The translations under genes and the position numbers were made by a program. A stretch of DNA of 64,000 bases from Thermopolyspora flexuosa (GTDB lineage: Bacteria; Actinomycetota; Actinomycetes; Streptosporangiales; Streptosporangiaceae), in contig NZ_VFPQ01000001.1 of NCBI RefSeq assembly GCF_006716785.1, forward strand, positions 1,922,001 to 1,986,000, read 5' to 3'. This document shows positions 1 to 64,000 of this stretch, piece by piece. Position 1 is the stretch's first letter. Each line of letters starts with the position of its first letter. The notes beneath the pieces are model-generated. The model was not told where the DNA came from and searched no databases. It saw only the letters and a program-made list of their open reading frames with translations.

Positions 1-119
1 GCCCGCGCGGCCGGGCGAACCCGCGCAGCCGGGTCCCGCTCCCGGAGGGCTGGCTCGACGACCCCTACGACCTCGCGGTGCCCGACGCGGCCGCGGAGAG
101 CGACACCTCGGGCGGCTGA
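1..119 (+). CDS. C-terminal fragment of an unidentified protein
   Basis: An open frame runs in from the left edge and stops with TGA at 117-119. About 38 residues are visible. They are rich in Pro, Arg and Asp, contain PLPEGWLDDPYDLAVPD, and end in an acidic Ser/Gly tail. The codon choice matches the neighbouring genes, so this is probably the end of a real gene. No domain can be named from so short a piece. Confidence 0.45.
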   Translation, partial: PRGRANPRSRVPLPEGWLDDPYDLAVPDAAAESDTSGG

Positions 120-432
120 GCGGCCCGCCGGGCACCGGGTTCACCGGTCGCGCGGCCTTGATCCCGCCGTCGTCCGGTCTCCGCCCGATCGGCCGGGAGG
201 ACATCGCCGCCGTCGTCGGCCATTGCCGCTCCCGCCGTGAGAACGGCTTTCGGCCGCCCGGTTTCGGTCCTGTCGGGAAAGTGTCTTTATAGGGGCATAA
301 GGCGGGCTGTAAGCGGACCGTAGGGCACGGCAAGCCGCCTGCAGGCGGTCTGTCGTCCAATGAAGGCGCATTCCCCGACCACCGGACACGGCGCGTACCG
401 CGGCGATGTCCCTCGCCCCCTGGGAGACCTCA
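120..432. other. Intergenic region before the CAP-domain gene
   Basis: No gene is convincing here. The stretch contains a perfect 14-bp palindrome, CCGCCTGCAGGCGG, at 335-348, and an A/T-richer patch (TTTATAGGGG near 286-295) that could include a -10 element for the exoprotein gene. No -35 partner is clear. Confidence 0.4.
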
Positions 433-1071
433 GTGAACCGTACTCTGCGCCTCCTCGGAATCACCGCCACCGCCGGAATCGTCGCCCTGAGCCTTCCGGG
501 CGTGGCCGCCCAGGCGCACGCCGAGACCAGCACCGCCGCCCCGAACTGCAGCGCACTGGCCAAGTACTACGACGCCGTACCGCGGCCGGACCTCGGCAAG
601 GGCATCGTCCGTACGGTCAACGTCCAGATCGCCCAGGCCACGTACTGCCTCATCAACGCCGAGCGCGCCAAGGCCGGGCTGCCGGCGCTGAAGTGGAACG
701 AGAAACTGCACCGGTTGGCGGTCGAACACGCCCGTGCCGCCGTCAAGCTGAAGTGGTGGAAGGACGGGGCGGACCCGCACAAGAACCCGGTGACCGGCTC
801 GACCCCGGAGAGCCGGATCAGGGGAGCCGGTTACTGCGCCAACGGCCGCTCCTGGTCCGTCGCCGAGATCGCCTACACCGACTGGGGAGGCAGGGGCACC
901 CCGCGGGCCGCGGTCCGCTGGTGGATGAACAGCGACAAGCACCGCCCCCACATCCTGAGCCGCACGCTCACCGAGATCGGCGGCTTCGCCATCGGCGGTG
1001 CCGCGGACCCGAAGGGGGCGAATGCCACCGACGCGGGCACCTACGTGATGAAATTCGGCAGCTGCCGGTAA
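433..1071 (+). CDS. Secreted CAP-domain (SCP/PR-1-like) protein
   Basis: This is a predicted exported protein of 212 residues. The GTG start at 433 is preferred over the upstream ATG at 406. It follows GGGAG at 422-426 and gives a clean Sec signal: a basic VNRTLR start, a hydrophobic core and an AQAHA-like cleavage site near residue 30. The mature part is a CAP domain: a first helix with INAERAKAGLPAL, a conserved HARAA, ESRI and a GYC stretch, AVRWWMNSDKHRPHIL (the usual W-x-x-S-x-x-H-x-x-x-I/L signature) and EIGGFAIGG. Bacterial CAP proteins are extracellular and mostly of unknown activity. Several Cys residues suggest disulfides. It is transcribed alone, convergent with the helicase. Confidence 0.8.
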   Translation: MNRTLRLLGITATAGIVALSLPGVAAQAHAETSTAAPNCSALAKYYDAVPRPDLGKGIVRTVNVQIAQATYCLINAERAKAGLPALKWNEKLHRLAVEHARAAVKLKWWKDGADPHKNPVTGSTPESRIRGAGYCANGRSWSVAEIAYTDWGGRGTPRAAVRWWMNSDKHRPHILSRTLTEIGGFAIGGAADPKGANATDAGTYVMKFGSCR

Positions 1072-1136
1072 CCGCCCGGCGCGAGACGCGCACCCACCGC
1101 CCGGCCGACTCGGCGGGGCACCGGCAGGCCCATCGG

Positions 1137-1170
1137 GTACGCCGGGCCGGAGCACGCCGACCCGGCGTAC
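1137..1170. terminator. Bidirectional hairpin between convergent genes
   Basis: GTACGCCGGG at 1137-1146 and CCCGGCGTAC at 1161-1170 form a perfect 10-bp stem with a 14-nt loop. It sits between the converging ends of the CAP gene and the helicase gene. There is no U tract, as is common for GC-rich actinobacterial terminators. Confidence 0.55.
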
Positions 1171-1188
1171 GGCGATGCGGACCACGGG

Positions 1189-3714
1189 TCAGCCGAGGCG
1201 GTCGAACGCGGTGACGCGGACGACCGCGCGGCCCTCCTCGTCGGAGGCCGCGAGGTCGACCTCGGCCGAGATGCCCCAGTCGTGGTCGCCCTCGGGGTCG
1301 TCGATGATCTGCCGGACCCGCCACACGCCCGGCTCGCTCGTGTCGATGAGCAGCAGGTTCGGGCCGCGCGCGTCGGGGCCGGTGAGGATCTCGTCGTGCT
1401 CCTCGTAGTAGGCGTCGAGGGCCGCGGTCCAGTCGATGTCCGGGGCGAGCTCGGCGAGCTCCTCCTCCTTCTCCAGCGCGGCGAGCTCGACGAGGCGGAA
1501 CATCGCGTTGCGCACGAGCACCCGGAACGCCCGCTGGTTCGCGGTGACCGGCTTGGGCTTCTCCTCGATCTCCTCGCTCTCCTCCAGCGCCTCGTCGGGG
1601 TTCTGCAGCTTCTCCCACTCGTCGATGAGGCTGGAGTCGACCTGCCGCACCAGCTCGCCGAGCCACTCGATGAGATCCTGCAGGTCGTCGGTCTTGAAGT
1701 GCTCCGGCACGGTGCGGTCGAGCGTGCGGTAGGCGTCGGCGAGGTAGCGCAGCACCGTGCCCTCGGCGCGGGCCAGCTCGTAGTACTGCACGTACTCGCT
1801 GAACGTCATCGCCCGCTCGAACATGTCGCGGACGATCGACTTGGGGCTGACCGTGTAGTCGCCCACCCACGGGTGGCCGCGCCGGTAGGTCTCGTACGCG
1901 GAGAACAGCAGGTCCTCCAGCGGCATCGGGTAGGTGATCTCCACGAGCCGCTCCATGCGCTCCTCGTACTCGATGCCCTCGGCCTTCATCTCCGCGATCG
2001 CCTCGGCCCGGGCCTTGTTGAGCTGGGCCTGCAGGATCGGCCGCGGGTCGTCGAGGATCGACTCGATGATCGAGACGATGTCGAGCGCGTAGGTGGGGGA
2101 CTCCGGGTCGAGCAGCTCGAACGCGGCGAGCGCGAACGTGGACAGGTTCTGGTTGAGCGCGAACTCGGGCTGCAGGTCCACGGTGAGCCGGGCCCGGCGG
2201 CCCTGCTCGTCCGGCTCGGGCAGCTGCTCGACCACGCCGCCGGCGAGCAGCGAGCGGTAGATCGCGATCGCGTGGCTGATGTGCCGCCGCTGCGCCTTGC
2301 GGTCCTCGTGGTTGTCGGTGAGCAGCCGCTTCATCGCCTGGAAGCAGTCGCCCGGCCGGTTGATCACGTTGAGCAGCATCGCGTTGCTCACCTTGAACCG
2401 GGAGACCAGCGGCTCCGGCTCGGCCTGCCGCAGGCGGTTGAAGGTCTCCTCGCTCCAGTTGACGAAGCCCTCGGGCGGCTTCTTGCGCACCACCTTGCGC
2501 CGCTTCTTGGGGTCGTCCCCGGCCTTGGCGAGCGCGCGCTCGTTCTCGATCACGTGCTCGGGGGCCTGGCACACCACGTAGCCCGCGGTGTCGAACCCGG
2601 CCCGGCCCGCGCGCCCGGCGATCTGGTGGAACTCGCGGGCGCTGAGCAGCCGCACCCGCTTGCCGTCGAACTTGCTCAGCGCGGTGAACAGCACGGTGCG
2701 GATCGGCACGTTCACCCCGACGCCGAGGGTGTCGGTGCCGCAGATCACCTTGAGCAGGCCGGCCTGGGCGAGCCGCTCCACCAGCCGCCGGTACTTCGGC
2801 AGCATGCCCGCGTGGTGCACGCCGATGCCGTGCCGTACCAGGCGGGACAGCGCCCGGCCGAACCGGGTGGTGAACCGGAAGCCGCCGATCATCTCGGCGA
2901 TCGCGTCCTTCTCCTCCCGGGTGCACATGTTGATGCTCATCAGCGCCTGTGCCCGCTCCATCGCGGACGCCTGCGTGAAGTGCACCACGTAGACCGGGGC
3001 CTGCTTCGCCTCGAGCAGCTCCTCGAGGGTCTCGTGCAGCGGCGTCATCCGGTAGGAGAAGTACAGCGGTACCGGCCGGGTCGCCGAGCGGATCGTGGTG
3101 GTGGGCCGCCCGGTCCGCCGGGTCAGGTCCTTCTCGAACCGGGTCATGTCGCCGAGCGTCGCCGACATCAGGATGAACTGCGCGTGCGGCAGCTCGATCA
3201 GCGGCACCTGCCAGGCCCAGCCGCGGTCCGGGTCGGAGTAGAAGTGGAACTCGTCCATCACGACCTGGTCGACGTCGGCCTCCTCGCCGTCGCGCAGCGC
3301 GATGTTCGCGAGGATCTCCGCGGTGCAGCAGATGATCGGCGCGGACGAGTTCACCGCGGCGTCGCCGGTCATCATGCCGACGTTCTCGCTGCCGAAGATC
3401 GCGCACAGGTCGAAGAACTTCTCCGACACCAGCGCCTTGATCGGCGCGGTGTAGAAGGTGCGGCGTCCCTCCGCGAGCGCGGCGAAGTGCGCCCCCGCCG
3501 CCACCAGGCTCTTGCCCGACCCGGTCGGCGTGGCGAGGATCAGGTTGTTGCCGCTGACGACCTCGATCAGCGCCTCCTCCTGCGCCGGGTACAGCGTGAG
3601 GCCCCGCTCGGCGTTCCACTCGACGAAGGCCTCGTAGATCGAATCGGGGTCGGTCTCGGCAGGAAGATGCTCTAGGAGGGTCACGTCCTCCATACTGCCG
3701 AAGACGCCCGACAT
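1189..3714 (-). CDS. DEAD/DEAH-box RNA helicase with C-terminal DUF3516
   Basis: This is a superfamily 2 helicase of 841 residues, expected to unwind RNA using ATP in the cytoplasm. Motif I is ATPTGSGKS (61-69), motif II is the DEFH of MDEFHFY (about 154-157), motif III is SAT (184-186), and motif VI is QIAGRAGRAG (about 364-373). The GVGVNVP block before motif VI is typical of Ski2/Mtr4-like enzymes. The C-terminal half is the DUF3516 region of actinobacterial homologues. The second Met (start at 3693, MEDVTLLEHLP) matches the expected family N-terminus better, so translation may begin there. It is divergent from the HD-type hydrolase gene, with only about 40 bp between starts. Confidence 0.9.
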   Translation of the reverse strand: MSGVFGSMEDVTLLEHLPAETDPDSIYEAFVEWNAERGLTLYPAQEEALIEVVSGNNLILATPTGSGKSLVAAGAHFAALAEGRRTFYTAPIKALVSEKFFDLCAIFGSENVGMMTGDAAVNSSAPIICCTAEILANIALRDGEEADVDQVVMDEFHFYSDPDRGWAWQVPLIELPHAQFILMSATLGDMTRFEKDLTRRTGRPTTTIRSATRPVPLYFSYRMTPLHETLEELLEAKQAPVYVVHFTQASAMERAQALMSINMCTREEKDAIAEMIGGFRFTTRFGRALSRLVRHGIGVHHAGMLPKYRRLVERLAQAGLLKVICGTDTLGVGVNVPIRTVLFTALSKFDGKRVRLLSAREFHQIAGRAGRAGFDTAGYVVCQAPEHVIENERALAKAGDDPKKRRKVVRKKPPEGFVNWSEETFNRLRQAEPEPLVSRFKVSNAMLLNVINRPGDCFQAMKRLLTDNHEDRKAQRRHISHAIAIYRSLLAGGVVEQLPEPDEQGRRARLTVDLQPEFALNQNLSTFALAAFELLDPESPTYALDIVSIIESILDDPRPILQAQLNKARAEAIAEMKAEGIEYEERMERLVEITYPMPLEDLLFSAYETYRRGHPWVGDYTVSPKSIVRDMFERAMTFSEYVQYYELARAEGTVLRYLADAYRTLDRTVPEHFKTDDLQDLIEWLGELVRQVDSSLIDEWEKLQNPDEALEESEEIEEKPKPVTANQRAFRVLVRNAMFRLVELAALEKEEELAELAPDIDWTAALDAYYEEHDEILTGPDARGPNLLLIDTSEPGVWRVRQIIDDPEGDHDWGISAEVDLAASDEEGRAVVRVTAFDRLG

Positions 3715-3745
3715 GGTCGAAACGCGCAGGCGAAGGTCCCCGGCC

Positions 3746-3758
3746 TATGCTGCTCGGG
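3746..3758 (+). promoter_or_regulatory. Leaderless promoter -10 element
   Basis: TATGCT at 3746-3751 is followed by exactly six bases and then the GTG at 3758. A TANNNT hexamer placed 6-7 bases before the start codon is the hallmark of leaderless transcripts in actinobacteria, and no ribosome-binding site is present. It supports GTG 3758 as the start rather than the ATG at 3713. Confidence 0.55.
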
Positions 3759-4453
3759 TGGCGACCACCGTGACCCCCGCCGCCCGCGACGCCGACCTGG
3801 CCGCCGCGTGGCGGCGCCTCACCCCCGACAGCGCGGCCTCCCGGGCCGTGTGCGCCGAGCTGCTCGCCCGGTGGGCGGAGCCGCACCGCCGCTACCACAC
3901 CCGCGACCACCTGCGCGCCGTGCTCGCCGCGGTCGACCGGCTCGCCGACCTCGCCGCCGACGCCGACGCGGTACGGCTCGCCGCCTGGTTCCACGACGCT
4001 ATCTACGACGGGCGGCCGGGGTGGGACGAGGAGCGCAGCGCGCAGCTCGCCCTGGCCCGGCTGCCGCGGTGCGGGGTGCCGCCCGGCCGGGTCGCGGAGA
4101 CCGCCCGGCTGGTCCGGCTCACCGCCACCCACGCGCCCGAGCCGCACGACCGCGACGGCGAGGTGCTGTGCGACGCCGACCTGGCGATCCTCGCGGCGCC
4201 CGCGGACGGCTACGCGGCCTATGCGGCGGCGGTCCGGGAGGAGTACCGGCACGTGCCGGACGCGGCGTTCGCGGCGGGCCGCGCCGAGGTGCTGGCCCGG
4301 CTGCTCGCCATGCCGCGGCTGTTCCGCACGCCCCTCGCGCGCGAGCTGTGGGAGGAGCGGGCGCGGGCGAACCTCGCCGCCGAGCTAGCCCGGCTGGCGC
4401 AGCCTGCGCCGCCGCAGCCCGGCGGCGGTGAGCCGCATGACGAGCACGCGTGA
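3758..4453 (+). CDS. HD-domain-like predicted metal-dependent phosphohydrolase
   Basis: A 231-residue protein. It resembles the family of predicted HD-superfamily metal-dependent hydrolases: RYHTRDHLRAVLAAVD (Tyr-His then H-x-x), LAAWFHDAIYD (the HD pair), and later LVRLTATHAP with CDADLAILAA supplying His and Asp ligands. Substrates of this family are unknown. The GTG start follows a leaderless -10 element and avoids overlap with the divergent helicase. The 3' end overlaps the convergent DUF4031 gene by 69 bp (4385-4453), so the two genes share coding DNA on opposite strands. Confidence 0.75.
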   Translation: MATTVTPAARDADLAAAWRRLTPDSAASRAVCAELLARWAEPHRRYHTRDHLRAVLAAVDRLADLAADADAVRLAAWFHDAIYDGRPGWDEERSAQLALARLPRCGVPPGRVAETARLVRLTATHAPEPHDRDGEVLCDADLAILAAPADGYAAYAAAVREEYRHVPDAAFAAGRAEVLARLLAMPRLFRTPLARELWEERARANLAAELARLAQPAPPQPGGGEPHDEHA

Positions 4454-4657
4454 GCTCACCGGCTCGGCACCCAGCATGATCGCCCGCTCGTAGGCGGTCT
4501 CCGGCACGTCGTAGTGGTCACGGTCGAACGCCCGCGGGGGCGCGCCGAGCCGCGCGGCGAACTCGTGCAGCTCGTCGAGCGAGTGGTCGCTGACCAGGTG
4601 CGACCACAGCAGCCCGCGCGGGCCCGGCCAGATCGGCGGGTCGATCAGCACGGCCAT
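4385..4657 (-). CDS. DUF4031 domain protein
   Basis: A small protein of 90 residues beginning MAVLIDPPIWPGPRGLLWSH, the characteristic opening of DUF4031. It continues with VSDHSLDELHEFAARLG and RDHYDVPETAYERAIMLGAEPVSSRVLVMRL. The start at 4657 is chosen because GAGGAG lies a few bases upstream; a longer frame to 4714 has no such signal. Biochemical function is unknown. Its end overlaps the convergent HD-type gene. Confidence 0.8.
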   Translation of the reverse strand: MAVLIDPPIWPGPRGLLWSHLVSDHSLDELHEFAARLGAPPRAFDRDHYDVPETAYERAIMLGAEPVSSRVLVMRLTAAGLRRRRLRQPG

Positions 4658-4723
4658 GCCGGAACTCCTCGCGACGGCGTCCTCGCCGGGCCCGTGCCGG
4701 CCCGGCGGCCACATCGTAGCGGC

Positions 4724-4757
4724 GGTACGGCCGGGCCCCGGCGGCCCCGGCCGTACC
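4724..4757 (-). terminator. Terminator hairpin after the rhomboid gene
   Basis: GGTACGGCCGGG at 4724-4735 pairs perfectly with CCCGGCCGTACC at 4746-4757 (12-bp stem, 10-nt loop). It begins five bases after the rhomboid stop on the minus strand. The stem carries an inverted pair of the recurrent GTACGGC oligomer. Confidence 0.6.
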
Positions 4758-4762
4758 GGCGG

Positions 4763-5530
4763 TCACAGGCCGAGGTCGTCGAGCTCCTTGTGCAGCGCGG
4801 CGCGGGACGACGGCGGCCGGAAGGCGCCGGGCCGCGCGTTGCCCGGGGGAACCGCGCCGGGGATGCCGCCGGGCGGGACCGTGCCGGGCGGGACGATGCC
4901 GGGCAGGTCGCCCGGCCGTGCCGTACCGGAGGGCGGCGAGGCCGCGGCGGCGGGGCGGCGCTCGCGGAACAGCCAGCCGCCGAGGATGCCGCCGACGAAG
5001 CCGAACAGGTGGGCCTGCCAGCCCACGCCCTCCTGGGGCAGCAGCCCGGCGAACTGGTAGGCGAAGCACAGCGCCATCACGACGCCGATCACGATGTCGA
5101 TGAGATGGCGGTCGAACGCCCCGCGGACCAGGATGTAGCCGAAGTACCCGAAGACGATGCCGCTCGCCCCCGCGCCGACCGTGCCGGGGCTCGCGGTGAA
5201 CCAGGCGCCCAGCCCGCTCGCCACCGCGATCAGCCCGGTGACGCCGAGGAACCTGCGCACGCCCCGGTAGGCGGCGAGGAAGCCGAAGATGAACAGCGGG
5301 CCCGAGTTGCCCTGGATGTGCGACCAGCTCCAGTGCAGGAACGGCGCGGTGAAGATGCCGGGCAGCCCGTCGGTGTCCCAGGAGCGCACCCCGAACCGGT
5401 GACTGAGGTCGTACCCGGTCAGCCAGTTGACGATCTGGAGCGCCCAGATCACCGCGAGGAAGCCGACCATGACCCAGAACGCCTTCCGGGCCTCGGCGAC
5501 CATGATCTCGGCGGTGCGGCCTTTCTCCAT
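4763..5530 (-). CDS. Rhomboid-family intramembrane serine protease
   Basis: A 255-residue integral membrane protein expected to cleave transmembrane substrates. The catalytic dyad is visible: Ser123 in GAGASGIVFG and His174 in WQAHLFGFVGG. HIQGN (71-75) supplies the conserved His and Asn before TM2. About six membrane segments lie between residues 18 and 187. A cytoplasmic tail of about 65 residues follows, rich in Pro and Gly with repeated PPG-type turns. A strong ribosome site (GGGAGGAAAGG) precedes the ATG. It is monocistronic by appearance, ending in a hairpin. Its substrate cannot be inferred. Confidence 0.88.
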   Translation of the reverse strand: MEKGRTAEIMVAEARKAFWVMVGFLAVIWALQIVNWLTGYDLSHRFGVRSWDTDGLPGIFTAPFLHWSWSHIQGNSGPLFIFGFLAAYRGVRRFLGVTGLIAVASGLGAWFTASPGTVGAGASGIVFGYFGYILVRGAFDRHLIDIVIGVVMALCFAYQFAGLLPQEGVGWQAHLFGFVGGILGGWLFRERRPAAAASPPSGTARPGDLPGIVPPGTVPPGGIPGAVPPGNARPGAFRPPSSRAALHKELDDLGL

Positions 5531-5600
5531 CCTTTCCTCCCCTGGTGGCCCCCTGCCGAGACGATAGCGGCCCGGGGCGAAGGGAAGGAAGCGCGCGAAC

Positions 5601-5628
5601 GGGGACCTCGCCGTACGGCGAGGCCCCC
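5601..5628 (-). terminator. Terminator hairpin built on GCCGTACGGC
   Basis: CCTCGCCGTACGGCGAGG at 5606-5623 is a perfect 18-base palindrome. It is extended by GGGG at 5601-5604 and CCCC at 5625-5628 across one mismatch. It lies 23 bases downstream of the stop of the minus-strand F420-type reductase gene. Confidence 0.55.
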
Positions 5629-5650
5629 GCCGGACCGATTCGCCCGCCGG

Positions 5651-6055
5651 TCAGCGGCGCTCGAGGATCACGACCGGGATCTCGCGGTCGGTCTTCTTCT
5701 GGTACTCCGCGTAGTCCGGCCACACCTCGACCATGTACGGCCACAGCTCGGCCCGCTCCTCGGGCGTGGCGGTGCGCGCGTTCGCCTCGAACCTGTCGGC
5801 GAGCACCTGCACCTTCACCCGCGGGTTGGCCTGCAGGTTGAGGTACCAGTCCGGGTGTGCCGGCGCGCCGGCCTTCGACGCGACCACCACGTAGACGTCG
5901 CCGTGCTTGCGGTAGATGAGGGGTGTGGTGTGCTCCTTGCCGGAGACCCGGCCGGTGGTGGTGAGCAGGAGGGTCGTGGTGCCCCGCTCCCACTCGTGGC
6001 CCTCCCGGCCGTCGGTCTCCTGGTAGCGCCGGACATGCTCCTTGCCGAACAGCAT
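5651..6055 (-). CDS. Nitroreductase/F420-dependent (Ddn-like) oxidoreductase
   Basis: A 134-residue protein of the deazaflavin-dependent nitroreductase family. The split-barrel fold is suggested by TTTLLLTTTGRVSGKEHTTPLIYRK, YVVVASKAGAPAHPDWYLNL and ANPRVKVQV, the signature blocks of Ddn-type quinone or nitro reductases that use reduced F420. The start at 6055 (MLFGKEHVRRYQ) is chosen because GGGAG precedes it; the longer frame to 6178 adds an unconserved N-terminus. Likely cytoplasmic or membrane-associated, transferring hydride from F420H2 to a quinone-like acceptor. The actual substrate is unknown. Confidence 0.85.
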   Translation of the reverse strand: MLFGKEHVRRYQETDGREGHEWERGTTTLLLTTTGRVSGKEHTTPLIYRKHGDVYVVVASKAGAPAHPDWYLNLQANPRVKVQVLADRFEANARTATPEERAELWPYMVEVWPDYAEYQKKTDREIPVVILERR

Positions 6056-6197
6056 CAGCTCACTCCCAAGGTCGTCGATGGCGGGTTCGTTACCCGCCCT
6101 CACGGCGATCATCCCTCTCCGTGACGGCATGCGCGGACCGCGGTTCTTTACCCGGTCCGGCGGTGTTGCGGATGGCAAAGACAGTGGATGGTGCGGT

Positions 6198-6209
6198 TAT
6201 CGTTAGGCG
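6198..6209 (+). promoter_or_regulatory. Leaderless promoter -10 element
   Basis: TATCGT at 6198-6203 is followed by five bases and then GTG at 6209, with no ribosome-binding site. This TANNNT arrangement suggests a leaderless transcript starting at or next to that GTG, and moves the start in from the ATG at 6188. Confidence 0.45.
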
Positions 6210-7144
6210 TGCTCAGCGAAAACACCGCCCATCGCGGCGACCCGCTGGTCGCCGTCACGCTGCCCGATCCCGCGCGCTCGGTCGTCGCCATCCCCCCGCC
6301 CGGTGACGGCCCCGGGTACTGGTCCGGGGCGCCCAGCGCCGTGCTCGCCGACGGAGAGGTCTACCTCGCGTTCCGGCTGCGCCGCCCGATCGGCAAGGGC
6401 CGGGGGTATGCGGTGGTGGTCGCCCGGTCGGCCGACGGCGTGCGGTTCGAGCCGCTGCTCACCATCACCAAGGAGCAGATGGACGCCGAGTCGCTGGAGC
6501 GGCCGCGGCTGGTGCGCACCCCCGGCGGCGTCTGGCGGTTGTACCTGAGCTGTGCCACCCACGGCAGCAAGCACTGGCGCGTGGAGCTGCTCGAGGCCGG
6601 CGACCCGGCCGGGTTCGACCCGCGGCAGGTCCGGGTGGTGCTGCCCGGCGACGCCAAGACGGCGGTGAAGGACCCGGTGATCGTCCACCGGGACGGCCTG
6701 TGGCACCTGTGGGCCTCCTGCCACCCGCTCGCCGACCCCGACGAGGCCGACCAGATGGTGACCGACTACGCCACCAGCGTGGACGGCGTCGAGTGGTCCT
6801 GGCACGGCACCGCGCTCGAGCGCCGCGAGGGCTGCTGGGACGCCCGCGGGGTGCGGGTGAGCGCCGTGCTGTTCGCCGGCGAGGGCGACGAGCGGAGCGT
6901 GGTCGCCTACTACGACGGCCGGGCGAGCGCGGCGGAGAACTACGAGGAGCGCACCGGCGTGGCGATCGGGGCCGACCCGGCCGCGCTCACCGCGCTCGGC
7001 ACCGCGCCGAAGGCGGTCTCGCCGTACGCCGGGGGCGGGCTGCGCTACCTGGAGGTCCTGCCGATGCCGGACGGGCGGAAGCGCCTCTACTACGAGATGA
7101 CCCGGCCCGACGGCGCCCACGAGCTCCGCACCGAGCTGCGCTGA
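6209..7144 (+). CDS. Glycosyl hydrolase 43-like five-bladed beta-propeller protein
   Basis: A 311-residue protein without signal peptide. The repeated pattern of blades (SGAPSAVLADGEVYLAFRLR, VVVARSADGVRFEPL, RPRLVRTPGGVWRLYLS, KDPVIVHRDGLWHLWAS, DYATSVDGVEWSW) is that of the GH32/43/62/68 five-bladed propeller superfamily. Acidic residues in the KDP and nearby turns could be catalytic, but no diagnostic GH family can be assigned. It may act on an intracellular sugar or be a non-catalytic propeller. It converges with the sulfotransferase gene only 25 bp away. Confidence 0.65.
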   Translation: MLSENTAHRGDPLVAVTLPDPARSVVAIPPPGDGPGYWSGAPSAVLADGEVYLAFRLRRPIGKGRGYAVVVARSADGVRFEPLLTITKEQMDAESLERPRLVRTPGGVWRLYLSCATHGSKHWRVELLEAGDPAGFDPRQVRVVLPGDAKTAVKDPVIVHRDGLWHLWASCHPLADPDEADQMVTDYATSVDGVEWSWHGTALERREGCWDARGVRVSAVLFAGEGDERSVVAYYDGRASAAENYEERTGVAIGADPAALTALGTAPKAVSPYAGGGLRYLEVLPMPDGRKRLYYEMTRPDGAHELRTELR

Positions 7145-7169
7145 CCGTCCGCGACGGGGCCCGCGCCGG

Positions 7170-8162
7170 TCAGCCGGTCTCGGGGCTGGGGCGCGGGCGG
7201 CCGTTGCGCGCCTGGCGCTGGCCCTCCGGGCGGGCGCCGACGAGGCCGCCGGAGCGTTCCCGGGGCCGCAGCCAGTCGCTGAAGTCGGCGCCGGTGACCC
7301 GCTGCAGCAGGCGGATGTCGTCGGCGAAGTAGCCGATGAGGGCCTGCCGCTGCGCCCAGGTGAGCGGCTGGCGCGGCCGGGCCCGCCGCTGCAGGCGCTG
7401 CTCCAGCGCGTCGGAGAGGGCCGCGCCGACCCGGCCCGGCACCCGGGCGCCGACGCGCTGCGCCGCGGACAGCAGCCGGTGCCCCAGCGTGGGCTCGGGG
7501 TGCGCGGTCACGTTCTCCCGCGGGATCTCGGTGACCAGGCCCGGGGTCACGCCGAGGAACGGGAAGATCCGGTCGAGCGTCTCGGCCGGGCGGTCCACCA
7601 GGTCGCGGTAGCGGAACACGAGCACCTGCTCGCGGGGGAACAGCCGGTACAGGTGCTCGAGCTGCTCGCCGTACCGGCCGAGGCGCACGTAGTGCCAGAA
7701 CGGGGCCCACCCGGCGGCGATGCGCCGCTCCTCCTCGGCGCAGGCCCGCACCACGTCGTCGATCGGCTCCAGGCCGGCCGACCACAGGTGGGTCCAGTTG
7801 GAGTGGGCGCGCTCGACCGGGTCGCGCAGGATCGCGATCAGCCGCGCGTGCGGGATGAGCTCGCGGATGCGCCGCTGCGCCGCGCGGTCGTAGAGGTAGA
7901 ACGGCGTGGACTCGCCGCACAGCGCGCCCTTCGGCGCGCCCGCGAACAGCGCCTCGTAGTCCTCGCGCCGCCAGACGTGCTCACGGTAGGTCCGGGCGTC
8001 GCCGGGTCCCCCGCCCCTGGTCGGCGGCGGGCCGTCGGTGAGGAAGAACTTCGGCTCCTTGACCGGCGACATGTACAGCTCGGGGTGACGGGAGAGGGCC
8101 GCGTGGAGGGCCGTCGTGCCGGCCTTGGGGGCTCCGATGACGAGGAAATCCGGGAGGGGCAT
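7170..8162 (-). CDS. Sulfotransferase domain protein
   Basis: A 330-residue PAPS-dependent sulfotransferase. The 5'-phosphosulfate loop is FLVIGAPKAGTTALHAAL near the N-terminus, followed by HPELYMSPVKEPKFF, and the 3'-phosphate-binding segment is AILRDPVERAHSNW. It would transfer sulfate to a hydroxyl or amine of an unknown acceptor. The start at 8162 is set by GGAGGT just upstream; a longer frame to 8198 lacks support. The gene has its own upstream region with an inverted repeat and no obvious partner genes. Confidence 0.85.
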   Translation of the reverse strand: MPLPDFLVIGAPKAGTTALHAALSRHPELYMSPVKEPKFFLTDGPPPTRGGGPGDARTYREHVWRREDYEALFAGAPKGALCGESTPFYLYDRAAQRRIRELIPHARLIAILRDPVERAHSNWTHLWSAGLEPIDDVVRACAEEERRIAAGWAPFWHYVRLGRYGEQLEHLYRLFPREQVLVFRYRDLVDRPAETLDRIFPFLGVTPGLVTEIPRENVTAHPEPTLGHRLLSAAQRVGARVPGRVGAALSDALEQRLQRRARPRQPLTWAQRQALIGYFADDIRLLQRVTGADFSDWLRPRERSGGLVGARPEGQRQARNGRPRPSPETG

Positions 8163-8189
8163 GCCCACCTCCAGCAGACACACGGTAAT

Positions 8190-8206
8190 ACCTACCAAAA
8201 GTAGGT
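8190..8206 (-). promoter_or_regulatory. Inverted repeat upstream of the sulfotransferase gene
   Basis: ACCTAC at 8190-8195 and GTAGGT at 8201-8206 flank CAAAA, in one of the few A/T-rich patches here. It lies 28 bp upstream of the sulfotransferase start and is a plausible operator overlapping its promoter. The binding protein is unknown. Confidence 0.35.
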
Positions 8207-8395
8207 GGATTGTCGGAGTGTGTCACCGGCCGGATGCGGCCACCGGCGCCGGGGGCCGAGGAACGGAGCGCGGCGCGGCGCGTCCGGGGTGCGGTGCGCA
8301 TGGATGGCGTATTGCCCCGCCGCGTGGTGATCATCCCTTCCCGGCGGCGGCACGGAACGTGATCCGGGTCACTCCGCCGCCGGGCGCTCAGCGGA

Positions 8396-9238
8396 TCACT
8401 CGAGCTCGTAGAGGGTGTTGCCGTAGGCCTCGATGATGAGGCGGGCGAGGGAGGTGTGGGCGCCGATGGGCTGGGCGCAGCCCGCGCCGATGCTCTCCGC
8501 GGCGGCGCGCACCTCCGCCGGGTCGGCCTCGGGGCCGATGATGCACGGGGCGATCGCCAGGCGGGACGCGCCGATCTTGTGCAGCCGCTCGGCGGCGTCG
8601 CGCGGCCCGGGGCCGTCGTCGACCGACGCCGCCACCACCGGGATCGCCAGCCGCGCGGCGAGCAGCACCGCCGTGGTGTCGGCCGCGCGCACCGCCTCCG
8701 GACCGCCCGCGGTGAGCACGATGATGCCGTCCACCGGGGAGGCGATGTTGAACAGCCGCACCCGGTCGGCGCGGGCGAGCCCGGCGTCGGCGAGCCGGAT
8801 GTGCATCACCTCGGCGATGAGCGGGTGCGGGCCGAGCGGCGGGTTGATCATGACCTGCGTGCCGCTCGCCGCGATCGCCTCGCGCACCATCCGGTACACC
8901 TTCGGGTGCGGCCCGGTCACCAGCGGGGCCACCACGGCCGAGACGGCGCCCTGCGGCCGGCTCGCGGCGATCTCGTCGAGCTCCTTGGCGAGCCCGTCGA
9001 TGTCGTCACCCAGGTGCACCAGCCGTACGTCGACCTGCGGGTTGTCGACCCGGAGCATGCGGGCGATGTCCTGGGGGACCTCATCGTCCCGGCCCGGAGC
9101 GGCCACCACGAGCGCGGGCGCGTCGGGCGGCAGATCGCTCGGCACCGGACGACGATGGCGGCCGGTGCCGCCCGGCCGCGAAGAGGATGAGCGGTCGCGT
9201 ATCGGCAGAGGCGGATGGGGCGGCAGGCCTTCGTTCAC
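8396..9238 (-). CDS. CbiX/SirB-like sirohydrochlorin chelatase family protein
   Basis: A 280-residue protein with two chelatase-like halves: ALVVAAPGRDDEVPQDIARML...VRLVHLGDD...AVVAPLVTGPHPKVYRMVREA, then PVVAASVDDGPGPRDAAERL...LAIAPCIIGPEADPAEVRAAAESIG...HTSLARLIIEAYGNTL. This is the duplicated CbiX architecture, which would insert Co or Fe into sirohydrochlorin. The canonical metal-binding His of the first half (usually within an HGS motif) is not obvious, so activity is uncertain. The start is GTG at 9238; TAAAAT (9252-9247) upstream may be the -10 of a near-leaderless transcript. The first 40 residues are Pro/Arg-rich and poorly conserved. No other cobalamin or siroheme gene is nearby. 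Confidence 0.65.
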   Translation of the reverse strand: MNEGLPPHPPLPIRDRSSSSRPGGTGRHRRPVPSDLPPDAPALVVAAPGRDDEVPQDIARMLRVDNPQVDVRLVHLGDDIDGLAKELDEIAASRPQGAVSAVVAPLVTGPHPKVYRMVREAIAASGTQVMINPPLGPHPLIAEVMHIRLADAGLARADRVRLFNIASPVDGIIVLTAGGPEAVRAADTTAVLLAARLAIPVVAASVDDGPGPRDAAERLHKIGASRLAIAPCIIGPEADPAEVRAAAESIGAGCAQPIGAHTSLARLIIEAYGNTLYELE

Positions 9239-9516
9239 ATTGGCGGATTTTAGGGGGATGTCGCGACCTTTGCCGATCGAATGATCGATCAGTGACCAGG
9301 CACCCTAACGATGTGGAAAGGTTTGTCTCACTTTCCTTCCACTGTGCGGGTGAGGTCGTCGGGCGAGGGCGAGCGCGCCGGGCGCAGCCTCGCCGTGCGG
9401 TGGGGCAGAGGTCCGGACACGGGCCGTACGGCACGGCGCCGCGGCCCGCGAGCCGCCGCGCCGTACGGCGGGGCCGGGAGGCGGCGGCCGTACGGGCCGA
9501 GGGAAGGGATCCGGTC

Positions 9517-10719
9517 ATGACCGAGGTGCTCGAGGTGGCCGGGCGACGGGTGACGATCACCAGCCCGGACAAGGTGATCTTCCCTGCCGCCGGGTACACC
9601 AAGCTCGACCTGGCCCGCTACTACCTCGCGGTCGCCGAGGGGGCGCTGCGCGGCGTGGCCGGGCGGCCCATGATCCTCAAGCGGTTCCCGCGCGGCGTGG
9701 CGGAGGAGCCGTTCTTCCAGAAGCGCGCCCCGGCGCGGCGCCCGGACTGGATCGAGACGGTCACGCTGCGCTACCCGTCGGGGCGCACCGCCGAGGAGGT
9801 CGTGGTGCGCGACGCCGCCCAGCTCGCCTGGGCGGTGAACCTCGGCTGCGTCGATCTCAACCCGCACCCGGTGCGCGCCGAGGACCTGGAGCACCCCGAC
9901 GAGCTGCGCATCGACCTCGACCCGGTGCCCGGCGTGCCGTGGCGGCAGGTGGTCGAGGTGGCCCTCGTGGTCCGGGAGGTGCTGGGCGACCACGGCCTGG
10001 CCGGCTGGCCGAAGACCTCGGGCTCGCGCGGCTTCCACGTGTACGCCCGGATCGCGCCGCGGTGGACCTTCCCCGAGGTACGGCGGGCCGCCCAGGCGGT
10101 CGCCCGGGAGGTGGAGAACCGGGCGGGCGGCCTGGCGACGAGCCGCTGGTGGAAGGAGGAGCGGCAGGGCGTGTTCGTCGACTACAACCAGAACGCCCGC
10201 GACCACACGGTCGCCTCGGCGTACTCGGTCCGCCCCACCCCCGACGCCCGGGTCTCCACCCCGCTCGCCTGGGACGAGGTCACCGGCACCGACCCGGTGG
10301 ACCTCACCCTCGCCACGGTGCCCGCCCGTTTCGCCGAGCTCGGCGACCCCTGGCGGGGGATGGACGCGGCCGCCGGGAGCCTGGACGGCCTGCTCCGGCT
10401 CGCCGACCGGCTCGGCCCGCCTGAGCGGCCGCCCAAGGGGGAGGGACGCCGCCGGGTGACGATGCCGCTCATCGAGATCGCCCGCGCCCGCACCGCGGCC
10501 GAGGCGCTCGCCGGGCTGGAACGGTGGAAGGCCCGCCACCCGGAGGTCGCGGCCCGTCTCGAGCCCGCCGACGTGCTCGTCGACTCGATGCGCGGCCGCA
10601 GCTCCACCTGGACCCGCATCCGGGTCAACCTGCGGCACGTGCCCGAGCCGGAGCGGCCGCCGCAGGAGCCGCTCGAGGTCGACTACGACCCGTGGGGCGG
10701 CCCGCCGCCCCCGGCGTGA
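9517..10719 (+). CDS. Stand-alone LigD-type DNA polymerase (PolDom, archaeo-eukaryotic primase family)
   Basis: A 400-residue homologue of the polymerase/primase domain of the bacterial NHEJ ligase LigD. The catalytic acids are visible: Asp133 and Asp135 in RIDLDPVPG and Asp222 in VFVDYNQN. The nucleotide-binding TSGSRGFHVYARI (168-179) and SAYSVRPT complete the pattern. It would add ribo- or deoxynucleotides at double-strand break ends. There is no fused ligase or nuclease domain, and no Ku gene is nearby. The ATG at 9517 follows GAGGGAAGGG. The C-terminal 100 residues are an extension found in free-standing actinobacterial relatives. The end overlaps the convergent PAP2 gene by 37 bp. Confidence 0.85.
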   Translation: MTEVLEVAGRRVTITSPDKVIFPAAGYTKLDLARYYLAVAEGALRGVAGRPMILKRFPRGVAEEPFFQKRAPARRPDWIETVTLRYPSGRTAEEVVVRDAAQLAWAVNLGCVDLNPHPVRAEDLEHPDELRIDLDPVPGVPWRQVVEVALVVREVLGDHGLAGWPKTSGSRGFHVYARIAPRWTFPEVRRAAQAVAREVENRAGGLATSRWWKEERQGVFVDYNQNARDHTVASAYSVRPTPDARVSTPLAWDEVTGTDPVDLTLATVPARFAELGDPWRGMDAAAGSLDGLLRLADRLGPPERPPKGEGRRRVTMPLIEIARARTAAEALAGLERWKARHPEVAARLEPADVLVDSMRGRSSTWTRIRVNLRHVPEPERPPQEPLEVDYDPWGGPPPPA

Positions 10720-11432
10720 CCGCGCCCGAGCCGGTCGAGGCGGGCGGCGAGCGGCGCGCAGCCGGCGACCACGGCGGTGGCGACCCCGCCGACCACGAGC
10801 ACCGCGCCGACCACGTCGGTGGGGTGGTGCACGCCGAGGTAGACGCGGGCCCAGGCCTGGGCGGCGACGAGGACCGCGCCGGCGGCGGCGACGAGGCGCA
10901 GGCGGGCCGTGCCGTACGCGAGCAGGCACGCGGCGATGACGAGGGCGAGCGTCACGGCGACGTGGCCGCTCGGGTAGCCGTACGGGCTGGGCTCCGGGAT
11001 GAGCTGCCGCTCGGGGGCCGGGCGGGGCCGGTCGATCGCGACCTTGTAGAGGGTGTTCGCGCTCCAGCCCGCCGCGACGACGAGCGCGGTGAGCAGCGCC
11101 CCGCCGTACCGGCCGAGCAGGGCGAGGAGGAGCACGGCCGCGGCGCACACGGCGATCACGGCGGGCGGCAGGAAGGCGACCCGCAGCGCGTCGGCGACCG
11201 CGGTCAGGAGCGGGGCGCGCAGCTCGTGCACGGCCGCGGCGAGGCGGGCGTCGGCGGCGGTCCACGCGGGGGTGCGGGCGAGCAGGCCGAGGACCGCCGC
11301 GGCGGCGAGGGGCAGCGCGACACACCCGGCCCACACGGCCACGGCCCGGCGTCGGGCCGGTGGGCGCGCGGGCGGGCCGGGCGGGGCCGCGACGGGGCGT
11401 GGTCGCGGACGATGCGATGTCATCCGCGCCAT
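10683..11432 (-). CDS. PAP2-superfamily membrane phosphatase
   Basis: A 249-residue integral membrane protein. All three acid-phosphatase signatures are visible: KVAIDRPRP (K-x6-RP), YPSGHVAV (PSGH) and RVYLGVHHPTDVVGA (R-x5-H-x3-D). About five to six membrane helices lie around them. Members hydrolyse lipid phosphates such as undecaprenyl diphosphate or phosphatidate at the outer membrane face. The N-terminal 30 residues are Pro/Arg-rich and cytoplasmic. The start could instead be the fourth codon (MTSHRPRP). It converges on and overlaps the LigD-type polymerase gene. Confidence 0.85.
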   Translation of the reverse strand: MARMTSHRPRPRPVAAPPGPPARPPARRRAVAVWAGCVALPLAAAAVLGLLARTPAWTAADARLAAAVHELRAPLLTAVADALRVAFLPPAVIAVCAAAVLLLALLGRYGGALLTALVVAAGWSANTLYKVAIDRPRPAPERQLIPEPSPYGYPSGHVAVTLALVIAACLLAYGTARLRLVAAAGAVLVAAQAWARVYLGVHHPTDVVGAVLVVGGVATAVVAGCAPLAARLDRLGRGHAGGGGPPHGS

Positions 11433-11489
11433 CCAACCGCGTTCGCCGTGATCATTACGGCCGCGGGCGGCCGGAGCCTGCCGGGCGCG

Positions 11490-12200
11490 TCAGCGGGCGT
11501 GGGCGCGGGTGAGCCGGCACAGGTCGTTCCACCGGTCCGGGTCGACCGGGAACGCCGCCTCCCGCTGGGGCCGCAGTACGGCGGCGCACTCGTCGATCGC
11601 GGCGGCGAGCATGTCGTGCAGCCGCCGGTCGGCGTCCTGCACGCACGCCTCGGCCACCCCGCGCACCGCGATGTGCACCGCGTTCGGCGCGGCGATGCGC
11701 CGGAAGCCCTTCGGCGAGATCTTGAGACCGCGGCGGAACTCCTGCGCCTGCCGGGCGGCGTGCGGCGCCTGGTCGAGCGCGTCCCGGCTGCGCTCCGACA
11801 GCTCGCCGGGCGTGCGGCCCTCCAGCTCGGCGAGCACGTGCTCGGCGGCGAGGATCGTCACGGCCATGGTGAGCTGCCGCTCGGCGGCGACCACGGGGAG
11901 CGCGTGGACGGCGCAGACGAGCGCGATGCGGGGGTCGACCCGCGGGTCGTCGCCGTTGAGGCCGATCACCGAGGGGATCAGGTGGGCGAGCCGCGGCCGC
12001 GCCTCGTCGGAGGTGTAGTCGTTCACCAGGCGGGCGAGGGCGGCGAGCAGCGGGTGGGTGCAGTCGGGGTGGTCGCTCCAGCGCTCCCCGGCGAGGTACG
12101 AGGCCATCTCCATGAAGCACGCGCCCTTGCGCGGGTTCCGGTGCCTGCCGCGGGACAGCACCGGAACGAGCGTGGGCGGGTGCGCCTGCCGACTGTGCAC
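11490..12200 (-). CDS. Conserved actinobacterial protein of unknown function
   Basis: A 236-residue protein whose function I do not recognise. The start is placed at GTG 12200 because GGAG precedes it with good spacing; a longer frame to 12410 crosses the A/T-rich upstream region. The most striking block is KGACFMEMASYLAGERWSDHPDCTHPLLAALARLVNDYTSD, a Cys/His-bearing stretch. It is followed by long helices (MAVTILAAEHVLAELE, RDALDQAPHAARQAQEFRRGL). No membrane segment or signal is seen, so it is probably cytoplasmic. It is divergent from the Spd-like membrane protein gene. Confidence 0.6.
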   Translation of the reverse strand: MHSRQAHPPTLVPVLSRGRHRNPRKGACFMEMASYLAGERWSDHPDCTHPLLAALARLVNDYTSDEARPRLAHLIPSVIGLNGDDPRVDPRIALVCAVHALPVVAAERQLTMAVTILAAEHVLAELEGRTPGELSERSRDALDQAPHAARQAQEFRRGLKISPKGFRRIAAPNAVHIAVRGVAEACVQDADRRLHDMLAAAIDECAAVLRPQREAAFPVDPDRWNDLCRLTRAHAR

Positions 12201-12504
12201 AAGACACTCCAGAGGATCGCTCGGCCTGCCTCTACCCAGTCTGCGCCTCAGGTCACCGGCGCGCCAGAGGCCCGGGCGCCGCCCTCGGTACGGCATATCC
12301 GCATTAGTCACAAACCGCTCAAATGTGCACGAAAGTAACAGTTGTCGTAATAGGGATATGCGGTCGGCCGGGATGTCCGGACGGATAACAAATGTGGACC
12401 GTAGGCACACGATTCACGCACGTTTCGTGGCGTGGGCCGCGGGCGTTCTGCGATGATCCCCTGCGTACAGAGAGCCGGACTCCGAACCGACGGACAGTGA
12501 CCGA
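12201..12504. other. A/T-richer divergent intergenic region
   Basis: This region separates two divergent genes and is clearly lower in GC around 12315-12400 (TAACAGTTGTCGTAATAGGG, GGATAACAAATGTGG). CACGAAA at 12334-12340 recurs as its complement TTTCGTG at 12423-12429. Promoters for both genes must lie here, but no -35/-10 pair is decisive. Confidence 0.4.
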
Positions 12505-13851
12505 ATGCCCCCCATAGACCAGATCACCCAGTTCGCGGCGACCAATCCGGTCGGCACCGCCATCGTGTGCGTGTTCGCCTTCGTCGTGCTCGTTCTCGCC
12601 TACTTCGTGGTGCGCGGCCTGTGCCGGAACCTCGTCCGGCTGCTGCGCACCTGGGCGCAGAACCGTCCGCCGGAGGACATCCTCACCATCGTCGCCGCCT
12701 GCATCGCCACGGGCGTGTCCGCCCAGGGCATGTGGCGCTTCTCCGGTGACGTGCTGGGCTTCGACGGGCCGCTGCGGCTGCTGCTGTTCGCGTTCATCGA
12801 GGTCGCGGTGATCACGAGCGCGGTCCGGGCGCGGCGCAACATGCGCGAGAACTACTCCGCGGGCATCGACGGCGTCGCCGTCTGGGCGCTCACCTCGCTG
12901 TCGGCCGTGCTGTCCAGCCTCGACGCGCGCAGCCCCGCCGAGGCGCTGTTCCGCCTCGCCGCCCCGCTCGTGGCCGCGTGGCTGTGGGAGCGCGGCATGG
13001 CGATCGAGCGGCACCGGATCACCGGCACCAAGCGCATCAACTGGCGGATCACCCCCGAGCGCATCCTCGTCCGCCTCGGGCTCGCCGAGGTGAGCGACCG
13101 CTCCGCGAGCGAGGTGGACGCCCACCGCAGGCTCACCCGGGTCGCGCTCGCCGCCAAGCGCGCCCGCGCGCTGCGCGCCGCCGGCGCGAGCGAGTGGCGG
13201 ATGCGCCGCGCGCTCGCCAAGCTCGACCGGGCCGTGGACCAGGCCGTGGAGTACACCGGTCTCGCCGTCGACCCCGCCCGCCAGCAGGCGCTTTTGTCCC
13301 AGATTGGAGCGCTCTACAACAGTTCGGCGCTGATGGACCTCTCGCCGCCGGTGCCGTGGGCGCCCACGCAGAACCAGCAGGCCCAGCAGGTGGTGGTCGA
13401 GCAGGCCGCGATCTCCGCCGGCAACGGCTCGGGCGGCGGTGACGCCGCCGGGGCGGACCGTTCCCGGCCGCGGGTCGCGGACGCGAACGGCCAGGCGAAC
13501 CGGGCGGCGATGCTCGACGACGATGACGAGGACGAGGTGGAGGTGCTCGAGCCCGCGCCGCAGCAGCACCTCGACCCGGCGCAGCGGGCCGCCCTCTACC
13601 GCGCCGCGCGCGCCTACTGGGACCAGCAGATCGAGCGCAAGATCGTGCCGCGGGCGGCCGACATCGCCAAGGAGACCGGTCTCCCGATCGCCCTCGCCCG
13701 CGAGTACCGGGCGCTGTGGAAGCTCGAGCCGCGCGCCCACGCGCTGCTCGAGGCCGCCTACCACGAGAACGGCGGTCGTGACACCGGCACCTTCCCGGCC
13801 ATCGAGGTCGAGGACCGCGTGCTCACCACCAACGGCTCCGCGCCCAGCTGA
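12505..13851 (+). CDS. Polytopic membrane protein with C-terminal helix-turn-helix-like region (Spd/DUF2637-like)
   Basis: A 448-residue protein with about four membrane helices in the first 165 residues (residues 15-40, 60-78, 88-108 and 120-165), followed by a basic RITGTKRINWRITPERILVRLGLAE segment and long soluble helices. A Gln/Asp-rich linker with DDDDEDEVEVLE (about 330-345) leads to a last domain, RAADIAKETGLPIALAREYRALWKLEP, resembling a helix-turn-helix. This layout recalls the Spd-type spread proteins and DUF2637 proteins of actinomycete conjugative elements, but no tra or int gene is near. Function is not established. Confidence 0.6.
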   Translation: MPPIDQITQFAATNPVGTAIVCVFAFVVLVLAYFVVRGLCRNLVRLLRTWAQNRPPEDILTIVAACIATGVSAQGMWRFSGDVLGFDGPLRLLLFAFIEVAVITSAVRARRNMRENYSAGIDGVAVWALTSLSAVLSSLDARSPAEALFRLAAPLVAAWLWERGMAIERHRITGTKRINWRITPERILVRLGLAEVSDRSASEVDAHRRLTRVALAAKRARALRAAGASEWRMRRALAKLDRAVDQAVEYTGLAVDPARQQALLSQIGALYNSSALMDLSPPVPWAPTQNQQAQQVVVEQAAISAGNGSGGGDAAGADRSRPRVADANGQANRAAMLDDDDEDEVEVLEPAPQQHLDPAQRAALYRAARAYWDQQIERKIVPRAADIAKETGLPIALAREYRALWKLEPRAHALLEAAYHENGGRDTGTFPAIEVEDRVLTTNGSAPS

Positions 13852-13875
13852 GCCGTCGCCACGCGGCATACGGCG

Positions 13876-13907
13876 AATCGCCGCCCCGGACCTCCGGGGC
13901 GGCGATT
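13876..13907 (+). terminator. Strong terminator hairpin
   Basis: The arms at 13876-13890 and 13893-13907 form a perfect 15-bp stem (AATCGCCGCCCCGGA and its complement) with a CC turn, followed by TCC. It lies 24 bases after the stop of the membrane-protein gene. Confidence 0.7.
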
Positions 13908-14095
13908 TCCGTGTGCGGCCCCGCCGCCGCGGGGCCTCTCCGGCGCCGGGGCGGCGGGGCCGCACGGACCCCCTCCCGCCCACGGGCGCGCCGATGTCGA
14001 AGCTCTGTCCCCCCTGATCCCCCTATTCCGTTCTGTCCCGTCCCCCGGTTGCGGATTCCTCGCCGCGTCGGCGGCCACGCTCCGGCGTCCGCCGG

Positions 14096-15202
14096 TCAGC
14101 CGCAGTCGCAGCAGTCGCAGTCGCATCTCTTGCAGCACCGGCAGCAATCGCAGCAGTTGTTGCAGTAGGAGCAGCCGTCGCAGCAGTCGCAGGGGCATTC
14201 GCAGCGCTCGCGGCAGCTCTTGCCGCGGTTGGGGCTCCACTTCGGCTGGTACCAGCCGCAGGTGCAGATCTTGCACAGCTCGGCCGGGCAGACCACGAAG
14301 AAGCTGCGGACCTTGGGCACCTCGCCGGGCGGGTGCTCGGTGCCGTGCCGGTGGTCGTCGAAGGTGCGCGCCACGGCTCGCCGTACCTCGCCCACCAGCA
14401 GCGCCCGCACCAGCGTGCGGCGTTCCAGGTCCAGGTCGGCGACGGCGAGCTCGATGCCGTGGGCGGCGTCGTCGCAGAGGCGGCGCACCTCGGCGAGCGG
14501 GGTGCCGGTGGCGAGGATCGGGTTGTACGCGCCGTTGCGGCGGTCGGCCTCGAGGTCCTCGACGGCGTCGAGCAGGTGGGCGAGGCGGCCGAAGAGCCGC
14601 CCGGCCTCGGCGAGCGCCGGCGCGTTGTGCGGCTTTCCGGTCAGCTCGCCGGTGTGGGCGAAGACCGCGGACACCGCGGTCTCGGTGGGTTCGGTGAGCT
14701 CCAGCAGGGTGAGGCCGCCGCGCGCCTCCAGCAGCGGCTGCCGCGCCAGCGCGTCGCGCAGCACCTCGCCGTCGAACCCGAGGGCCGCCGCCTCGTGGTC
14801 GCTCGCCCGGCTCCACCGCTCCGCGACCCGCCGCGCCGCCGCCCCGACGAGGGGGCGCGCGTAGACGCCGTCCCGGTCGCTCAGGTGGTCGCCGATCTTT
14901 CCGGCGGCGAGCGCCAGCGACGCGGCGGCGGCGAGCCGTGCCCCCTCCGCGCGGGCGTCCACGACGTCGGCCCGGGAGAAGCCGCGCAGCGCGCAGGGGG
15001 CCGCCCGGCGGTGCGGGGACAGCTCCGGGGCCTGCGCCTCGACGAGCACGGAGACCAGCAGCCCGTCATAGTTGGTGACCAGCCGGGCGAGGTGGCCGTG
15101 GCGGTCGCGCAGCGTCAGGCAGAGCCCGCAGAGGTGTGCCATCCACTCCGCATGGAGCGATTTACACAAGGTATGGCGACAAGGTCGAACGATTCCAAAC
15201 AC
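14096..15202 (-). CDS. DUF5685 family protein with extreme Cys-rich C-terminal tail
   Basis: A 368-residue protein opening MFGIVRPCRHTLCKSLHAEWMAHLCGLCLTL, the hallmark of DUF5685. The body is all-helical. One helix reads LDAVEDLEADRRNGAYNPIL, an Asp-rich motif reminiscent of the DxxxD helices of trans-prenyl synthase folds; that similarity is suggestive only. The last 42 residues contain 19 Cys (CRERCECPCDCCDGC and so on), separated by Asp, Arg, Lys and Asn, which should bind several metal ions or form a disulfide-rich knot. The start is GTG at 15202 with AAGGTGA upstream. It is transcribed alone; modBC lie upstream on the same strand behind a hairpin. Confidence 0.75.
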   Translation of the reverse strand: MFGIVRPCRHTLCKSLHAEWMAHLCGLCLTLRDRHGHLARLVTNYDGLLVSVLVEAQAPELSPHRRAAPCALRGFSRADVVDARAEGARLAAAASLALAAGKIGDHLSDRDGVYARPLVGAAARRVAERWSRASDHEAAALGFDGEVLRDALARQPLLEARGGLTLLELTEPTETAVSAVFAHTGELTGKPHNAPALAEAGRLFGRLAHLLDAVEDLEADRRNGAYNPILATGTPLAEVRRLCDDAAHGIELAVADLDLERRTLVRALLVGEVRRAVARTFDDHRHGTEHPPGEVPKVRSFFVVCPAELCKICTCGWYQPKWSPNRGKSCRERCECPCDCCDGCSYCNNCCDCCRCCKRCDCDCCDCG

Positions 15203-15293
15203 GGGCGATCACCTTAGACCTCCCCGAGGGCGGGATGGGGGCGATTGGCCGGATCGATGAGGGCGCCGGCGAGGTCGCCGCCCGTCGCGGGGC

Positions 15294-15315
15294 CGGCTCG
15301 TACGGCGAGCCGTAC
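15294..15315 (-). terminator. Hairpin after modC made of GTACGGC inverted pair
   Basis: CGGCTCG at 15294-15300 pairs with CGAGCCG at 15306-15312. Alternatively GTACGGC (15300-15306) pairs with GCCGTAC (15309-15315). Either fold lies just downstream of the modC stop on the minus strand, and the overlap of two mutually exclusive stems is notable. Confidence 0.5.
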
Positions 15316-15330
15316 CGGATGCCCCCGTGA

Positions 15331-16362
15331 TCAGGCGGGGTAGGCGTGCGTCTCGGTGGCCTTGACCGCCGCCCAGACCCGGCCGCCGGGGGCGAGGTCG
15401 AGCTCGGCGAGGGCCGCGGGGGTGATGTCGGCGGCGGCCGCGATCGGGCCGGTCAGGTGTACGCGCACGTTGTCGCCGTGGCGCTCGACGCCGTCGACCT
15501 CGGCCTGCCACAGGTTGCGCGGCGTGCCGTCCGGGCGGGTGCGGAACAGCGCGACGGCCGAGGGCGGGAAGGCGACGAACGCGGCCCCGTGCAGCGGCTC
15601 GGCGACGCTGAACTCGATCTCGCCGACGCGCACCCGGTGGCCGTCGCCGTCGCCCCGGTAGAGGTTGAGGCCGACGAGGCGGGCCACGTAGTCGGTGCGG
15701 GGATGGCGGGCCACCTCGGTCGGCGGGCCCTGCTGCACCACGGCGCCGTTCTCGATCACGACGAGCCGGTCGGCGAGCGCCATCGCGTCGAGCGGGTCGT
15801 GGGTGACGAGCACGGTGGCGCCGTCGAACTCGGCGAGGTGGCGGCGCAGCCGGGCCCGGATGTCGAGCCGGGTGTGCGCGTCGAGCGCGGCGAGCGGCTC
15901 GTCGAGCAGGAGCAGCCGGGGACCGGCGGCGAGCGCGCGGGCGAGCGCCACCCGCTGCGCCTGCCCGCCGGACAGCCGGCCGGGCCGTACCCCGGCGAAC
16001 CCGGCGAGGCCGACCCGCTCCAGCCAGGTGGCGGCGACGCGGCGGGCCTCGGCCTTCGGCACGCCCCGGCAGCGCGGGCCGAAGGCGACGTTCTCGAGGG
16101 CGGACAGGTGCGGGAAGAGCAGGTAGTCCTGGAAGACCATGCCGATCGGGCGGGCCTCGGGCGGCAGGTCGTGCAGCGGGCGGCCGTCCAGCTCGATGTG
16201 GCCCGCGGTGAGCGGGGTGAGCCCGGCGAGCGCGCGCAGCGCCGTGGTCTTGCCCGCGCCGTTCGGGCCGAGCAGCGCGACCACCTCCCCGGCGGCGACC
16301 GCGAGCGCCACGTCGAGCCGGAACCGGGGCCGCTCCACCACGAGCCGGCAGTCCAGCGTCAC
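15331..16362 (-). CDS. modC: Molybdate-type ABC transporter ATP-binding protein
   Basis: A 343-residue ABC ATPase. Walker A is GPNGAGKT (32-39), the signature is LSGGQ (130-134), Walker B is LLLLDEP (150-156), the H-loop is VTHD, and a C-terminal TOBE-like region ends GGRVWAAVKATETHAYP, the usual ligand-sensing domain of ModC. It energises import of molybdate or a similar oxyanion. The start is GTG at 16362 because it overlaps the permease stop by GTGA, showing translational coupling. No periplasmic binding-protein gene lies in the operon. Confidence 0.82.
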   Translation of the reverse strand: MTLDCRLVVERPRFRLDVALAVAAGEVVALLGPNGAGKTTALRALAGLTPLTAGHIELDGRPLHDLPPEARPIGMVFQDYLLFPHLSALENVAFGPRCRGVPKAEARRVAATWLERVGLAGFAGVRPGRLSGGQAQRVALARALAAGPRLLLLDEPLAALDAHTRLDIRARLRRHLAEFDGATVLVTHDPLDAMALADRLVVIENGAVVQQGPPTEVARHPRTDYVARLVGLNLYRGDGDGHRVRVGEIEFSVAEPLHGAAFVAFPPSAVALFRTRPDGTPRNLWQAEVDGVERHGDNVRVHLTGPIAAAADITPAALAELDLAPGGRVWAAVKATETHAYPA

Positions 16363-17261
16363 AGCCCGCTCACCCACCGGTCCCGCAGCGCGGCGAGGAT
16401 CGCCACCGACACGGCGAGCAGCACGAGGCTGAGCACGATCGCGGCCTCCGGCTCGGTTTCCAGCGCGAGGTAGACGGCGAGCGGCATCGTCCGGGTGGTG
16501 CCCGGGTAGTTGCCCGCGAACGTGATCGTCGCGCCGAACTCGCCGAGCGCCCGCGCCCAGCAGAGCACCGCGCCCGCCGTGACCCCGGGCGCGACCAGCG
16601 GCAGCGTCACCCGGCGGAAGGTGGTCCACCGCGACGCGCCGAGCGTCGCCGCCGCCTCCTCGAACCGCGGATCCGCGGCCCGCAGCGCGCCCTCGACGCT
16701 GATCACCAGGAACGGCATCGCCACGAACATCTCGGCGATCACCACGGCGGCGGTGGTGAACGGCAGCGTGATCCCGAACGCGGCCTCCAGCCACTGGCCG
16801 ACGAGCCCGCGCCGGCCGAGCACGAGCAGGAGCGCGACGCCGCCGACCACCGGCGGCAGCACGAGCGGCACCGCCACCAGCGCCCGGACCAGGCGGCGGC
16901 CGGGGAAGTCGACCCGGGCGAGCAGCCAGGCGAGCGGCACGCCGAGCAGCAGGCACAGCCCGGTGGCGACGGTCGCGGTGACGAGCGACAGCCGCAGCGC
17001 CTGGAGCACCGCGGGCTCGGCGAGCCGGGCGGGCAGCGTGGACCAGGGGGCGCGGATCAGCAGCCCGGCGAGCGGCAGCACGAGGAAGACCAGGCCCGCG
17101 ACGGCGGGCACGAACAGCATCCACGGCGCCCGGCCGCGGGGCGCGCGCCGTGGCCGCCCCGGACGGCCGGTACGGCCGGCATCGGGGCGCGCGGCGTCGT
17201 CCGCCGCGAGGGCCGCGACGGACGGGACGTCGCGGGCGGATCGGGACCGATGCCGCACCAC
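16359..17261 (-). CDS. modB: Molybdate-type ABC transporter permease
   Basis: A 300-residue permease with about six membrane helices. The cytoplasmic coupling loop is EEAAATLGASRWTTFRRVTLPLVAPG, the EAA motif, and GEFGATITFAGNYPGTTRTMPLAVY is characteristic of ModB/CysT-type permeases. The first 45 residues are a polar, Arg/Pro-rich cytoplasmic extension not usual for ModB. GTG at 17261 follows GAGGAGGT with five-base spacing. It forms an operon with modC, translationally coupled. Confidence 0.82.
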   Translation of the reverse strand: MVRHRSRSARDVPSVAALAADDAARPDAGRTGRPGRPRRAPRGRAPWMLFVPAVAGLVFLVLPLAGLLIRAPWSTLPARLAEPAVLQALRLSLVTATVATGLCLLLGVPLAWLLARVDFPGRRLVRALVAVPLVLPPVVGGVALLLVLGRRGLVGQWLEAAFGITLPFTTAAVVIAEMFVAMPFLVISVEGALRAADPRFEEAAATLGASRWTTFRRVTLPLVAPGVTAGAVLCWARALGEFGATITFAGNYPGTTRTMPLAVYLALETEPEAAIVLSLVLLAVSVAILAALRDRWVSGL

Positions 17262-17610
17262 TGCAGACCTCCTCGCCGACCTGCCGGTCGGCCGCGCGGG
17301 AATTCGGATCGCGCCCAGGGCGCCGGTTCAGCTTAGCCGCAGCAGATAAGAGGACGCATCTCCTGATGTCCTGGAATGCCCCCTATGAGGATGGAGGTAT
17401 GTCCTCGCACGTGCGAGGGTTCTGCGTACGGCGCGCGCAACGACGGCGAACGAGGGCGATGCCCTGGGTGGTTCTACGTCGCGCCATGCCGTAACCGGTG
17501 GGGCGGCCCCGGCCGACGGAACTCCGTGTCCAACGGATGTTCCGAGGCGTGCCATCGGCCCCGAGGCGAGGTAGCGTCAACGAACGGGCTCGATGCGGGA
17601 GGGTGATCCG
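17262..17610. other. Divergent intergenic region modB / MmcQ-like gene
   Basis: Promoters for both flanking genes must lie here. TAGCGT at 17572-17577 could be a -10 for the rightward gene. No modA-like coding sequence and no convincing small gene is present. I saw no clear molybdate-responsive (ModE-type) palindrome. Confidence 0.4.
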
Positions 17611-17988
17611 ATGGCCGACGAGGACGTGCCGGCACGGCTGCGGGAGATCTGCCTGTCGCTGCCGGAGGCCGTCGAGAAGCCGTTCGGCGGGCACAGCGCG
17701 CCGTCGTTCCGCGTCCGGGACAAGCTCTTCCTCATCACCTCCGAGGACGGCCGGTCGATGATGTTCAAGGCCGGCCCGGGCGTGCAGGAGGCCCTCGTCG
17801 CCTCCGATCCCGAACGGTTCTTCGTCCCCGCGTACGTCGGCCACAAGGGCTGGGTGGGCGCCTGGCTCACCGTGGACCAGGACTGGGACGAGATCGCCGA
17901 GCTCATCGAGGACAGCTACCGCCTGATCGCCCCCAAACGCCTCGCCGCCCGAATCCGGCGGTCCGCGTCCGGCGACGGCCACCGGTGA
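17611..17988 (+). CDS. MmcQ/YjbR-like protein
   Basis: A 125-residue protein of the MmcQ/YjbR family, which has a CyaY-like alpha/beta fold sometimes called DNA-binding. The conserved blocks are CLSLPEAVEKPFGGHSAPSFRVRDKLFLI, MMFKAGPGVQEALVASDPERFFVPAYVGHKGWVGAWL and a C-terminal LIEDSYRLIAPKRLA. GGGAGG precedes the ATG at 17611. Function within the family remains poorly defined. It stands alone, upstream of a 519-bp gap. Confidence 0.8.
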   Translation: MADEDVPARLREICLSLPEAVEKPFGGHSAPSFRVRDKLFLITSEDGRSMMFKAGPGVQEALVASDPERFFVPAYVGHKGWVGAWLTVDQDWDEIAELIEDSYRLIAPKRLAARIRRSASGDGHR

Positions 17989-18507
17989 AAACCTTTCATT
18001 AGGCCTCCGCTTCAACGCGACGACTTTCTCCGCACATCCGAACGACCTCACCAGGCGCGAGTCTCCGCGGCCATCCGATCACGTCCCCGCGGGGCTCCCA
18101 GGCCGCCGGGTGACCCGCTCCGGAGCAGCGCCGGGCGCCCGGGCGGCCGCGGAGCCGCCGGTCGCCCGCGCAGAGGCGCGGACAGGAACCCGAGCATCAT
18201 TCGGTTTGTTCCGCGTTCACTCCGGCGATCGGGACCGTTTCATGAACGTTTCATGAAAAGCGAGCACCACTCGCAACCTGTGCGCCGTGAAACGTCGCGG
18301 CAACGAGACGCCCCGCCACGAATCGTGGCGCCGCGTGGCCTTTACCCCGACGACTCCGAACCTTTTCCCGCCCAGCGGACTCTTTTAAGTCGGCACCGGT
18401 TTGGAGCGAGACCGGACGCCCGCCCGATGGGCGAGCGCCGTCCTCCGGTGCCGTCGATGGCAGGTTCCTGACTTCAGGTCGACAGGCGGGACGGGGGACG
18501 TCATGCG
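17989..18507. other. Intergenic region upstream of the LuxR-type regulator
   Basis: 519 bp without a gene. It contains a tandem TTCATGAA repeat (annotated separately), a small hairpin CGCCACG/CGTGGCG at 18314-18330, and an A/T-richer patch (CTCTTTTAAG near 18380). These are probably the control region of the following regulator gene. Confidence 0.5.
18236..18257 (+). promoter_or_regulatory. Tandem palindromic operator (two CGTTTCATGAA units)
   Basis: CGTTTCATGAA occurs twice without a gap (18236-18246 and 18247-18257). Each unit contains the palindrome TTCATGAA. The 11-bp period, about one helical turn, is what is expected for cooperative binding of a dimeric regulator to one face of the DNA. 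It lies about 250 bp upstream of the LuxR-type gene, which may autoregulate, but the binder is unknown. Confidence 0.5.
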
Positions 18508-21420
18508 ATGAGCGCACAACAACGGGGGATGGCGTACTTCAACGCCGGACGCTGCGAGATCTGCGGGGTCGAGCTGCGCAAGCGGCCCGGTACGGCCGGC
18601 CGCCCGGCCCGGTTCTGCTCCGGCACCTGCCGCCAGCGGGCGCGGCGACGCCGGATGGCCGCCGAGAAGGTCACCGCCACACACACGCTCACGGCCCGCC
18701 TGCCCGTCGTCGGCGAGGGCACGGTACGGCACGGCCCGGCCGGCTGGCCGGACGGCCGGCCGTACCCCGAAGCGGCCGGTCCACGGGCGACCGGCACGAA
18801 CCACACCGGCCCGATCATGCCCGTGACCGCCGCGGCGCAAACCGAGGGCGACGGCGCCGATGCGCTGCCGCAGGCCCCGCCCACGACGGAACCACCGGCG
18901 CCGGCCGAACCGGCCGCCGAACCCCAGGCCGCGACGGACCCGCACCCGGACGCGGCCCCGGACAGCGGCGGGCCCGCCCCGCTGTGGCCCTCGCACCCGG
19001 GCGGCCACGCGGCCGGGACCACGGCGGGGGAGACCGCCGCGGCCCCGGACCCGGACGAGCCCCGGTACCCGCCGCCCGCCGACCGGGACCGGCCCGGATA
19101 CGGCACGCCACCGGCCGCGGTCGGCCTGCCCGCTCCGCTCGACGTGTTCGTCGGCCGCGAGGACGAGATCGCCGAGCTGAAGGCGCTGCTCGGCGTCGCC
19201 CGGCTGGTCACCCTCGTGGGCCCGGCCGGGACCGGCAAGACCCGGCTCGCGCTCGAGCTCGCCGCCCGGGTCGCCACCGGCCACCCCGACGGCGTCTGGC
19301 TGGTCGAGCTCTCCGGGCTCACCGACGACCGGCGGCTCGCCCACCACGTCGCCGAGAGCCTCGGCGTCCGCCCGGCCGCGGGCACCACCGCCGAGCGGGC
19401 CCTGCTGGCACGGCTGCGCGCCGGCCGTACCCTGCTCGTCCTCGACACCTGCGAGCACCTGGTGGACGCCGCCGCCCGCCTGGCGGTGACGCTGCTGCGC
19501 GCCTGCCCCGGCCTCACCGTGCTCGCCACGAGCAGGCGGCCGCTGGACGCGCCCGGCGAGCACCTCTACCCGGTGCACGGGCTGTCCCTGCCCCAGCCCC
19601 GGGCGCCGCGCAGCCGCGGTGAGCTGCTGCGCTCGGACGCGGTCCGGCTGTTCGTCGAGCGGGTCCGCGCGGTGAGCCCCGGCTTCGAGCTGACCCGGGA
19701 GAACGGCGACGAGATCGCGGAGATCTGCGCCCGCCTCGACGGCAACCCGCTCGCGCTCGAGCTCGCCGCCCGGATCGCCCGGCTGCGGCCGGTCGGGCAC
19801 ATCCTCGCCCGGCTCGACGACCGGCTGCACCTGCTCAACCAGGGCGCCCGCACCGCCGAGCCGCGGCACCGCAACCTGCGGACCGCGATCGCGTGGAGCT
19901 ACGACCTGCTCGACCCGGACGAGCAGCGGATGTTCCGGCGGCTGTCGGTGCTCGCCGGATGGTTCACCGCCGACGACGCCCGGCGGGTGTGCGGCGACGA
20001 CCTCACCACGGACGCGGCGCTGCACCTGCTCGGCCGGCTGGAGAGCAGCTCGCTGCTGGCGACCGAGCCCGGCCGCCCCGGCGGCAGGTTCCGCATCATG
20101 GAGTCGATCCGCCTGTACGCCCAGGAGCGGCTCGCCGCCGAGGGCGAGGAGGACGACGCCCACGAGCGGCTGGCCGCCTGGCTGCTCGAGCTCGCCGCCC
20201 CGGTGGCCGGCGACGGACGGCTGCTGCGCTCGGTCCGGGAGCTCGACCCGCTCGCCGCGGCGCACCACACGCTGCGGCACGCGCTCGACCGGGCGATGCG
20301 CCGCGGCGACGACCGCCGCCTGCCCCTCGCCACGGCCCTCGCCTGCGGCCTGTGGCACCTGGGGCGGATCGGCGAGGCCAGGCGCGTGCTCGGCGCGGTG
20401 CTCGCCCGCACCGAGCCCACCTCGCCCGGGCGTGCGGCCGCCCTCGGCTGCGCGGCCGTGCTCGCCGTACTCGACGGCGACGGCGAGCAGGCGCTCGACC
20501 TCGCCACGCGGGCGCTCGAGCCGGCGCACGACCCGATCACGCGCGCCCGGGCGCTGCTCGCCCTGCAGACGGTACGGCGCTGCCTCGGCGACCTCGCGGA
20601 GGCCGACCGGCTGGCGGAGGACTGCCTCGCCCTGCTCGACGAGGCGGCCGACCCCGCGGACCGCGCGGTGGTCCTGCACGAGCGTGCCCGGCTCGCGGTA
20701 CGGCGCGGCGACCTGGACGGCGCGCGCGCCCTGCTCGACCGCTGCCTCGCCGCCCACGCCGATCGCGCCGCCCGCCGCGGCCGCCCGTACGGCGAGGCCG
20801 AGCCGGTGCCGGTCGACTGGGCGCACACCGCGGCGACCGTGGCCCTGCTCGAGGGGGACATCGACGACGCGGCCCGGCGCTGGCGGGAGATCCTCGACGC
20901 GTACCGTCCTCCGGGCGGCGAGGCGTCGCCGCTCGTCCTGGAGTGCGTCGCCGGGCTCGCCGCCGTGGCCGCCCGGACGGGCGACGCCCTCCGCGCGGTA
21001 CGGCTCGCCGCGGCCGCGGGCGTGCTCCGCGAGGGGCCCCTGCTGCGCGGCGGCACGATCCCCCGGGAGGCCCTCGCCGAGGCGGTGACCGGGGCCCGCG
21101 CGGCGCTCTCGGCCGCCGCCGCGTCCGCGGCGATCCGCGACGGCGAGCGCCTCGGCGGCCCCGACCTGATCGGGTACGCGCTCGGCGGCGCCTGGCGGGA
21201 ACCGGGCGACGGCGACGCCGCCGATCCGGTCCTCACCGACCGCGAGCGCCAGGTCGCCCTCTTGGTGGCCGAGGGTCTGGCCAACCGCCAGATCGCCCGC
21301 CGCCTGCACGTCTCGGAGCGCACCGTGCACACCCATCTGGAGCGCATCCGGGCGAAGCTCGGCCTGCCGTCCCGCGCCCACATCGTGCGCTGGGTGCTGG
21401 AGGAGGGCACGACCGACTGA
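18508..21420 (+). CDS. LuxR-family STAND-type ATPase regulator with N-terminal Cys finger
   Basis: A 970-residue transcription regulator. Domains in order: a Cys4 finger (Cys16, Cys19, Cys37, Cys41: CEICG ... FCSGTC) followed by RQRARRRR; a Pro/Ala-rich linker (about 75-205); an NB-ARC-like ATPase beginning VFVGREDEIAELKALL with P-loop GPAGTGKT (238-245), LLVLDTCEHL and LATSRRPL; helical repeats (about 520-880) with TPR character; and a C-terminal LuxR helix-turn-helix, LTDRERQVALLVAEGLANRQIARRLHVSERTVHTHLERIRAKLGL. Such proteins bind an inducer and ATP before activating transcription. The zinc-finger-like N-terminus is unusual for the family. ATG 18508 follows GGGGGA. Confidence 0.85.
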   Translation: MSAQQRGMAYFNAGRCEICGVELRKRPGTAGRPARFCSGTCRQRARRRRMAAEKVTATHTLTARLPVVGEGTVRHGPAGWPDGRPYPEAAGPRATGTNHTGPIMPVTAAAQTEGDGADALPQAPPTTEPPAPAEPAAEPQAATDPHPDAAPDSGGPAPLWPSHPGGHAAGTTAGETAAAPDPDEPRYPPPADRDRPGYGTPPAAVGLPAPLDVFVGREDEIAELKALLGVARLVTLVGPAGTGKTRLALELAARVATGHPDGVWLVELSGLTDDRRLAHHVAESLGVRPAAGTTAERALLARLRAGRTLLVLDTCEHLVDAAARLAVTLLRACPGLTVLATSRRPLDAPGEHLYPVHGLSLPQPRAPRSRGELLRSDAVRLFVERVRAVSPGFELTRENGDEIAEICARLDGNPLALELAARIARLRPVGHILARLDDRLHLLNQGARTAEPRHRNLRTAIAWSYDLLDPDEQRMFRRLSVLAGWFTADDARRVCGDDLTTDAALHLLGRLESSSLLATEPGRPGGRFRIMESIRLYAQERLAAEGEEDDAHERLAAWLLELAAPVAGDGRLLRSVRELDPLAAAHHTLRHALDRAMRRGDDRRLPLATALACGLWHLGRIGEARRVLGAVLARTEPTSPGRAAALGCAAVLAVLDGDGEQALDLATRALEPAHDPITRARALLALQTVRRCLGDLAEADRLAEDCLALLDEAADPADRAVVLHERARLAVRRGDLDGARALLDRCLAAHADRAARRGRPYGEAEPVPVDWAHTAATVALLEGDIDDAARRWREILDAYRPPGGEASPLVLECVAGLAAVAARTGDALRAVRLAAAAGVLREGPLLRGGTIPREALAEAVTGARAALSAAAASAAIRDGERLGGPDLIGYALGGAWREPGDGDAADPVLTDRERQVALLVAEGLANRQIARRLHVSERTVHTHLERIRAKLGLPSRAHIVRWVLEEGTTD

Positions 21421-22281
21421 CCGGGCCCGGTACGGCGAGCCGCCCGCCACCGGGGCCCGGCCTCATCACGGGGACACCGGCCCGAAACCCGCTCACGGCC
21501 CGGCGACCATGCCCGGGCCGTGAGCGTGAACGCGGGAAACGTCCACGACCCCGCAGGGCCGGGTGCCGCGATGCGGATTGGATCGCCCGCCGCGGACGAT
21601 GACGTGCGGTCAGAGCGTCCGGCCGTGTGAGTATGCAAGGCGCCACGTGACTCGTGGGTGTGCCGGCACGGCCGCCAACGTGGGAGCCACCGCCCGGCGG
21701 ACGCCGGTGACCATGCCCACGGTGAGCGGCACCGATCTACCCGGGAACGTGTCCGACGATGTGGACACGAGGTAGGCATACCGGCGCACGCCTTCCATAT
21801 GGCAAAGGTGGGCCTTGGGCGGGAACCTTCTCGCCCTCGCTTCCTCTTCCCCGTCTGTCGTCCGGGCCGCCCGGACTGCTCGTTGCCTCGTCAAGCTGAT
21901 CGGCCGATGCTCGGTCTCCTGGCCGGGCCTCGCGCCGTGCACGGACGCGGGCAGGGGCCTGCGTCCCGGTCATCCGGTCACCACCCTCGACCCCAGGCCC
22001 GGGCGGCGGCCTGTCCTGGTCGGTGGCCGCAGAGGACGCCCGGCTCCGTGGGGGGCGGCCTCAGGCCCGGGCCCACACGCTCCGATCCGCCATGCGGGCC
22101 GACCCGGGACGTTCGCCGTCTGCGACACAGGTCCCGTCGGTCAGACGTTCGGCCACGTCTCCGGGCCGAGTCGTCCCGGCGCCGTGGACACGCGCTGCCG
22201 TTCCGGTGGGACCAAGCGGTCTTCGGCCCTCTGTATGAGAAGCGTCGTCGAGACCTTGGGCGCCCGGGATCCTGGCGGCGC
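21421..22281. other. Gene-free region with terminator and an inverted repeat
   Basis: 861 bp between the regulator and the convergent acyltransferase. Frames here have no family resemblance and poor codon usage. Apart from the terminator at 21491, there is CGTGTCC at 21748-21754 facing GGACACG at 21763-21769, an operator-like inverted repeat. It may be a decayed gene; nothing specific can be identified. Confidence 0.4.
21491..21525 (+). terminator. Terminator hairpin after the LuxR-type gene
   Basis: GCTCACGGCCCGG at 21491-21503 pairs perfectly with CCGGGCCGTGAGC at 21513-21525 (13-bp stem, 9-nt loop), 70 bases after the stop codon. A weaker CCGGGCCC/GGGCCCGG pair (21421-21460) lies just before it. 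Confidence 0.6.
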
Positions 22282-24096
22282 TCAGGAGCGCGGATCGTTC
22301 GGGCGACGGCTCGGGCGCATGGGCCACGTCCGGTCGGGATCCCGCGCCCAGGGCCATTCCGCTTCGGACGGATCCCGGTGGCCGAGGGCGGCGGTGTCCG
22401 CGGCGTGGCCGTCGGCCGTACCCGGCGCCCAGGAGGTGCCCTGTGCGGCCCGCGGGGGGTCGAACCAGGGGCCGGAGGACGGCTGGGACGTTGATTCGTG
22501 GCCACCGGGGGACGACGGCCAGACGCGGTGCCCGGTCGCGTCCGGCCCGTGGTGCGGGGCGGCCGGGGTCGACGGCCCGTGCTGTGCCGGGTACGGCTGC
22601 GCGGTGGGCGCGCCGGGCCGCGGGCCGGAGGGCGGGAGCGCGGACAGGTAGGCCTCGTACGGCAGGGTGGCCTGGGCGTCCGGGTTCTGGTAGCCGGAGG
22701 AGGGGGAGCTCGCCGGGTGACCGGGCTGCGTGGGCGGCACCTGGGGCGGGTGGCCGGTGTGTGCGTCCTGCCGGTGGCACTGCGGGTGGTAGTGGTGCGT
22801 GGCGGCCGGGTCCGGGTTCCAGGTGGCCCCGTTCCGGGTGGGCCACTGCGTGACGGGGAGCGACGCGGCGGCCTGCTCGGTCACGGTCGGCCATGTGGCC
22901 GCCTGGGCGGTGGGGACGCCCCCGGCGGGCCGGGCCGTGTTGGCGTAGGCCGCGGGGTGGGGCGCCGCGTGGTGGGCGCCGACCCCGGCCGGCGTGGCGG
23001 CGGGCTCCGGCGTGGCGGCGACGGGCGTGGCCGCCGGCCGTGCCTGGGCGGGCTTGGCGCCGCCCGGCAGGTCGAGCAGGAACCGGCTGAGCCGCGTCGC
23101 CTCCAGACCGCGGTGCAGGGTGAGGCAGATCCAGGCGATGAGCGCGGTCATCAGGATCGGCTCGAGGAGGGCGAGCGGGAGCCCGAAGGGCGTCGCGGCC
23201 AGCGCGGAGAGCGGCCGGGCGAGCGCCAGGTCGAGCAGCGCGAGCAGCGGCATGTGGATGACGTAGATCGGCAGCGTGCGGCGGCCGATGCCGATGAGCG
23301 GGGTGGCGATCCGGTCCCACCGGGCCAGCATCGCCGAGCCGGTCACGCCGAAGGCCGCCGCGGCCACGCAGACCACCGGCCACACCCCGGGGACGTCCTG
23401 CGTCCCGGTGACGACCATGACCACGAGCAGGCCGCCGTACACGCCGGTGGCGAGGGCGAACCGCGGCCAGTTCACGCCCTCCGCGAGCCGCTCGACGTAC
23501 TGGCGGAAGTACAGGCCGAGCAGGAAGAACACCAGGTTCTGCAGCAGGCCGGCCCGGTTGCCGGGGACGGGCACGAGCTCCGACGCGGCGGCGACCGACA
23601 GGGCGAAGGCGGCGCCCAGTACGACGAACCGGGGGAGCCGCCACGTCACCTTGGCGATCACGAAGTACAGCGCCAGCGCGTACAGGTACCAAAGATTGGA
23701 CGGCGTGATCGTGAGCTGCTCGAGCAGCCCGAGCGGGCTCGTCGCGCGGTCGGTGGGGAAGTCCGGGGCGAGGCTCAGCAGGGCGGTGTGGATGAGCAGC
23801 CACACCACGTACAGGTAGAGGAACTTCGCCACCCGCGACCGGGCCGAGATCCGCCACGGCCGGTGCACCGCGCCCAGCGCGAACATGCCGGAGATGGTGA
23901 AGAACAGCGGCATGCGCAGCGGCAGCAGCAGCTCGCACAGGGTGCCCCACACGCCGGGGATACGCAGCCCTTCCGGCCACTCCAGCCGCAGGTACTGCTT
24001 GGCCACGACATGCCACAGGACCACGAGCAGGATGCACAGGCCCTTCGCGGTGTCCGCCCAGCGGACACGTTCGGCGCGAGCGGCCGACACGGACAC
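22282..24096 (-). CDS. Acyltransferase-3 family membrane protein with long His/Pro-rich tail
   Basis: A 604-residue protein. Residues 10-355 are the acyltransferase-3 (OafA/NodX-like) membrane domain with about ten helices: WADTAKGLCILLVVLWHVVAK carries the conserved His near TM1, and PLRMPLFFTISGMFA and LPIYVIHMPLLALL are family blocks. Such enzymes O-acetylate or succinylate cell-surface sugars or lipids. Residues 356-604 are a low-complexity tail rich in Pro, His, Ala, Gly and Gln, probably cytoplasmic and disordered, and not part of the catalytic unit. The start is GTG at 24096 after a G-run. It is transcribed alone. Confidence 0.85.
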   Translation of the reverse strand: MSVSAARAERVRWADTAKGLCILLVVLWHVVAKQYLRLEWPEGLRIPGVWGTLCELLLPLRMPLFFTISGMFALGAVHRPWRISARSRVAKFLYLYVVWLLIHTALLSLAPDFPTDRATSPLGLLEQLTITPSNLWYLYALALYFVIAKVTWRLPRFVVLGAAFALSVAAASELVPVPGNRAGLLQNLVFFLLGLYFRQYVERLAEGVNWPRFALATGVYGGLLVVMVVTGTQDVPGVWPVVCVAAAAFGVTGSAMLARWDRIATPLIGIGRRTLPIYVIHMPLLALLDLALARPLSALAATPFGLPLALLEPILMTALIAWICLTLHRGLEATRLSRFLLDLPGGAKPAQARPAATPVAATPEPAATPAGVGAHHAAPHPAAYANTARPAGGVPTAQAATWPTVTEQAAASLPVTQWPTRNGATWNPDPAATHHYHPQCHRQDAHTGHPPQVPPTQPGHPASSPSSGYQNPDAQATLPYEAYLSALPPSGPRPGAPTAQPYPAQHGPSTPAAPHHGPDATGHRVWPSSPGGHESTSQPSSGPWFDPPRAAQGTSWAPGTADGHAADTAALGHRDPSEAEWPWARDPDRTWPMRPSRRPNDPRS

Positions 24097-26024
24097 GATG
24101 GAAACCCCCCGGACAGCACGCCGGATCGGCGGCGGGACACGACAAAGAACCGGCGCAGACAGGCCGGCTCATCGACGATGCCGACGGCGACCGGGGCGGC
24201 ACATCCGCAGCAATCGCAATGAAGTTCCGTGACACGGAAGTACGGGGACGTACGTCAACCGATCCCGCAATAACCGGATGCGACCGAAATCTGCCGGAGC
24301 GTAGCGGCACACCCGTCCCGCAGGCCACGCGTCGGGCCGACGGGAGCCCGCCGCCCGGCGATCATTACCGGGCTCCCCGCCGGTCCGGTAGCGGCAGGCG
24401 TGGCCGGCACCGCCATCATGTGGCCTACGTCGCCCTGAGCGTCCGGCCGGGCGGCCGGACGGGCGACGCCATCCCCGCGGTACGGCTCGCCGCCACGGCG
24501 GCCGTCCTCCACGGCGGTCCGCCGCCTCGCGGACCTCGCTGCCTCGGCGTCATCGCAGGGCGGCCACCAAAGCCGGCGCTCGGCTCACCTGCGCGGTGCA
24601 CGGCGCGACCTCCCGGTGACCACGCCCGGACCGGGACCGCGGCCAACGGCACCTGGGCCGGAGAGGGACATGCACGGGGCGGGGCCGGCCGCCAAGGCCA
24701 AGTGGTGTTTCGGGAACCGTTCTCCGGAGCGGGTCCGGTCGAGCGGCGGGGCGTGTTCCGCGCTACGCGTCAGCCGGCCTCGAACCATCCGGTCGTGTGG
24801 TGACCCGCATGGCGGGGAGTGCCGGAGCGAGGGTGATGCGCCGCACCCGAGCAGGAGGCCTCGCCCGCAAGGTTGAAGGGAGACGCCGATCCCGTCGCAC
24901 CTTGCCGTTGCCGCCGCGATCGGTGGCCGTGACCGCCGCGGTGGCCTCGATCCGATCAGGCACGCTCGCCGCCCCTGGCACGGCCGGCCGGGGCGTGCGT
25001 GGGTGACGATTACCGATCGCCGGGATCGGCCGCCGTTCCGGAGGGCTTTTCCCGTAAAGAGGGGCTCGGTGGCGTTGCGGAAGACGCGGCCGGGTAGCGG
25101 TTCGGTAACTTCTTGCCAAGATTCCGGCAGATCGTGAGATTGCTCACGCTAATCGTCGCGGAAGCCGATCGAGCGGCCGCACGCGGGCATTCGGGGTGAA
25201 CCGGGCCTGTCGTCGCCCGCCTCGGGTGCGCCACACACCGGAGAAGAGAACCCCGTGGCGGCCGGAGTTCTCGCTCCGGCGATTCTCTCCAGGAGGTCTA
25301 TACCATTTCCGGGATCCTGGGAGATGTCGACCGCCGTAGGCCGGGAGAAACGAACGGCCTTTCGCGGACGATGCCGCGCCGGATATGCCGCGGGGGAGAG
25401 GCGAGAGGACACGGGCGACTTGAACGCCCGGTCGGTGTCCCGATGCGGCCGGTAACCGGGAGTGATGTTTCCCTTCGGCGCCCGCCCTTGCCCGCGGAAT
25501 GGGGCCACCCCGCGCCCGCGCGGGGATTCGGAACATCGGCGGCGCCTGCGACGCGGGCTGTGCCCGCTATGCAGGCCGAGACACATGCGGAACGGAACGT
25601 TGAATCCGCCACAAGAGCGCCGCGGAGATTGCCGGCGCGAGGCCGCCGATACGCGGATGCGCGGCCGTAAACCGCTACGCGGACGACGTGGGATGGGAGT
25701 CGTCGTGGCCGGGAGGGTGCGACGTACGGCACCGTCCACGACGACGGGGAGGCCCTCGGCCGGTGGCGCGACCGGAAACCTACGGATTGCGGGCGGACGT
25801 GGAACGCGCGGCCGACGCGGCGGGCCGTACACCGCCGTCGGCGGCGAGCGCGGCGTGCGGGGGCGACGCGGCCGGTCCGGGGCGGGCACGGTGGGCCTGG
25901 TGTGCGGCGGGACTCCACCGACGCGACCACGACCGTTCGTGCTCGTCGCGGCCCGCCCGATTCGGCGGTCCCCCGGCCACGGAGGTGGCGGGGGGACCGC
26001 CGGATTCGCCCGGCCGCAAGCGCG
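24097..26024. other. 1.9-kb gene-poor region next to lsr2
   Basis: No frame here is convincing on either strand: those that are open are Arg/Pro/Gly-rich translations without domains, typical chance frames in GC-rich DNA. A small hairpin CGTGAG-ATTG-CTCACG (25133-25148) and an orphan AGGAGGT (near 25291) not followed by a start codon were seen. Local GC is slightly below the coding average. It could hold non-coding RNA or decayed genes. Confidence 0.45.
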
Positions 26025-26396
26025 TCAGGACTTGCCCGACGTCTTCGCGCCGGTCACGAGGCTCGGGTCGTTGGCCTCGTAGGCCTTGGCGAGGTGCGTG
26101 GAGATACGGCCACGCTCGCTCACCGGCAGGCCGTGCTGCTTCGCCCAGGCGCGGATCTTCGCGGAGCGCTGGCGGTCGCCGCTGCTCGCGCGCGAGCTCT
26201 TGCCCCGCTTCGACCCGGGCGCGGGCGCCCGGCGCGCGGCCTCCCTGAAGGGCTTCAGCGCGTTGCGCAGCTTCTCGGCGTTGGACTTGTGCAGGTCGAT
26301 CTCGTAGGAGATGCCGTCCAGAGCGAACTTGACCGTCTCGTCGGCAGGCGAACCGTCGAGATCGTCGGTGAGAGTGATCACCGTCTTGAGCGCCAT
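26025..26396 (-). CDS. lsr2: Lsr2 nucleoid-associated protein
   Basis: A 123-residue H-NS-like DNA-bridging protein of actinobacteria that binds A/T-rich DNA and silences horizontally acquired genes. The N-terminal dimerisation domain reads MALKTVITLTDDLDGSPADETVKFALDGISYEIDLHKSNAEKLRNAL. The C-terminal DNA-binding domain has KIRAWAKQHGLPVSERGRISTHLAKAYEA. The usual Arg-Gly-Arg AT-hook-like triplet is therefore present in altered form (ERGRI). GGAGG precedes the ATG. The gene stands alone between two long non-coding stretches, with an A/T-rich tract upstream. Confidence 0.95.
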   Translation of the reverse strand: MALKTVITLTDDLDGSPADETVKFALDGISYEIDLHKSNAEKLRNALKPFREAARRAPAPGSKRGKSSRASSGDRQRSAKIRAWAKQHGLPVSERGRISTHLAKAYEANDPSLVTGAKTSGKS

Positions 26397-27308
26397 GGTG
26401 TCTCAGTCCTCCGTGCTCGGCATTTGTTGTGCTCTGCCCCGGCCGGGGATTCCTCGTTTGATGCCGCCCGCGATCGTCCCTCGCCATGCAACCGGTCAAG
26501 GCAAATCATCAAATCTCATTATTGCCGATACCCATTAGTTCCATCAAACCGCGCGCATACGGGCTCGGGCAAAAGTTACGGAGGGTCTAGCCCTGTGTCA
26601 CATGGTGAGTTGGCCGCCATTAGCGAGGCGGCCGCCCCGAAATGCCGTGTGGGAGCGCGTCCACGGCCCTGTGGAGGGCCCACGACGTTCCCGTGACCGG
26701 ACCCCGCCGGGTTCGCCCCGGTCTTCCCCATCATGACCAGGAACGGGGCGGCGGGTGGGCGCACGGCGAGTGACGAGATCACAATAGGGCAAGCCGGGCG
26801 GTCGAATCACCACCGAACGCGACAAACTATCACCGACCGCCCGGCAATGCATGATGTCATGTCGGGAACCACCGTTCCGTCACATCGTCCGGTCCGGGCC
26901 CGCCGAACCTCGGCGTCAGGTAAAAAGTGACATCGACCCTCACAGACGGACAGGGCCCCCAATGGGCCGCCCTTCATCATTTTCCGCTAACGCGCGGGCT
27001 TTTCCCGCGCCAGGCTCGGGAGGCGCAGTTGCCCGCTTGCGCCGCGTTAAGCCCGCGGTTGTGGCGCCGCGCCATTCGCCGCATCCGCCGCGATCGGGCG
27101 CAGAGCCGTACCCTCGTCCCGTCCGCGTCGCCGGCCTCCCGCATTCCCCAGGGGGCCGCGCGTCACGCCGCCGCAAGGGTAGGGCATCGCGCCCGGGCGT
27201 CCGTAACCGCCCCCGGTCTCCCGCGCGTCGCCCCGGTACGGCACGGCCGCCGCGGCGACGGGGGTGCGGGTTCGGCACGGCCGGTGGAGATCGCTACCCT
27301 TCCGGCGC
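26397..27308. other. 0.9-kb intergenic region upstream of lsr2 with A/T-rich tract and inverted repeat
   Basis: No gene is supported. Around 26504-26556 is the most A/T-rich tract of this part (CAAATCATCAAATCTCATTA and neighbours), a likely control region and Lsr2 target. A 12-bp perfect inverted repeat, GCCGGGCGGTCG at 26793-26804 and CGACCGCCCGGC at 26834-26845, brackets 29 bases and could fold as an RNA stem. TACCCT at 27295-27300 may be the -10 of the next gene. Confidence 0.45.
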
Positions 27309-27659
27309 ATGGCAGTACGTCCGACCGAAAAGTGGCGCCATGACGCCGATGTCCTGTGGCGGCGGCCCGAGCCGCTGCTGGAGCTGATCGACGAGGCGTT
27401 CGGCGCGTTCGAGGGCGAGGTGGCCGGGCTCGGCGAGGACCCGGACGACGAGAAGGTGTTCGACGTGATCCGCCGCGTGGTCGTCGAGCTCAACGTCCTC
27501 GACCAGGAGCACGGCGCCGCGTTCGACGAGGTGGACCGCGCGGACCTGTGCGCCTATATCGAAGAGGTCCTCACCGAGCACGGCATCGACCTCCCCGCCC
27601 TCGCGGAGCGCCGCGGCATCAAGCCGTCGGAGATCACCGACGAGTGGCGCGAGTGGTGA
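27309..27659 (+). CDS. Conserved hypothetical actinobacterial protein
   Basis: A 116-residue acidic, helical, cytoplasmic protein I cannot place in a named family: WRHDADVLWRRPEPLLELIDEAFGAFEGEV, DDEKVFDVIRRVVVELNVLDQEHGAAFDEVDRADLCAYIEEVL and an ending EITDEWREW. There is no ribosome site; TACCCT (27295-27300) lies eight bases before the ATG, so the mRNA may have little or no leader. Its last 26 bases overlap the convergent pncB gene. Confidence 0.7.
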   Translation: MAVRPTEKWRHDADVLWRRPEPLLELIDEAFGAFEGEVAGLGEDPDDEKVFDVIRRVVVELNVLDQEHGAAFDEVDRADLCAYIEEVLTEHGIDLPALAERRGIKPSEITDEWREW

Positions 27660-28980
27660 TCCCGGCCGCCCGGCACACCTCGCGCCGCACCCGCTCGGCC
27701 AGCGCGGCGAGCCGGGGCGTCTCGCGGACCGGCGGGGGCGTCGGCCCCCGCAGGGCCCGCGCCTCGGGCGGCAGCCGCGCGAGGTCCGCGGCGCAGCGCT
27801 CCCGCGGCACGCTCAGCGGCTCGGGCGGGGCGACGCGGCGCCCGGAGAGCATCACCGGGCGGAGCAGGAGCCGCCGGCCGGGCGGCGCGGGCTCGTCCCG
27901 CAGGCCGACCAGGTCGTCGTGCTCGCCACGGAAGATCTGTTTCGCGCCCGGCGCGGTCACCTTGCCCGCCGACAGCTTCATCACCGGCCTGCCCGCGTAC
28001 ACCACGAGCTTGTAGGCGCTGTCCAGGTACGGCGCGTCCGCCGACACCCCCACCTTGGTGCCGACCCCGAAGGCGTCGATCGGCGCGCCCGCCGCGACCA
28101 GGTCGGCGATCGCGTACTCGTCGAGCCCGCCGCTGGCGAAGATCTGCGCGTCGGTGAACCCGTGCTCGTCGAGCAGCCGCCGGGTGGCCCGGGACAGCTC
28201 GGCCAGGTCGCCCGAGTCGAGCCGTACCGCGATCGGGCCGGGCAGCCGCAGCCGCCGCGCCACCGCGATCGCCGCCCGCACCCCGCCGAGCGTGTCGTAG
28301 GTGTCCACGAGGAAGGTCGTGCGGCCGGGGAAGTCGGCGGCGAAGGTGGTGAACGCCTCCTCCTCGTCGGGGAACGCCTCGATGAACGAGTGCGCCATCG
28401 TGCCCGCCGCGGTCAGGCCGTACCGGCGGGCGGCCTCGACGTTGCTCGTCGCCGCGAACCCGGCGATCGCCGAGGCCCGGGCCACCGCGAGCGCGGCCTC
28501 GATCCCCTGGGTACGGCGGAACGCGAAGTCGACCAGCCGCGCCGGCCCGGCCGCGAGCACGCAGCGGGCCGCCTTCGTCGCCACCGAGGTCTGGAACGTG
28601 ATGTGGTTGAGCAGCACGGTCTCCACCAGCTGCGCCTCGGCGATCGGCGCGGTCACCTCGAGCAGCGGCTCCCCGGCGAACACCACGTGCCCCTCCGGCA
28701 CCGCCCACACGTCCCCGGTGAACCGGAGGCGGCCCAGCGCCTCGAGCACGTCCGGCCCGTAGCCCTGCGTCTCGGCCAGATAGGCGAGGTCGGCCTCCTC
28801 CAGGGAGAACCTCTCCAGGAACTCCAGGCAGTCGGCGAGCCCGGCCGCCACCAGGAACCCGCGGTCCTTCGGCATGTGGCGCACGAACAGGCTGAACACG
28901 GCCGTCCGGTTGCGGCCGTGCCGCAGGTAGGAGGCCGCCATGTTGAGCTCGTACAGGTCGGTCAGGAGCCCGCCGGGCAT
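27634..28980 (-). CDS. pncB: Nicotinate phosphoribosyltransferase
   Basis: A 448-residue enzyme of NAD salvage: nicotinate + PRPP + ATP to nicotinate mononucleotide. The hallmarks are LLTDLYELNMAASYLRHG at the N-terminus, the catalytic-loop GTMAHSFIEAF (active-site His in AHSF), RLDSGDLAELSRATRRLLDEHGF, and FGVGTKVGVSADAPYLDSAYKLV for phosphate binding. ATG 28980 follows GAGGAGGAC. The long frame continuing upstream to 29235 is not part of the protein. A small coiled-coil gene lies 37 bp upstream on the same strand and may be co-transcribed. Confidence 0.93.
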   Translation of the reverse strand: MPGGLLTDLYELNMAASYLRHGRNRTAVFSLFVRHMPKDRGFLVAAGLADCLEFLERFSLEEADLAYLAETQGYGPDVLEALGRLRFTGDVWAVPEGHVVFAGEPLLEVTAPIAEAQLVETVLLNHITFQTSVATKAARCVLAAGPARLVDFAFRRTQGIEAALAVARASAIAGFAATSNVEAARRYGLTAAGTMAHSFIEAFPDEEEAFTTFAADFPGRTTFLVDTYDTLGGVRAAIAVARRLRLPGPIAVRLDSGDLAELSRATRRLLDEHGFTDAQIFASGGLDEYAIADLVAAGAPIDAFGVGTKVGVSADAPYLDSAYKLVVYAGRPVMKLSAGKVTAPGAKQIFRGEHDDLVGLRDEPAPPGRRLLLRPVMLSGRRVAPPEPLSVPRERCAADLARLPPEARALRGPTPPPVRETPRLAALAERVRREVCRAAGITTRATRR

Positions 28981-29017
28981 GCGTCCTCCTCGGTCCCCCC
29001 GGGGCGGCCCCGGGCGG

Positions 29018-29323
29018 TCAGCCGGTGCCGCCGTCGCCCGGCACCCGGGGTCCGGGACGCTCGTCCTCGGGGCGGGCGGCGCGGCCGACGAGGCCGGCGG
29101 CGAGCAGCAGCTCACGGGCGAGCCGGGCGGCCTGCACCGCGCGGTCCACGCCGGGCGGCTCGAGCGGGTCGCCCTGCACGCCCCGCGCGAGGGTCGCGTT
29201 GGCGTCGGCGAGCGCCTGGATCTGCCGTTCCACACGGTCCAGGCGCGCCCGCAGCAGCCGGACCTCCTTCTCCAGCGGATGCTCCGGCCCGGTGCTCATG
29301 TCGGCCGGTGGTGAGCCGGTCAC
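29018..29323 (-). CDS. Small coiled-coil protein of unknown function
   Basis: A predicted 101-residue protein with a heptad-like helix, LEKEVRLLRARLDRVERQIQALADANATLARGV, and a second helix, VDRAVQAARLARELLLAAGLVG, then a polar Pro/Gly-rich end. GTG 29323 follows GGAGGT with seven-base spacing, which supports this start over ATG 29299 or a longer frame. It is upstream of pncB in the same direction. The coding call rests on the ribosome site and helical pattern; no family is recognised. Confidence 0.5.
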   Translation of the reverse strand: MTGSPPADMSTGPEHPLEKEVRLLRARLDRVERQIQALADANATLARGVQGDPLEPPGVDRAVQAARLARELLLAAGLVGRAARPEDERPGPRVPGDGGTG

Positions 29324-29671
29324 CAGGTTCACCTCCGTGTCTGCCTCGGTCTCGCGGTCCCTTCGCCTCTTGCCCAGGAACCCCGGTCCCACGCCACCCC
29401 TTCACCGGGCGGCGCCGAAGCGGTGCGGACGCGTGTCACGGGCGGCCGGCGGAGGCGCCGCGGAGCATCCGGCGTCGCGGAGGGGCCGGAGGCCGTGGTC
29501 AAGGAGTACGGTCGCAGGAGCGGCCGCAGGCGGGGCGCGGCCGGGCGTTTCCCGCGGATTCGGCGGGGATTTCACGCGGATTCCGCCTGCTGCGGTACAC
29601 ATACCTGGGCGATCCCGTACGCGGGCCCTCCGGCCCGCCTGTTAACGTCACCATCAGGGGGTGAGAGCCGA
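29324..29671. other. Divergent intergenic region with LacI-type operator
   Basis: The region contains the start area of the coiled-coil gene and the promoter of the LacI-type regulator to the right. The only specific element is the operator-like TGTTAACGTCACCA at 29640-29653. No additional gene is convincing. Confidence 0.4.
29640..29653 (+). promoter_or_regulatory. LacI-type operator upstream of first regulator
   Basis: TGTTAACGTCACCA matches the other arabinose-locus sites (TGTTARCGCTMACA) in its left half, with a degenerate right half. It lies 19 bp before the regulator start and probably mediates autoregulation or cross-regulation by the paralogue. Confidence 0.5.
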
Positions 29672-30724
29672 ATGGCGGTGAGGCGGGGCGACAGGCCGCG
29701 CTCCAGGCCGGCCGTGCTCGGCGACGTGGCCGCGCTCGCCGGTGTCTCGGCGATGACGGTGTCCCGGGTGCTCAACGATCCGGAGCGGGTACGGGCCGAG
29801 ACCCGGGCGCGGGTGCTCGCGGCGGTGCGCGAGCTCGACTACCGCCCCAACCTCGCCGCCCGGCAGCTGGTCACCGGCCGGTCCGGCGTGCTCGGCGTGG
29901 TGAGCATCGACACCACCCTGTACGGCCCGGCGTCCACGCTCTACGGCATCGAGCAGGCCGCGCGCGGCCGCGGCTACTCGGTGAGCATCGCGAGCCTCGA
30001 GGCGCTCAACCGCGCGTCGCTCGAGGACGGCGTGCGGCGGCTGCGCTCCCAGGCGGTGGACGGCATCGTCATCGTCGCCCCGCACGAGTCGGCCGCCGAG
30101 GGCCTGCGCAACCTGCCCGAAGGGCTGCCGGTGGTCGCGGTCGACGCGGGCGCCGACCTGCCGGTGCCCGTGGTCATGGTCGACCAGCGGCTCGGCGCGG
30201 CCCGCGCCACCCGGCACCTGCTCAGCCTCGGCCACGAGACCGTGTGGCACATCGCGGGCCCGGTCGACTGGACCGACGCGAGCGGCCGGATCGAGGGCTG
30301 GCGCGCCGCGCTCGAGGCCGAGGGCCGCCCGGTGCCCGAGGTGCTGCGCGGCGACTGGAGCCCGCGCTCCGGCTACCTGCTGGGTCGGCGGCTCGCCGCC
30401 GACCCGGAGGTGACCGCGATCTTCGTGGGGAACGACCAGATGGCGCTCGGCGTGCTGCGCGCGCTGCGCGAGGCCGGGCGGCGCATCCCCGAGGACGTGA
30501 GCGTGGTCGGCTTCGACGACGTGCCCGAGTCCGCCTACTACTGGCCGCCGCTCACCACGGTGCGCCAGGACTTCGGCGAGGTCGGCCGGGAGGCGTTCCA
30601 GCTGCTGCTCGACCGCATGTCCGGCGCCGAGGCGGCGGCCCGCCGCCTGGTCGAGCCGGAGCTGATCGTCCGGGACAGCACGGGCCCGGCCCCGTCCGGC
30701 GCGGCCCGGCGCGGGCGGTCCTGA
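29672..30724 (+). CDS. LacI-family transcriptional regulator (arabinose-locus paralogue 1)
   Basis: A 350-residue repressor. The N-terminal helix-turn-helix is VLGDVAALAGVSAMTVSRVLNDPERV with hinge PNLAARQLVTGRSG; the rest is a periplasmic-binding-like sensor: GVVSIDTTLYGPASTLYGIEQAARGRGY, FVGNDQMALGVLRALREAGRRIPEDVSVVGFDDVPES and PPLTTVRQDF. GGGGGTGAG precedes the ATG. It is clearly a paralogue of the regulator at 35037, with almost identical C-terminal blocks. It converges with the sugar transporter operon whose promoter carries the shared operator. The effector is probably L-arabinose or a derivative (inference). Confidence 0.9.
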   Translation: MAVRRGDRPRSRPAVLGDVAALAGVSAMTVSRVLNDPERVRAETRARVLAAVRELDYRPNLAARQLVTGRSGVLGVVSIDTTLYGPASTLYGIEQAARGRGYSVSIASLEALNRASLEDGVRRLRSQAVDGIVIVAPHESAAEGLRNLPEGLPVVAVDAGADLPVPVVMVDQRLGAARATRHLLSLGHETVWHIAGPVDWTDASGRIEGWRAALEAEGRPVPEVLRGDWSPRSGYLLGRRLAADPEVTAIFVGNDQMALGVLRALREAGRRIPEDVSVVGFDDVPESAYYWPPLTTVRQDFGEVGREAFQLLLDRMSGAEAAARRLVEPELIVRDSTGPAPSGAARRGRS

Positions 30725-30784
30725 CCGTACCGCCCGCCGGAGCCGCGGACGCCGGGAACGGAGCCGGGCCGATCAGGGAGACGG

Positions 30785-32044
30785 TCAGCGTACGGCCGTG
30801 GCGGCGCGGCGCTTGGTCCACACGTCGAAGGCGACCGCGGCGAGCAGGACCGCGCCCTTGACCAGCATCACCCGCTCGCTGGGCGCGCCGATCAGCGACA
30901 TGCCGTTGTTGATCACGCCCATGATGAGGCCGCCGGTGACCGCGCCGACCACCTTGCCGACCCCGCCCTGGACGGCCGCGCCGCCGATGAACGCCGCCGC
31001 GATCGCGTCCAGCTCGAAGGCGTTGCCCGCGGTCGGCCCGGCCTGGTTGAGCCGCCCGGCGAAGATGATCCCGGCGAGCGCGGACAGCACGCCCATGTTC
31101 ACGAACAGCCAGAACACGATCGACTTGACCTTCACGCCGGAGAGCACCGCCGCCTGCAGGTTGCCGCCGATCGCGTAGATCTGCCGGCCTGCCACGGCGC
31201 GGTTGGTGAACAGCGAGTAGCCGAGCACGAGCGCGAAGAGCAGGATGAGCACCCACGGCAGGTTGCGGAACCGGGCGAGCTGCACCACCACGAACGCGAT
31301 CACCGCCGCGTAGGCGGCGAGCCGCAGCAGGAACAGCGGCAGCGGCTCCACCTGCTGCCGGTAGCGCAGCCGCCCGGTGCGGGCCCGCCACTGGGCCACC
31401 ACCAGCCCGGCGATCACCGCCGCGCCGACGAGCAGGCTCACCAGGTCGGCGCCGCCCAGCGGCCCGAGCCCGACGTTGCCGAGGTAGCCGTCGGTGAACC
31501 CGTTGGCGAGGGTGCGCACCTCGTCCGGGAACGGCCCGATGCCCTGGTTGCCGAGCACGGTGAGGGTGAGCGCGCGGAACAGCAGCATGCCGGCGAGGGT
31601 GACGATGAACGCCGGGATGCCGAAGTAGGCGACCCAGTACCCCTGCCACGCCCCGATCAGCCCGCCCGCGACCAGGGTGATGAGCAGGGCGAGCGGCCAC
31701 GGCACGTCGTGGTTCACCATGAGCACGGCCGCGATCGCCCCGGTGACCGCGACCACCGACCCGACCGACAGGTCGATGTGCCCCGCGATGATGATCAGGA
31801 TCATCCCGATCGCGAGGATCAGGATGTAGCTGTTCTGCACGATGATGTTGGAGATGTTCTGCGGCTGCAGCAGCGCCCCGTCGGTGATCACCGCGAAGAA
31901 CGCGACGATCGCCGCGAACGCCACGTAGATGCCGCTCTGCCGCAGGTTGATCGGCAGCCGCAGGGTGCGGGCCGGGCGCCGGGGCTCCGGGGCGCGCGGC
32001 TCGGTGCCGCCGACCGCGGCGTCGGGGGAGGAGATGCTGGTCAT
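30785..32044 (-). CDS. gguB: Multiple-sugar ABC transporter permease (GguB/MmsB-like)
   Basis: A 419-residue integral membrane permease of the ribose/xylose class. GHIDLSVGSVVAVTGAIAAVL, FIVTLAGMLLFRALTLTVLGNQGIGPFP and RQIYAIGGNLQAAVLSGVKVKSIVFWLF are family blocks, with about ten helices. The first 30 residues are cytoplasmic. It ends the three-gene operon chvE-gguA-gguB, imports monosaccharides with the ATPase upstream, and lies 23 bp after it. The substrate is presumably L-arabinose or related aldoses given the operator and locus. Confidence 0.88.
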   Translation of the reverse strand: MTSISSPDAAVGGTEPRAPEPRRPARTLRLPINLRQSGIYVAFAAIVAFFAVITDGALLQPQNISNIIVQNSYILILAIGMILIIIAGHIDLSVGSVVAVTGAIAAVLMVNHDVPWPLALLITLVAGGLIGAWQGYWVAYFGIPAFIVTLAGMLLFRALTLTVLGNQGIGPFPDEVRTLANGFTDGYLGNVGLGPLGGADLVSLLVGAAVIAGLVVAQWRARTGRLRYRQQVEPLPLFLLRLAAYAAVIAFVVVQLARFRNLPWVLILLFALVLGYSLFTNRAVAGRQIYAIGGNLQAAVLSGVKVKSIVFWLFVNMGVLSALAGIIFAGRLNQAGPTAGNAFELDAIAAAFIGGAAVQGGVGKVVGAVTGGLIMGVINNGMSLIGAPSERVMLVKGAVLLAAVAFDVWTKRRAATAVR

Positions 32045-32067
32045 CGGGGCCTACCCGAGTCCTTCCG

Positions 32068-33615
32068 TCACGTACCGCTCGATGTCGTGGCCGTCATGAA
32101 CTGCATGAGCCGTTCCTGCGTGGCCTCCTCGCGGGTCACCTCGCCGGTGATGCGTCCGGCGGACAGCGCGTAGATCCGGTCGCACAGGCCGAGCAGCTCC
32201 GGCAGCTCCGAGGAGATCACCAGGATCGCCTTGCCCTCGTCGGCGAGCCGGTTGATGATCGTGTAGATCTCGTACTTGGCGCCGACGTCGATGCCGCGGG
32301 TCGGCTCGTCGAGGATGAGCACGTCGGCGTCCGTGAAGATCCACTTGGCGAGCACCACCTTCTGCTGGTTGCCGCCGCTGAGCTGCCCGGTGACCGCGAG
32401 CACGTTCGGCGCCTTGATGTTGAGGTCGCGCCGGAAGTCGTCGGCGACCCGGTACTCCTCGTTGTCGTCGACCCAGCCGCGCCGGGCGAGCTTGCCGAGC
32501 GCGGCGGCCGAGACGTTCCGCTTGATGTCCTCGATGAGGTTGAGGCCGTACCGCTTGCGGTCCTCGGTGGCGTACGCGATGCCGTGCCGGATCGCGTCGC
32601 GCACCGTGCGCACCTCGATCGGCCGCCCGTCCTTGTACAGCCGCCCGCTGATGCGCGTGCCGTATGCCCGGCCGAACACGCTCATCGCCAGCTCGGTACG
32701 GCCCGCCCCCATGAGCCCGGCGAGCCCGACGATCTCGCCCCGGCGCAGCGTGAGGTTGACGCCGGAGAGCACCGGGCGCCCGCGGGTGGGGTCGTGCACC
32801 GTCCAGTCCTCGATGCGCAGCGCCTCGGCCCCGGCGCCGGGCCGGGGCCGGGAGGCGCGCGGCGGGAACCGGTGGGTGAGGTCGCGGCCGACCATGCCGG
32901 CGATGATGCGGTCCTCGGTCACCTCGTCCCGGGCGGTGTCGAGGGTCTCGATCACCTGCCCGTCGCGCAGGATGGTGATCGAGTCGGCGATCGCGATCAC
33001 CTCGTTGAGCTTGTGCGAGATGATCACGCAGGTGATGCCGTCCTCGCGCAGCCCGCGCAGCAGGTCGAGCAGGTGGGCCGAGTCCTCGTCGTTGAGCGCG
33101 GCGGTCGGCTCGTCGAGGATGAGCAGCCGCACCCGCTTGGCGAGCGCCTTGGCGATCTCCACGAGCTGCTGCTTGCCGACGCCGAGCTCGGACACCGGGG
33201 TGACCGGGTTCTCGCGGAGGCCGACCCGCTCCAGGAGCAGGCCGGCCTCGTGGTTGGTGCGGTTCCAGTCGATCAGCCCGCGCGTCGCCCGCTCGTTGCC
33301 GAGGAAGATGTTCTCCGCGATCGACAGCTGCGGGCAGAGCGCGAGCTCCTGGTGGATGATCACGATCCCGCGCCGCTCGCTGTCCCGGATGCCGGAGAAC
33401 CGGCACTCCTCGCCGTCGAAGAAGATCTCCCCGGTGTAGGAGCCGTACGGGTACACCCCGGACAGCACCTTCATCAGCGTGGACTTGCCCGCGCCGTTCT
33501 CCCCGCAGATGGCGTGGATCTCGCCGCGCCGTACCGAGAGGTTGACGTCGCGCAGCGCCTGGACCCCGGGAAAGGACTTGGTGATCCCGCGCATGCGCAG
33601 GATGTGGTCGGTCAT
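32068..33615 (-). CDS. gguA: Multiple-sugar ABC transporter ATPase (GguA/MmsA-like)
   Basis: A 515-residue tandem ABC ATPase. The first half has Walker [33 protein letters not shown] and [13 protein letters not shown]. Its signature is replaced by [17 protein letters not shown], as usual in sugar ATPases. The second half starts near residue 265, has a degenerate P-loop (GLMGAGRTE), and ends with [14 protein letters not shown] and [15 protein letters not shown]. It powers monosaccharide import. It lies nine bp after the binding-protein gene. The signature in only one half is the rule for this family and not a defect. Confidence 0.9.
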
Positions 33616-33624
33616 GGCGATCGG

Positions 33625-34746
33625 TCAGCCGAGCTGGGACTCGTTGTAGTAGCCGGTGTCGATCAGCGCCTGCCGGTAGTTCGTCTTGTCGACGATCACC
33701 GGCTCGAGCAGGTACGACGGCACGACCTTCACACCGTTGTCGTAGTCGGTGGTGTTGTTCACCTCGGGCGTGCCGCCCTTGAGGACGGTGTCGGCCATCT
33801 GCACGGTGACCTCGGCGAGCTTGCGGGTGTCCTTGAAGATCGTCGAGTACTGCTCGCCGGCGATGATCGACTTGACCGAGGCGAGCTCGGCGTCCTGGCC
33901 GGTCACGATCGGGTAGGGCTGGTCCTTGGTGCCGTACCCGTTGCTCTTCAGCGCCGACAGGATGCCGATCGACAGCCCGTCGTACGGCGAGAGCACGCCG
34001 TGCACCACGGTGCCGTCGCTGTAGGTGGAGGTGAGCAGGTCCTCCATGCGCTTCTGCGCGGTGGCCGGGTCCCAGCGCAGGATCGCGATGGTCTTGAAGT
34101 CGGTCTGGCCGCTGCGGACCACGAGCGTGCCCTTGTCCAGGTACGGCTTGAGCACGCTCATCGCGCCGTTGTAGAAGAAGGTGGCGTTGTTGTCGTCGGG
34201 CGACCCGGCGAACAGCTCGATGTTGAACGGGCCCTTGGCGTCGCCCTCGGAGCCGTCGGGCTTGAGCAGCCCGAGCCCCACCAGCAGCGAGGTCGCCTGC
34301 TGCACGCCGACCTTGAAGTTGTCGAAGGTGGTGTAGTAGTCGACGTTCGGGCTGTTGCGGATGAGCCGGTCGTAGGAGATCACCGGGATCTTCTCGTCGG
34401 CCGCCCGCTGCAGCTGGGTGGTGAGCGCGGTGCCGTCGATCGAGGCGATGATGAGCAGCTTCGCGCCGCGCGTGATCTGGTTCTCGATCTGGTTGACCTG
34501 GGTGGGGATGTCGTTCTCGGCGTACTGCAGGTCAACCTGGTAGCCCAGCTTCTCCAGCCCCGCCTTGACGTTCTCGCCGTCGCTGATCCAGCGTTCGGAC
34601 GACCTGGTCGGCATGGTGACGCCCACCAGCGCGCCGGCGTTGCCCGCGGCGGACGCCTCGCGGTCGACGGTCTTCTCGCTGGAGCCGCACGCGGTGACGG
34701 CGAGCGCCAGCACCGCGACGGCCGTGGCGAATCGACGGATTCTCAT
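33625..34746 (-). CDS. chvE: Multiple-sugar-binding lipoprotein (ChvE-like)
   Basis: A 373-residue extracellular binding lipoprotein. The signal [23 protein letters not shown] has the lipobox LAVTAC. The mature part matches ChvE/XylF proteins: [61 protein letters not shown] and [29 protein letters not shown]. ChvE homologues bind arabinose, xylose, galactose or glucose. ATG 34746 follows AGGAGAG. Its promoter (34868-34896) contains the LacI-type operator between -35 and -10, so it should be derepressed by the inducing sugar. Confidence 0.92.
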
Positions 34747-34867
34747 GATCTCTCCTAGCGGGGGATGTGCGCCGGAAACCGGCGGAACAGGGGGGTGACG
34801 GGCCGGTCCGGTCCGGCCCGGGCAGGGGTGAGCCAAGGCGACCCGCGGATCCACGGCTGTGGCCCCG

Positions 34868-34896
34868 ATTGTTTGCGCTAACAAAATCTCTGTCAA
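34868..34896 (-). promoter_or_regulatory. chvE promoter with LacI-type operator
   Basis: Reading the minus strand: TTGACA (34896-34891), 17 bp spacer, AACAAT (34873-34868). TTGTTTGCGCTAACAA (34869-34884, plus strand) is a near-perfect palindrome centred on GCGC; it fills the spacer and overlaps the -10, so bound repressor would exclude polymerase. The start codon is about 120 bp downstream. Confidence 0.7.
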
Positions 34897-34975
34897 TAGA
34901 TCCGGGTAACGTCCCCGCAACACACACTGAGAGCGACGGAACCCGGCTGTGACCCGGGCGTAATAAAAGTCGGTC

Positions 34976-35003
34976 TTGACGAACAGTGATGTTAACGCTC
35001 ACA
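34976..35003 (+). promoter_or_regulatory. Promoter element and LacI-type operator of second regulator
   Basis: TTGACG at 34976-34981 is a good -35 candidate. TGTTAACGCTCACA (34990-35003) directly downstream is the second clear copy of the arabinose-locus operator. It should control the rightward unit that starts with the regulator and may include the transporter and ara genes. Confidence 0.6.
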
Positions 35004-35036
35004 GTCGTGAGGCAACGAGGACGAGAGGAGCACGAC

Positions 35037-36092
35037 GTGGGCGCGGAACGCCGACCCCCGGTGATGGCCGACGTGGCCAGGGCCGCCGGCGTGTCGCACC
35101 AGACCGTCTCCCGGGTGCTCAACGGCCACCCCAACGTGCGCCCCGCCACCCGGGCGAAGGTGCTGGCGGCGATCGAACGGCTCGGCTACCGGCGCAACCA
35201 GGTCGCCCGCGCCCTCGCCACCCGGGACTCCCGCACCCTCGGCGTGATCAGCTTCGACACCACCCTGTACGGCCCGGCGAGCACGCTGCACGGCATCGAG
35301 CGGGCGGCGCGGGCCGCCGGGTACTTCGTCAGCATCGTCAGCCTGCGCACCATCGACCGGGACGGGGTGCGCGAGGCGATCGACCACCTCGCCGAGCAGG
35401 GCGTGGCCGGGGTCGTCGTGGTCGCGCCGCAGCGCTCGGCCGCGAGCGCCCTGGAGGACCTGCCCCCGGGCATGCCCGCGGTCGCGGTCGAGGGCGCCCA
35501 CACCGGCCCGGTCTCCACGGTCTGCGTCGACCAGGTCGCGGGCGCCCGGCTCGCCACCGAGCACCTGCTCGCGCTCGGCCACGAGACCGTCTGGCACGTC
35601 AGCGGCCCGCCGGACTGGCTGGAGGCCGAGGGCCGGGTGGCGGGCTGGCGCGCCGCGCTCGAGGCCGCGGGCCGCCCGGTGCCCGAGCCGCTCGAGGGCG
35701 ACTGGAGCCCGCGCTCCGGCTACGCCGCGGGCAGGCGGCTCGCCGCGCTCGCCGGAGAGGTCGGCGCGGTGTTCGTCGCCAACGACCAGATGGCGCTCGG
35801 CGTGCTGCGCGCCCTCGCCGAGGCGGGGGTGCGGGTGCCCGAGGAGATGAGCGTGGTCGGCTTCGACGACGTGCCCGAGTCGGAGTTCTTCTCCCCGCCG
35901 CTCACCACGGTCCGGCAGGACTTCGGCGCGGTCGGAAGGCACAGCCTCGACGTGCTCATGCGCCAGATCGCCGAGCGGGACACCACCCGCCACGAGCGCA
36001 TCGTGGTGCCGCCCGCGCTCGTGCCGCGGGCGAGCACCGCCCCGCCCGCGGGCGGCCCGCACACCGGCCCACCAGCCTCCCTTGAGACCTGA
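35037..36092 (+). CDS. LacI-family transcriptional regulator (arabinose-locus paralogue 2)
   Basis: A 351-residue repressor. The helix-turn-helix is VMADVARAAGVSHQTVSRVLNGHPNVRPATRAKVL, followed by hinge and sensor blocks (GVISFDTTLYGPASTLHGIERAARAAGYF, VANDQMALGVLRALAEAG, VVGFDDVPESEFFSPPLTTVRQDFG) nearly identical to the paralogue at 29672. GTG 35037 after GAGAGGAGC is chosen over the upstream ATGs at 34986/34989, which would put the operator inside the gene. It is the likely repressor of the arabinose regulon, with L-arabinose or an intermediate as inducer (inference). It may start a polycistronic unit with ytfQ. Confidence 0.9.
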   Translation: MGAERRPPVMADVARAAGVSHQTVSRVLNGHPNVRPATRAKVLAAIERLGYRRNQVARALATRDSRTLGVISFDTTLYGPASTLHGIERAARAAGYFVSIVSLRTIDRDGVREAIDHLAEQGVAGVVVVAPQRSAASALEDLPPGMPAVAVEGAHTGPVSTVCVDQVAGARLATEHLLALGHETVWHVSGPPDWLEAEGRVAGWRAALEAAGRPVPEPLEGDWSPRSGYAAGRRLAALAGEVGAVFVANDQMALGVLRALAEAGVRVPEEMSVVGFDDVPESEFFSPPLTTVRQDFGAVGRHSLDVLMRQIAERDTTRHERIVVPPALVPRASTAPPAGGPHTGPPASLET

Positions 36093-36110
36093 GCGCCGGG
36101 ACACCGGCGC
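36093..36110 (+). repeat. Small hairpin between regulator and ytfQ
   Basis: GCGCCGG at 36093-36099 and CCGGCGC at 36104-36110 around a GACA loop form a perfect 7-bp stem immediately after the regulator stop. It could dampen read-through so that regulator and transporter are made at different levels. The ytfQ ribosome site (AAAGGA) follows. Confidence 0.4.
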
Positions 36111-36133
36111 ATCGGCAGAAAGGACACCCCCCG

Positions 36134-37117
36134 ATGAAGAAGATCACCAGGCTCCTCCTGATCGGCGCGCTCGCCGTGACGGCGGCGTGCGGCGGTGGCG
36201 GATCCGGCGGCTCCGGCGGCGGGGGCGGCGGAGGCGACGGAAAGATCGTCATGGGCTTCTCGCAGGTGGGCGCGGAGAGCGGCTGGCGCACCGCGAACAC
36301 CAAGTCGATCCAGGAGGCGGCCAAGGAGGCCGGGATCGAGCTGAAGTTCTCCGACGCCCAGCAGAAGCAGGAGAACCAGATCAAGGCGATCCGCTCGTTC
36401 ATCCAGCAGAAGGTCGACGTGATCGCCTTCTCGCCGGTGGTCGAGTCCGGCTGGGACCCGGTGCTGCGGGAGGCGAAGAACGCCGGCATCCCGGTGATCC
36501 TCACCGACCGCGCGGTGGACTCCACCGACACCTCGCTGTACCGGACCTTCCTCGGCTCGGACTTCGTCGAGGAGGGCCGTAAGGCGGCGCGGTGGCTGGT
36601 CGAGGAGTTCAAGGACGACCCCGGCCCGGTGAACATCGTCGAGCTGCAGGGCACCACCGGCTCGGCCCCGGCCAACGACCGCAAGGCGGGCTTCGAGGAG
36701 GTGATCGCCTCCGAGCCCAAGTTCAAGATCGTCGCCTCGCAGAGCGGCGACTTCACCCGGGCGAAGGGCAAGGAGGTCATGGAGGCCTTCCTCAAGTCCA
36801 CCCCGGACATCGACGTGCTGTACGCCCACAACGACGACATGGGCCTCGGCGCGATCGAGGCGATCGAGGGCGCGGGCAAGGTGCCCGGCAAGGACATCAA
36901 GATCATCACGATCGACGCGGTGCGGGACGGCATGCAGGCGCTCGCCGACGGCAAGATCAACTTCATCGTGGAGTGCAGCCCGCTGCTCGGCCCCCAGCTG
37001 ATGGACCTCGCCAAGAAGATCGTCGCCGGCGAGGAGGTGCCCGCCCGGGTGGTGACCGAGGAGACCACCTTCACCCAGGAGCAGGCCCGCGAGGTCCTGC
37101 CCAGCCGGCCCTACTGA
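36134..37117 (+). CDS. ytfQ: YtfQ-like sugar-binding lipoprotein
   Basis: A 327-residue extracellular binding lipoprotein: signal MKKITRLLLIGALAVTAACGGGG with lipobox VTAAC, then a Gly/Ser linker. The mature protein follows YtfQ: IVMGFSQVGAESGWRTANTKSIQEAAKEAG, AFSPVVESGWDPVLREAKNAGIPVILTDRAVD, and TTGSAPANDRKAGFEEV. E. coli YtfQ binds furanose sugars such as galactofuranose; related proteins serve L-arabinose uptake elsewhere. Being in line with araBDA, this one probably binds L-arabinose, possibly as the furanose (inference). Confidence 0.88.
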   Translation: MKKITRLLLIGALAVTAACGGGGSGGSGGGGGGGDGKIVMGFSQVGAESGWRTANTKSIQEAAKEAGIELKFSDAQQKQENQIKAIRSFIQQKVDVIAFSPVVESGWDPVLREAKNAGIPVILTDRAVDSTDTSLYRTFLGSDFVEEGRKAARWLVEEFKDDPGPVNIVELQGTTGSAPANDRKAGFEEVIASEPKFKIVASQSGDFTRAKGKEVMEAFLKSTPDIDVLYAHNDDMGLGAIEAIEGAGKVPGKDIKIITIDAVRDGMQALADGKINFIVECSPLLGPQLMDLAKKIVAGEEVPARVVTEETTFTQEQAREVLPSRPY

Positions 37118-37172
37118 CCGCCCCGTGAGCCCGGACGCCGCCCCGGCGGCCTCCGGGCCCCGGCCGGGGACC

Positions 37173-37213
37173 GGTACGGCCCGGCGGGCCGAGCGCCCCC
37201 GCCGGGCCGTACC
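37173..37213 (+). repeat. Very stable intercistronic hairpin between ytfQ and ytfR
   Basis: GGTACGGCCCGGCGGG (37173-37188) pairs perfectly with CCCGCCGGGCCGTACC (37198-37213), a 16-bp stem with a 9-nt loop, 55 bases after the ytfQ stop. Such hairpins commonly protect binding-protein mRNA or cause partial termination, giving excess binding protein over ATPase. The arms carry the GTACGGC oligomer. Confidence 0.65.
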
Positions 37214-37257
37214 CCCTCCCCGCCGTCCGAGAGCCACCGGAGAGAGGAAGCAGCCCG

Positions 37258-38802
37258 ATGACCGAACCGGAGCCGATCGTGCGCATGCGCGGGATCGGCA
37301 AACACTTCCCCGGTGTCAAGGCGCTGGACGGGGTCGACTTCCGCCTGCTGCCGGGCGAGGTGCACGCGCTCATGGGGGAGAACGGCGCGGGCAAGTCGAC
37401 CCTGATCAAGGTGCTCACCGGCGTGCACCCCGCCGACGAGGGGGAGATCGAGCTGGCCGGGCGGCCGGTGGCGTTCTCCAGCCCGCTCGCCGCGCAGCGC
37501 GCCGGGATCAGCACCGTCTACCAGGAGATCAACCTCTGCCCGAACCTGTCGGTGGCGGAGAACATCTTCGCCGGCCGCCAGCGGCGCCGGTTCGGCCTCA
37601 TCCGGTGGCGCGAGCTGCGCCGCCGGGCCGCCGAGCTCATGGCCCGCCTCGACATCGACGTCGACGTGTCCGCGCCGCTGTCGGCGTACTCCCCGGCGGT
37701 GCAGCAGATGGTGGCGATCGCCCGCGCCCTCGACATCGACGCCCGCGTGCTCGTGCTCGACGAGCCCACCTCGAGCCTCGACGCCGGGGAGGTGGAGCGG
37801 CTGTTCCGCGTGATGCGGCGGCTGCGGGACGAGGGCATCGCGATCCTGTTCGTCTCGCACTTCCTCGACCAGGTGTACGCGATCGCCGACCGGATGACGA
37901 TCCTGCGCGACGGGCGGCTCGTCGGCGAGTACCGCACCAGCGAGCTGTCCCAGGTCGAGCTGGTGGCGAAGATGGTCGGCCGCGACATCGAACGGCCCGC
38001 CGCGCCCGCCCGGGCCCGGCGCGGGCCGGAGACGAACGGCAACGGCAACGGCAACGGGCGGGCCGCCCGGCCGCTGGTGGAGGCCGAGGGCCTCGGCCGG
38101 TCCGGCGCGATCAACCCGTTCACCCTCACCATCCCCGAGGGCGAGGTGGTCGGGCTCGCCGGGCTGCTCGGCTCCGGCCGTACCGAGCTCGCCCGGCTGC
38201 TGTTCGGCGCCGACCACGCCGACACCGGCACGGTGCGGGTCGGCGGCGAGACCGTGCACCTGCGCTCGCCGCGCGCCGCGATCCGCCACCGGATCGCGTT
38301 CTGCCCGGAGAACCGCCGGGCCGACGGCCTCGTCGACGACCTCAGCGTGCGGGAGAACATCGTGCTGGCGATGCAGGCGGCCCGCGGCTGGAGCCGGCCG
38401 CTGCCCCGCCGCCGCCAGGACGAGCTGGTCGAACGCTTCATCGCCGCGCTCGACATCCGGCCCGCCGACCCCGACCGGCCGGTGCGCACCCTGTCCGGCG
38501 GCAACCAGCAGAAGGTGCTGCTCGCCCGCTGGCTGATCATGGAGCCGCGGCTGCTCATCCTCGACGAGCCCACCCGGGGCATCGACGTCGGGGCGAAGGC
38601 GGAGATCGAGCGGCTGGTCGCAGAGCTGTCCGCGCAGGGCATGTCCGTGCTGTTCATCTCCGCCGAGCTGGAGGAGGTGCTGCGGCTCAGCCACCGGGTG
38701 GGCGTGCTGCGCGACCGCACCCTCGTCGCCCGGCTCGACAACGACGAATCCCTCACCACCGACGCGCTCATGCGCGCGATCGCGAGCGGAGCGGCCTCAT
38801 GA
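37258..38802 (+). CDS. ytfR: Sugar ABC transporter ATPase (YtfR-like)
   Basis: A 514-residue tandem ABC ATPase. The first half has [29 protein letters not shown] and VLVLDEPTSSLDAGE with SPAVQQMVAIARAL in the signature place. The second half (from about residue 275) has [53 protein letters not shown] linker with Asn/Gly repeats (NGNGNGNG near residue 260) joins the halves. ATG 37258 follows AGAGAGGAAG. The stop overlaps the permease start by ATGA, indicating translational coupling. Confidence 0.9.
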   Translation: MTEPEPIVRMRGIGKHFPGVKALDGVDFRLLPGEVHALMGENGAGKSTLIKVLTGVHPADEGEIELAGRPVAFSSPLAAQRAGISTVYQEINLCPNLSVAENIFAGRQRRRFGLIRWRELRRRAAELMARLDIDVDVSAPLSAYSPAVQQMVAIARALDIDARVLVLDEPTSSLDAGEVERLFRVMRRLRDEGIAILFVSHFLDQVYAIADRMTILRDGRLVGEYRTSELSQVELVAKMVGRDIERPAAPARARRGPETNGNGNGNGRAARPLVEAEGLGRSGAINPFTLTIPEGEVVGLAGLLGSGRTELARLLFGADHADTGTVRVGGETVHLRSPRAAIRHRIAFCPENRRADGLVDDLSVRENIVLAMQAARGWSRPLPRRRQDELVERFIAALDIRPADPDRPVRTLSGGNQQKVLLARWLIMEPRLLILDEPTRGIDVGAKAEIERLVAELSAQGMSVLFISAELEEVLRLSHRVGVLRDRTLVARLDNDESLTTDALMRAIASGAAS

Positions 38803-39935
38803 CCCCGATCTCCTCCCCGCCGCGCGCCACCGGACCGGCCGCGGCGGCCGGCACGGCGCGGGCCGGGCTGCGGTCCGTGCTCGGCGCGGCCGCCCGGCAC
38901 CACCTCGCCTGGCCGTGCCTGGTGCTGCTCGCGCTGCTCGGCCTCAACGTCGTGCTCACCGACGGCTTCCTCGCGGTCGAGCTCAAGCAGGGCCACCTGT
39001 ACGGCGGGCTGGTGGACATCGCCCGGTTCGGCGCGCCCCTGATCCTCGTCGCGCTCGGCATGACCCTCGTCATCGCCACCGGCGGCATCGACCTGTCGGT
39101 CGGCTCGGTGGTGGCGATCGCCGGGGCGCTCGCCTGCCTGCACATCAGCGGCCTGGACGACCAGAACTCGGTCGCCGGGGTACTGACCGCGGTCGCCCTC
39201 GCGCTCGGGCTCGCCGTCCTGCTCGGCGTGTGGAACGGCCTGCTCGTCGCGGTCGGCGGCATCCAGCCGATCATCGCCACGCTCGTGCTCATGGTCGCCG
39301 GGCGCGGCGTCGCCCAGCTCATCACCGACGGGCAGATCATCACCATCAACAGCGCGCCGTACAAGCTGATCGGCGCCGGTTACTGGCTCACCCTGCCGTT
39401 CTGCCTCATCGTGGCGGCCGCGATCACCGCGCTCGCCGCGCTGCTCACCCGGCGGCTCGCGCTCGGCCTGTTCATCGAGTCGGTGGGCGGCAACGCCGAG
39501 GCGAGCCGGCTGTCCGGCATCCGGGCGCGCGGCGTGCTCATCGTCGTGTACGCGTTCTGCGGGCTGTGCGCGGGCATCGCCGGGCTGATGATCAGCTCGA
39601 ACGTGTCGAGCGCGGACGGCAACAACGCCGGGCTGTGGATCGAGCTCGACGCGATCCTCGCCGTGGTCATCGGCGGCACCTCGCTCTCCGGCGGCCGGTT
39701 CTCGCTCGCGGGCACCGTGCTCGGCGCGCTGATCATCCAGACGCTCACCACCACGATCTACGCGATCGGCGTGCCGCCGGAGACCACGCTGCTGTTCAAG
39801 GCCCTCGTGGTGACCGCGGTCTGCCTGATCCAGTCGCCCGCGTTCCGCCGCCGGGTCTTCCGCCGCCGCGGCCCACGGGGCGGCGGCGCGGCGGCCGAGG
39901 CCCGCCGTGACGTCCCCGAGGAGGTGACCTCGTGA
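38799..39935 (+). CDS. ytfT: Sugar ABC transporter permease (YtfT-like)
   Basis: A 378-residue permease with about nine to ten helices. GMTLVIATGGIDLSVGSVVAIAGALA, IQPIIATLVLMVAGRGVAQLITDGQIITI and ESVGGNAEASRLSGIRARGVLIVVYAFCGL are typical of the YtfT/RbsC group. It starts with an ATGA overlap on ytfR and ends with a GTGA overlap on yjfF, so the three membrane-complex genes are tightly coupled. The C-terminal 35 residues are basic/Gly-rich and cytoplasmic. It forms the transmembrane channel with YjfF. Confidence 0.9.
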   Translation: MTPISSPPRATGPAAAAGTARAGLRSVLGAAARHHLAWPCLVLLALLGLNVVLTDGFLAVELKQGHLYGGLVDIARFGAPLILVALGMTLVIATGGIDLSVGSVVAIAGALACLHISGLDDQNSVAGVLTAVALALGLAVLLGVWNGLLVAVGGIQPIIATLVLMVAGRGVAQLITDGQIITINSAPYKLIGAGYWLTLPFCLIVAAAITALAALLTRRLALGLFIESVGGNAEASRLSGIRARGVLIVVYAFCGLCAGIAGLMISSNVSSADGNNAGLWIELDAILAVVIGGTSLSGGRFSLAGTVLGALIIQTLTTTIYAIGVPPETTLLFKALVVTAVCLIQSPAFRRRVFRRRGPRGGGAAAEARRDVPEEVTS

Positions 39936-40927
39936 CCGTCCAGGGCGCAACCACGGTACGGCGGGCGGCGCGGCCGACCATCCCGCGGGCGCGGGTGCCG
40001 GTGCTGGTGACCGCGGGCCTGCTCGTGGCGATGTTCGTCGCCGGCGGCCTGCGCTACGACGGGTTCGCCAGCGGCCAGGTCGTGCTCAACGTCTTCATCG
40101 ACAACGCGTTCCTGCTGGTGATCGCGGTCGGGATGACGTTCGTGATCCTGTCCGGCGGCATCGACCTGTCGGTGGGCGCGGTGGCGGCGCTCGCCACCAT
40201 GCTCGCCGCCACCCTGCTGCGGGACGGCTGGCCCGCCCCGGTGGTGTTCCCGCTCGTGCTCGGTGTCGGCACGGTGCTCGGGCTCGCGATGGGGGCGATC
40301 ATCCACTACTTCGAGATCCAGCCGTTCATCGTCACCCTCGCCGGCATGTTCCTCGCCCGCGGGCTGTGCTTCACCATCGGCACCGACTCGATCCCGATCA
40401 ACGACCCCGGCTTCACCGCCCTCGCCTACGGCCGCATCGACCTCGGGCCCGACCTGTGGCTGTCGCCGAGCGTGCTCATCGCCGCCGCCGTCGTGCTCGC
40501 CGGGGCGTACACGCTGCACCACACCCGGCTCGGCCGTACCGTCTACGCCATCGGCGGCAACGAGCAGTCCGCGCTGCTCATGGGCCTCCCGGTGGCCCGC
40601 ACCAAGGTCGCGGTCTACACGATCAGCGGGTTCTGCGCCGCGCTCGGCGGGCTGCTGCTCGCCCTCTACATGCTCTCCGGGTACGGCCTGCACGCGGTCG
40701 GCATGGAGCTCGACGCGATCGCCGCGGTGGTGATCGGCGGCGCGCTGCTCAGCGGCGGCTACGGCAACCTCGCCGGCACCGTGCTCGGGGTGCTCGTGCT
40801 CGGCCTCACCCAGACGATCATCAGCTTCGAGGGCACGCTCAGCTCCTGGTGGACCAAGATCTTCATCGGCCTGCTGCTGTTCGTCTTCATCCTGCTGCAA
40901 CGGATCATCGTCGGCCGCCGCGAGTGA
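39932..40927 (+). CDS. yjfF: Sugar ABC transporter permease (YjfF-like)
   Basis: A 331-residue permease, the second half of the membrane channel. GMTFVILSGGIDLSVGAVAALATMLAATLL, IQPFIVTLAGMFLARGLCFTIGTDSIPI and YAIGGNEQSALLMGLPVARTKVAVYTISGFCAALGGLLLALYMLSGYG are the family blocks. About nine helices are evident. GTG 39932 overlaps the ytfT stop. The next gene, araB, begins 58 bp downstream with an internal operator over its start, linking uptake to catabolism. Confidence 0.9.
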   Translation: MTVQGATTVRRAARPTIPRARVPVLVTAGLLVAMFVAGGLRYDGFASGQVVLNVFIDNAFLLVIAVGMTFVILSGGIDLSVGAVAALATMLAATLLRDGWPAPVVFPLVLGVGTVLGLAMGAIIHYFEIQPFIVTLAGMFLARGLCFTIGTDSIPINDPGFTALAYGRIDLGPDLWLSPSVLIAAAVVLAGAYTLHHTRLGRTVYAIGGNEQSALLMGLPVARTKVAVYTISGFCAALGGLLLALYMLSGYGLHAVGMELDAIAAVVIGGALLSGGYGNLAGTVLGVLVLGLTQTIISFEGTLSSWWTKIFIGLLLFVFILLQRIIVGRRE

Positions 40928-40984
40928 CGGCGGCCGGCGGCCCAACCCGACGGACATCGACCCCCGCCTGCTCCTGGAGTGTCA

Positions 40985-40998
40985 TGTGAACGCTAACC
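40985..40998 (+). promoter_or_regulatory. LacI-type operator over the araB start codon
   Basis: TGTGAACGCTAACC is the third good match to the locus operator and covers the GTG start at 40986. No -35/-10 pair is obvious upstream, so a repressor bound here might act as a roadblock to read-through from the transporter genes rather than at initiation. Confidence 0.55.
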
Positions 40999-42635
40999 AT
41001 GAAGACCGGTACGTGGTCGGCGTCGACTTCGGCACGCTGTCCGGCCGCGCCGTCGTCGTCCGGGTGCGCGACGGCGCCGAGCTGGGCTCGGCCGTGCACG
41101 AGTACGCCCACGGCGTGATCGACACCGAGCTGCCGAGCGGGGTACGGCTCGGCCCGGACTGGGCGCTGCAGGCCCCCGGCGACTGGATCGAGGTGCTGCG
41201 CGTCGCGGTGCCGAAGGCGCTCGCGGTCGCGGGCGTGCCCGCCGAGCACGTGATCGGCATCGGCATCGACACCACCGCCTGCACCGTGCTGCCCGCGACC
41301 GCGGACGGCACGCCGCTGTGCGAGGCGTACCCGGACCGGCCGCACGCCTGGCCGAAGCTGTGGAAGCACCACGCCGCCCAGCCGCACGCCGACCGCATCA
41401 ACGCGGTCGCCGCCCGCCGCGGCGAGCCGTGGCTCGCCCGGTACGGCGGCAAGCTCTCCTCCGAGTGGCAGTACGCCAAGGCGCTGCAGCTGCTCGAGGA
41501 GGACCCGGAGATCTACCACCTCGCCGAGCGCTGGATCGAGGCCACCGACTGGCTCGTCTGGCAGCTCACCGGGGTGGAGACCCGCAACATCTGCACCGCC
41601 GGGTACAAGGGCGTCTACCAGGACGGCCGCTACCCGGGCGACGACTTCCTCGCCGAGCTCAACCCCGCCTTCGCCGGGTTCACCGCCAAGCTCGGCGGCA
41701 CCCCCGCCCCGCTCGGCGGCCTCGCCGGCCGCCTCACCGCCCGCGCCGCCGAGTGGACCCGGCTGCCCGAGGGCATCGCGGTCGCGGTCGGCAACGTCGA
41801 CGCGCACGTCACCGCGGCCGCCGCCGACGCGGTACGGCCCGGCCAGATGGTCGCCATCATGGGCACCTCCACCTGCCACGTGATGTCCTCCGACCACCTC
41901 GCCGAGGTGCCGGGCATGTGCGGCGTGGTGCGCGACGGCATCGTGCCCGGCCTGTGGGGCTACGAGGCCGGCCAGTCCGGGGTGGGCGACATCTTCGCCT
42001 GGTTCGTGGAGAACTCGGTGCCCGCCGCCTACGCCGAGCGCGCCGCCGAGCTCGGCATGAACCTGCACGAGTACCTCACCTCGCTCGCCGAGCGCCAGCC
42101 GGTCGGCGCGCACGGCCTGGTCGCGCTCGACTGGCACAACGGCAACCGCTCGGTGCTCGTCGACCACGACCTGTCCGGGGTGATCGTCGGCCAGACCCTC
42201 GCCACCCGGCCGGAGGACGTCTACCGCGCGCTGATCGAGGCGACCGCGTTCGGCACCCGGGTGATCGTGGAGACCTTCGAGGCGTCCGGGGTGCCGGTGG
42301 AGGAGTTCATCGTCGCCGGCGGCCTGCTGAAGAACCGCTTCCTCATGCAGGTCTACGCCGACGTGCTGCGCCGCCCGCTCTCGGTGATCGGCTCGGCCCA
42401 GGGCCCGGCGCTCGGCTCGGCGATCCACGCCGCGGTCGCCGCCGGGGCGTACCCGGACATCACCGCGGCCGCCGCGGCGATGGGCAAGCGCACCCCCGAG
42501 GCGTACCTGCCCGACCCGGCCCGGGCCGACGTCTACGACCGGCTCTACGCCGAGTACCGCAGGCTGCACGACCACTTCGCCGACGGCGCGATGCTGCACC
42601 GCCTCCGCGCGATCCGCAACGAGGCCCGCGCGTGA
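40986..42635 (+). CDS. araB: Ribulokinase
   Basis: A 549-residue FGGY-family kinase that phosphorylates L-ribulose to L-ribulose 5-phosphate. The phosphate-1 loop is VGVDFGTLSGRAVVV; GIGIDTTACTVLP, KLSSEWQYAKALQLLEEDPEIYHLAERWIEATDWLVWQLTG, MGTSTCHVM (phosphate-2) and FIVAGGLLKNRFLMQVYADVLRRPL (adenosine motif) follow, and WHNGNRSVLVDHDLSG is specific to AraB. The length is close to E. coli AraB. GTG 40986 follows CTGGAG. Together with araD and araA it forms the L-arabinose to D-xylulose 5-phosphate route. Confidence 0.95.
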   Translation: MNANHEDRYVVGVDFGTLSGRAVVVRVRDGAELGSAVHEYAHGVIDTELPSGVRLGPDWALQAPGDWIEVLRVAVPKALAVAGVPAEHVIGIGIDTTACTVLPATADGTPLCEAYPDRPHAWPKLWKHHAAQPHADRINAVAARRGEPWLARYGGKLSSEWQYAKALQLLEEDPEIYHLAERWIEATDWLVWQLTGVETRNICTAGYKGVYQDGRYPGDDFLAELNPAFAGFTAKLGGTPAPLGGLAGRLTARAAEWTRLPEGIAVAVGNVDAHVTAAAADAVRPGQMVAIMGTSTCHVMSSDHLAEVPGMCGVVRDGIVPGLWGYEAGQSGVGDIFAWFVENSVPAAYAERAAELGMNLHEYLTSLAERQPVGAHGLVALDWHNGNRSVLVDHDLSGVIVGQTLATRPEDVYRALIEATAFGTRVIVETFEASGVPVEEFIVAGGLLKNRFLMQVYADVLRRPLSVIGSAQGPALGSAIHAAVAAGAYPDITAAAAAMGKRTPEAYLPDPARADVYDRLYAEYRRLHDHFADGAMLHRLRAIRNEARA

Positions 42636-42695
42636 CCGGCCGCCTCGGTCCGGCGGCGGCGCGCCCGCCCCCGCGCCGCCCGGCCCGCCCCCATC

Positions 42696-42730
42696 CGCGC
42701 CGTACCGCGGCCCCGCGGTGGCACGGCGCG
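42696..42730 (+). repeat. Intercistronic hairpin between araB and araD
   Basis: CGCGCCGT (42696-42703) pairs with ACGGCGCG (42723-42730), and ACCGCGG (42704-42710) with CCGCGGT (42713-42719), leaving a CC turn and a three-base bulge. It ends just before the araD ribosome site and may adjust the araB:araD ratio or mRNA decay. Confidence 0.5.
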
Positions 42731-42759
42731 CACGCACCCCACGTGACGAGGAGAGAGAA

Positions 42760-43518
42760 GTGACGGAGAACCCCGACAAGGCCGCCGCGGCGCCGGTGGC
42801 CGGCCCACCCGCGGAGGAGGCCGCGGCGCGCGGCACGCCCGCAGGCGCGGAGTCGCCGGCGGTCGCGCGCATGCGCGAGACGGTCTGCGCCCTGCACGCC
42901 GAGCTGGTCCGCTACAACCTGGTCGCCTGGACGGCGGGCAACGTCTCCGGCCGGGTGCCGGGGGAGGACCTGTTCGTCATCAAGCCGAGCGGCGTGCCGT
43001 ACGACGAGCTCACCCCCGAGTCGATGGTCGTCTGCGACCTCGACGGCAACCGCGTGTCCGGCACGTACACCCCGTCGAGCGACACCGCCGCGCACGCGTA
43101 CATCTACCGGCACATGCCGCACGTGGGCGGCGTGGTGCACACGCACTCGCCGTACGCCTCGGCGTGGGCGGCCCGCGGCGAGCCGATCCCGTGCGTGCTC
43201 ACCGCGATGGCCGACGAGTTCGGCGGCGACATCCCGGTCGGCCCGTTCGCGCTCATCGGCGGTGACGAGATCGGCAAGGGCGTGGTGGAGACCCTCACCG
43301 GCCACCGCTCCCCGGCCGTGCTCATGCGCAACCACGGCGTGTTCACCATCGGCGACTCGCCGCGGGCCGCGGTGAAGGCCGCGGTGATGTGCGAGGACGT
43401 GGCCCGCACCGTGCACCTGGCCCGGCAGCTCGGCGAGCCGCTGCCGCTCGCGCAGGACGACATCGACCGGCTCTACGACCGCTACCAGAACGTCTACGGA
43501 CAGAGGGGATCACGGTGA
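42760..43518 (+). CDS. araD: L-ribulose-5-phosphate 4-epimerase
   Basis: A 252-residue class II aldolase-fold epimerase producing D-xylulose 5-phosphate. Zinc ligands are His127 and His129 (VVHTHS) and His192 (NHGVF); [18 protein letters not shown] and [12 protein letters not shown] bind phosphate and substrate. The first 33 residues are an Ala/Pro-rich extension absent from the common enzyme. GTG 42760 follows GAGGAGA. The stop overlaps the araA start (GTGA), so translation is coupled. Fuculose-phosphate aldolases share the fold; the araB/araA neighbours settle the call. Confidence 0.93.
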
Positions 43519-45020
43519 AGATCTGGTTCCTCACCGGCAGCCAGGGCCTGTACGGCGAGGCGACGCTGGCCCAGGTCGCCGAGCAGTCCCGGCGGATCGC
43601 GTCGGAGCTGAACGCCGCCCTGGGCGCGGCCCTCGGCGACGGCATGGCGGTCGAGGTGGAGTGGCGGCCGGTGCTCACCGAGGCGGACGCGATCCGCCGC
43701 GCGTGCCTGGAGGCGAACGCCGACGACGACTGCCTCGGCCTCATCGCGTGGATGCACACGTTCTCGCCCGCGAAGATGTGGATCGCCGGGCTGGACGCGC
43801 TGCGCAAGCCGCTGGTGCACCTGCACACCCAGGCGAACCTGGAGCTGCCGTGGGGCACCATCGACATGGACTTCATGAACCTCAACCAGGCCGCGCACGG
43901 CGACCGCGAGTTCGGCCACATCCAGACCCGGATCGGCGTGGCGCGCAAGACCGTGGCCGGGCACGTCTCCGACCCGCACGTGGTCGCTCGCATCGCCGCC
44001 TGGACCCGCGCCGCCGCCGGGCGGGCCGAGCTCGCCTCGCTGCGGCTGGTCCGGTTCGGCGACAACATGCGCGACGTCGCCGTCACCGAGGGCGACAAGG
44101 TGGAGGCCCAGCTCCGGCTGGGCGTGTCGGTGAACACCCACGGCGTGACCGAGCTCGCCGACGTGGTGCACGCCGCCTCCGACGCCGAGGTGACCGCGCT
44201 GGTCAAGGAGTACGCGGAACGCTACCGCGTGGCGCCGGAGCTGCTCCCCGGGGGCGAGCGGCACGAGTCGCTGCGGTACGCCGCCCGCATCGAGGTCGGC
44301 CTGCGGCACTTCCTGAAGGACGGTGGCTTCCGCGCGTTCACCACGAACTTCGAGGACCTCGGCCCGCTGCGCCAGCTGCCCGGCATCGCCGTACAGCGGC
44401 TCATGGCCGACGGGTACGGCTTCGGCGGCGAGGGCGACTGGAAGACGTCGGCGCTGCTGCGCACGGTCAAGCGCATGTCCGAGGGCCTGCCCGGCGGCAC
44501 CTCGTTCATGGAGGACTACACCTACCACCTGGTGCCCGGCGAGGAGCTCATCCTCGGCGCGCACATGCTCGAGGTCTGCCCGTCGATCGCCGCCGACGTG
44601 CCGAGCTGCGAGATCCACCCGCTGTCGATCGGCAACCGGGAGGACCCGGTGCGGCTGGTGTTCGACGCCGCGCCGGGGCCCGCCGTGGTGGTCGGGCTCG
44701 CCGACCTCGGCGACCGGTTCCGGCTGGTGGCCAACGAGGTGGACGTGGTGCCGCCGCCGCACCCGCTGCCCCGGCTGCCGGTGGCCCGCGCGGTCTGGCG
44801 GCCGCGGCCGAACCTGCGCACCTCGGCCGAGTCCTGGCTGATCTCGGGCGCCCCGCACCACACCGTGCTCACCGCCGGGGTCGGGGTGGAGGAGCTCAAC
44901 GACCTGGCCGAGATGCTCGGCGTCGAGCTGCTCGTCATCGACGCCGACACCACGCCCCGCCGGTTCGCCGCCGAGCTGCGCTGGAACCAGGCCTACCACC
45001 GCCTCGCCCAGGGCCTCTGA
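43515..45020 (+). CDS. araA: L-arabinose isomerase
   Basis: A 501-residue enzyme converting L-arabinose to L-ribulose with Mn2+, the first step of the pathway. The N-terminus [23 protein letters not shown] is diagnostic; [64 protein letters not shown] (catalytic Glu residues), [24 protein letters not shown] (His) and ISGAPHHTV follow. Length equals the family norm. GTG 43515 overlaps the araD stop; GAGGGGA precedes it. The operon ends at the hairpin downstream. Confidence 0.97.
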
Positions 45021-45028
45021 CGCGCCCG

Positions 45029-45075
45029 CGCCGCCGTCCCCGCCGCGCCGCGCCCGCGTCGGCGGGGACGCGGCG
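45029..45075 (+). terminator. Terminator of the arabinose operon
   Basis: GTCCCCGCCG (45036-45045) pairs with CGGCGGGGAC (45060-45069), extended across one bulged base by CGCCGC (45029-45034) with GCGGCG (45070-45075), with a 14-nt loop, starting nine bases after the araA stop. Confidence 0.6.
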
Positions 45076-45226
45076 AGGTCACGCGCGGCCGGAGCGGCCG
45101 GCGGGCGGCCCGTGGCCATCGCCGCCCGCCGTGCCGGCCGCGACGCCGCAGGCGGGCCGGGGAATGGCGGGCGGGCGGCGGGGTAGGCGGGTCGGGTCCG
45201 GACGACCGCACAACGGGGGAGGCGAC

Positions 45227-45424
45227 ATGGCAGGCAAGCCGAATCCGATCCAGCTGCAGAAGCACCTGTCCGGCGTGGACTATCCGGCGAGCCGGGACGA
45301 CCTGGTGAAGGCGGCCCGCGAGCACGGTGCCGACGAGCAGATGGTCGAGGCGCTGCAGAACATTCCGGACCGGCGGTACGACGGCCCGAACGCGGTGAGC
45401 AAGGCGGTCGCGAGCGGCCGCTGA
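45227..45424 (+). CDS. DUF2795 small protein
   Basis: A 65-residue protein: QLQKHLSGVDYPASRDDLVKAAREHGADEQMVEALQNIPDRRYDGPNAVSKAVASGR. This is the complete DUF2795 pattern, a small helical domain common in actinobacteria with unknown role. ATG 45227 follows GGGGGAGG. It is flanked by hairpins on both sides, so it is an independent transcription unit. Confidence 0.85.
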   Translation: MAGKPNPIQLQKHLSGVDYPASRDDLVKAAREHGADEQMVEALQNIPDRRYDGPNAVSKAVASGR

Positions 45425-45447
45425 CCGCGCACGCGGACGCGGGTACC

Positions 45448-45475
45448 GCCCCTTCCGCTCCCGAGCGGGAGGGGC
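45448..45475 (+). terminator. Terminator after the DUF2795 gene
   Basis: GCCCCTTCCGC (45448-45458) and GCGGGAGGGGC (45465-45475) form an 11-bp stem with one G-T pair and a six-base loop, 23 bases after the stop codon and just before the iron-regulated promoter. Confidence 0.6.
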
Positions 45476-45495
45476 GTGCCGGTAAAGGGCGACCC

Positions 45496-45526
45496 TTGTG
45501 CCGATAGTTAGGTAAGCCTAATCTAA
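45496..45526 (+). promoter_or_regulatory. Iron-regulated promoter with DtxR/IdeR iron box
   Basis: TTGTGC (45496-45501), a 17-bp spacer and TAATCT (45519-45524) make a good promoter. TTAGGTAAGCCTAATCTAA (45508-45526) matches the DtxR/IdeR/DmdR box consensus at all but one of 19 positions and covers the spacer and -10. Fe2+-loaded regulator would repress the ferric transporter operon that follows. Confidence 0.85.
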
Positions 45527-45550
45527 ACTGTCGGGAGCAGGAGGTCGCCC

Positions 45551-46609
45551 ATGTCCGTATTCCAGAGGATCGCCGCATTTGCGGTCGTCCCCATCCTCAT
45601 GATCGCTTTGTCCGCCTGTGGCGGAGGCTCCGGCGAGTCCGACACGCCAAGCCCCGCCGGCTCGGGCGCCGCGAGCGGCGCCGGAGGCACGCTCACCGTC
45701 TACTCCGGGCGGAACGAGAATCTCATCGCCCCGCTCATCGACAGGCTCAAGGCCGCCACCGGCCTCGACGTCCAGGTCCGGTACGGCGACAGCGCCGAAC
45801 TCGCCGCCCAGATCCTCGAGGAGGGTGACAATACCCGCGCCGACCTGTTCTTCTCCCAGGACGCCGGGGCGCTCGGCGCGCTCACCAAGGCCGGGATGCT
45901 CGCCACGCTGCCGCAGCCGATCCTCGACAAGGTCCCGGCCGCCTACCGCGCCGCCGACGGCACCTGGGTCGGCGTCTCCGGCCGGTCCCGCGTGATCGTG
46001 TACGACCCGCGGGAGGTCGAGGCCCCGCCGCGCAGCGTGTTCGAGCTCACCGACGCCAAGTACCGCGGCCAGGTCGGCTGGGCGCCCACCAACGCCTCGT
46101 TCCAGTCGTTCGTCACCGCGCTGCGCGTGCTGTCCGGCGAGGACCGGGCCAGGAAGTGGCTCGAGGACATGAAGGCGAACGACACCAAGACCTTCCCCAA
46201 CAACAACGCCATCCTCGACGCGGTCGACAACGGCGAGATCCGGCTCGGCCTGATCAACCACTACTACTGGTACGAGAAGGTCGCCGAGAAGGGCGAGTCG
46301 GCCGTGCCGTCGAAGCTCGCCTTCCTGCCCGGCGGCGACCCGGGGGCGCTGGTGAACGTCGCCGGCGTCGGCGTGCTGAAGGCCTCGGCGAACGCCGCGG
46401 CCGCGCAGCGGGCGGTGGAGTTCCTGCTCGGCCCCGAGGCGCAGAAGTACTTCGCCGACGAGACCAAGGAGTACCCGCTCGTCGCGGGCGTGGCGACCGC
46501 GCCCGGCCTGCCCCCGCTCGACTCGCTCAACGCGCCCGACCTCGACCTGTCCCGGCTGGAGTCGCTGGAGCAGACCCTCACCCTGCTCCAGGACGTCGGC
46601 CTGGTGTAG
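45551..46609 (+). CDS. Ferric-iron ABC transporter substrate-binding lipoprotein (FutA/FbpA-like)
   Basis: A 352-residue lipoprotein: signal VFQRIAAFAVVPILMIALSACGG with lipobox IALSAC. The mature part fits class I ferric-binding proteins: LTVYSGRNENLIAPLIDRLKAATGLDVQVRYGDSAELAAQILEEG, ADLFFSQDAGALGALTKAGML, VGVSGRSRVIVYDPREV, and NHYYWYEKVAEKG, whose Tyr residues are the expected Fe3+ ligands. GGAGG precedes ATG 45551. It is the first gene of a three-gene operon behind an iron box; induction in low iron is expected. Confidence 0.9.
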   Translation: MSVFQRIAAFAVVPILMIALSACGGGSGESDTPSPAGSGAASGAGGTLTVYSGRNENLIAPLIDRLKAATGLDVQVRYGDSAELAAQILEEGDNTRADLFFSQDAGALGALTKAGMLATLPQPILDKVPAAYRAADGTWVGVSGRSRVIVYDPREVEAPPRSVFELTDAKYRGQVGWAPTNASFQSFVTALRVLSGEDRARKWLEDMKANDTKTFPNNNAILDAVDNGEIRLGLINHYYWYEKVAEKGESAVPSKLAFLPGGDPGALVNVAGVGVLKASANAAAAQRAVEFLLGPEAQKYFADETKEYPLVAGVATAPGLPPLDSLNAPDLDLSRLESLEQTLTLLQDVGLV

Positions 46610-46637
46610 GCCGGGCCGTACCGTCCATGGGTGAGGC

Positions 46638-48197
46638 ATGATCGCCACCAGGTCGAAGGGGCGTCCCGCGCGCGGCACCGCGCCCGGGACGCTCCGGCGC
46701 GTCCCGCCCGCGCTGCTCGTGCCCGCGGCGGTCGCCGCCCTGCTCGCCCTCGCCCCGATCGGCTACCTCGTGGTGCGGGCGGGGGAGGGCGGCCTGGAGA
46801 CCGTGCTGCGGGTGCTGTCCCGGCCCCGCACCCTCGAGCTCACGGTGCGCAGCCTCGGCCTCGCCGCCGTGGTGACCGCGCTGTGCACGGTGGTCGGGGT
46901 CTCGCTCGCCTGGCTCGTGGTGCGCACCGACCTGCCCGGGCGGCGGCTGTTCGGCGTGCTCGCCGCGCTGCCGCTCGCCGTCCCCTCGTACGTGGCCGCC
47001 TACACGTGGGTGGCGGCGCTGCCGCGGGTCGCCGGGTTCGGCGGGGCGGTGCTGGTGCTGACGCTGTGCTGCTACCCGTACGTCTACCTGCCGGTGGCCG
47101 CCGCGCTCGGCCGGATGGACCCGGCGATGGAGGAGGTCGCGCTCTCGCTCGGGCGGTCCCGGTTCTCCGTGGTGTGGCGGCGGCTGCGCCCGGCCGCCGC
47201 GGCGGGCGGGCTGCTCGTCGCGCTGTACGTACTCGGCGAGTTCGGCGCGGTGTCGATCATGCGGTTCGACGTGTTCACCACGCAGATCTACACCTCCTAC
47301 CGGGCGAGCTTCGACCGCACCCCGGCGGCCGTGCTCGGGCTGCTGCTCGTGCTCATCACCCTGGTCATCGTCGCCGCCGAGGCGCGGACCCGGGGCCGGG
47401 CGGCGTACGCGTTCCGGGGCGCGGTCGCCCGGCGGCCGGCCGTGGTGCGGCTGCGGCTCAAGCCGCTCGCGCTCGCCTGGGCGGGCGGGATCGCCGCGCT
47501 CGCCGTCGGGTTCCCGCTGGTGAGCATCGGCTACTGGCTCGTCGCGGGCGCCTCGGCGGCCCGGCTGCGGCCCGGCGAGCTGGGGGAGGCCGTGGCCGCC
47601 ACGCTCGCGGTCTCCGCGGCCGGGGCGGTGCTCACCACCGCGCTCGCCGTACCGGTCGGCATCATCGCCGCCCGGTACCGGGGGCGGACCGCGACGGTCC
47701 TCGAGCAGAGCGCCTACGCCGGGCACGCGCTGCCCGGGATCGTGGTCGCGCTCTCGTTGGTGTTCCTCGCCGTCCGGTACGCCGAGCCGCTCTACCAGGA
47801 GGCGCCGCTGGTGGTGATCGCCTACGCCGTGCTGTTCCTGCCCGCCGCCGTCGGGGCGGTGCGGGCCGCGGTGCTCCAGTCGCCGCCGGTGCTCGAGGAG
47901 GTGGCGCGGTCGCTGGGCCGTACCCCCATGCAGGCGGTCCGCGAGGTCACGCTGCCGCTCGCGTTCCCCGGCGTGCTCGCCGGGGCGGCGCTGGTGTTCC
48001 TCACCGCGATGAAGGAGCTGCCCGCCACGCTGCTGCTGCGGCCGACCGGCATGGAGACGCTCGCCACCCGGCTGTGGACCGAGACCGGGTCGGCGTCGTA
48101 CGCCGCGGCCGCGCCGTACGCGGCGCTGCTCATGCTGCTCGCCGCGATCCCCGGCTTCCTGCTCGGCCACCGACCCGCCACCCGGGATGAGGCGTGA
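46638..48197 (+). CDS. Ferric-iron ABC transporter permease (FbpB/FutB-like)
   Basis: A 519-residue permease made of two fused permease halves, about twelve helices. Each half carries an EAA-type loop: MEEVALSLGRSRFSVVWRRLRPAAAAGG in the first and LEEVARSLGRTPMQAVREVTLPLAFPGVLAG in the second. This fused architecture is typical of Fe3+ transporters. It follows the binding protein by 28 bp and overlaps the ATPase start, so the complex is made from one mRNA. Confidence 0.92.
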   Translation: MIATRSKGRPARGTAPGTLRRVPPALLVPAAVAALLALAPIGYLVVRAGEGGLETVLRVLSRPRTLELTVRSLGLAAVVTALCTVVGVSLAWLVVRTDLPGRRLFGVLAALPLAVPSYVAAYTWVAALPRVAGFGGAVLVLTLCCYPYVYLPVAAALGRMDPAMEEVALSLGRSRFSVVWRRLRPAAAAGGLLVALYVLGEFGAVSIMRFDVFTTQIYTSYRASFDRTPAAVLGLLLVLITLVIVAAEARTRGRAAYAFRGAVARRPAVVRLRLKPLALAWAGGIAALAVGFPLVSIGYWLVAGASAARLRPGELGEAVAATLAVSAAGAVLTTALAVPVGIIAARYRGRTATVLEQSAYAGHALPGIVVALSLVFLAVRYAEPLYQEAPLVVIAYAVLFLPAAVGAVRAAVLQSPPVLEEVARSLGRTPMQAVREVTLPLAFPGVLAGAALVFLTAMKELPATLLLRPTGMETLATRLWTETGSASYAAAAPYAALLMLLAAIPGFLLGHRPATRDEA

Positions 48198-49207
48198 TGC
48201 TCACCGTCACCGAGATCCGTAAGTCCTTCGGCCGCACCCAGGTGCTCGACCGGTGCTCGCTCACCGTGGAGAAGGGCAGCCTCGCCGCCGTGCTCGGCCC
48301 GTCCGGCTGCGGCAAGACCACGCTGCTGCGCATCATCGCCGGGTTCGAGCACGCCGACGCCGGGACCGTGACGATCGGGGACCGCGACGTCACCGCCCTG
48401 CCGCCGGAGCGGCGCGGCGTCGGCATCGTGCCGCAGGAGGCGGCGCTCTTCCCGCACCTGTCCGTCGCCCGCAACGTCGGCTTCGGCCTGCCGCGCGGCT
48501 CCCGCGAGCGGGTCGAGGAGTGCCTGGAGCTGGTCGGCCTCGCCGGGTACGGCGAGCGCATGCCGCACGAGCTGTCCGGCGGCCAGCAGCAGCGGGTCGC
48601 GCTCGCCCGGGCGCTCGCCCCGCGGCCCGGCGTGGTGCTGCTCGACGAGCCGTTCAACGCCCTCGACCGCTCGCTGCGCGCCGCGGTGCGCGACGACGTG
48701 CGCGCCGCGCTGGAACGCGCCGGGGCCACCGCGGTGCTCGTCACCCACGACCAGGAGGAGGCGCTGTCGATGGCCGACACGGTCGCGGTGATGCGCGCCG
48801 GCCGCATCGTCCAGCAGGACACCCCGGCCGCCGTCTACACCGCCCCGGCCGACCTCGGCGTCGCCACCTTCGTCGGCGAGGCCGTCGTGCTGCCCGCCCG
48901 CGCCACCGGCGAGACCGCCTCCTGCGTGCTCGGCGACCTGCCCCGGCGGTTCCCCGGCCCCACCGGCCCCGGGCACGTCGCGGTACGCCCCGAACAACTC
49001 GCCCTCACCCACGCGGGCGACGCCCCCGGCACGGCGGCCCGCGGGCGCGTCGAACGCCTGGAGTACTTCGGCCACGACGCCGCCCTCACCGTGCTGCTCG
49101 ACACCGGCGAGCGGCTGCGGGTCCGCACCGGCGGGGACGTGCGCCACCGGCCCGGCGACCGGGTCGGCGTCGCGGTCCGCGGGACCGTGCTGTTCTTCCC
49201 GGAATGA
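48194..49207 (+). CDS. Ferric-iron ABC transporter ATP-binding protein (FbpC-like)
   Basis: A 337-residue ABC ATPase. Walker A is GPSGCGKTT, the Q-loop is VPQEAALFPHLSVARNVGFGL, the signature is LSGGQQQRVALARAL, Walker B is VVLLDEPFNALD, then VTHDQEEALSMAD, followed by a C-terminal TOBE-like regulatory region (from about residue 240). GTG 48194 overlaps the permease stop (GTGA); ATG 48197 is an equally coupled alternative. It completes the iron-regulated operon. Confidence 0.92.
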   Translation: MMLTVTEIRKSFGRTQVLDRCSLTVEKGSLAAVLGPSGCGKTTLLRIIAGFEHADAGTVTIGDRDVTALPPERRGVGIVPQEAALFPHLSVARNVGFGLPRGSRERVEECLELVGLAGYGERMPHELSGGQQQRVALARALAPRPGVVLLDEPFNALDRSLRAAVRDDVRAALERAGATAVLVTHDQEEALSMADTVAVMRAGRIVQQDTPAAVYTAPADLGVATFVGEAVVLPARATGETASCVLGDLPRRFPGPTGPGHVAVRPEQLALTHAGDAPGTAARGRVERLEYFGHDAALTVLLDTGERLRVRTGGDVRHRPGDRVGVAVRGTVLFFPE

Positions 49208-49300
49208 GCCCGTTCAGCCGCTTACAAGAGGATTGCCAGCGCCCCGGTACACGATGACGGCGTAACGCAGACCGTTCGGCAGTACCGAGGAAGGTGCGTC

Positions 49301-49489
49301 ATGTGCCGGCATCACCCCGCATGTCCCAGCGCGTACGCATCCGACCGCGCGGCCGCGCGCGTGGTCGCCACCCACCCCGGCCAGGGGTGGAGCCTGCTGT
49401 GCAACGGCGTCGTCCTGTTCGAGGACACCGGCCTGCTGCTCCCCGACGGGACCGTCGTCGCCCCGTCCCGCACGCCCGTCGCCGCCTGA
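49301..49489 (+). CDS. DUF5999 small protein
   Basis: A 62-residue protein beginning MCRHHPACPSAYASDRAAARVVATHPGQGWSLLCNGVVLFEDTGLLLPDGTVVAP, the DUF5999 pattern found across actinomycetes. The conserved Cys-x2-His-His ... Cys start may bind metal. GAGGAAGG precedes the ATG. Function is unknown. Stand-alone gene. Confidence 0.85.
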   Translation: MCRHHPACPSAYASDRAAARVVATHPGQGWSLLCNGVVLFEDTGLLLPDGTVVAPSRTPVAA

Positions 49490-49634
49490 CGGAGCCGCCC
49501 GCCGTACGGCCATCCGGCCCCCGCACCCCAGGCGGTCCGGGAGGGCGGCGAACGCGGACCGGTGGCGGATCGGCGCGGGACGCCGAGCACGCGCGGGCGG
49601 CTCCCACCCCGGCGCGACCGTCCGCCGCCTCCGC

Positions 49635-49647
49635 TAGCGTCGGACCA
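49635..49647 (+). promoter_or_regulatory. Leaderless promoter -10 element of the DUF72 gene
   Basis: TAGCGT at 49635-49640 is followed by exactly six bases and the ATG at 49647; there is no ribosome-binding site. This is the same spacing as at 3746-3758. Confidence 0.55.
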
Positions 49648-50498
49648 TGCGGCTTGCAGTGGGGTGCGCGATGTGGGCGCACACGCCGTGGCAGGGGCGG
49701 TTCCTGCCGCACCCGCTCGGCCCGGACGAGCGGCTCCGGGCGTACGCGAGCTGGTGCAACGCGGTGGAGGGGAACACCACCTTCTACGCCACACCCGACG
49801 CCAGGACCGTGGCGTCGTGGGCCCGGCAGACCGGCGAGGACTTCGGGTTCCTGCTGAAGCTGCCCCGCACGGTCACCCACGAGCGGCGGCTCGCCGGGGG
49901 AGAGGCGGAGCTGCGCGCGTTCCTCGACGCGATCGATCCGCTCGGGCCGCGGGTCGCGGCGCTGTGGGTGCAGCTGCCCGGCTCGTTCGGGCCGGGCGAC
50001 CTTCCGGCGCTCGCCGCGTTCCTGCGCACGCTGCCGCGCACCCACCGGGTCGCGGTCGAGGTACGGCACCCGGCGTTCTTCACCCAGGAGCGGGCCGCGC
50101 GGCTGCTCGAGGGGGTGCTGCGCGGGGCGCGGGCCGAATGGGTGCCGTTCGACACCACCGTGCTGTTCGCCGAGCGGCCGGTCACCGACGCCGAGCGGGA
50201 GGCCTGGACCCGCAAACCCCGGCTGCCGCGCCGGACCCGCGCCCTCACCGACCGGCCGTTCGTCCGCTACATCGGCCGCGACGACGCCGAGCGCACCGCC
50301 GAGGGCTGGCGGCCGTGGATCGAGGTGTTCCGCACCTGGCTGCGCGAGGGGCGCAGCCCGACCATGTTCATCCACACCCCCGACAACGCCGACGCGCTCG
50401 CGCTCGCCCGCCGCTTCCACGACGAGGTGCGGGCCGGGTTGCCCGAGCTGGAGCCGCTGCCCGAGCCGATGCCCGCCGCGCCGCCCACCCTCTTCTGA
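49647..50498 (+). CDS. DUF72 domain protein
   Basis: A 283-residue TIM-barrel-like protein of the DUF72 family: VGCAMWAHTPWQGRFLPH, LRAYASWCNAVEGNTTFYATPDARTVASWARQTGEDFGFLLKLPRTVTH, and VAVEVRHPAFF are the conserved blocks, with FIHTPDNADALALARRFHDEV near the end. The catalytic role of the family is unproven. Leaderless start. The end is rich in Pro. Confidence 0.88.
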   Translation: MRLAVGCAMWAHTPWQGRFLPHPLGPDERLRAYASWCNAVEGNTTFYATPDARTVASWARQTGEDFGFLLKLPRTVTHERRLAGGEAELRAFLDAIDPLGPRVAALWVQLPGSFGPGDLPALAAFLRTLPRTHRVAVEVRHPAFFTQERAARLLEGVLRGARAEWVPFDTTVLFAERPVTDAEREAWTRKPRLPRRTRALTDRPFVRYIGRDDAERTAEGWRPWIEVFRTWLREGRSPTMFIHTPDNADALALARRFHDEVRAGLPELEPLPEPMPAAPPTLF

Positions 50499-50540
50499 AC
50501 GCTCCCCGCCGTTCGCCGGCCCGGGCTCCGGGTATCCCGC

Positions 50541-51695
50541 ATGGACGTACGGATCAGGGGCGACCGGGGGACGCGGGTGAGGATCGAGCCGGGGGAGCTG
50601 CGGGCGCGGGGCCGGGCCCGGGCGCGCCGCGAGCTCCGCCGCCGGTGGGCGCGGCTCGCCGCGACGGCGCCGACGATCATCCAGTGCGCGGTCGCCGCCG
50701 GGCTCGCCTGGCTCGTCGCCAACGACCTGCTCGGCCACCCCAGGCCGTTCTTCGCGCCAGTGGCCGCGGTGATCTGCATCGGGGTCGCGTCCGGGCGGCG
50801 GCTGCCCCGGCTGGTGGAGCTGATGGCCGGGGTGAGCCTCGGCGTCGGCGTGGCCGACCTGCTCGTGCTGCGCATCGGCTCCGGCGCGTGGCAGATCACG
50901 CTCGTCGTGGCGCTGGCGATGGCCGTCGCGGTGTTCCTCGGCACCGGGACCCTCATCACCATCCAGGCGGCCTCGTCCGCGGTGCTCGTCGCCACCCTGC
51001 TGCCGCCCACCGGCAGCGGCGGCCTCTACCGGATGATCGACACCTTCGTCGGCGGCGTGCTCGGCATCGTCGCGGTCGCGCTGCTCCCGCCCGACCTGAT
51101 CGCCGCCACCCGCCGCGACGCGCGGGAGATCTTCGACGCGCTCGCCGACACCCTCACCGAGACCGCCCGCGGCATGGCCGAGCGCGACCCGGCCCGGGTG
51201 TCCGCCGTGCTCGACGAGGCCCGCGCCGGGCAGCGGGCGTTCACCCGGTTCACCGCCGGGCTCACCGCGGCCCAGGAGGTCGCCAGGATCTCCCCGCTGC
51301 GCCGCCGCCACCGGCGCGCGCTGCACCGCTACGCGGCCGCGAGCGTCCCCCTCGACCGCGCGCTCGGCAACGCCCGGGTGCTCGCCCGCCGTACCCTCGC
51401 CGCGATCTGGGCCGGCGAGCCGATCCCGCCGGCCCTCCCGGACGGCATGCACCGGCTCGCCCGCGCGGTGCGGCTGCTCCAGGCCGACCTGGAGCGCTCC
51501 CGCGACCCGGAGGAGGTACGGCGCGCCGCGCTCGCCGCGGCCGAGGTCACCAGCGGCCTGCCGCCCGGCGGCACCGGGTTCTCCGCCCACGTCGTCACCG
51601 CCCAGCTCCGCTCGATCGTCGTCGACCTGCTCATGGCCACCGGCATGGACAACGCCGACGCGACCGCCGCGCTGCCGCCCCTCCCCGGGCGCTGA
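50541..51695 (+). CDS. FUSC-type aromatic acid exporter family membrane protein
   Basis: A 384-residue protein with about six helices between residues 45 and 190, followed by a long soluble helical domain. PTIIQCAVAAGLAWLVANDLLGHPRPFFAPVAAVICIG and GRRLPRLVELMAGVSLGVGVADLL are typical of the FUSC/ArAE family, associated with efflux of aromatic acids. The start is uncertain: ATG 50541 has no ribosome site, and GTG 50577 after GGGGGAC is an alternative. It converges with the regulator gene eight bp away. Confidence 0.8.
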   Translation: MDVRIRGDRGTRVRIEPGELRARGRARARRELRRRWARLAATAPTIIQCAVAAGLAWLVANDLLGHPRPFFAPVAAVICIGVASGRRLPRLVELMAGVSLGVGVADLLVLRIGSGAWQITLVVALAMAVAVFLGTGTLITIQAASSAVLVATLLPPTGSGGLYRMIDTFVGGVLGIVAVALLPPDLIAATRRDAREIFDALADTLTETARGMAERDPARVSAVLDEARAGQRAFTRFTAGLTAAQEVARISPLRRRHRRALHRYAAASVPLDRALGNARVLARRTLAAIWAGEPIPPALPDGMHRLARAVRLLQADLERSRDPEEVRRAALAAAEVTSGLPPGGTGFSAHVVTAQLRSIVVDLLMATGMDNADATAALPPLPGR

Positions 51696-51703
51696 CCGGC
51701 GGA

Positions 51704-53500
51704 TCAGTACAGCTCGTACCGCTTGAGCTTGCGGTACAGGGTGGCCCGGGAGATGCCGAGCTGCCGGGCGACCGCGGACCGGTCGCCGCCGGTACGGCGC
51801 AGCGCCTCGGCCAGCACGTGCCGCTCGGCCGCCCGCACCTCGTCGAGCGGGTTCGCCCCGCGGGACCGCCGGTGCCGGGCGGGCAGGTGCGGCAGGTCGA
51901 TCACCGGGCCGCAGGCGTGCACCCGGGCGGTGGCGAGCACCTGGACGAGCTGCCGCACGTTGCCCGGCCAGTCCTCCGCGGTGAGCGCGGCGAGCGCGCG
52001 CGGGGTGAGCTGGGGCGGCTGCTCGCCCGGGTCGCACAGCTCGGCGAGGACGGCCTGGCACAGCTCGGCGAACTCGTCCCGGCGCCGCCGCAGCGGCGGC
52101 ACGGTTAGCGTCACCGGGAAGCTCTCCAGCAGCAGCACCGCGGCGCTGTCCTCGCCGTCGTCGCTCGTGGTGCCGACCACCCGGGCACGGGCCCGGGACA
52201 CCAGGTCGGCCACCGCGGTCATCAGCCCGGCCGGGACGTCGGCGACGTGGCGCAGCAGCACGGCGCGGCCCGGGTCGGCGAGCGCCTCGGCGAGGCGGCG
52301 CAGCCACCCGTCCGGGTCGAGCCGGGCGCACGCGGCCTCGAACTCGGCCACCCCGCCGGGCGGGTCGAGGGTGCGCAGCGTGGCCAGCGCCTCGTGCCGC
52401 TTGCCGCAGCCGCGCTCGCCGGTGAGCAGCAGCGGCCGGCCCGCGCGCAGCGCCCGCGCCAGCCGGTCCCGGAACTCGGTGGCCGTGCCGTACCCGGCCG
52501 TGCCGGTCTCGAGGGCCGGTACGGCGCCGCGGTCGCCGCCGTCGAGCGGCCGGAGCACGAGCACCGCGGCGAACTCGCCCTTCGGCTGGGGGACCGGGTG
52601 CACCCGGACCTGCACGGTGCGGCCCGAGCTGAGGTCGCGGCGCACCGTGCGCTCCCGTGAGCCGCACTCCTCGGCGAGGTTGCGCAGCAGCTCCTCGTCG
52701 GCCTCCCGCACCAGCGCCCGCGCCCGGGTGCTCACCACGAACAGCCGGCGGCTCACCGCGACCACCACGCCGCGGTGGCGGCGCTCGGCCGCCGAGTACG
52801 CGTCGAACAGGGCCCGCTCCCCGTCGGTACGGCTCGCCAGCAGCTGGGTCTCGATCGACCGGCCGATCTCCACCACGAGCGGGAGCAGCGCGGCCGAGCC
52901 GTACTCGCGCAGGCAGTGCACGCCCAGCGACCCGGCGTACCGCTTGGTGAACGGGTCGCGGATGATCACGCCGGTGGTGGTGAGGATCTCGGAGTCGGTG
53001 CGGAAGTGCTCGGTGCCGGAGATGATGAACGCCTGCTGGGTCTCGTGGGCGCAGCCGAGCCCGTTCGTGCCCATCAGGTCCTCGGCGAAGCACATGCCCG
53101 GCCGCAGGTTCTGCCGGTGCACCCGCCACGCGGTCGGGAAGTCGCCGACCGCCACGGTGAGCAGCCGGCAGGCCCGGTCGGCGAGGAACCCCCAGCAGCT
53201 CAGGTCGGCGATCTCGTCCTTGAGCCGGTTCATGATCGGCTGGGCGACGGCGGCGAACCGGGAGTGCGCGGGGAAGTCGAAGTCGTCGTCGATCACGTAC
53301 TCGCGGGCCTCGGGATCGACCCCGGCGAGCATCGAGCGCCGCCACGAGGCGACCACCTCCGGCCGCACCTCGGGGAAGTCGGCCGGGTCGAGGGTGCGCG
53401 GGTCGCGGCTCAGCGCCCTCAGCTTCGCCGCCCGCACGCGCTCCCATTCGGCGGCGGTCCGCGGAACCGGCGGGCCGCCGGGCGGTGGCGATACGGGCAT
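51704..53500 (-). CDS. AcoR/MimR-like regulator with degenerate AAA+ domain
   Basis: A 598-residue regulator related to sigma-54 activators of the AcoR type. An N-terminal GAF-like sensor (about 80-200) contains MCFAEDLMGTNGLGCAHETQQAFIISGTEHF; a second PAS-like part spans about 215-320; the AAA+ region is about 340-530; a Fis-type helix-turn-helix ends the protein (AERHVLAEALRRTGGDRSAVARQLGISRATLYRKLKRYEL). The ATPase motifs are broken: the P-loop reads GERGCGKR without Ser/Thr, Walker B lacks Asp-Glu (AVLLRHVADVP), and no GAFTGA loop exists. It therefore probably works without sigma-54. It lies downstream of the flavin-enzyme genes, separated by a terminator. Confidence 0.85.
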   Translation of the reverse strand: MPVSPPPGGPPVPRTAAEWERVRAAKLRALSRDPRTLDPADFPEVRPEVVASWRRSMLAGVDPEAREYVIDDDFDFPAHSRFAAVAQPIMNRLKDEIADLSCWGFLADRACRLLTVAVGDFPTAWRVHRQNLRPGMCFAEDLMGTNGLGCAHETQQAFIISGTEHFRTDSEILTTTGVIIRDPFTKRYAGSLGVHCLREYGSAALLPLVVEIGRSIETQLLASRTDGERALFDAYSAAERRHRGVVVAVSRRLFVVSTRARALVREADEELLRNLAEECGSRERTVRRDLSSGRTVQVRVHPVPQPKGEFAAVLVLRPLDGGDRGAVPALETGTAGYGTATEFRDRLARALRAGRPLLLTGERGCGKRHEALATLRTLDPPGGVAEFEAACARLDPDGWLRRLAEALADPGRAVLLRHVADVPAGLMTAVADLVSRARARVVGTTSDDGEDSAAVLLLESFPVTLTVPPLRRRRDEFAELCQAVLAELCDPGEQPPQLTPRALAALTAEDWPGNVRQLVQVLATARVHACGPVIDLPHLPARHRRSRGANPLDEVRAAERHVLAEALRRTGGDRSAVARQLGISRATLYRKLKRYELY

Positions 53501-53681
53501 CAGGTCGCCTCCCGACGCGGGTCTGCCATCGGCCGCTCGCGACCGTGCGGGGCCCGCCGTCCGCGAGCGCCCTCATCGTGCACCAGCGTCCGGCGGCGGG
53601 ACCAGACCGGTTTCCACATTCCGGCAGACCTCCCGACGCCGGTCATGACCGGCGCAGGCTCGGCGGGTGAAGTGGGGCGGT

Positions 53682-53711
53682 GGCCGCCGGAGTGCCGCGG
53701 CTCCGGCGGCC
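53682..53711 (-). terminator. Terminator of the flavin-enzyme operon
   Basis: GGCCGCCGGAG (53682-53692) pairs with CTCCGGCGGCC (53701-53711), an 11-bp stem with an 8-nt loop, 52 bases after the flavin reductase stop on the minus strand. It separates the enzyme genes from the regulator. Confidence 0.6.
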
Positions 53712-53762
53712 GGGCCGCCCGCGAGCCCGCCCGGCCGCACGGTCACCCTTGGCCGGGCGCGC

Positions 53763-54281
53763 TCATCCGGACACCTCCGGCAACGCCGCCGGCGTGCCGA
53801 AGGTCCGCCTGTGGTAGACCAGCGGCGCGTCGCCGGTGGTCTCGGCGGCGACCACGTTGCCGAGCACGATGAGGTGGTCGCCGCCGTGCGCGAGACCGGC
53901 GACGGTGCAGCCGACGAAACCCGCCGACCCGGGGATGCGCGGCACCCCGGCGTGCGGCTCCCAGGCCACCCCGGCGAACTTCGCCGCGCCGCCCTTGGCC
54001 GCGAACCGCCGGGCCAGCCCCGCCTGGCCGGCGCCGAGCAGGTTGAGCCCGAACCGCCGGGTCCGGCGCACCAGCGCCAGCAGCTCGGAGGTGCGGTCGA
54101 GGGCGACGAGCACCATGGGCGGGTTCATCGACAGGGAGGCGAACGCGCTCACCGTGGTGCCGTGCGGCAGCCCGCCCTCGAGGCCGGTCATCACCGCGAC
54201 GGGCGCGCACACGGCGGCCATCGTCTCCCGGAACGCTGCGGCGACGCCGGGGTCCGCGCCGCCGCGGGCGGGGCCGGTCAC
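53763..54281 (-). CDS. Flavin reductase family protein
   Basis: A 172-residue FMN-binding split-barrel reductase of the HpaC type. FRETMAAVCAPVAVMTGLEGGLPHGTTVSAFASLSMNPPMVLVALDRTSE is the flavin-binding block, RFGLNLLGAGQAGLARRFA and a final HLIVLGNVVAAE follow. It would use NAD(P)H to supply reduced FMN to the luciferase-like monooxygenase encoded 12 bp upstream. The start is GTG at 54281; its ribosome site is weak, suggesting coupling to the preceding gene. Confidence 0.88.
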   Translation of the reverse strand: MTGPARGGADPGVAAAFRETMAAVCAPVAVMTGLEGGLPHGTTVSAFASLSMNPPMVLVALDRTSELLALVRRTRRFGLNLLGAGQAGLARRFAAKGGAAKFAGVAWEPHAGVPRIPGSAGFVGCTVAGLAHGGDHLIVLGNVVAAETTGDAPLVYHRRTFGTPAALPEVSG

Positions 54282-54293
54282 CTCGGCCGCCCG

Positions 54294-55391
54294 CTACGCG
54301 AGCACCCGCACCGGGCCGCGGCGCATCGACCGGGCCTTGGGCAGCACCTCGCGGGCGAACAGCTCCAGGCTCGCCCGCGCCTGGTCGTACGGCATGCCGC
54401 CGAACGACGGCGCGAGGGAGAGCTCGAAGTCGCCGAGCACGTCCCGGATCGCCTCGATCTGGCCGAGGATGCGCTCCGGGCTGCCGTACAGCGCGGCCGC
54501 CGCGTAGTCGTTCGCCGCCTTCTCCAGGCCGATCGAGCGGAAGTACTCGGCGTTCGCCGCGTACCGCTCGTGGCCCTTGAGCCCCTTGAAGTGCTCCCCG
54601 GCCATCTCGTAGTGCTCGACGTTCGCCATGAAGAACCGGGTGACGTACTCGAAATGCCGCTCGCGGGCGAGCTCGTCGTCCTCGTGGCAGTACATGTTCA
54701 CGCTGAGCGCGATCGGCGGCGCGGGCTCGCCGTGCTCCCGCTCGTACAGCTCCCGGTACCTGGTGAACGTCGGCATCAGGTCCGGCACCGGCTTGGTGAT
54801 GAACGACATCATCTTCGCCTTGAGCCTCGCGGCCATCGCCACCGAGTCCGGCGACCCGGCGACACAGTACCGGCGGCCGTGGAAGGTGCCGCGCGGCCGC
54901 GGCCGCAGCACCGCGCGCGGCTGCGGGTAGTACGGCCCGGCGCCCTCGATCACGCCGGTCTCCAGCGCCTCGAAGATCATCGGTGCGGCCTCGTCGAACC
55001 GGTCCCGGGTCTCCTCCAGCGGGATGCGGAACGGCACCATCTCCTTGCGGGAGAGCCCGCGGCCCACGCCGAGCAGCAGCCGCCCGCCCGAGATCGTGTC
55101 CACCATGAGCGCCTTCTCGGCGACCCGCAGCGGGTCGTTCCACGGCAGGATCACCGCGGCGGTGCCGAGCAGGATCCGCGAGGTACGGCCCGCCAGGTGG
55201 GCGAGCACGAGCAGGTTGTCGGGGCAGACGGAGTAGTCCTCGAAGTGGTGCTCGACCGCCCAGACGCTGTCGTAGCCGAGCTTGTCGGCGAGCACGGCGA
55301 TGTCGAGCTCGTTCCGGTACATCTCCTCGTCGGAGACGCCCGGCCGGAGCGTGGCGAAGCCGAGGTTGATCCCGATGTGGAGCTGCTGCAA
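54294..55391 (-). CDS. Luciferase-like flavin-dependent monooxygenase (LLM class)
   Basis: A 365-residue bacterial-luciferase-fold enzyme using reduced flavin and O2. HIGINLGFATL, YDSVWAVEHHFEDYSVCPDNLLVLAHLAGRTSRILLGTAAVILPWNDPLRVAEKALMVDTISGGRLLLGVGRG and VAGSPDSVAMAARLKAKMM are the class hallmarks. The start codon is TTG at 55391 after AAAGGCGGA. The partner reductase follows at 12 bp; a CocE-type hydrolase precedes. The pair should hydroxylate or degrade an organic substrate, presumably released by the hydrolase (inference). Confidence 0.88.
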   Translation of the reverse strand: MQQLHIGINLGFATLRPGVSDEEMYRNELDIAVLADKLGYDSVWAVEHHFEDYSVCPDNLLVLAHLAGRTSRILLGTAAVILPWNDPLRVAEKALMVDTISGGRLLLGVGRGLSRKEMVPFRIPLEETRDRFDEAAPMIFEALETGVIEGAGPYYPQPRAVLRPRPRGTFHGRRYCVAGSPDSVAMAARLKAKMMSFITKPVPDLMPTFTRYRELYEREHGEPAPPIALSVNMYCHEDDELARERHFEYVTRFFMANVEHYEMAGEHFKGLKGHERYAANAEYFRSIGLEKAANDYAAAALYGSPERILGQIEAIRDVLGDFELSLAPSFGGMPYDQARASLELFAREVLPKARSMRRGPVRVLA

Positions 55392-55460
55392 CGCTGATCC
55401 GCCTTTCTCACGGGTTCAGGTCGGAAGGCGCGCGCCCGGCGGGGGCCGCGGCGCCGGCGG

Positions 55461-57173
55461 TCAGTCCGCCGGGATCACCGGCAGCCGGATGGCGCTGGGG
55501 CGTGCGGGGCCGAAGAAGACGCGCTGGGTGGCGGTGACGAAGTCGTCCTCGGTGACCTCGCCCGCCGGTTTGCCGCTGCCGGAGTTGCGGTCGTAGCAGG
55601 GGAAGTTGGAGCTGGCGATGTCGACGCGGATGCGGTGCCCCGCCTTGAACACCTGGCTGGTCGCCCCCAGGTCGATCGTGTACTCGTACACCTCGCCCGG
55701 CACGATGGGGCTCGGGTTGTCCATGCCGTTGCGGTAGCGGGCGCGCACGATGCCGTCGGCGATGCCCATCGCCCGGCCGTCCGGGTGGACGTCGATGAGC
55801 TTGGCGGTGAAGTCGGTGTCGGCGGCCGAGGTCGCGGCGAACAGCCGTACGCTGAGCGGGCCGGTGACCTCGACGTCGTGCTCGAGCACCGGGCCGACGA
55901 AGCGCAGGATGTCGGTCCGGCCGTCGAGCACCCGCTGGTCCCGGGAGCCCGGCTGGTAGCTCAGCCCGCCGTCCGGGCTGCCCGCCATGAGGATCGCCCC
56001 GCCCACGGTCGGCACCGGGTCGTGCGGGTCGTGGACGTACTCCAGCGACCCCTCGGCGGGCATCTCGCGGCCGAGCGTGCCGTCCGGCCCGAGGTACCAG
56101 GTCTGCCAGTCGGTGCGGGCGAGCGGCCACTCGTTCTCCACCCGCCACCGGCCCGCACCCATCACGTAGATCTGCACCGGGGGCAGCGTGGTCGGGGTGC
56201 CCGCGATGCTCTCCCGGAGGAAGCGCAGCTGCTGCTCCTCCAGGCCGATCGCCTGGGCCGAGCCGTTGGCGTAGAACACCTCGCCGGTGACGCCGGACTC
56301 GTCCCCGTGCGCCCAGGGGCCGATGATCAGGTGCTGGTTGCGGGCGGTCTCCGGGTCGGCGTTCGCGACGATCGTGGTGTAGTTGTCGATCGTGCCGCGC
56401 AGGAACAGGTCGAACCATCCGCCGATGTGCAGCCCGGGCACGGCGGTGCGGGCGCGGTGCCGGGAGTAGCCGATGCGCCGCCAGTACTCCGGGTCGTTCT
56501 CCTTCTCCAGGAAGGTGCGCCAGCTCGGCAGCACGTCGCTCACCGCGGGCCGGTCGATCAGCGGCAGCGCCCGGTAGGCGGCGGGGATGTCCGCCGACAG
56601 CCGGCCCAGCGCGGCGAACCTCTCCGCCACGTCCTCGCCGCGGGCGGCCGCCTCGCCGAGCGACTGCGCGGCCTTCAACATGTGCCAGGCGAGGGACTGC
56701 CCGAGCTGGAAGGCGCCCTGCCGGTAGGCGAGCCCGTCCCGGTAGTCGTCCGGGGCGACGATCGGCACGATCGCGCGCAGCCCCTGCGGCCGGTGGCCGC
56801 TCACCGCGAGCTGGCACATGCCCAGGTAGGACATGCCGAACATGGCGACGTTCCCGTCACACCACGGCTGCTTGACCAGCCACTCGATGGTGTCGAGGCC
56901 GTCGTCGGTCTCGTTCTCGAAGGTGCGCAGCTCGCCGTCGGAGCCGCCGGTGCCGCGGCAGTACTGCACCATCACCGTGAACCCGGCGTCGAGCAGCGGC
57001 AGGATCGGGAGCGTGCGCGTCATCGGCTCGCCGTACGGGGTGCGGACGAGCAGCACCGGCCGCGGTGCGCCGTCGACGCGGTGGACGACCCCGCGGAGCC
57101 GCAACCCGTCCCGCATGGGTACCTCGACCCGCTCGAGCACGGCGGTGTCCACTCGCTGTGGCGTTCCTGCCAT
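55461..57173 (-). CDS. CocE/NonD-type (X-Pro dipeptidyl-peptidase S15) hydrolase
   Basis: A 570-residue esterase/amidase. An alpha/beta-hydrolase domain holds the nucleophile Ser in FGMSYLGMCQLA, with VQYCRGTGGSDGE near the oxyanion hole and GPWAHGDES giving the catalytic His. The C-terminal half is the jelly-roll domain (TGPLSVRLFAATSAADTDFTAKLIDVHPDG) of cocaine-esterase-like enzymes. No signal peptide is seen. ATG 57173 follows GAGAGGT. It is the first gene of the unit that includes the monooxygenase and reductase; a palindrome 80 bp upstream probably controls it. Confidence 0.9.
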   Translation of the reverse strand: MAGTPQRVDTAVLERVEVPMRDGLRLRGVVHRVDGAPRPVLLVRTPYGEPMTRTLPILPLLDAGFTVMVQYCRGTGGSDGELRTFENETDDGLDTIEWLVKQPWCDGNVAMFGMSYLGMCQLAVSGHRPQGLRAIVPIVAPDDYRDGLAYRQGAFQLGQSLAWHMLKAAQSLGEAAARGEDVAERFAALGRLSADIPAAYRALPLIDRPAVSDVLPSWRTFLEKENDPEYWRRIGYSRHRARTAVPGLHIGGWFDLFLRGTIDNYTTIVANADPETARNQHLIIGPWAHGDESGVTGEVFYANGSAQAIGLEEQQLRFLRESIAGTPTTLPPVQIYVMGAGRWRVENEWPLARTDWQTWYLGPDGTLGREMPAEGSLEYVHDPHDPVPTVGGAILMAGSPDGGLSYQPGSRDQRVLDGRTDILRFVGPVLEHDVEVTGPLSVRLFAATSAADTDFTAKLIDVHPDGRAMGIADGIVRARYRNGMDNPSPIVPGEVYEYTIDLGATSQVFKAGHRIRVDIASSNFPCYDRNSGSGKPAGEVTEDDFVTATQRVFFGPARPSAIRLPVIPAD

Positions 57174-57252
57174 GGGTGACCTCTCGCTTCCTGACTGCCG
57201 CCGTAACGGCGGCCCCTGTTCGGTACGGTACGAACGGATTTTTCCGATCTAA

Positions 57253-57268
57253 GTCTCATTTGTGAGAC
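57253..57268 (-). promoter_or_regulatory. Palindromic operator upstream of the CocE-type gene
   Basis: GTCTCATTTGTGAGAC has 6-bp inverted arms around TTTG, in an A/T-rich patch 80 bp before the hydrolase start. On the minus strand TTAGAT, directly downstream, could be the -10 while the expected -35 is poor, so an activator may be needed. The nearby AcoR-like regulator is the first candidate. Confidence 0.5.
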
Positions 57269-57387
57269 ACCCCGGCGGGCGTTACGGCAGGCCCCGTCGC
57301 GGGGTGGCGCCACCCGTGACATCCGTCACGGCCACGTCCGGAGATCCGGCACTGGGAGCGGGCCGGGCGCGGCATGACGATGGGCGC

Positions 57388-58554
57388 ATGAGACCGAGGA
57401 CCGTGTCCGAGCGCGCGCCCGGGCCGCCCTCGCCGAGCCGGCTGCGCCGGGTGCGCGCGTTCGCCTGCGGGTTCGTCGCCTTCCTCGGCTACCCGGCGGC
57501 CGAGCTCGCCGGGCTGGGCCTGCCCGGCCCGGTGGCGGTGGCCGCGGCGGCCGGGCTGGTCGCGTTCGGCGGCCTGTTCGTCTGGGTGATCTGGCACAAC
57601 GTGCCCCGCCCGCGCACCGCGGCCACGCCGTACGCGCTGGCGGCGATGGCGGCGCTCGCCGTGGCCCTGCAGTTCGCGCTGCGCGGGACCTGGCTGATCA
57701 CCGCGTCGTTCTACCTGGTCACGCTGGCCGTCCTGGTGCTGCCGCCGCGCCGCTGGCCGCTCGCCCTGGCCGCGTTCTGGGCCGGGCACGTCGCGCTCGC
57801 CGTCGGCGTGCTGGGCCGGCCGTTCGGGGCCGCCGCGCTCACCGGGGCCGGCATCGCCCTGTACGGCGCGGCCTGCGCCTCCCTGCACGGGCTGATGTGG
57901 CTGGCCACCCGGCTGCGCGCCGCCCGGGCCGAGCTCGCCCGCGCCGCGATCACCGCCGAGCGGCTGCGCATCGCCCGCGACCTGCACGACACGCTCGGCC
58001 GGCGGCTCACCGAGGTGGTGCTGCGGTCGGAGCTGGCGGCCCGGCTCGTGGACCGGGAGCCGGAGCGCGCCGCGGCCGAGATGCGCGAGGTGGGCCGCGG
58101 CGCCCGGGAACTGCTCGCCGAGGTGCGCGCGACCGTGTCCGGCTACCGCGAGGCCGACCTCGACAGCGAGCTCGCCACCGCGCGCGAGATCGCCCGCGCC
58201 GCGGGCATCACGCTCACCGTGAGCCTGCCGCCGGACCCGCCGCCGCCCTCGGTGGCCGCCGTCGCCGCCTGGGTGGTGCGCGAGGGCGTCACGAACGTGC
58301 TGCGGCACAGCGTCGCGCGGGCCTGCGCGGTCACCGTCGCGGAGGAGGATGGAGGTGGGCCGGGCGGCGGACGCGGCTACACGGTGACCGTGGCCGACGA
58401 CGGGCCCGCGCTCGGCGGCAGGCCGGTGGCCGAGCCCGGCGCCGGGCTGACCGGGCTCACCGAACGGCTGGCCGCGGCAGGCGGCGAGCTGTCGATCGAG
58501 GTGGACAAGGAGTGGTTCATGCTGCGCGCCCGCATCCCGGAGGTGGCGGCGTGA
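57388..58554 (+). CDS. Two-component sensor histidine kinase (DesK/NarL-type)
   Basis: A 388-residue kinase. Five or six membrane helices occupy residues about 25-180. The phosphoacceptor His is in ERLRIARDLHDTLGRRLTEVVLRSELAARL (HisKA_3 dimerisation). The ATPase part has VREGVTNVLRHS (N-box), DDGPALGG (a shortened G1 box) and GLTGLTERLAAAGGELSIE. The membrane sensor with little extracellular loop resembles DesK, which senses lipid-bilayer state; the actual signal is unknown. The stop overlaps the response regulator start (GTGA). Confidence 0.9.
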   Translation: MRPRTVSERAPGPPSPSRLRRVRAFACGFVAFLGYPAAELAGLGLPGPVAVAAAAGLVAFGGLFVWVIWHNVPRPRTAATPYALAAMAALAVALQFALRGTWLITASFYLVTLAVLVLPPRRWPLALAAFWAGHVALAVGVLGRPFGAAALTGAGIALYGAACASLHGLMWLATRLRAARAELARAAITAERLRIARDLHDTLGRRLTEVVLRSELAARLVDREPERAAAEMREVGRGARELLAEVRATVSGYREADLDSELATAREIARAAGITLTVSLPPDPPPPSVAAVAAWVVREGVTNVLRHSVARACAVTVAEEDGGGPGGGRGYTVTVADDGPALGGRPVAEPGAGLTGLTERLAAAGGELSIEVDKEWFMLRARIPEVAA

Positions 58555-59156
58555 TCCGGGTGCTGCTCGCCGAGGACCAGCACCTGGTGCGCGGTGCGCT
58601 GGCGGCCCTGCTGTCGCTGGAGAAGGACATCACCGTGGTGGCGGGGGTGGCCGACGGGGCGGCGGCGGTGCGGGCGGCGGCCGAGCACCGGCCGGACGTG
58701 GTGTTGCTCGACATCGAGATGCCGGTGATGGACGGCATCACCGCGACCGCCCGGGTGCGCGAGGCGGTCCCGACCGCGAAGGTGCTCATCCTCACCACGT
58801 TCGGGCGGCCCGGCTACCTGCGGCGCGCGATGGACGCCGGGGCGTCGGGGTTCGTGGTCAAGGACGCCGAGCCGGAACGGCTCGCCGACGCGGTGCGCCG
58901 GGTGCACGCCGGGCAGATCGTGGTCGACCCCGAGCTCGCCGTGGCCTCCCTGGAGCGGGGCCGCAACCCGCTCACCGAGCGGGAACGGGAGGTGCTGCGC
59001 GCCGCCGAGGACGGCGCCACCGTCGCCGACGTGGCCCGGCGGCTGCACCTGTCGGAGGGCACGGTGCGCAACCACCTGTCCAGCGCGATCGGCAAGACCG
59101 GTGCCCGCAACCGGGCCGAGGCGGCGCGCACGGCCCGGGAGAACGGCTGGCTCTGA
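58551..59156 (+). CDS. NarL/FixJ-family response regulator
   Basis: A 201-residue regulator. The receiver domain has the acid pair in LLAEDQHLVRGAL, the phospho-Asp in VVLLDIEMPVMDG and Thr/Lys in LTTFG and VVKDAEP. The C-terminal LuxR-type helix-turn-helix is LTEREREVLRAAEDGATVADVARRLHLSEGTVRNHLSSAIGKTGARNRAEA. It is phosphorylated by the coupled kinase. The partnership resembles DesKR; target genes are not apparent nearby. Confidence 0.92.
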   Translation: MIRVLLAEDQHLVRGALAALLSLEKDITVVAGVADGAAAVRAAAEHRPDVVLLDIEMPVMDGITATARVREAVPTAKVLILTTFGRPGYLRRAMDAGASGFVVKDAEPERLADAVRRVHAGQIVVDPELAVASLERGRNPLTEREREVLRAAEDGATVADVARRLHLSEGTVRNHLSSAIGKTGARNRAEAARTARENGWL

Positions 59157-59166
59157 CCTCCCGGCG

Positions 59167-59217
59167 GTACGGCGGCACGCCCCGCGGCGCGGCACGAGCC
59201 CGGGCGGCCCGCCGTAC
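59167..59217 (+). terminator. Hairpin after the two-component operon
   Basis: GTACGGCGG (59167-59175) pairs with CCGCCGTAC (59209-59217), starting ten bases after the response regulator stop, with a 33-nt GC-rich loop that can fold further. Another inverted GTACGGC pair behind a gene. Confidence 0.45.
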
Positions 59218-59427
59218 CCCGGCGGTGGGGTGTCCGGCTCCCGCGGCCCCGCCGTTTGCGCCGGTTTGAGGTTGGTGACCGTTTCGGTGCGGGCCTGACG
59301 GGGAGGGCGTCGGCGAGGCGGGCGGACGGGCGTTCCCGCCCGCTCCGCGCCGCCCGTGGCGTCCGCCGGTGCGCGGGTCCCCCGGCGCCGGGGCGGGCGC
59401 GGCCGATCGGGAACCGGAGGAGGGGCC

Positions 59428-59883
59428 ATGGAATCCACCTGGGTGCGCGACGCGGTGATCCTGCTCGCCCGGCTCGGCGTGGGCGTGATCTTCATCGCGC
59501 ACGGCCTGCGCAAGCTCGCGGTCGACGGCATCGGGGCCACGGCGGAGTCCTTCGCCGAGGCCGGGATGCCGCTGGCGACGCTCTCGGCCTGGCTGGTCGC
59601 GCTCGTGGAGCTGCTCGCCGGGATCGCGATGGTCATCGGCCTCGCCGTACCGGTCGCCGGGGTGGTCCTCGCCGCGCTCATGCTCGGCGCGTACCTGTTC
59701 GTGCACCACGGGCGGGGGATCTTCGTCGACGAGGGAGGCGCCGAGCTCGTCATCGCCCTCGGCGCGGCGAGCCTGCTGCTCGCGCTGACCGGCGCCGGGC
59801 GGTTCGGCCTCGACGACACGGTGGGGCCCGCGGTGCGGGAGCGGATGCACCTTGGGGAGCGGCGCCACGAGCGCGTCGGTTGA
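59428..59883 (+). CDS. DoxX-family membrane protein
   Basis: A 151-residue protein with four membrane helices. LLARLGVGVIFIAHGLRKLAVDGI and AGMPLATLSAWLVALVELLAGIAMVIGLAVPVAG and GAYLFVHHGRGIFVDEGGAELVIALGAASLLLALTGAGRFGLD are the DoxX signature. Family members are linked to membrane redox balance, but function is unsettled. ATG 59428 follows GGAGGAGG. Stand-alone gene. Confidence 0.88.
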   Translation: MESTWVRDAVILLARLGVGVIFIAHGLRKLAVDGIGATAESFAEAGMPLATLSAWLVALVELLAGIAMVIGLAVPVAGVVLAALMLGAYLFVHHGRGIFVDEGGAELVIALGAASLLLALTGAGRFGLDDTVGPAVRERMHLGERRHERVG

Positions 59884-60256
59884 CAACGCCGCCGGCATGC
59901 CGAAAAGCCGGATTATGTGAACCATTCTCGCATTTTGGGGTGCGGGCTCCCGTGGCGGTCGGCTGTGTATTCCGTTCCCGGCCGACTGTCGTACCTCGTT
60001 TGTACGCTCAAGGTGCCCGGCGCTCGATTTTGGACCGATTCAAGCGCGGTTCACCGGTGGCCGTAACGCGCCGTTTCGCGGACTGATCTGCGACGAGAAC
60101 CCTCGATGCGCTCAGGGGTTCTGCTTTGGCACGGTCCAGACGAAAATGTCACGGAATCCCGTCCCGGCCGTAATTCCGAAGCGTGAACCACTATCAACTA
60201 TTAGGATTCGGGAGGTGTGCGATCCAGATACCGATCGTGATCAAGGGAGTAATTTC
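59884..60256. other. Intergenic region before the secreted protein gene
   Basis: 373 bp, A/T-richer than average. It includes a hairpin AGAACCC (60096-60102) / GGGTTCT (60116-60122) followed by GCTTTGG, perhaps a terminator or leader structure, and CTATCAACTATTAGGATTCG near 60188-60207, a likely promoter patch for the downstream gene. No gene is supported. Confidence 0.45.
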
Positions 60257-60856
60257 GTGACACAGTCCCGAAACAGCACCGCTAGACGCGCCGGCGCGCT
60301 CACCGCTCTCGCGCTCGCCGCCGGTCTGCTGGTCGCACCGTCCACGGCCGCGCAGGCGAGCGCCCTGCCCGCCGCGCCGCAGACCGCCGTGACGGTGTCG
60401 CAGGGCACCGTGACGCTGAGCACCTCCGCGGTCACCACGAGCACCGCCGCGGCCGAGAGCAGCGCTCTCGCCCGGCCGGCGAACGGCCGTATCCTGTACC
60501 GCCGGGTCAGCGGGGGCCTCGGTCGGCTGAAGATCCGGAACCGCCTGAGCCGGGACGTGGTGGTCACCCTCACCCGCGGCGGCAAGAAGGCGCTCAGCGT
60601 GTACGTGCGGGCCCGCAAGTCCGCGACCGTGCGCAGCATCCCGGACGGCACCTACCGGCTGTTCTGGATGGCCGGGTACCGCTACAACACCTCCAAGCGC
60701 CGGTTCATGGTGGGGGCCGTCTACCGGCGCAGCTACCAGTCGCTGCGGTACACCACCATCGGCAACACGTACCGCACCTACACGCTCACGCTGCGCATGA
60801 GCAAGTACGGGGGCGGCTCGAGCCAGCCGATCAACCCGCGGAACTTCCCCGTCTGA
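60257..60856 (+). CDS. Secreted protein of unknown function
   Basis: A 199-residue protein with a clear export signal (VTQSRNSTARRAGALTALALAAGLLVAPSTAAQASA, cleavage near residue 36). A Thr/Ser-rich segment follows, then a basic beta-rich domain: GGLGRLKIRNRLSRDVVVTLTRGGKKALSVYVRARKSATVRSIPDGTYRLFWMAGYRYNTSKRRF. This looks like a small beta-sandwich. GTG 60257 after AAGGGAG is chosen; an upstream ATG at 60146 would hide the signal. No family is recognised. Confidence 0.75.
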   Translation: MTQSRNSTARRAGALTALALAAGLLVAPSTAAQASALPAAPQTAVTVSQGTVTLSTSAVTTSTAAAESSALARPANGRILYRRVSGGLGRLKIRNRLSRDVVVTLTRGGKKALSVYVRARKSATVRSIPDGTYRLFWMAGYRYNTSKRRFMVGAVYRRSYQSLRYTTIGNTYRTYTLTLRMSKYGGGSSQPINPRNFPV

Positions 60857-60870
60857 TCTCTCCGGCGGTG

Positions 60871-60902
60871 GTGCCCGTCCCGCCCGTGTGCGGGGCGGGC
60901 AC
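60871..60902 (+). terminator. Terminator after the secreted protein gene
   Basis: GTGCCCGTCCCGC (60871-60883) and GCGGGGCGGGCAC (60890-60902) form a 13-bp stem with one G-T pair and a 6-nt loop, 14 bases after the stop. Confidence 0.6.
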
Positions 60903-60959
60903 CCGCATGTCCGGGGTATGCGAAAAGGCCGCACCGGCGTCCGGGCGGCCCTCAGCGGC

Positions 60960-61034
60960 TGGTGGGCGATACTGGGATTGAACCAGTGGCCTCTACCGTG
61001 TCAAGGTAGCGCTCTCCCACTGAGCTAATCGCCC
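60960..61034 (-). tRNA. tRNA-Val (GAC)
   Basis: The minus strand reads GGGCGATTAGCTCAG... with acceptor GGGCGAT pairing ATCGCCC, an anticodon loop TTGACAC (anticodon GAC, valine), and T-arm GGTTCAATCC. The 3' CCA is encoded. Third of the tRNA trio. Confidence 0.95.
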
Positions 61035-61052
61035 CTGCGTCGACGTACGTCG

Positions 61053-61123
61053 AGGTGGAGACGGGATTTGAACCCGTGTACGCGGCTTTGCAGGCCGCTG
61101 CCTCGCCTCTCGGCCACTCCACC
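61053..61123 (-). tRNA. tRNA-Cys (GCA)
   Basis: The minus strand starts GGTGGAGTGGCCGAGAGG; the acceptor GGTGGAG pairs CTCCACC, the anticodon loop CTGCAAA carries GCA (cysteine), the T-arm is GGTTCAAATCC, and the discriminator is U, as usual for tRNA-Cys. CCA is not encoded. Confidence 0.95.
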
Positions 61124-61146
61124 GGGTGCGGCCACACCGCTCTCCG

Positions 61147-61219
61147 AGCGGACGACGGGATTCGAACCCGCGACCCTCACCTTGGCAAGGTGATGCTCTA
61201 CCAACTGAGCCACGTCCGC
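61147..61219 (-). tRNA. tRNA-Gly (GCC)
   Basis: The minus strand starts GCGGACGTGGCTCAGTTGG; the acceptor GCGGACG pairs CGTCCGC, the anticodon loop TTGCCAA carries GCC (glycine), and the T-arm is GGTTCGAATCC. CCA is not encoded. First gene of the trio. Confidence 0.95.
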
Positions 61220-61264
61220 GTGTCCGGTCGTTGCGGATCTCGCGACCCCGACCTGACGTGATGA

Positions 61265-61294
61265 ACTCTAGCGAATTCCCGGCGAGTCCCCAAA
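61265..61294 (-). promoter_or_regulatory. Promoter of the tRNA cluster
   Basis: On the minus strand TTTGGG (61294-61289), an 18-bp spacer and TAGAGT (61270-61265) precede tRNA-Gly by about 45 bp. The three tRNAs are close enough to be one transcript. Confidence 0.5.
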
Positions 61295-61409
61295 CCGGAG
61301 CCCGCCCGAACGCGTCACGTGCCGCCGCGTAAGGACCTAAGATGGCCTACGCAAGTTACAGGTCGCGCCGGCGCTGACCGCCCGGCCGCTACCGGGTAGG
61401 GATGCACCC

Positions 61410-62957
61410 ATGCACGACAACGAGGTCGTGACCGTCGGCCCTGCGCCGCTCAGCCCCGAGGACGTGATCCGCGTCGCCCGGTACGGCGCGGCCGTACGCC
61501 TCACCGAGGACGCGTTCGCCGAGATGGCCGCCGCCCGCTCCCGGGTGGAGGAGCTCGCCGAGGCCGCCGTCCCCGCCTACGGGATCTCCACCGGGTTCGG
61601 CGCCCTCGCCACCCGGCACATCCCCACCGAGCTGCGGGCCAGGCTGCAGCGCTCGCTCATCCGCTCGCACGCCGCGGGCTCCGGGCCGCAGGTGGAGACC
61701 GAGGTGGTGCGCGCCATGATGGTGCTGCGGCTGCGCACCCTCGCCACCGGCCACACCGGCGTGCGCCCGCGCGTCGCCGCCGCCCTCGCCGCCCTGCTCA
61801 ACGCCCACCTCACCCCGGTGGTGCACGAGTACGGCAGCCTCGGCTGCTCCGGCGACCTCGCCCCGCTCGCCCACGTCGCCCTCGCGCTCATGGGGGAGGG
61901 GCGCGTCCGCGACGCCTCCGGGACCGAGCTGGAGGCCGCCGAGGCGCTGTCCCGGGCCGGGATCACGCCGGTCGAGCTCGCCGCCAAGGAGGGCCTCGCG
62001 CTCATCAACGGCACCGAGGGCATGCTCGGCATGCTCGTGCTCGCCTGCCACGACCTTTCCCGGCTGCTCACCGCCGCGGACATCGCCGCCGCGATGACCG
62101 TGGAGGCGCTGCTCGGCACCGACCGGGCCTTCGCCGCCGACCTGCAGGCGCTGCGGCCGCACCCCGGCCAGGCGGCCTCCGCCGCGAACCTGCGCGCCCT
62201 GCTCGCCGACTCGGCGATCATGGCCTCGCACCGGGACGGCTCGTGCACCCGCGTCCAGGACGCCTACTCGCTGCGCTGCGCCCCGCAGGTCGCCGGGGCC
62301 GCCCGGGACACCCTCGAGCACGCCCGCACGGTCGCCGCCCGCGAGCTCGCCGCCGCGATCGACAACCCGGTCGTGCTCCCCGACGGCCGGGTCGAGTCGA
62401 ACGGCAACTTCCACGGCGCCCCGGTCGGCTACGTGCTCGACTTCCTCGCCATCGCGGTCGCCGACCTCGCCGCGATCTCCGAGCGCCGCACCGACCGCAT
62501 GCTCGACGTCGCCCGCTCCCACGGCCTGCCCGCGTTCCTCGCCGACGACCCCGGGGTCGACTCCGGGCACATGATCGCCCAGTACACGCAGGCGGGGATC
62601 GTCGCCGAGCTGCGGCGGCTCGCCGTACCGGCGTCGGCCGACTCGATCCCCAGCTCGGCGATGCAGGAGGACCACGTCTCCATGGGCTGGGCGGCCGCCC
62701 GCAAGCTGCGCCGCGCGATCGACGGCCTGACCCGGGTGCTCGCCATCGAGATCCTCACCGCGGCCCGCGCCCTCGACCTGCGCCACCCGCTCACCCCGGC
62801 GCCCGGCACCGGCGCGGTGGCCGCCGCGATCCGCGAGGCCGTACCCGGGCCCGGGCCCGACCGGTTCCTCGCCCCGGAGATCGAGCACGTGGTCCGCATG
62901 GTCGCCGACGGTACGCTGATCCGCGCCGCCGAGTCGGCGGTCGGCCCGCTGCGCTGA
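61410..62957 (+). CDS. hutH: Histidine ammonia-lyase
   Basis: A 515-residue enzyme converting L-histidine to trans-urocanate and ammonia. The MIO cofactor forms from Cys146-Ser147-Gly148 in GSLGCSGDLAPLAH (most homologues have Ala-Ser-Gly; I believe Cys-Ser-Gly also occurs in other actinobacterial enzymes). AYGISTGFG (active-site Tyr), NGTEGML, QDAYSLRCAPQVAGA, SNGNFHGAP and SSAMQEDHVSMG complete the active site. The preferred ATG 61410 has only a modest ribosome site (GTAGGGAT). No other hut gene is in the window. Other MIO ammonia-lyases are less likely given the full HutH pattern. Confidence 0.93.
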   Translation: MHDNEVVTVGPAPLSPEDVIRVARYGAAVRLTEDAFAEMAAARSRVEELAEAAVPAYGISTGFGALATRHIPTELRARLQRSLIRSHAAGSGPQVETEVVRAMMVLRLRTLATGHTGVRPRVAAALAALLNAHLTPVVHEYGSLGCSGDLAPLAHVALALMGEGRVRDASGTELEAAEALSRAGITPVELAAKEGLALINGTEGMLGMLVLACHDLSRLLTAADIAAAMTVEALLGTDRAFAADLQALRPHPGQAASAANLRALLADSAIMASHRDGSCTRVQDAYSLRCAPQVAGAARDTLEHARTVAARELAAAIDNPVVLPDGRVESNGNFHGAPVGYVLDFLAIAVADLAAISERRTDRMLDVARSHGLPAFLADDPGVDSGHMIAQYTQAGIVAELRRLAVPASADSIPSSAMQEDHVSMGWAAARKLRRAIDGLTRVLAIEILTAARALDLRHPLTPAPGTGAVAAAIREAVPGPGPDRFLAPEIEHVVRMVADGTLIRAAESAVGPLR

Positions 62958-63090
62958 GACCGCCCGGACCGCGTGCCGGTCCGGGCCGCCCCGGCGGCGC
63001 GGGCATAACCTGGGGACGCGATCGAGACGGGGGTACGGCCGCGCCGCCCCGGTCTGGTGTGGGCAACCTCGTACAGGAAGGCGACGACTG

Positions 63091-63954
63091 GTGACAGCAA
63101 CGGTTCCCATCTGGATGAACGAGGAGCTGGTGGACCCGGCCGAGGCGACCGTGCCGGTCTTCGACCACGGCCTCCTCGTCGGCGACGGCGTGTTCGAGAC
63201 CGTCAAGAGCGTGCGCGGCGAGCCGTTCGCGCTCACCCGTCACCTGGAGCGGCTGGTGCGGTCCGCCCGCGCCATCGACCTGCCCGAGCCCGACACCGAC
63301 GCGATCGCCGAGGGGGTGCGGGCCTGCCTCGCCGCGGCCCCGCGGTGGGAGCTCGGCCGCATCCGCATCACCTACACGAGCGGCACCGGACCGCTCGGCT
63401 CGGACCGCGGCCCCGGCCCCGGCAACCTCATCGTGATCGTCTCCGAGCTGCCGCCGCTGCCCAAGGTCGCCGACGTGGCCGTGGCGCCGTGGCCGCGCAA
63501 CGAGCGCGGCGCGCTCGCCGGGGTGAAGAGCACCTCCTACGGCGAGAACGCCCGCGCCCTCGCGTACGCCAAGTCCCGCGGGTACGGCGAGGCGATCTTC
63601 GGCAACCTCGCCGGCAACCTGTGCGAGGGCACCGGCAGCAACGTGTTCGTCGTCCTCGGCGGGCGGGTGGTCACCCCGCCGCTGTCGGCGGGCTGCCTGG
63701 CCGGGGTGACCCGGTCGCTGGTGCTGGAGTGGTTCGGCGGCGAGGAGGCCGACGTGCCGCTGTCCGCGCTGTACGAGGCCGAGGAGGCGTTCCTCACCTC
63801 GACCACCCGCGACGTGCAGCCGATCCGGCTCGTCGACGCCACCGCCGACCCCGGCCGCGGGGCGAAGGTGGAGCTGCCCGCCGCCCCGGGCCCGGTCACC
63901 GCGAAGGCGATGGAGGTCTTCGCCCGGCGCGCCGCGGCGGACCTCGACCCCTGA
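63091..63954 (+). CDS. Class IV PLP aminotransferase / aminodeoxychorismate lyase-like
   Basis: A 287-residue PLP enzyme of fold type IV. VPVFDHGLLVGDGVFETVKSVRGEPFALTRHLERL is the N-terminal signature; the PLP Lys is in GVKSTSYGENA; EGTGSNVFVVLGGRVVTPPLSAGCLAGVTRSLVLEWF and EEAFLTSTTRDVQPI follow. The pattern fits 4-amino-4-deoxychorismate lyase (PabC) or D-amino-acid/branched-chain aminotransferases; a choice is not possible from sequence alone. GTG 63091 follows AGGAAGG. It ends at a terminator at the window edge. Confidence 0.85.
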   Translation: MTATVPIWMNEELVDPAEATVPVFDHGLLVGDGVFETVKSVRGEPFALTRHLERLVRSARAIDLPEPDTDAIAEGVRACLAAAPRWELGRIRITYTSGTGPLGSDRGPGPGNLIVIVSELPPLPKVADVAVAPWPRNERGALAGVKSTSYGENARALAYAKSRGYGEAIFGNLAGNLCEGTGSNVFVVLGGRVVTPPLSAGCLAGVTRSLVLEWFGGEEADVPLSALYEAEEAFLTSTTRDVQPIRLVDATADPGRGAKVELPAAPGPVTAKAMEVFARRAAADLDP

Positions 63955-63961
63955 GCACACG

Positions 63962-63993
63962 CGGGCGGCGCCACCGTGTGATGGCGCCGCCCG
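63962..63993 (+). terminator. Terminator after the class IV aminotransferase gene
   Basis: GGGCGGCGCCA (63963-63973) and TGGCGCCGCCC (63982-63992) form an 11-bp perfect stem, 12 with the flanking C-G pair, and an 8-nt loop, eight bases after the stop. Confidence 0.65.
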
Positions 63994-64000
63994 AGGCCGG

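Follow-up and report, generated by a model that had tools for sequence, protein, structure and literature searches.

The window, a 64,000 nt stretch of the Thermopolyspora flexuosa genome, contains a head-to-tail run of four genes on the minus strand, encoding a CocE/NonD-type esterase, a luciferase-type flavin monooxygenase (LLM), a flavin reductase and an AcoR/MimR-like regulator; these identities had been proposed in an earlier note on this DNA, and the profile matches agree with them. The 570 aa product of the first gene (55461..57173) matches TIGR00976 over its full length (419.9 bits over residues 18-568, against a cut-off of 66.3) and the cocaine esterase 4p08 over residues 12-567 (347.8 bits). 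The motifs GMSYLG, GWFDLF and GPWAHG, along with the Tyr of RTPYGE, align with cocaine esterase, and presumably provide the Ser, Asp, His and oxyanion Tyr respectively. The protein is predicted to be an esterase of the same family as cocaine esterase CocE (PDB 4p08, 1ju3 and others), although it has a different gene context and a cocaine-like substrate is not implied. Hydrolysis of either an ester or an amide had been suggested; the former fits with cocaine esterases being the closest solved relatives, whilst the amide is without support.

The LLM (54294..55391, minus strand, 365 aa, TTG start) matches PF00296 with 187 bits, and its predicted model (pLDDT 90.1) has the luciferase TIM barrel, with VIA-align Z scores of 37.0 to 8cbb and 36.6 to 7bip. 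The modelled fold thus resembles those of bacterial luciferase (1luc, Z 36.7), RslO1 (7bip) and, at a lower score, the type II Baeyer-Villiger monooxygenase 3,6-DKCMO (4uwm, Z 29.6), at sequence identities of 20-30%. All of these share a reductase partner, and a gene of this type, as expected for a two-component (group C) enzyme, adjoins that for the LLM: a 172 aa PF01613 protein (53763..54281, minus strand, GTG start, 119.1 bits), the predicted supplier of FMNH2. The earlier note placed the unit at 53763-57268, which covers the three enzyme genes and leaves out the regulator (51704..53500, minus strand, 598 aa); this gene belongs to the unit. Together, the run looks to be a small gene set, common to soil-type bacteria, for the breakdown of an organic compound. 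A cluster combining CocE, a luciferase-like monooxygenase and a flavin reductase was not found in the open-licence PMC literature.

The regulator carries a Fis-type helix-turn-helix (HTH_8, 54.1 bits) and a degenerate C-terminal AAA+ part resembling that of bacterial enhancer-binding proteins (AAA_lid_14, 51.4 bits); its best NCBIfam match is DhaR, at 97.9 bits and below the cut-off of 551. The helix motif SRAT[LIV]YR is present in 13/13 aligned orthologues. However, GAFTGA was found in none of these 13 proteins, the best six-letter match being 3-4/6, and hhhDE after the Walker A motif is likewise absent from all 13. Furthermore, the Sigma54_DBD profile had no match at E 0.001 anywhere in the genome, as against matches in 4 of 14 control genomes, and the orthologue in a Frankia MAG has no AAA+ domain at all. 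The predicted structure (pLDDT 71.5, pTM 0.40; Foldseek neighbours ZraR, NtrX and DhaR(N)) is of modest quality, hence the assignment of domains rests on sequence. The regulator is descended from the sigma54 enhancer-binding proteins. We know of no protein of the DhaR, TyrR or HupR type that has lost its AAA+ part as the Frankia MAG orthologue has. PMC3162934 describes E. coli DhaR and TyrR and R. capsulatus HupR as sigma70-dependent proteins of the same descent, with a defective GAFTGA, and points out that sigma54 activators are annotated in databases even for species that lack sigma54; the ligands, operators and targets of the three proteins differ from those proposed here.

Upstream of the esterase gene lies an exact palindrome, GTCTCATTTGTGAGAC (57253..57268, minus strand), with 6-bp arms and a 4-bp spacer (GTCTCA-N4-TGAGAC), to which the AcoR-like regulator is predicted to bind. 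A -10-like hexamer, TACCGT (57225..57230, minus strand), follows after 22 bp, giving a predicted transcription start near 57218. The -35 was suspected to be weak, and indeed the best match to TTGACA is 3/6 at this promoter, the average over 18 related promoters being 1.9/6. At all 18 of the related sites, TANNNT is found 21-23 bp after the operator (shuffled sequences gave a mean of 0.56 and a maximum of 4 in 5,000), although these sites, like the 14 genomes with a regulator orthologue considered below, come from related loci and hence are not independent. With the -10 placed at -12 to -7, the operator centres fall at -41 to -43. The fixed distance to the -10, the overlap with the -35 position and the lack of a -35 hexamer in 18/18 cases therefore centre the operator near -42, the position expected of a class II activator at a sigma70-type promoter.

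That the palindrome arose by chance before an ordinary gene neighbourhood is extremely improbable. Near-palindromes are indeed common, with 53 places in the genome within two mismatches, against 17 for the backward control, though exact matches to GTCTCANNNNTGAGAC occur at only two places in 5.77 Mb. However, 12/12 chosen 300-bp upstream windows (L034, L036 and L037 being left out) contain GTCTC-N5/6-GAGAC, compared to 40 of 24,000 shuffled windows, and across 15 genomes the arms stay conserved and the distance to the -10 fixed whilst the spacer letters vary. Conservation of the operator thus exceeds chance, and this explanation was rejected on the co-occurrence with the regulator described below, the -10 spacing and the shuffles. 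Within this genome, the operator followed by a -10-like hexamer (N3/4 spacer, 20-23 bp gap) occurs only at the window unit. A second exact palindrome in this genome (C1:1781382), which an imperfect copy follows after 22 bp, has no spaced -10 in either direction and was set aside as a regulon member; another palindrome, the second beside a MimR-like gene (L130, position 3735), likewise has no spaced -10 on either side. Therefore the palindrome alone is insufficient to identify a unit of this type.

The synteny anticipated in the earlier note is supported by 20 loci (L019-L038) with an LLM of at least 56% identity. Thirteen of these carry the regulator and 11 the hydrolase, three of them being truncated where the stretch examined ends; by contrast, the reductase is found at only four, one of them from the same genus, and so the four genes do not form a conserved set. 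The proposed tie between operator and regulator was borne out: the operator, in exact or variant form or with a 3-bp spacer, precedes the module in 14/14 genomes with a regulator orthologue and in 0/6 where an LLM but no orthologue was found (Fisher 2.6e-5, uncorrected for relatedness). This count leaves out L037, for which the regulator was unsearched, and L019/G057, where the contig ends inside CocE. Of those six genomes, four are MAGs (2.8-3.5 Mb) and a fifth is incompletely assembled, hence the regulator may have been missed there. In three Micrococcaceae (Arthrobacter/Zafaria), the esterase and monooxygenase lie in different units, both of which carry a copy of the operator; the expected co-regulation of the two enzymes is largely right. 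Three Geodermatophilus genomes have the LLM, regulator and operator, with no close CocE (42-43% identity, or none at E 1e-100). A further 60 distant LLM loci (L039-L098, 44-52% identity, two of the records being titled Klebsiella MAGs) had no CocE, regulator or reductase match above 60 bits on the stretches examined, and were therefore not used to infer function.

Other regulators of this family are associated with similar sites. In Bacillus, AcoR activates the acetoin genes together with sigma54. The AcoR sites CAGTTTGAGAC and GACAAAACGAGACAGATGTCTCATTTTGTC, given in PMC12648084 (citing Ali 2001 and Peng 2020), both contain the half-site TGAGAC/GTCTCA, and this is common to the two systems along with the regulator family. 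These sites belong to the aco operon of Bacillus; in them, however, the half-sites are swapped, with GAGAC preceding GTCTC. Also unlike the Bacillus system, the window regulator lacks GAFTGA and its genome has no detectable sigma54. The likeness to MimR/prm of Mycobacterium and Rhodococcus is that a Fis-type regulator gene adjoins an actinobacterial monooxygenase operon (PMC4428276, PMC8394569 and PMC7176365), and prmA is described in PMC4428276 as having a conserved palindrome over the -35, beside a Fis-family gene. MimR-like loci carry the same palindrome as the window unit. However, the proteins are only 25-33% identical to the window regulator (tblastn), part of the window family has the N4 spacer, and the regulator gene lies downstream in the same run rather than divergently. 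The targets also differ from those of the propane-acetone system, being an LLM and an esterase, and a di-iron mim/prm monooxygenase gene was sought in the run with none found.

Searching 394 genomes of the class for the operator with its -10 found 13 sites, against five for the reversed control. Six of the 12 outside this genome are directly before an AcoR/MimR-like gene, three of these being divergent from a di-iron hydroxylase gene; of the remaining six, one shares a cluster with an AcoR-like gene, and no such gene was seen in the stretch read around the other five. The pattern itself fixes the -10 spacing at these 12 sites, which leaves the AcoR neighbour as their only independent feature.

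It is most likely that the mirror-image operator, read by the accompanying regulator, switches the gene set on. Specifically, we put at about 0.7 the probability that the AcoR/MimR-like regulator activates the esterase and flavin monooxygenase pathway through GTCTCA-N3/4-TGAGAC near -42, at a promoter with a -10 and no -35. A dimer of the regulator would bind the palindrome and, on sensing a small molecule that may be a ketone or alcohol, would act as a class II activator by recruiting polymerase with the housekeeping (sigma70-type) factor; the regulator gene, which ends the run, would probably be activated in the same way. A position over the -35 would also suit a repressor that keeps polymerase off until it is released by a ligand, and TyrR, of the same descent and without GAFTGA, can repress (TyrR/PhhR, PMC3162934). 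Yet an unaided promoter usually needs a good -35, which is missing from every one of the 18, and a class II activator requires just such a constant distance to the -10 (21-23 bp), making repression distinctly unlikely. As the operator sits between divergent units, and such palindromes also occur with no AcoR-like gene nearby, it might instead serve another regulator, for instance of the TetR type, or the divergent histidine kinase/response regulator pair (57262-59156). That is very unlikely, given that the operator tracks the AcoR-like gene, even in a genome where the regulator sits on another contig (G527), and that known AcoR sites have the same half-site; moreover, the pair has no match at any of L019-L038. 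A FUSC-like neighbour is found among these only at the same-genus contig (L019), and on this distribution both it and the pair were rejected as members of the unit.

With regard to the chemistry, the LLM, using FMNH2 from the reductase, might carry out a Baeyer-Villiger oxidation of a ketone, yielding an ester or lactone that CocE would then hydrolyse, with the products feeding central metabolism; this is tentative, at somewhat less than an even chance. Such an order fits the neighbouring genes at least as well as one starting with hydrolysis: related clusters contain SDR and acyl-CoA ligase genes (by Pfam) and ADH and ALDH genes (by eye). In structure the LLM is closer to luciferases and RslO1 than to the type II enzyme, which counts against the Baeyer-Villiger assignment. 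The alternative, as in the earlier note, is that CocE acts first, on an ester, and the LLM oxygenates the released acid or alcohol. CocE opens the run in the window, Prauserella, Amycolatopsis and the Frankia MAG, and cocaine esterase, its nearest relative of solved structure, acts on an external ester. Nevertheless, the LLM precedes CocE in Actinomadura and two Streptosporangiaceae MAGs, gene order says little on reaction order, and Geodermatophilus retains the LLM and regulator with no close CocE; hydrolysis first is consequently rather unlikely. RslO1 was dropped as evidence for Baeyer-Villiger chemistry, as the enzyme once proposed for that step was RslO9 (PMC7221717 and PMC12903851). The rishirilide cluster tolerates the loss of its reductase gene, which is attributed to a host reductase in PMC7221717 and fits the patchy presence of the reductase at related loci. 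Two Arthrobacter clusters are adjoined by DhaK/DhaL, aldolase and phosphatase genes; since Zafaria shares only a DhaK/DhaL-like gene of that set, a triose product was dropped, and no substrate is proposed from these neighbours.

A broader reading, to which we give slightly under even odds, is that actinobacteria lacking sigma54 have repurposed the AcoR/MimR-type branch. The whole enhancer-binding branch would have become ordinary class II activators with a single code, GTCTCA-N3/4-TGAGAC and 21-23 bp to the -10, serving different catabolic monooxygenases; the old AcoR half-site would have been retained and shifted onto the -35, and the AAA+ motor would be vestigial, with one lineage discarding it and keeping the sensor and HTH. 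The window unit would represent an esterase/flavin-monooxygenase branch of this regulon family, probably for ketone catabolism. The predicted operator and spacing rule could make the targets of such regulators findable by sequence, and suggest how enhancer-binding-type proteins can function once their partner sigma54 is lost, for which the AAA+-less orthologue is a ready test case. They would also join an uncharacterised esterase and flavin monooxygenase into one regulated pathway, the inducer of which could be screened for. The code itself varies, with a symmetric change in both arms in the AAA+-less lineage and a 1-bp shift in the spacer between lineages.

The window has a run of four minus-strand genes, for a CocE/NonD esterase (57173-55461), a luciferase-like flavin monooxygenase (LLM; 55391-54294) and a flavin reductase (54281-53763), and last for an AcoR/MimR/DhaR-like regulator (53500-51704). 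They lie behind a predicted operator, GTCTCATTTGTGAGAC, at 57253-57268, an exact inverted repeat with 6 bp arms and a 4 bp spacer, confirming the arrangement described in an earlier note. Exact GTCTCA-N4-TGAGAC occurs at two places in the whole 5.77 Mb Thermopolyspora flexuosa genome, and sequences with up to two mismatches at 53, versus 17 for a backward control. At C1:1781382-1781419 (L015 5383-5420 in our set of loci), the second exact copy is accompanied by a one-mismatch copy 22 bp further on; this pair sits upstream of ABC transporter ATPase genes, dppD/dppF-like by eye, and no spaced -10 was found there. Directly downstream of the predicted cocE start site is a near-perfect palindrome, GCCGCCGTAACGGCGGC (57197-57213), a candidate hairpin or second operator. 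The regulator had no match in this genome at E 0.001 beyond itself.

Among the 80 LLM loci retained, 20 (L019-L038) hold an LLM relative at 56-98% identity; the regulator was found on 13 of these, the esterase on 11 (three of them truncated where the stretch ends) and the reductase on four. None of the three was found on the stretches around the 60 more distant loci. With four of the 20 loci, the reductase does not count as a conserved member of the module, and conserved synteny of all four genes, put forward as a check in the earlier note, is not supported. The order CocE-LLM-regulator is found in Prauserella and three Amycolatopsis, with cocE of A. sacchari split over two frames (L021 6341-7977), a candidate frameshift or sequencing error. 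Actinomadura has LLM-CocE with the regulator further on, two Streptosporangiaceae MAGs have LLM-CocE, three Geodermatophilus have LLM-regulator, and a Frankia MAG has CocE-LLM-SDR (the SDR named by eye) with the regulator on the opposite strand. Two Arthrobacter and Zafaria have the longer order CocE, ABC transporter genes, LLM, regulator, SDR, reductase, SnoaL-like, SDR. The regulator was detected in two of 394 class-sample genomes at E 1e-70, and the LLM in five of 150 family genomes at E 1e-60, T. flexuosa being counted in both. The module thus has a patchy distribution and may move between lineages.

GTCTCA-N4-TGAGAC recurs upstream of the first module gene in Prauserella, the three Amycolatopsis and Actinomadura, and the two Streptosporangiaceae MAGs carry it with a single mismatch; the Frankia MAG has GTCGCA-N4-TGCGAC, a symmetric change in both arms. 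Geodermatophilus, Arthrobacter and Zafaria have a 3 bp spacer, the left arm being GTCTCG in one of three Geodermatophilus operators, and a second copy, 7-10 kb from that at the LLM, precedes CocE in Arthrobacter sp. SF27, A. hankyongi and Zafaria. On the regulator tree, the N4 spacer occurs in Actinomadura and in Pseudonocardiaceae with T. flexuosa, and two changes between N3 and N4 are needed. Among genomes in which the status of both regulator and operator could be established (L037 and L019/G057 are left out), the operator was found in 14 of 14 with a regulator orthologue (T. flexuosa, the Frankia MAG and 12 genomes traced from the loci), versus none of six with none found, four of which are MAGs and may be incomplete. 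Orthologues had at least 39% identity; in the six negative genomes the best match was 34%, or none at E 1e-20. In genome G527 the regulator is on a separate contig, in two pieces. GTCTC-N5/6-GAGAC was present in 12 of 12 chosen upstream windows versus 40 of 24,000 shuffled windows, and was absent from six loci lacking the regulator, the closest sequences there having two to three mismatches of ten. Co-regulation under a real operator, as proposed earlier, is well supported by comparison across genomes. Upstream of 8001 at L025, from Pseudonocardia humida, the -10-like CGTAGCGT is retained without the operator; only regulator paralogues, of 34% identity or less, were found in this genome, and the site is possibly a decayed operator.

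At all 18 sites, from 15 genomes, the sole TANNNT within 75 bp begins 21-23 bp after the operator (21 bp at six sites, 22 bp at 11 and 23 bp at one), compared with a mean of 0.56 sites, and a maximum of four in 5,000 shuffles, when the downstream 60 bp was shuffled. The best TTGACA match at spacers of 16-19 averages 1.9 of six over related promoters. If the predicted -10 occupies -12 to -7, the operator centre falls at -41 to -43, the position at which class II activators substitute for the -35.

Pfam places a Fis-type HTH and an AAA+ lid in the regulator; at E 0.001 it reports no sigma54-activator domain. A Walker A-like GE-x-G-x-GK motif is kept in all 13 aligned orthologues, from each of which GAFTGA and the hhhDE motif after Walker A are absent; Sigma54_DBD has no match in the T. 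flexuosa genome. A passage of PMC3162934 describes the sigma54 system as missing from Actinobacteria, and TyrR, E. coli DhaR and HupR as GAFTGA defective and sigma70-dependent. The Frankia MAG orthologue (L034 4598-5782, minus strand) is a single open frame of 394 aa, with 60% identity over the sensor half and 67% over the HTH, and is missing the AAA+ part between them. Foldseek neighbours of the regulator model, the quality of which is modest, are ZraR, NtrX and the N-terminal half of DhaR. In two Arthrobacter genomes (L031 13931-17059 with L137 96-1091; L029 with L138), the genes next after the module encode DhaK, DhaL, class II aldolase and HAD proteins, and the DhaR(N) structure was itself solved with DhaK/DhaL.

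Two AcoR sites, CAGTTTGAGAC and GACAAAACGAGACAGATGTCTCATTTTGTC, are from Bacillus. Passages of PMC12648084 quote the former as the aco UAS (from Ali 2001) and the latter as a reported AcoR site (from Peng 2020). As quoted, both share a half-site with the operator described here, either TGAGAC or the complementary GTCTCA (once as CGAGAC); relative to this operator, the half-sites of GACAAAACGAGACAGATGTCTCATTTTGTC are in the reverse order. The half-site was thus already known, and its presence in these sites supports a tie between the palindrome and this family of regulators.

A search for operator-N20-23-TANNNT in 394 genomes of the class returned 13 sites in 11 genomes, versus five for the reversed pattern, the window site being the sole match in T. 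flexuosa. The other 12 comprise 11 palindromes, one read both ways, and their -10 spacing is true by construction. Six directly precede and point at an AcoR/MimR-like gene with 25-33% identity to the regulator. At three of these loci a di-iron hydroxylase gene is transcribed divergently, at two of them with the hydroxylase's reductase gene adjoining; one of the three also has chaperonin, amidohydrolase and zinc alcohol dehydrogenase genes, the last preceded by the seventh pattern site; two other AcoR/MimR-like loci adjoin an amidohydrolase. No AcoR-like gene was found in the stretches read around five of the 12 sites. These di-iron hydroxylase neighbourhoods are the mim/prm setting; a passage of PMC4428276 describes how a conserved palindrome covers the -35 of prmA, next to a gene of the Fis family, so this architecture had already been noted there. 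The AcoR/MimR-like genes that follow the palindrome in other actinobacteria are those of loci L126, L128, L130, L132, L133 and L134, the three beside di-iron monooxygenase genes included; no spaced -10 was found at a further palindrome of L130.

The esterase is related to cocaine esterase over its full length, and the active-site motifs of the two align. Bacterial luciferases and RslO1 are the nearest matches to the LLM model (pLDDT 90.1); F420 enzymes rank lower, as does 3,6-DKCMO, a type II Baeyer-Villiger enzyme. Related clusters contain SDR and acyl-CoA ligase genes, along with genes identified by eye as ADH and ALDH, which fit a route in which an alcohol becomes a ketone, then an ester, and finally an acid and an alcohol; passages of PMC7176365 and PMC8394569 link the mim enzymes with acetone. 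On these neighbours, enzyme comparisons and the acetone link, we tentatively prefer an order in which the LLM would make an ester from a ketone and CocE would cleave it (probability about 0.4). The order in the earlier note, with hydrolysis by CocE preceding oxygenation by the LLM, is considered less likely; other oxygenations by the LLM account for the remaining probability. The EHHF stretch of the LLM is invariant in 39 aligned sequences.
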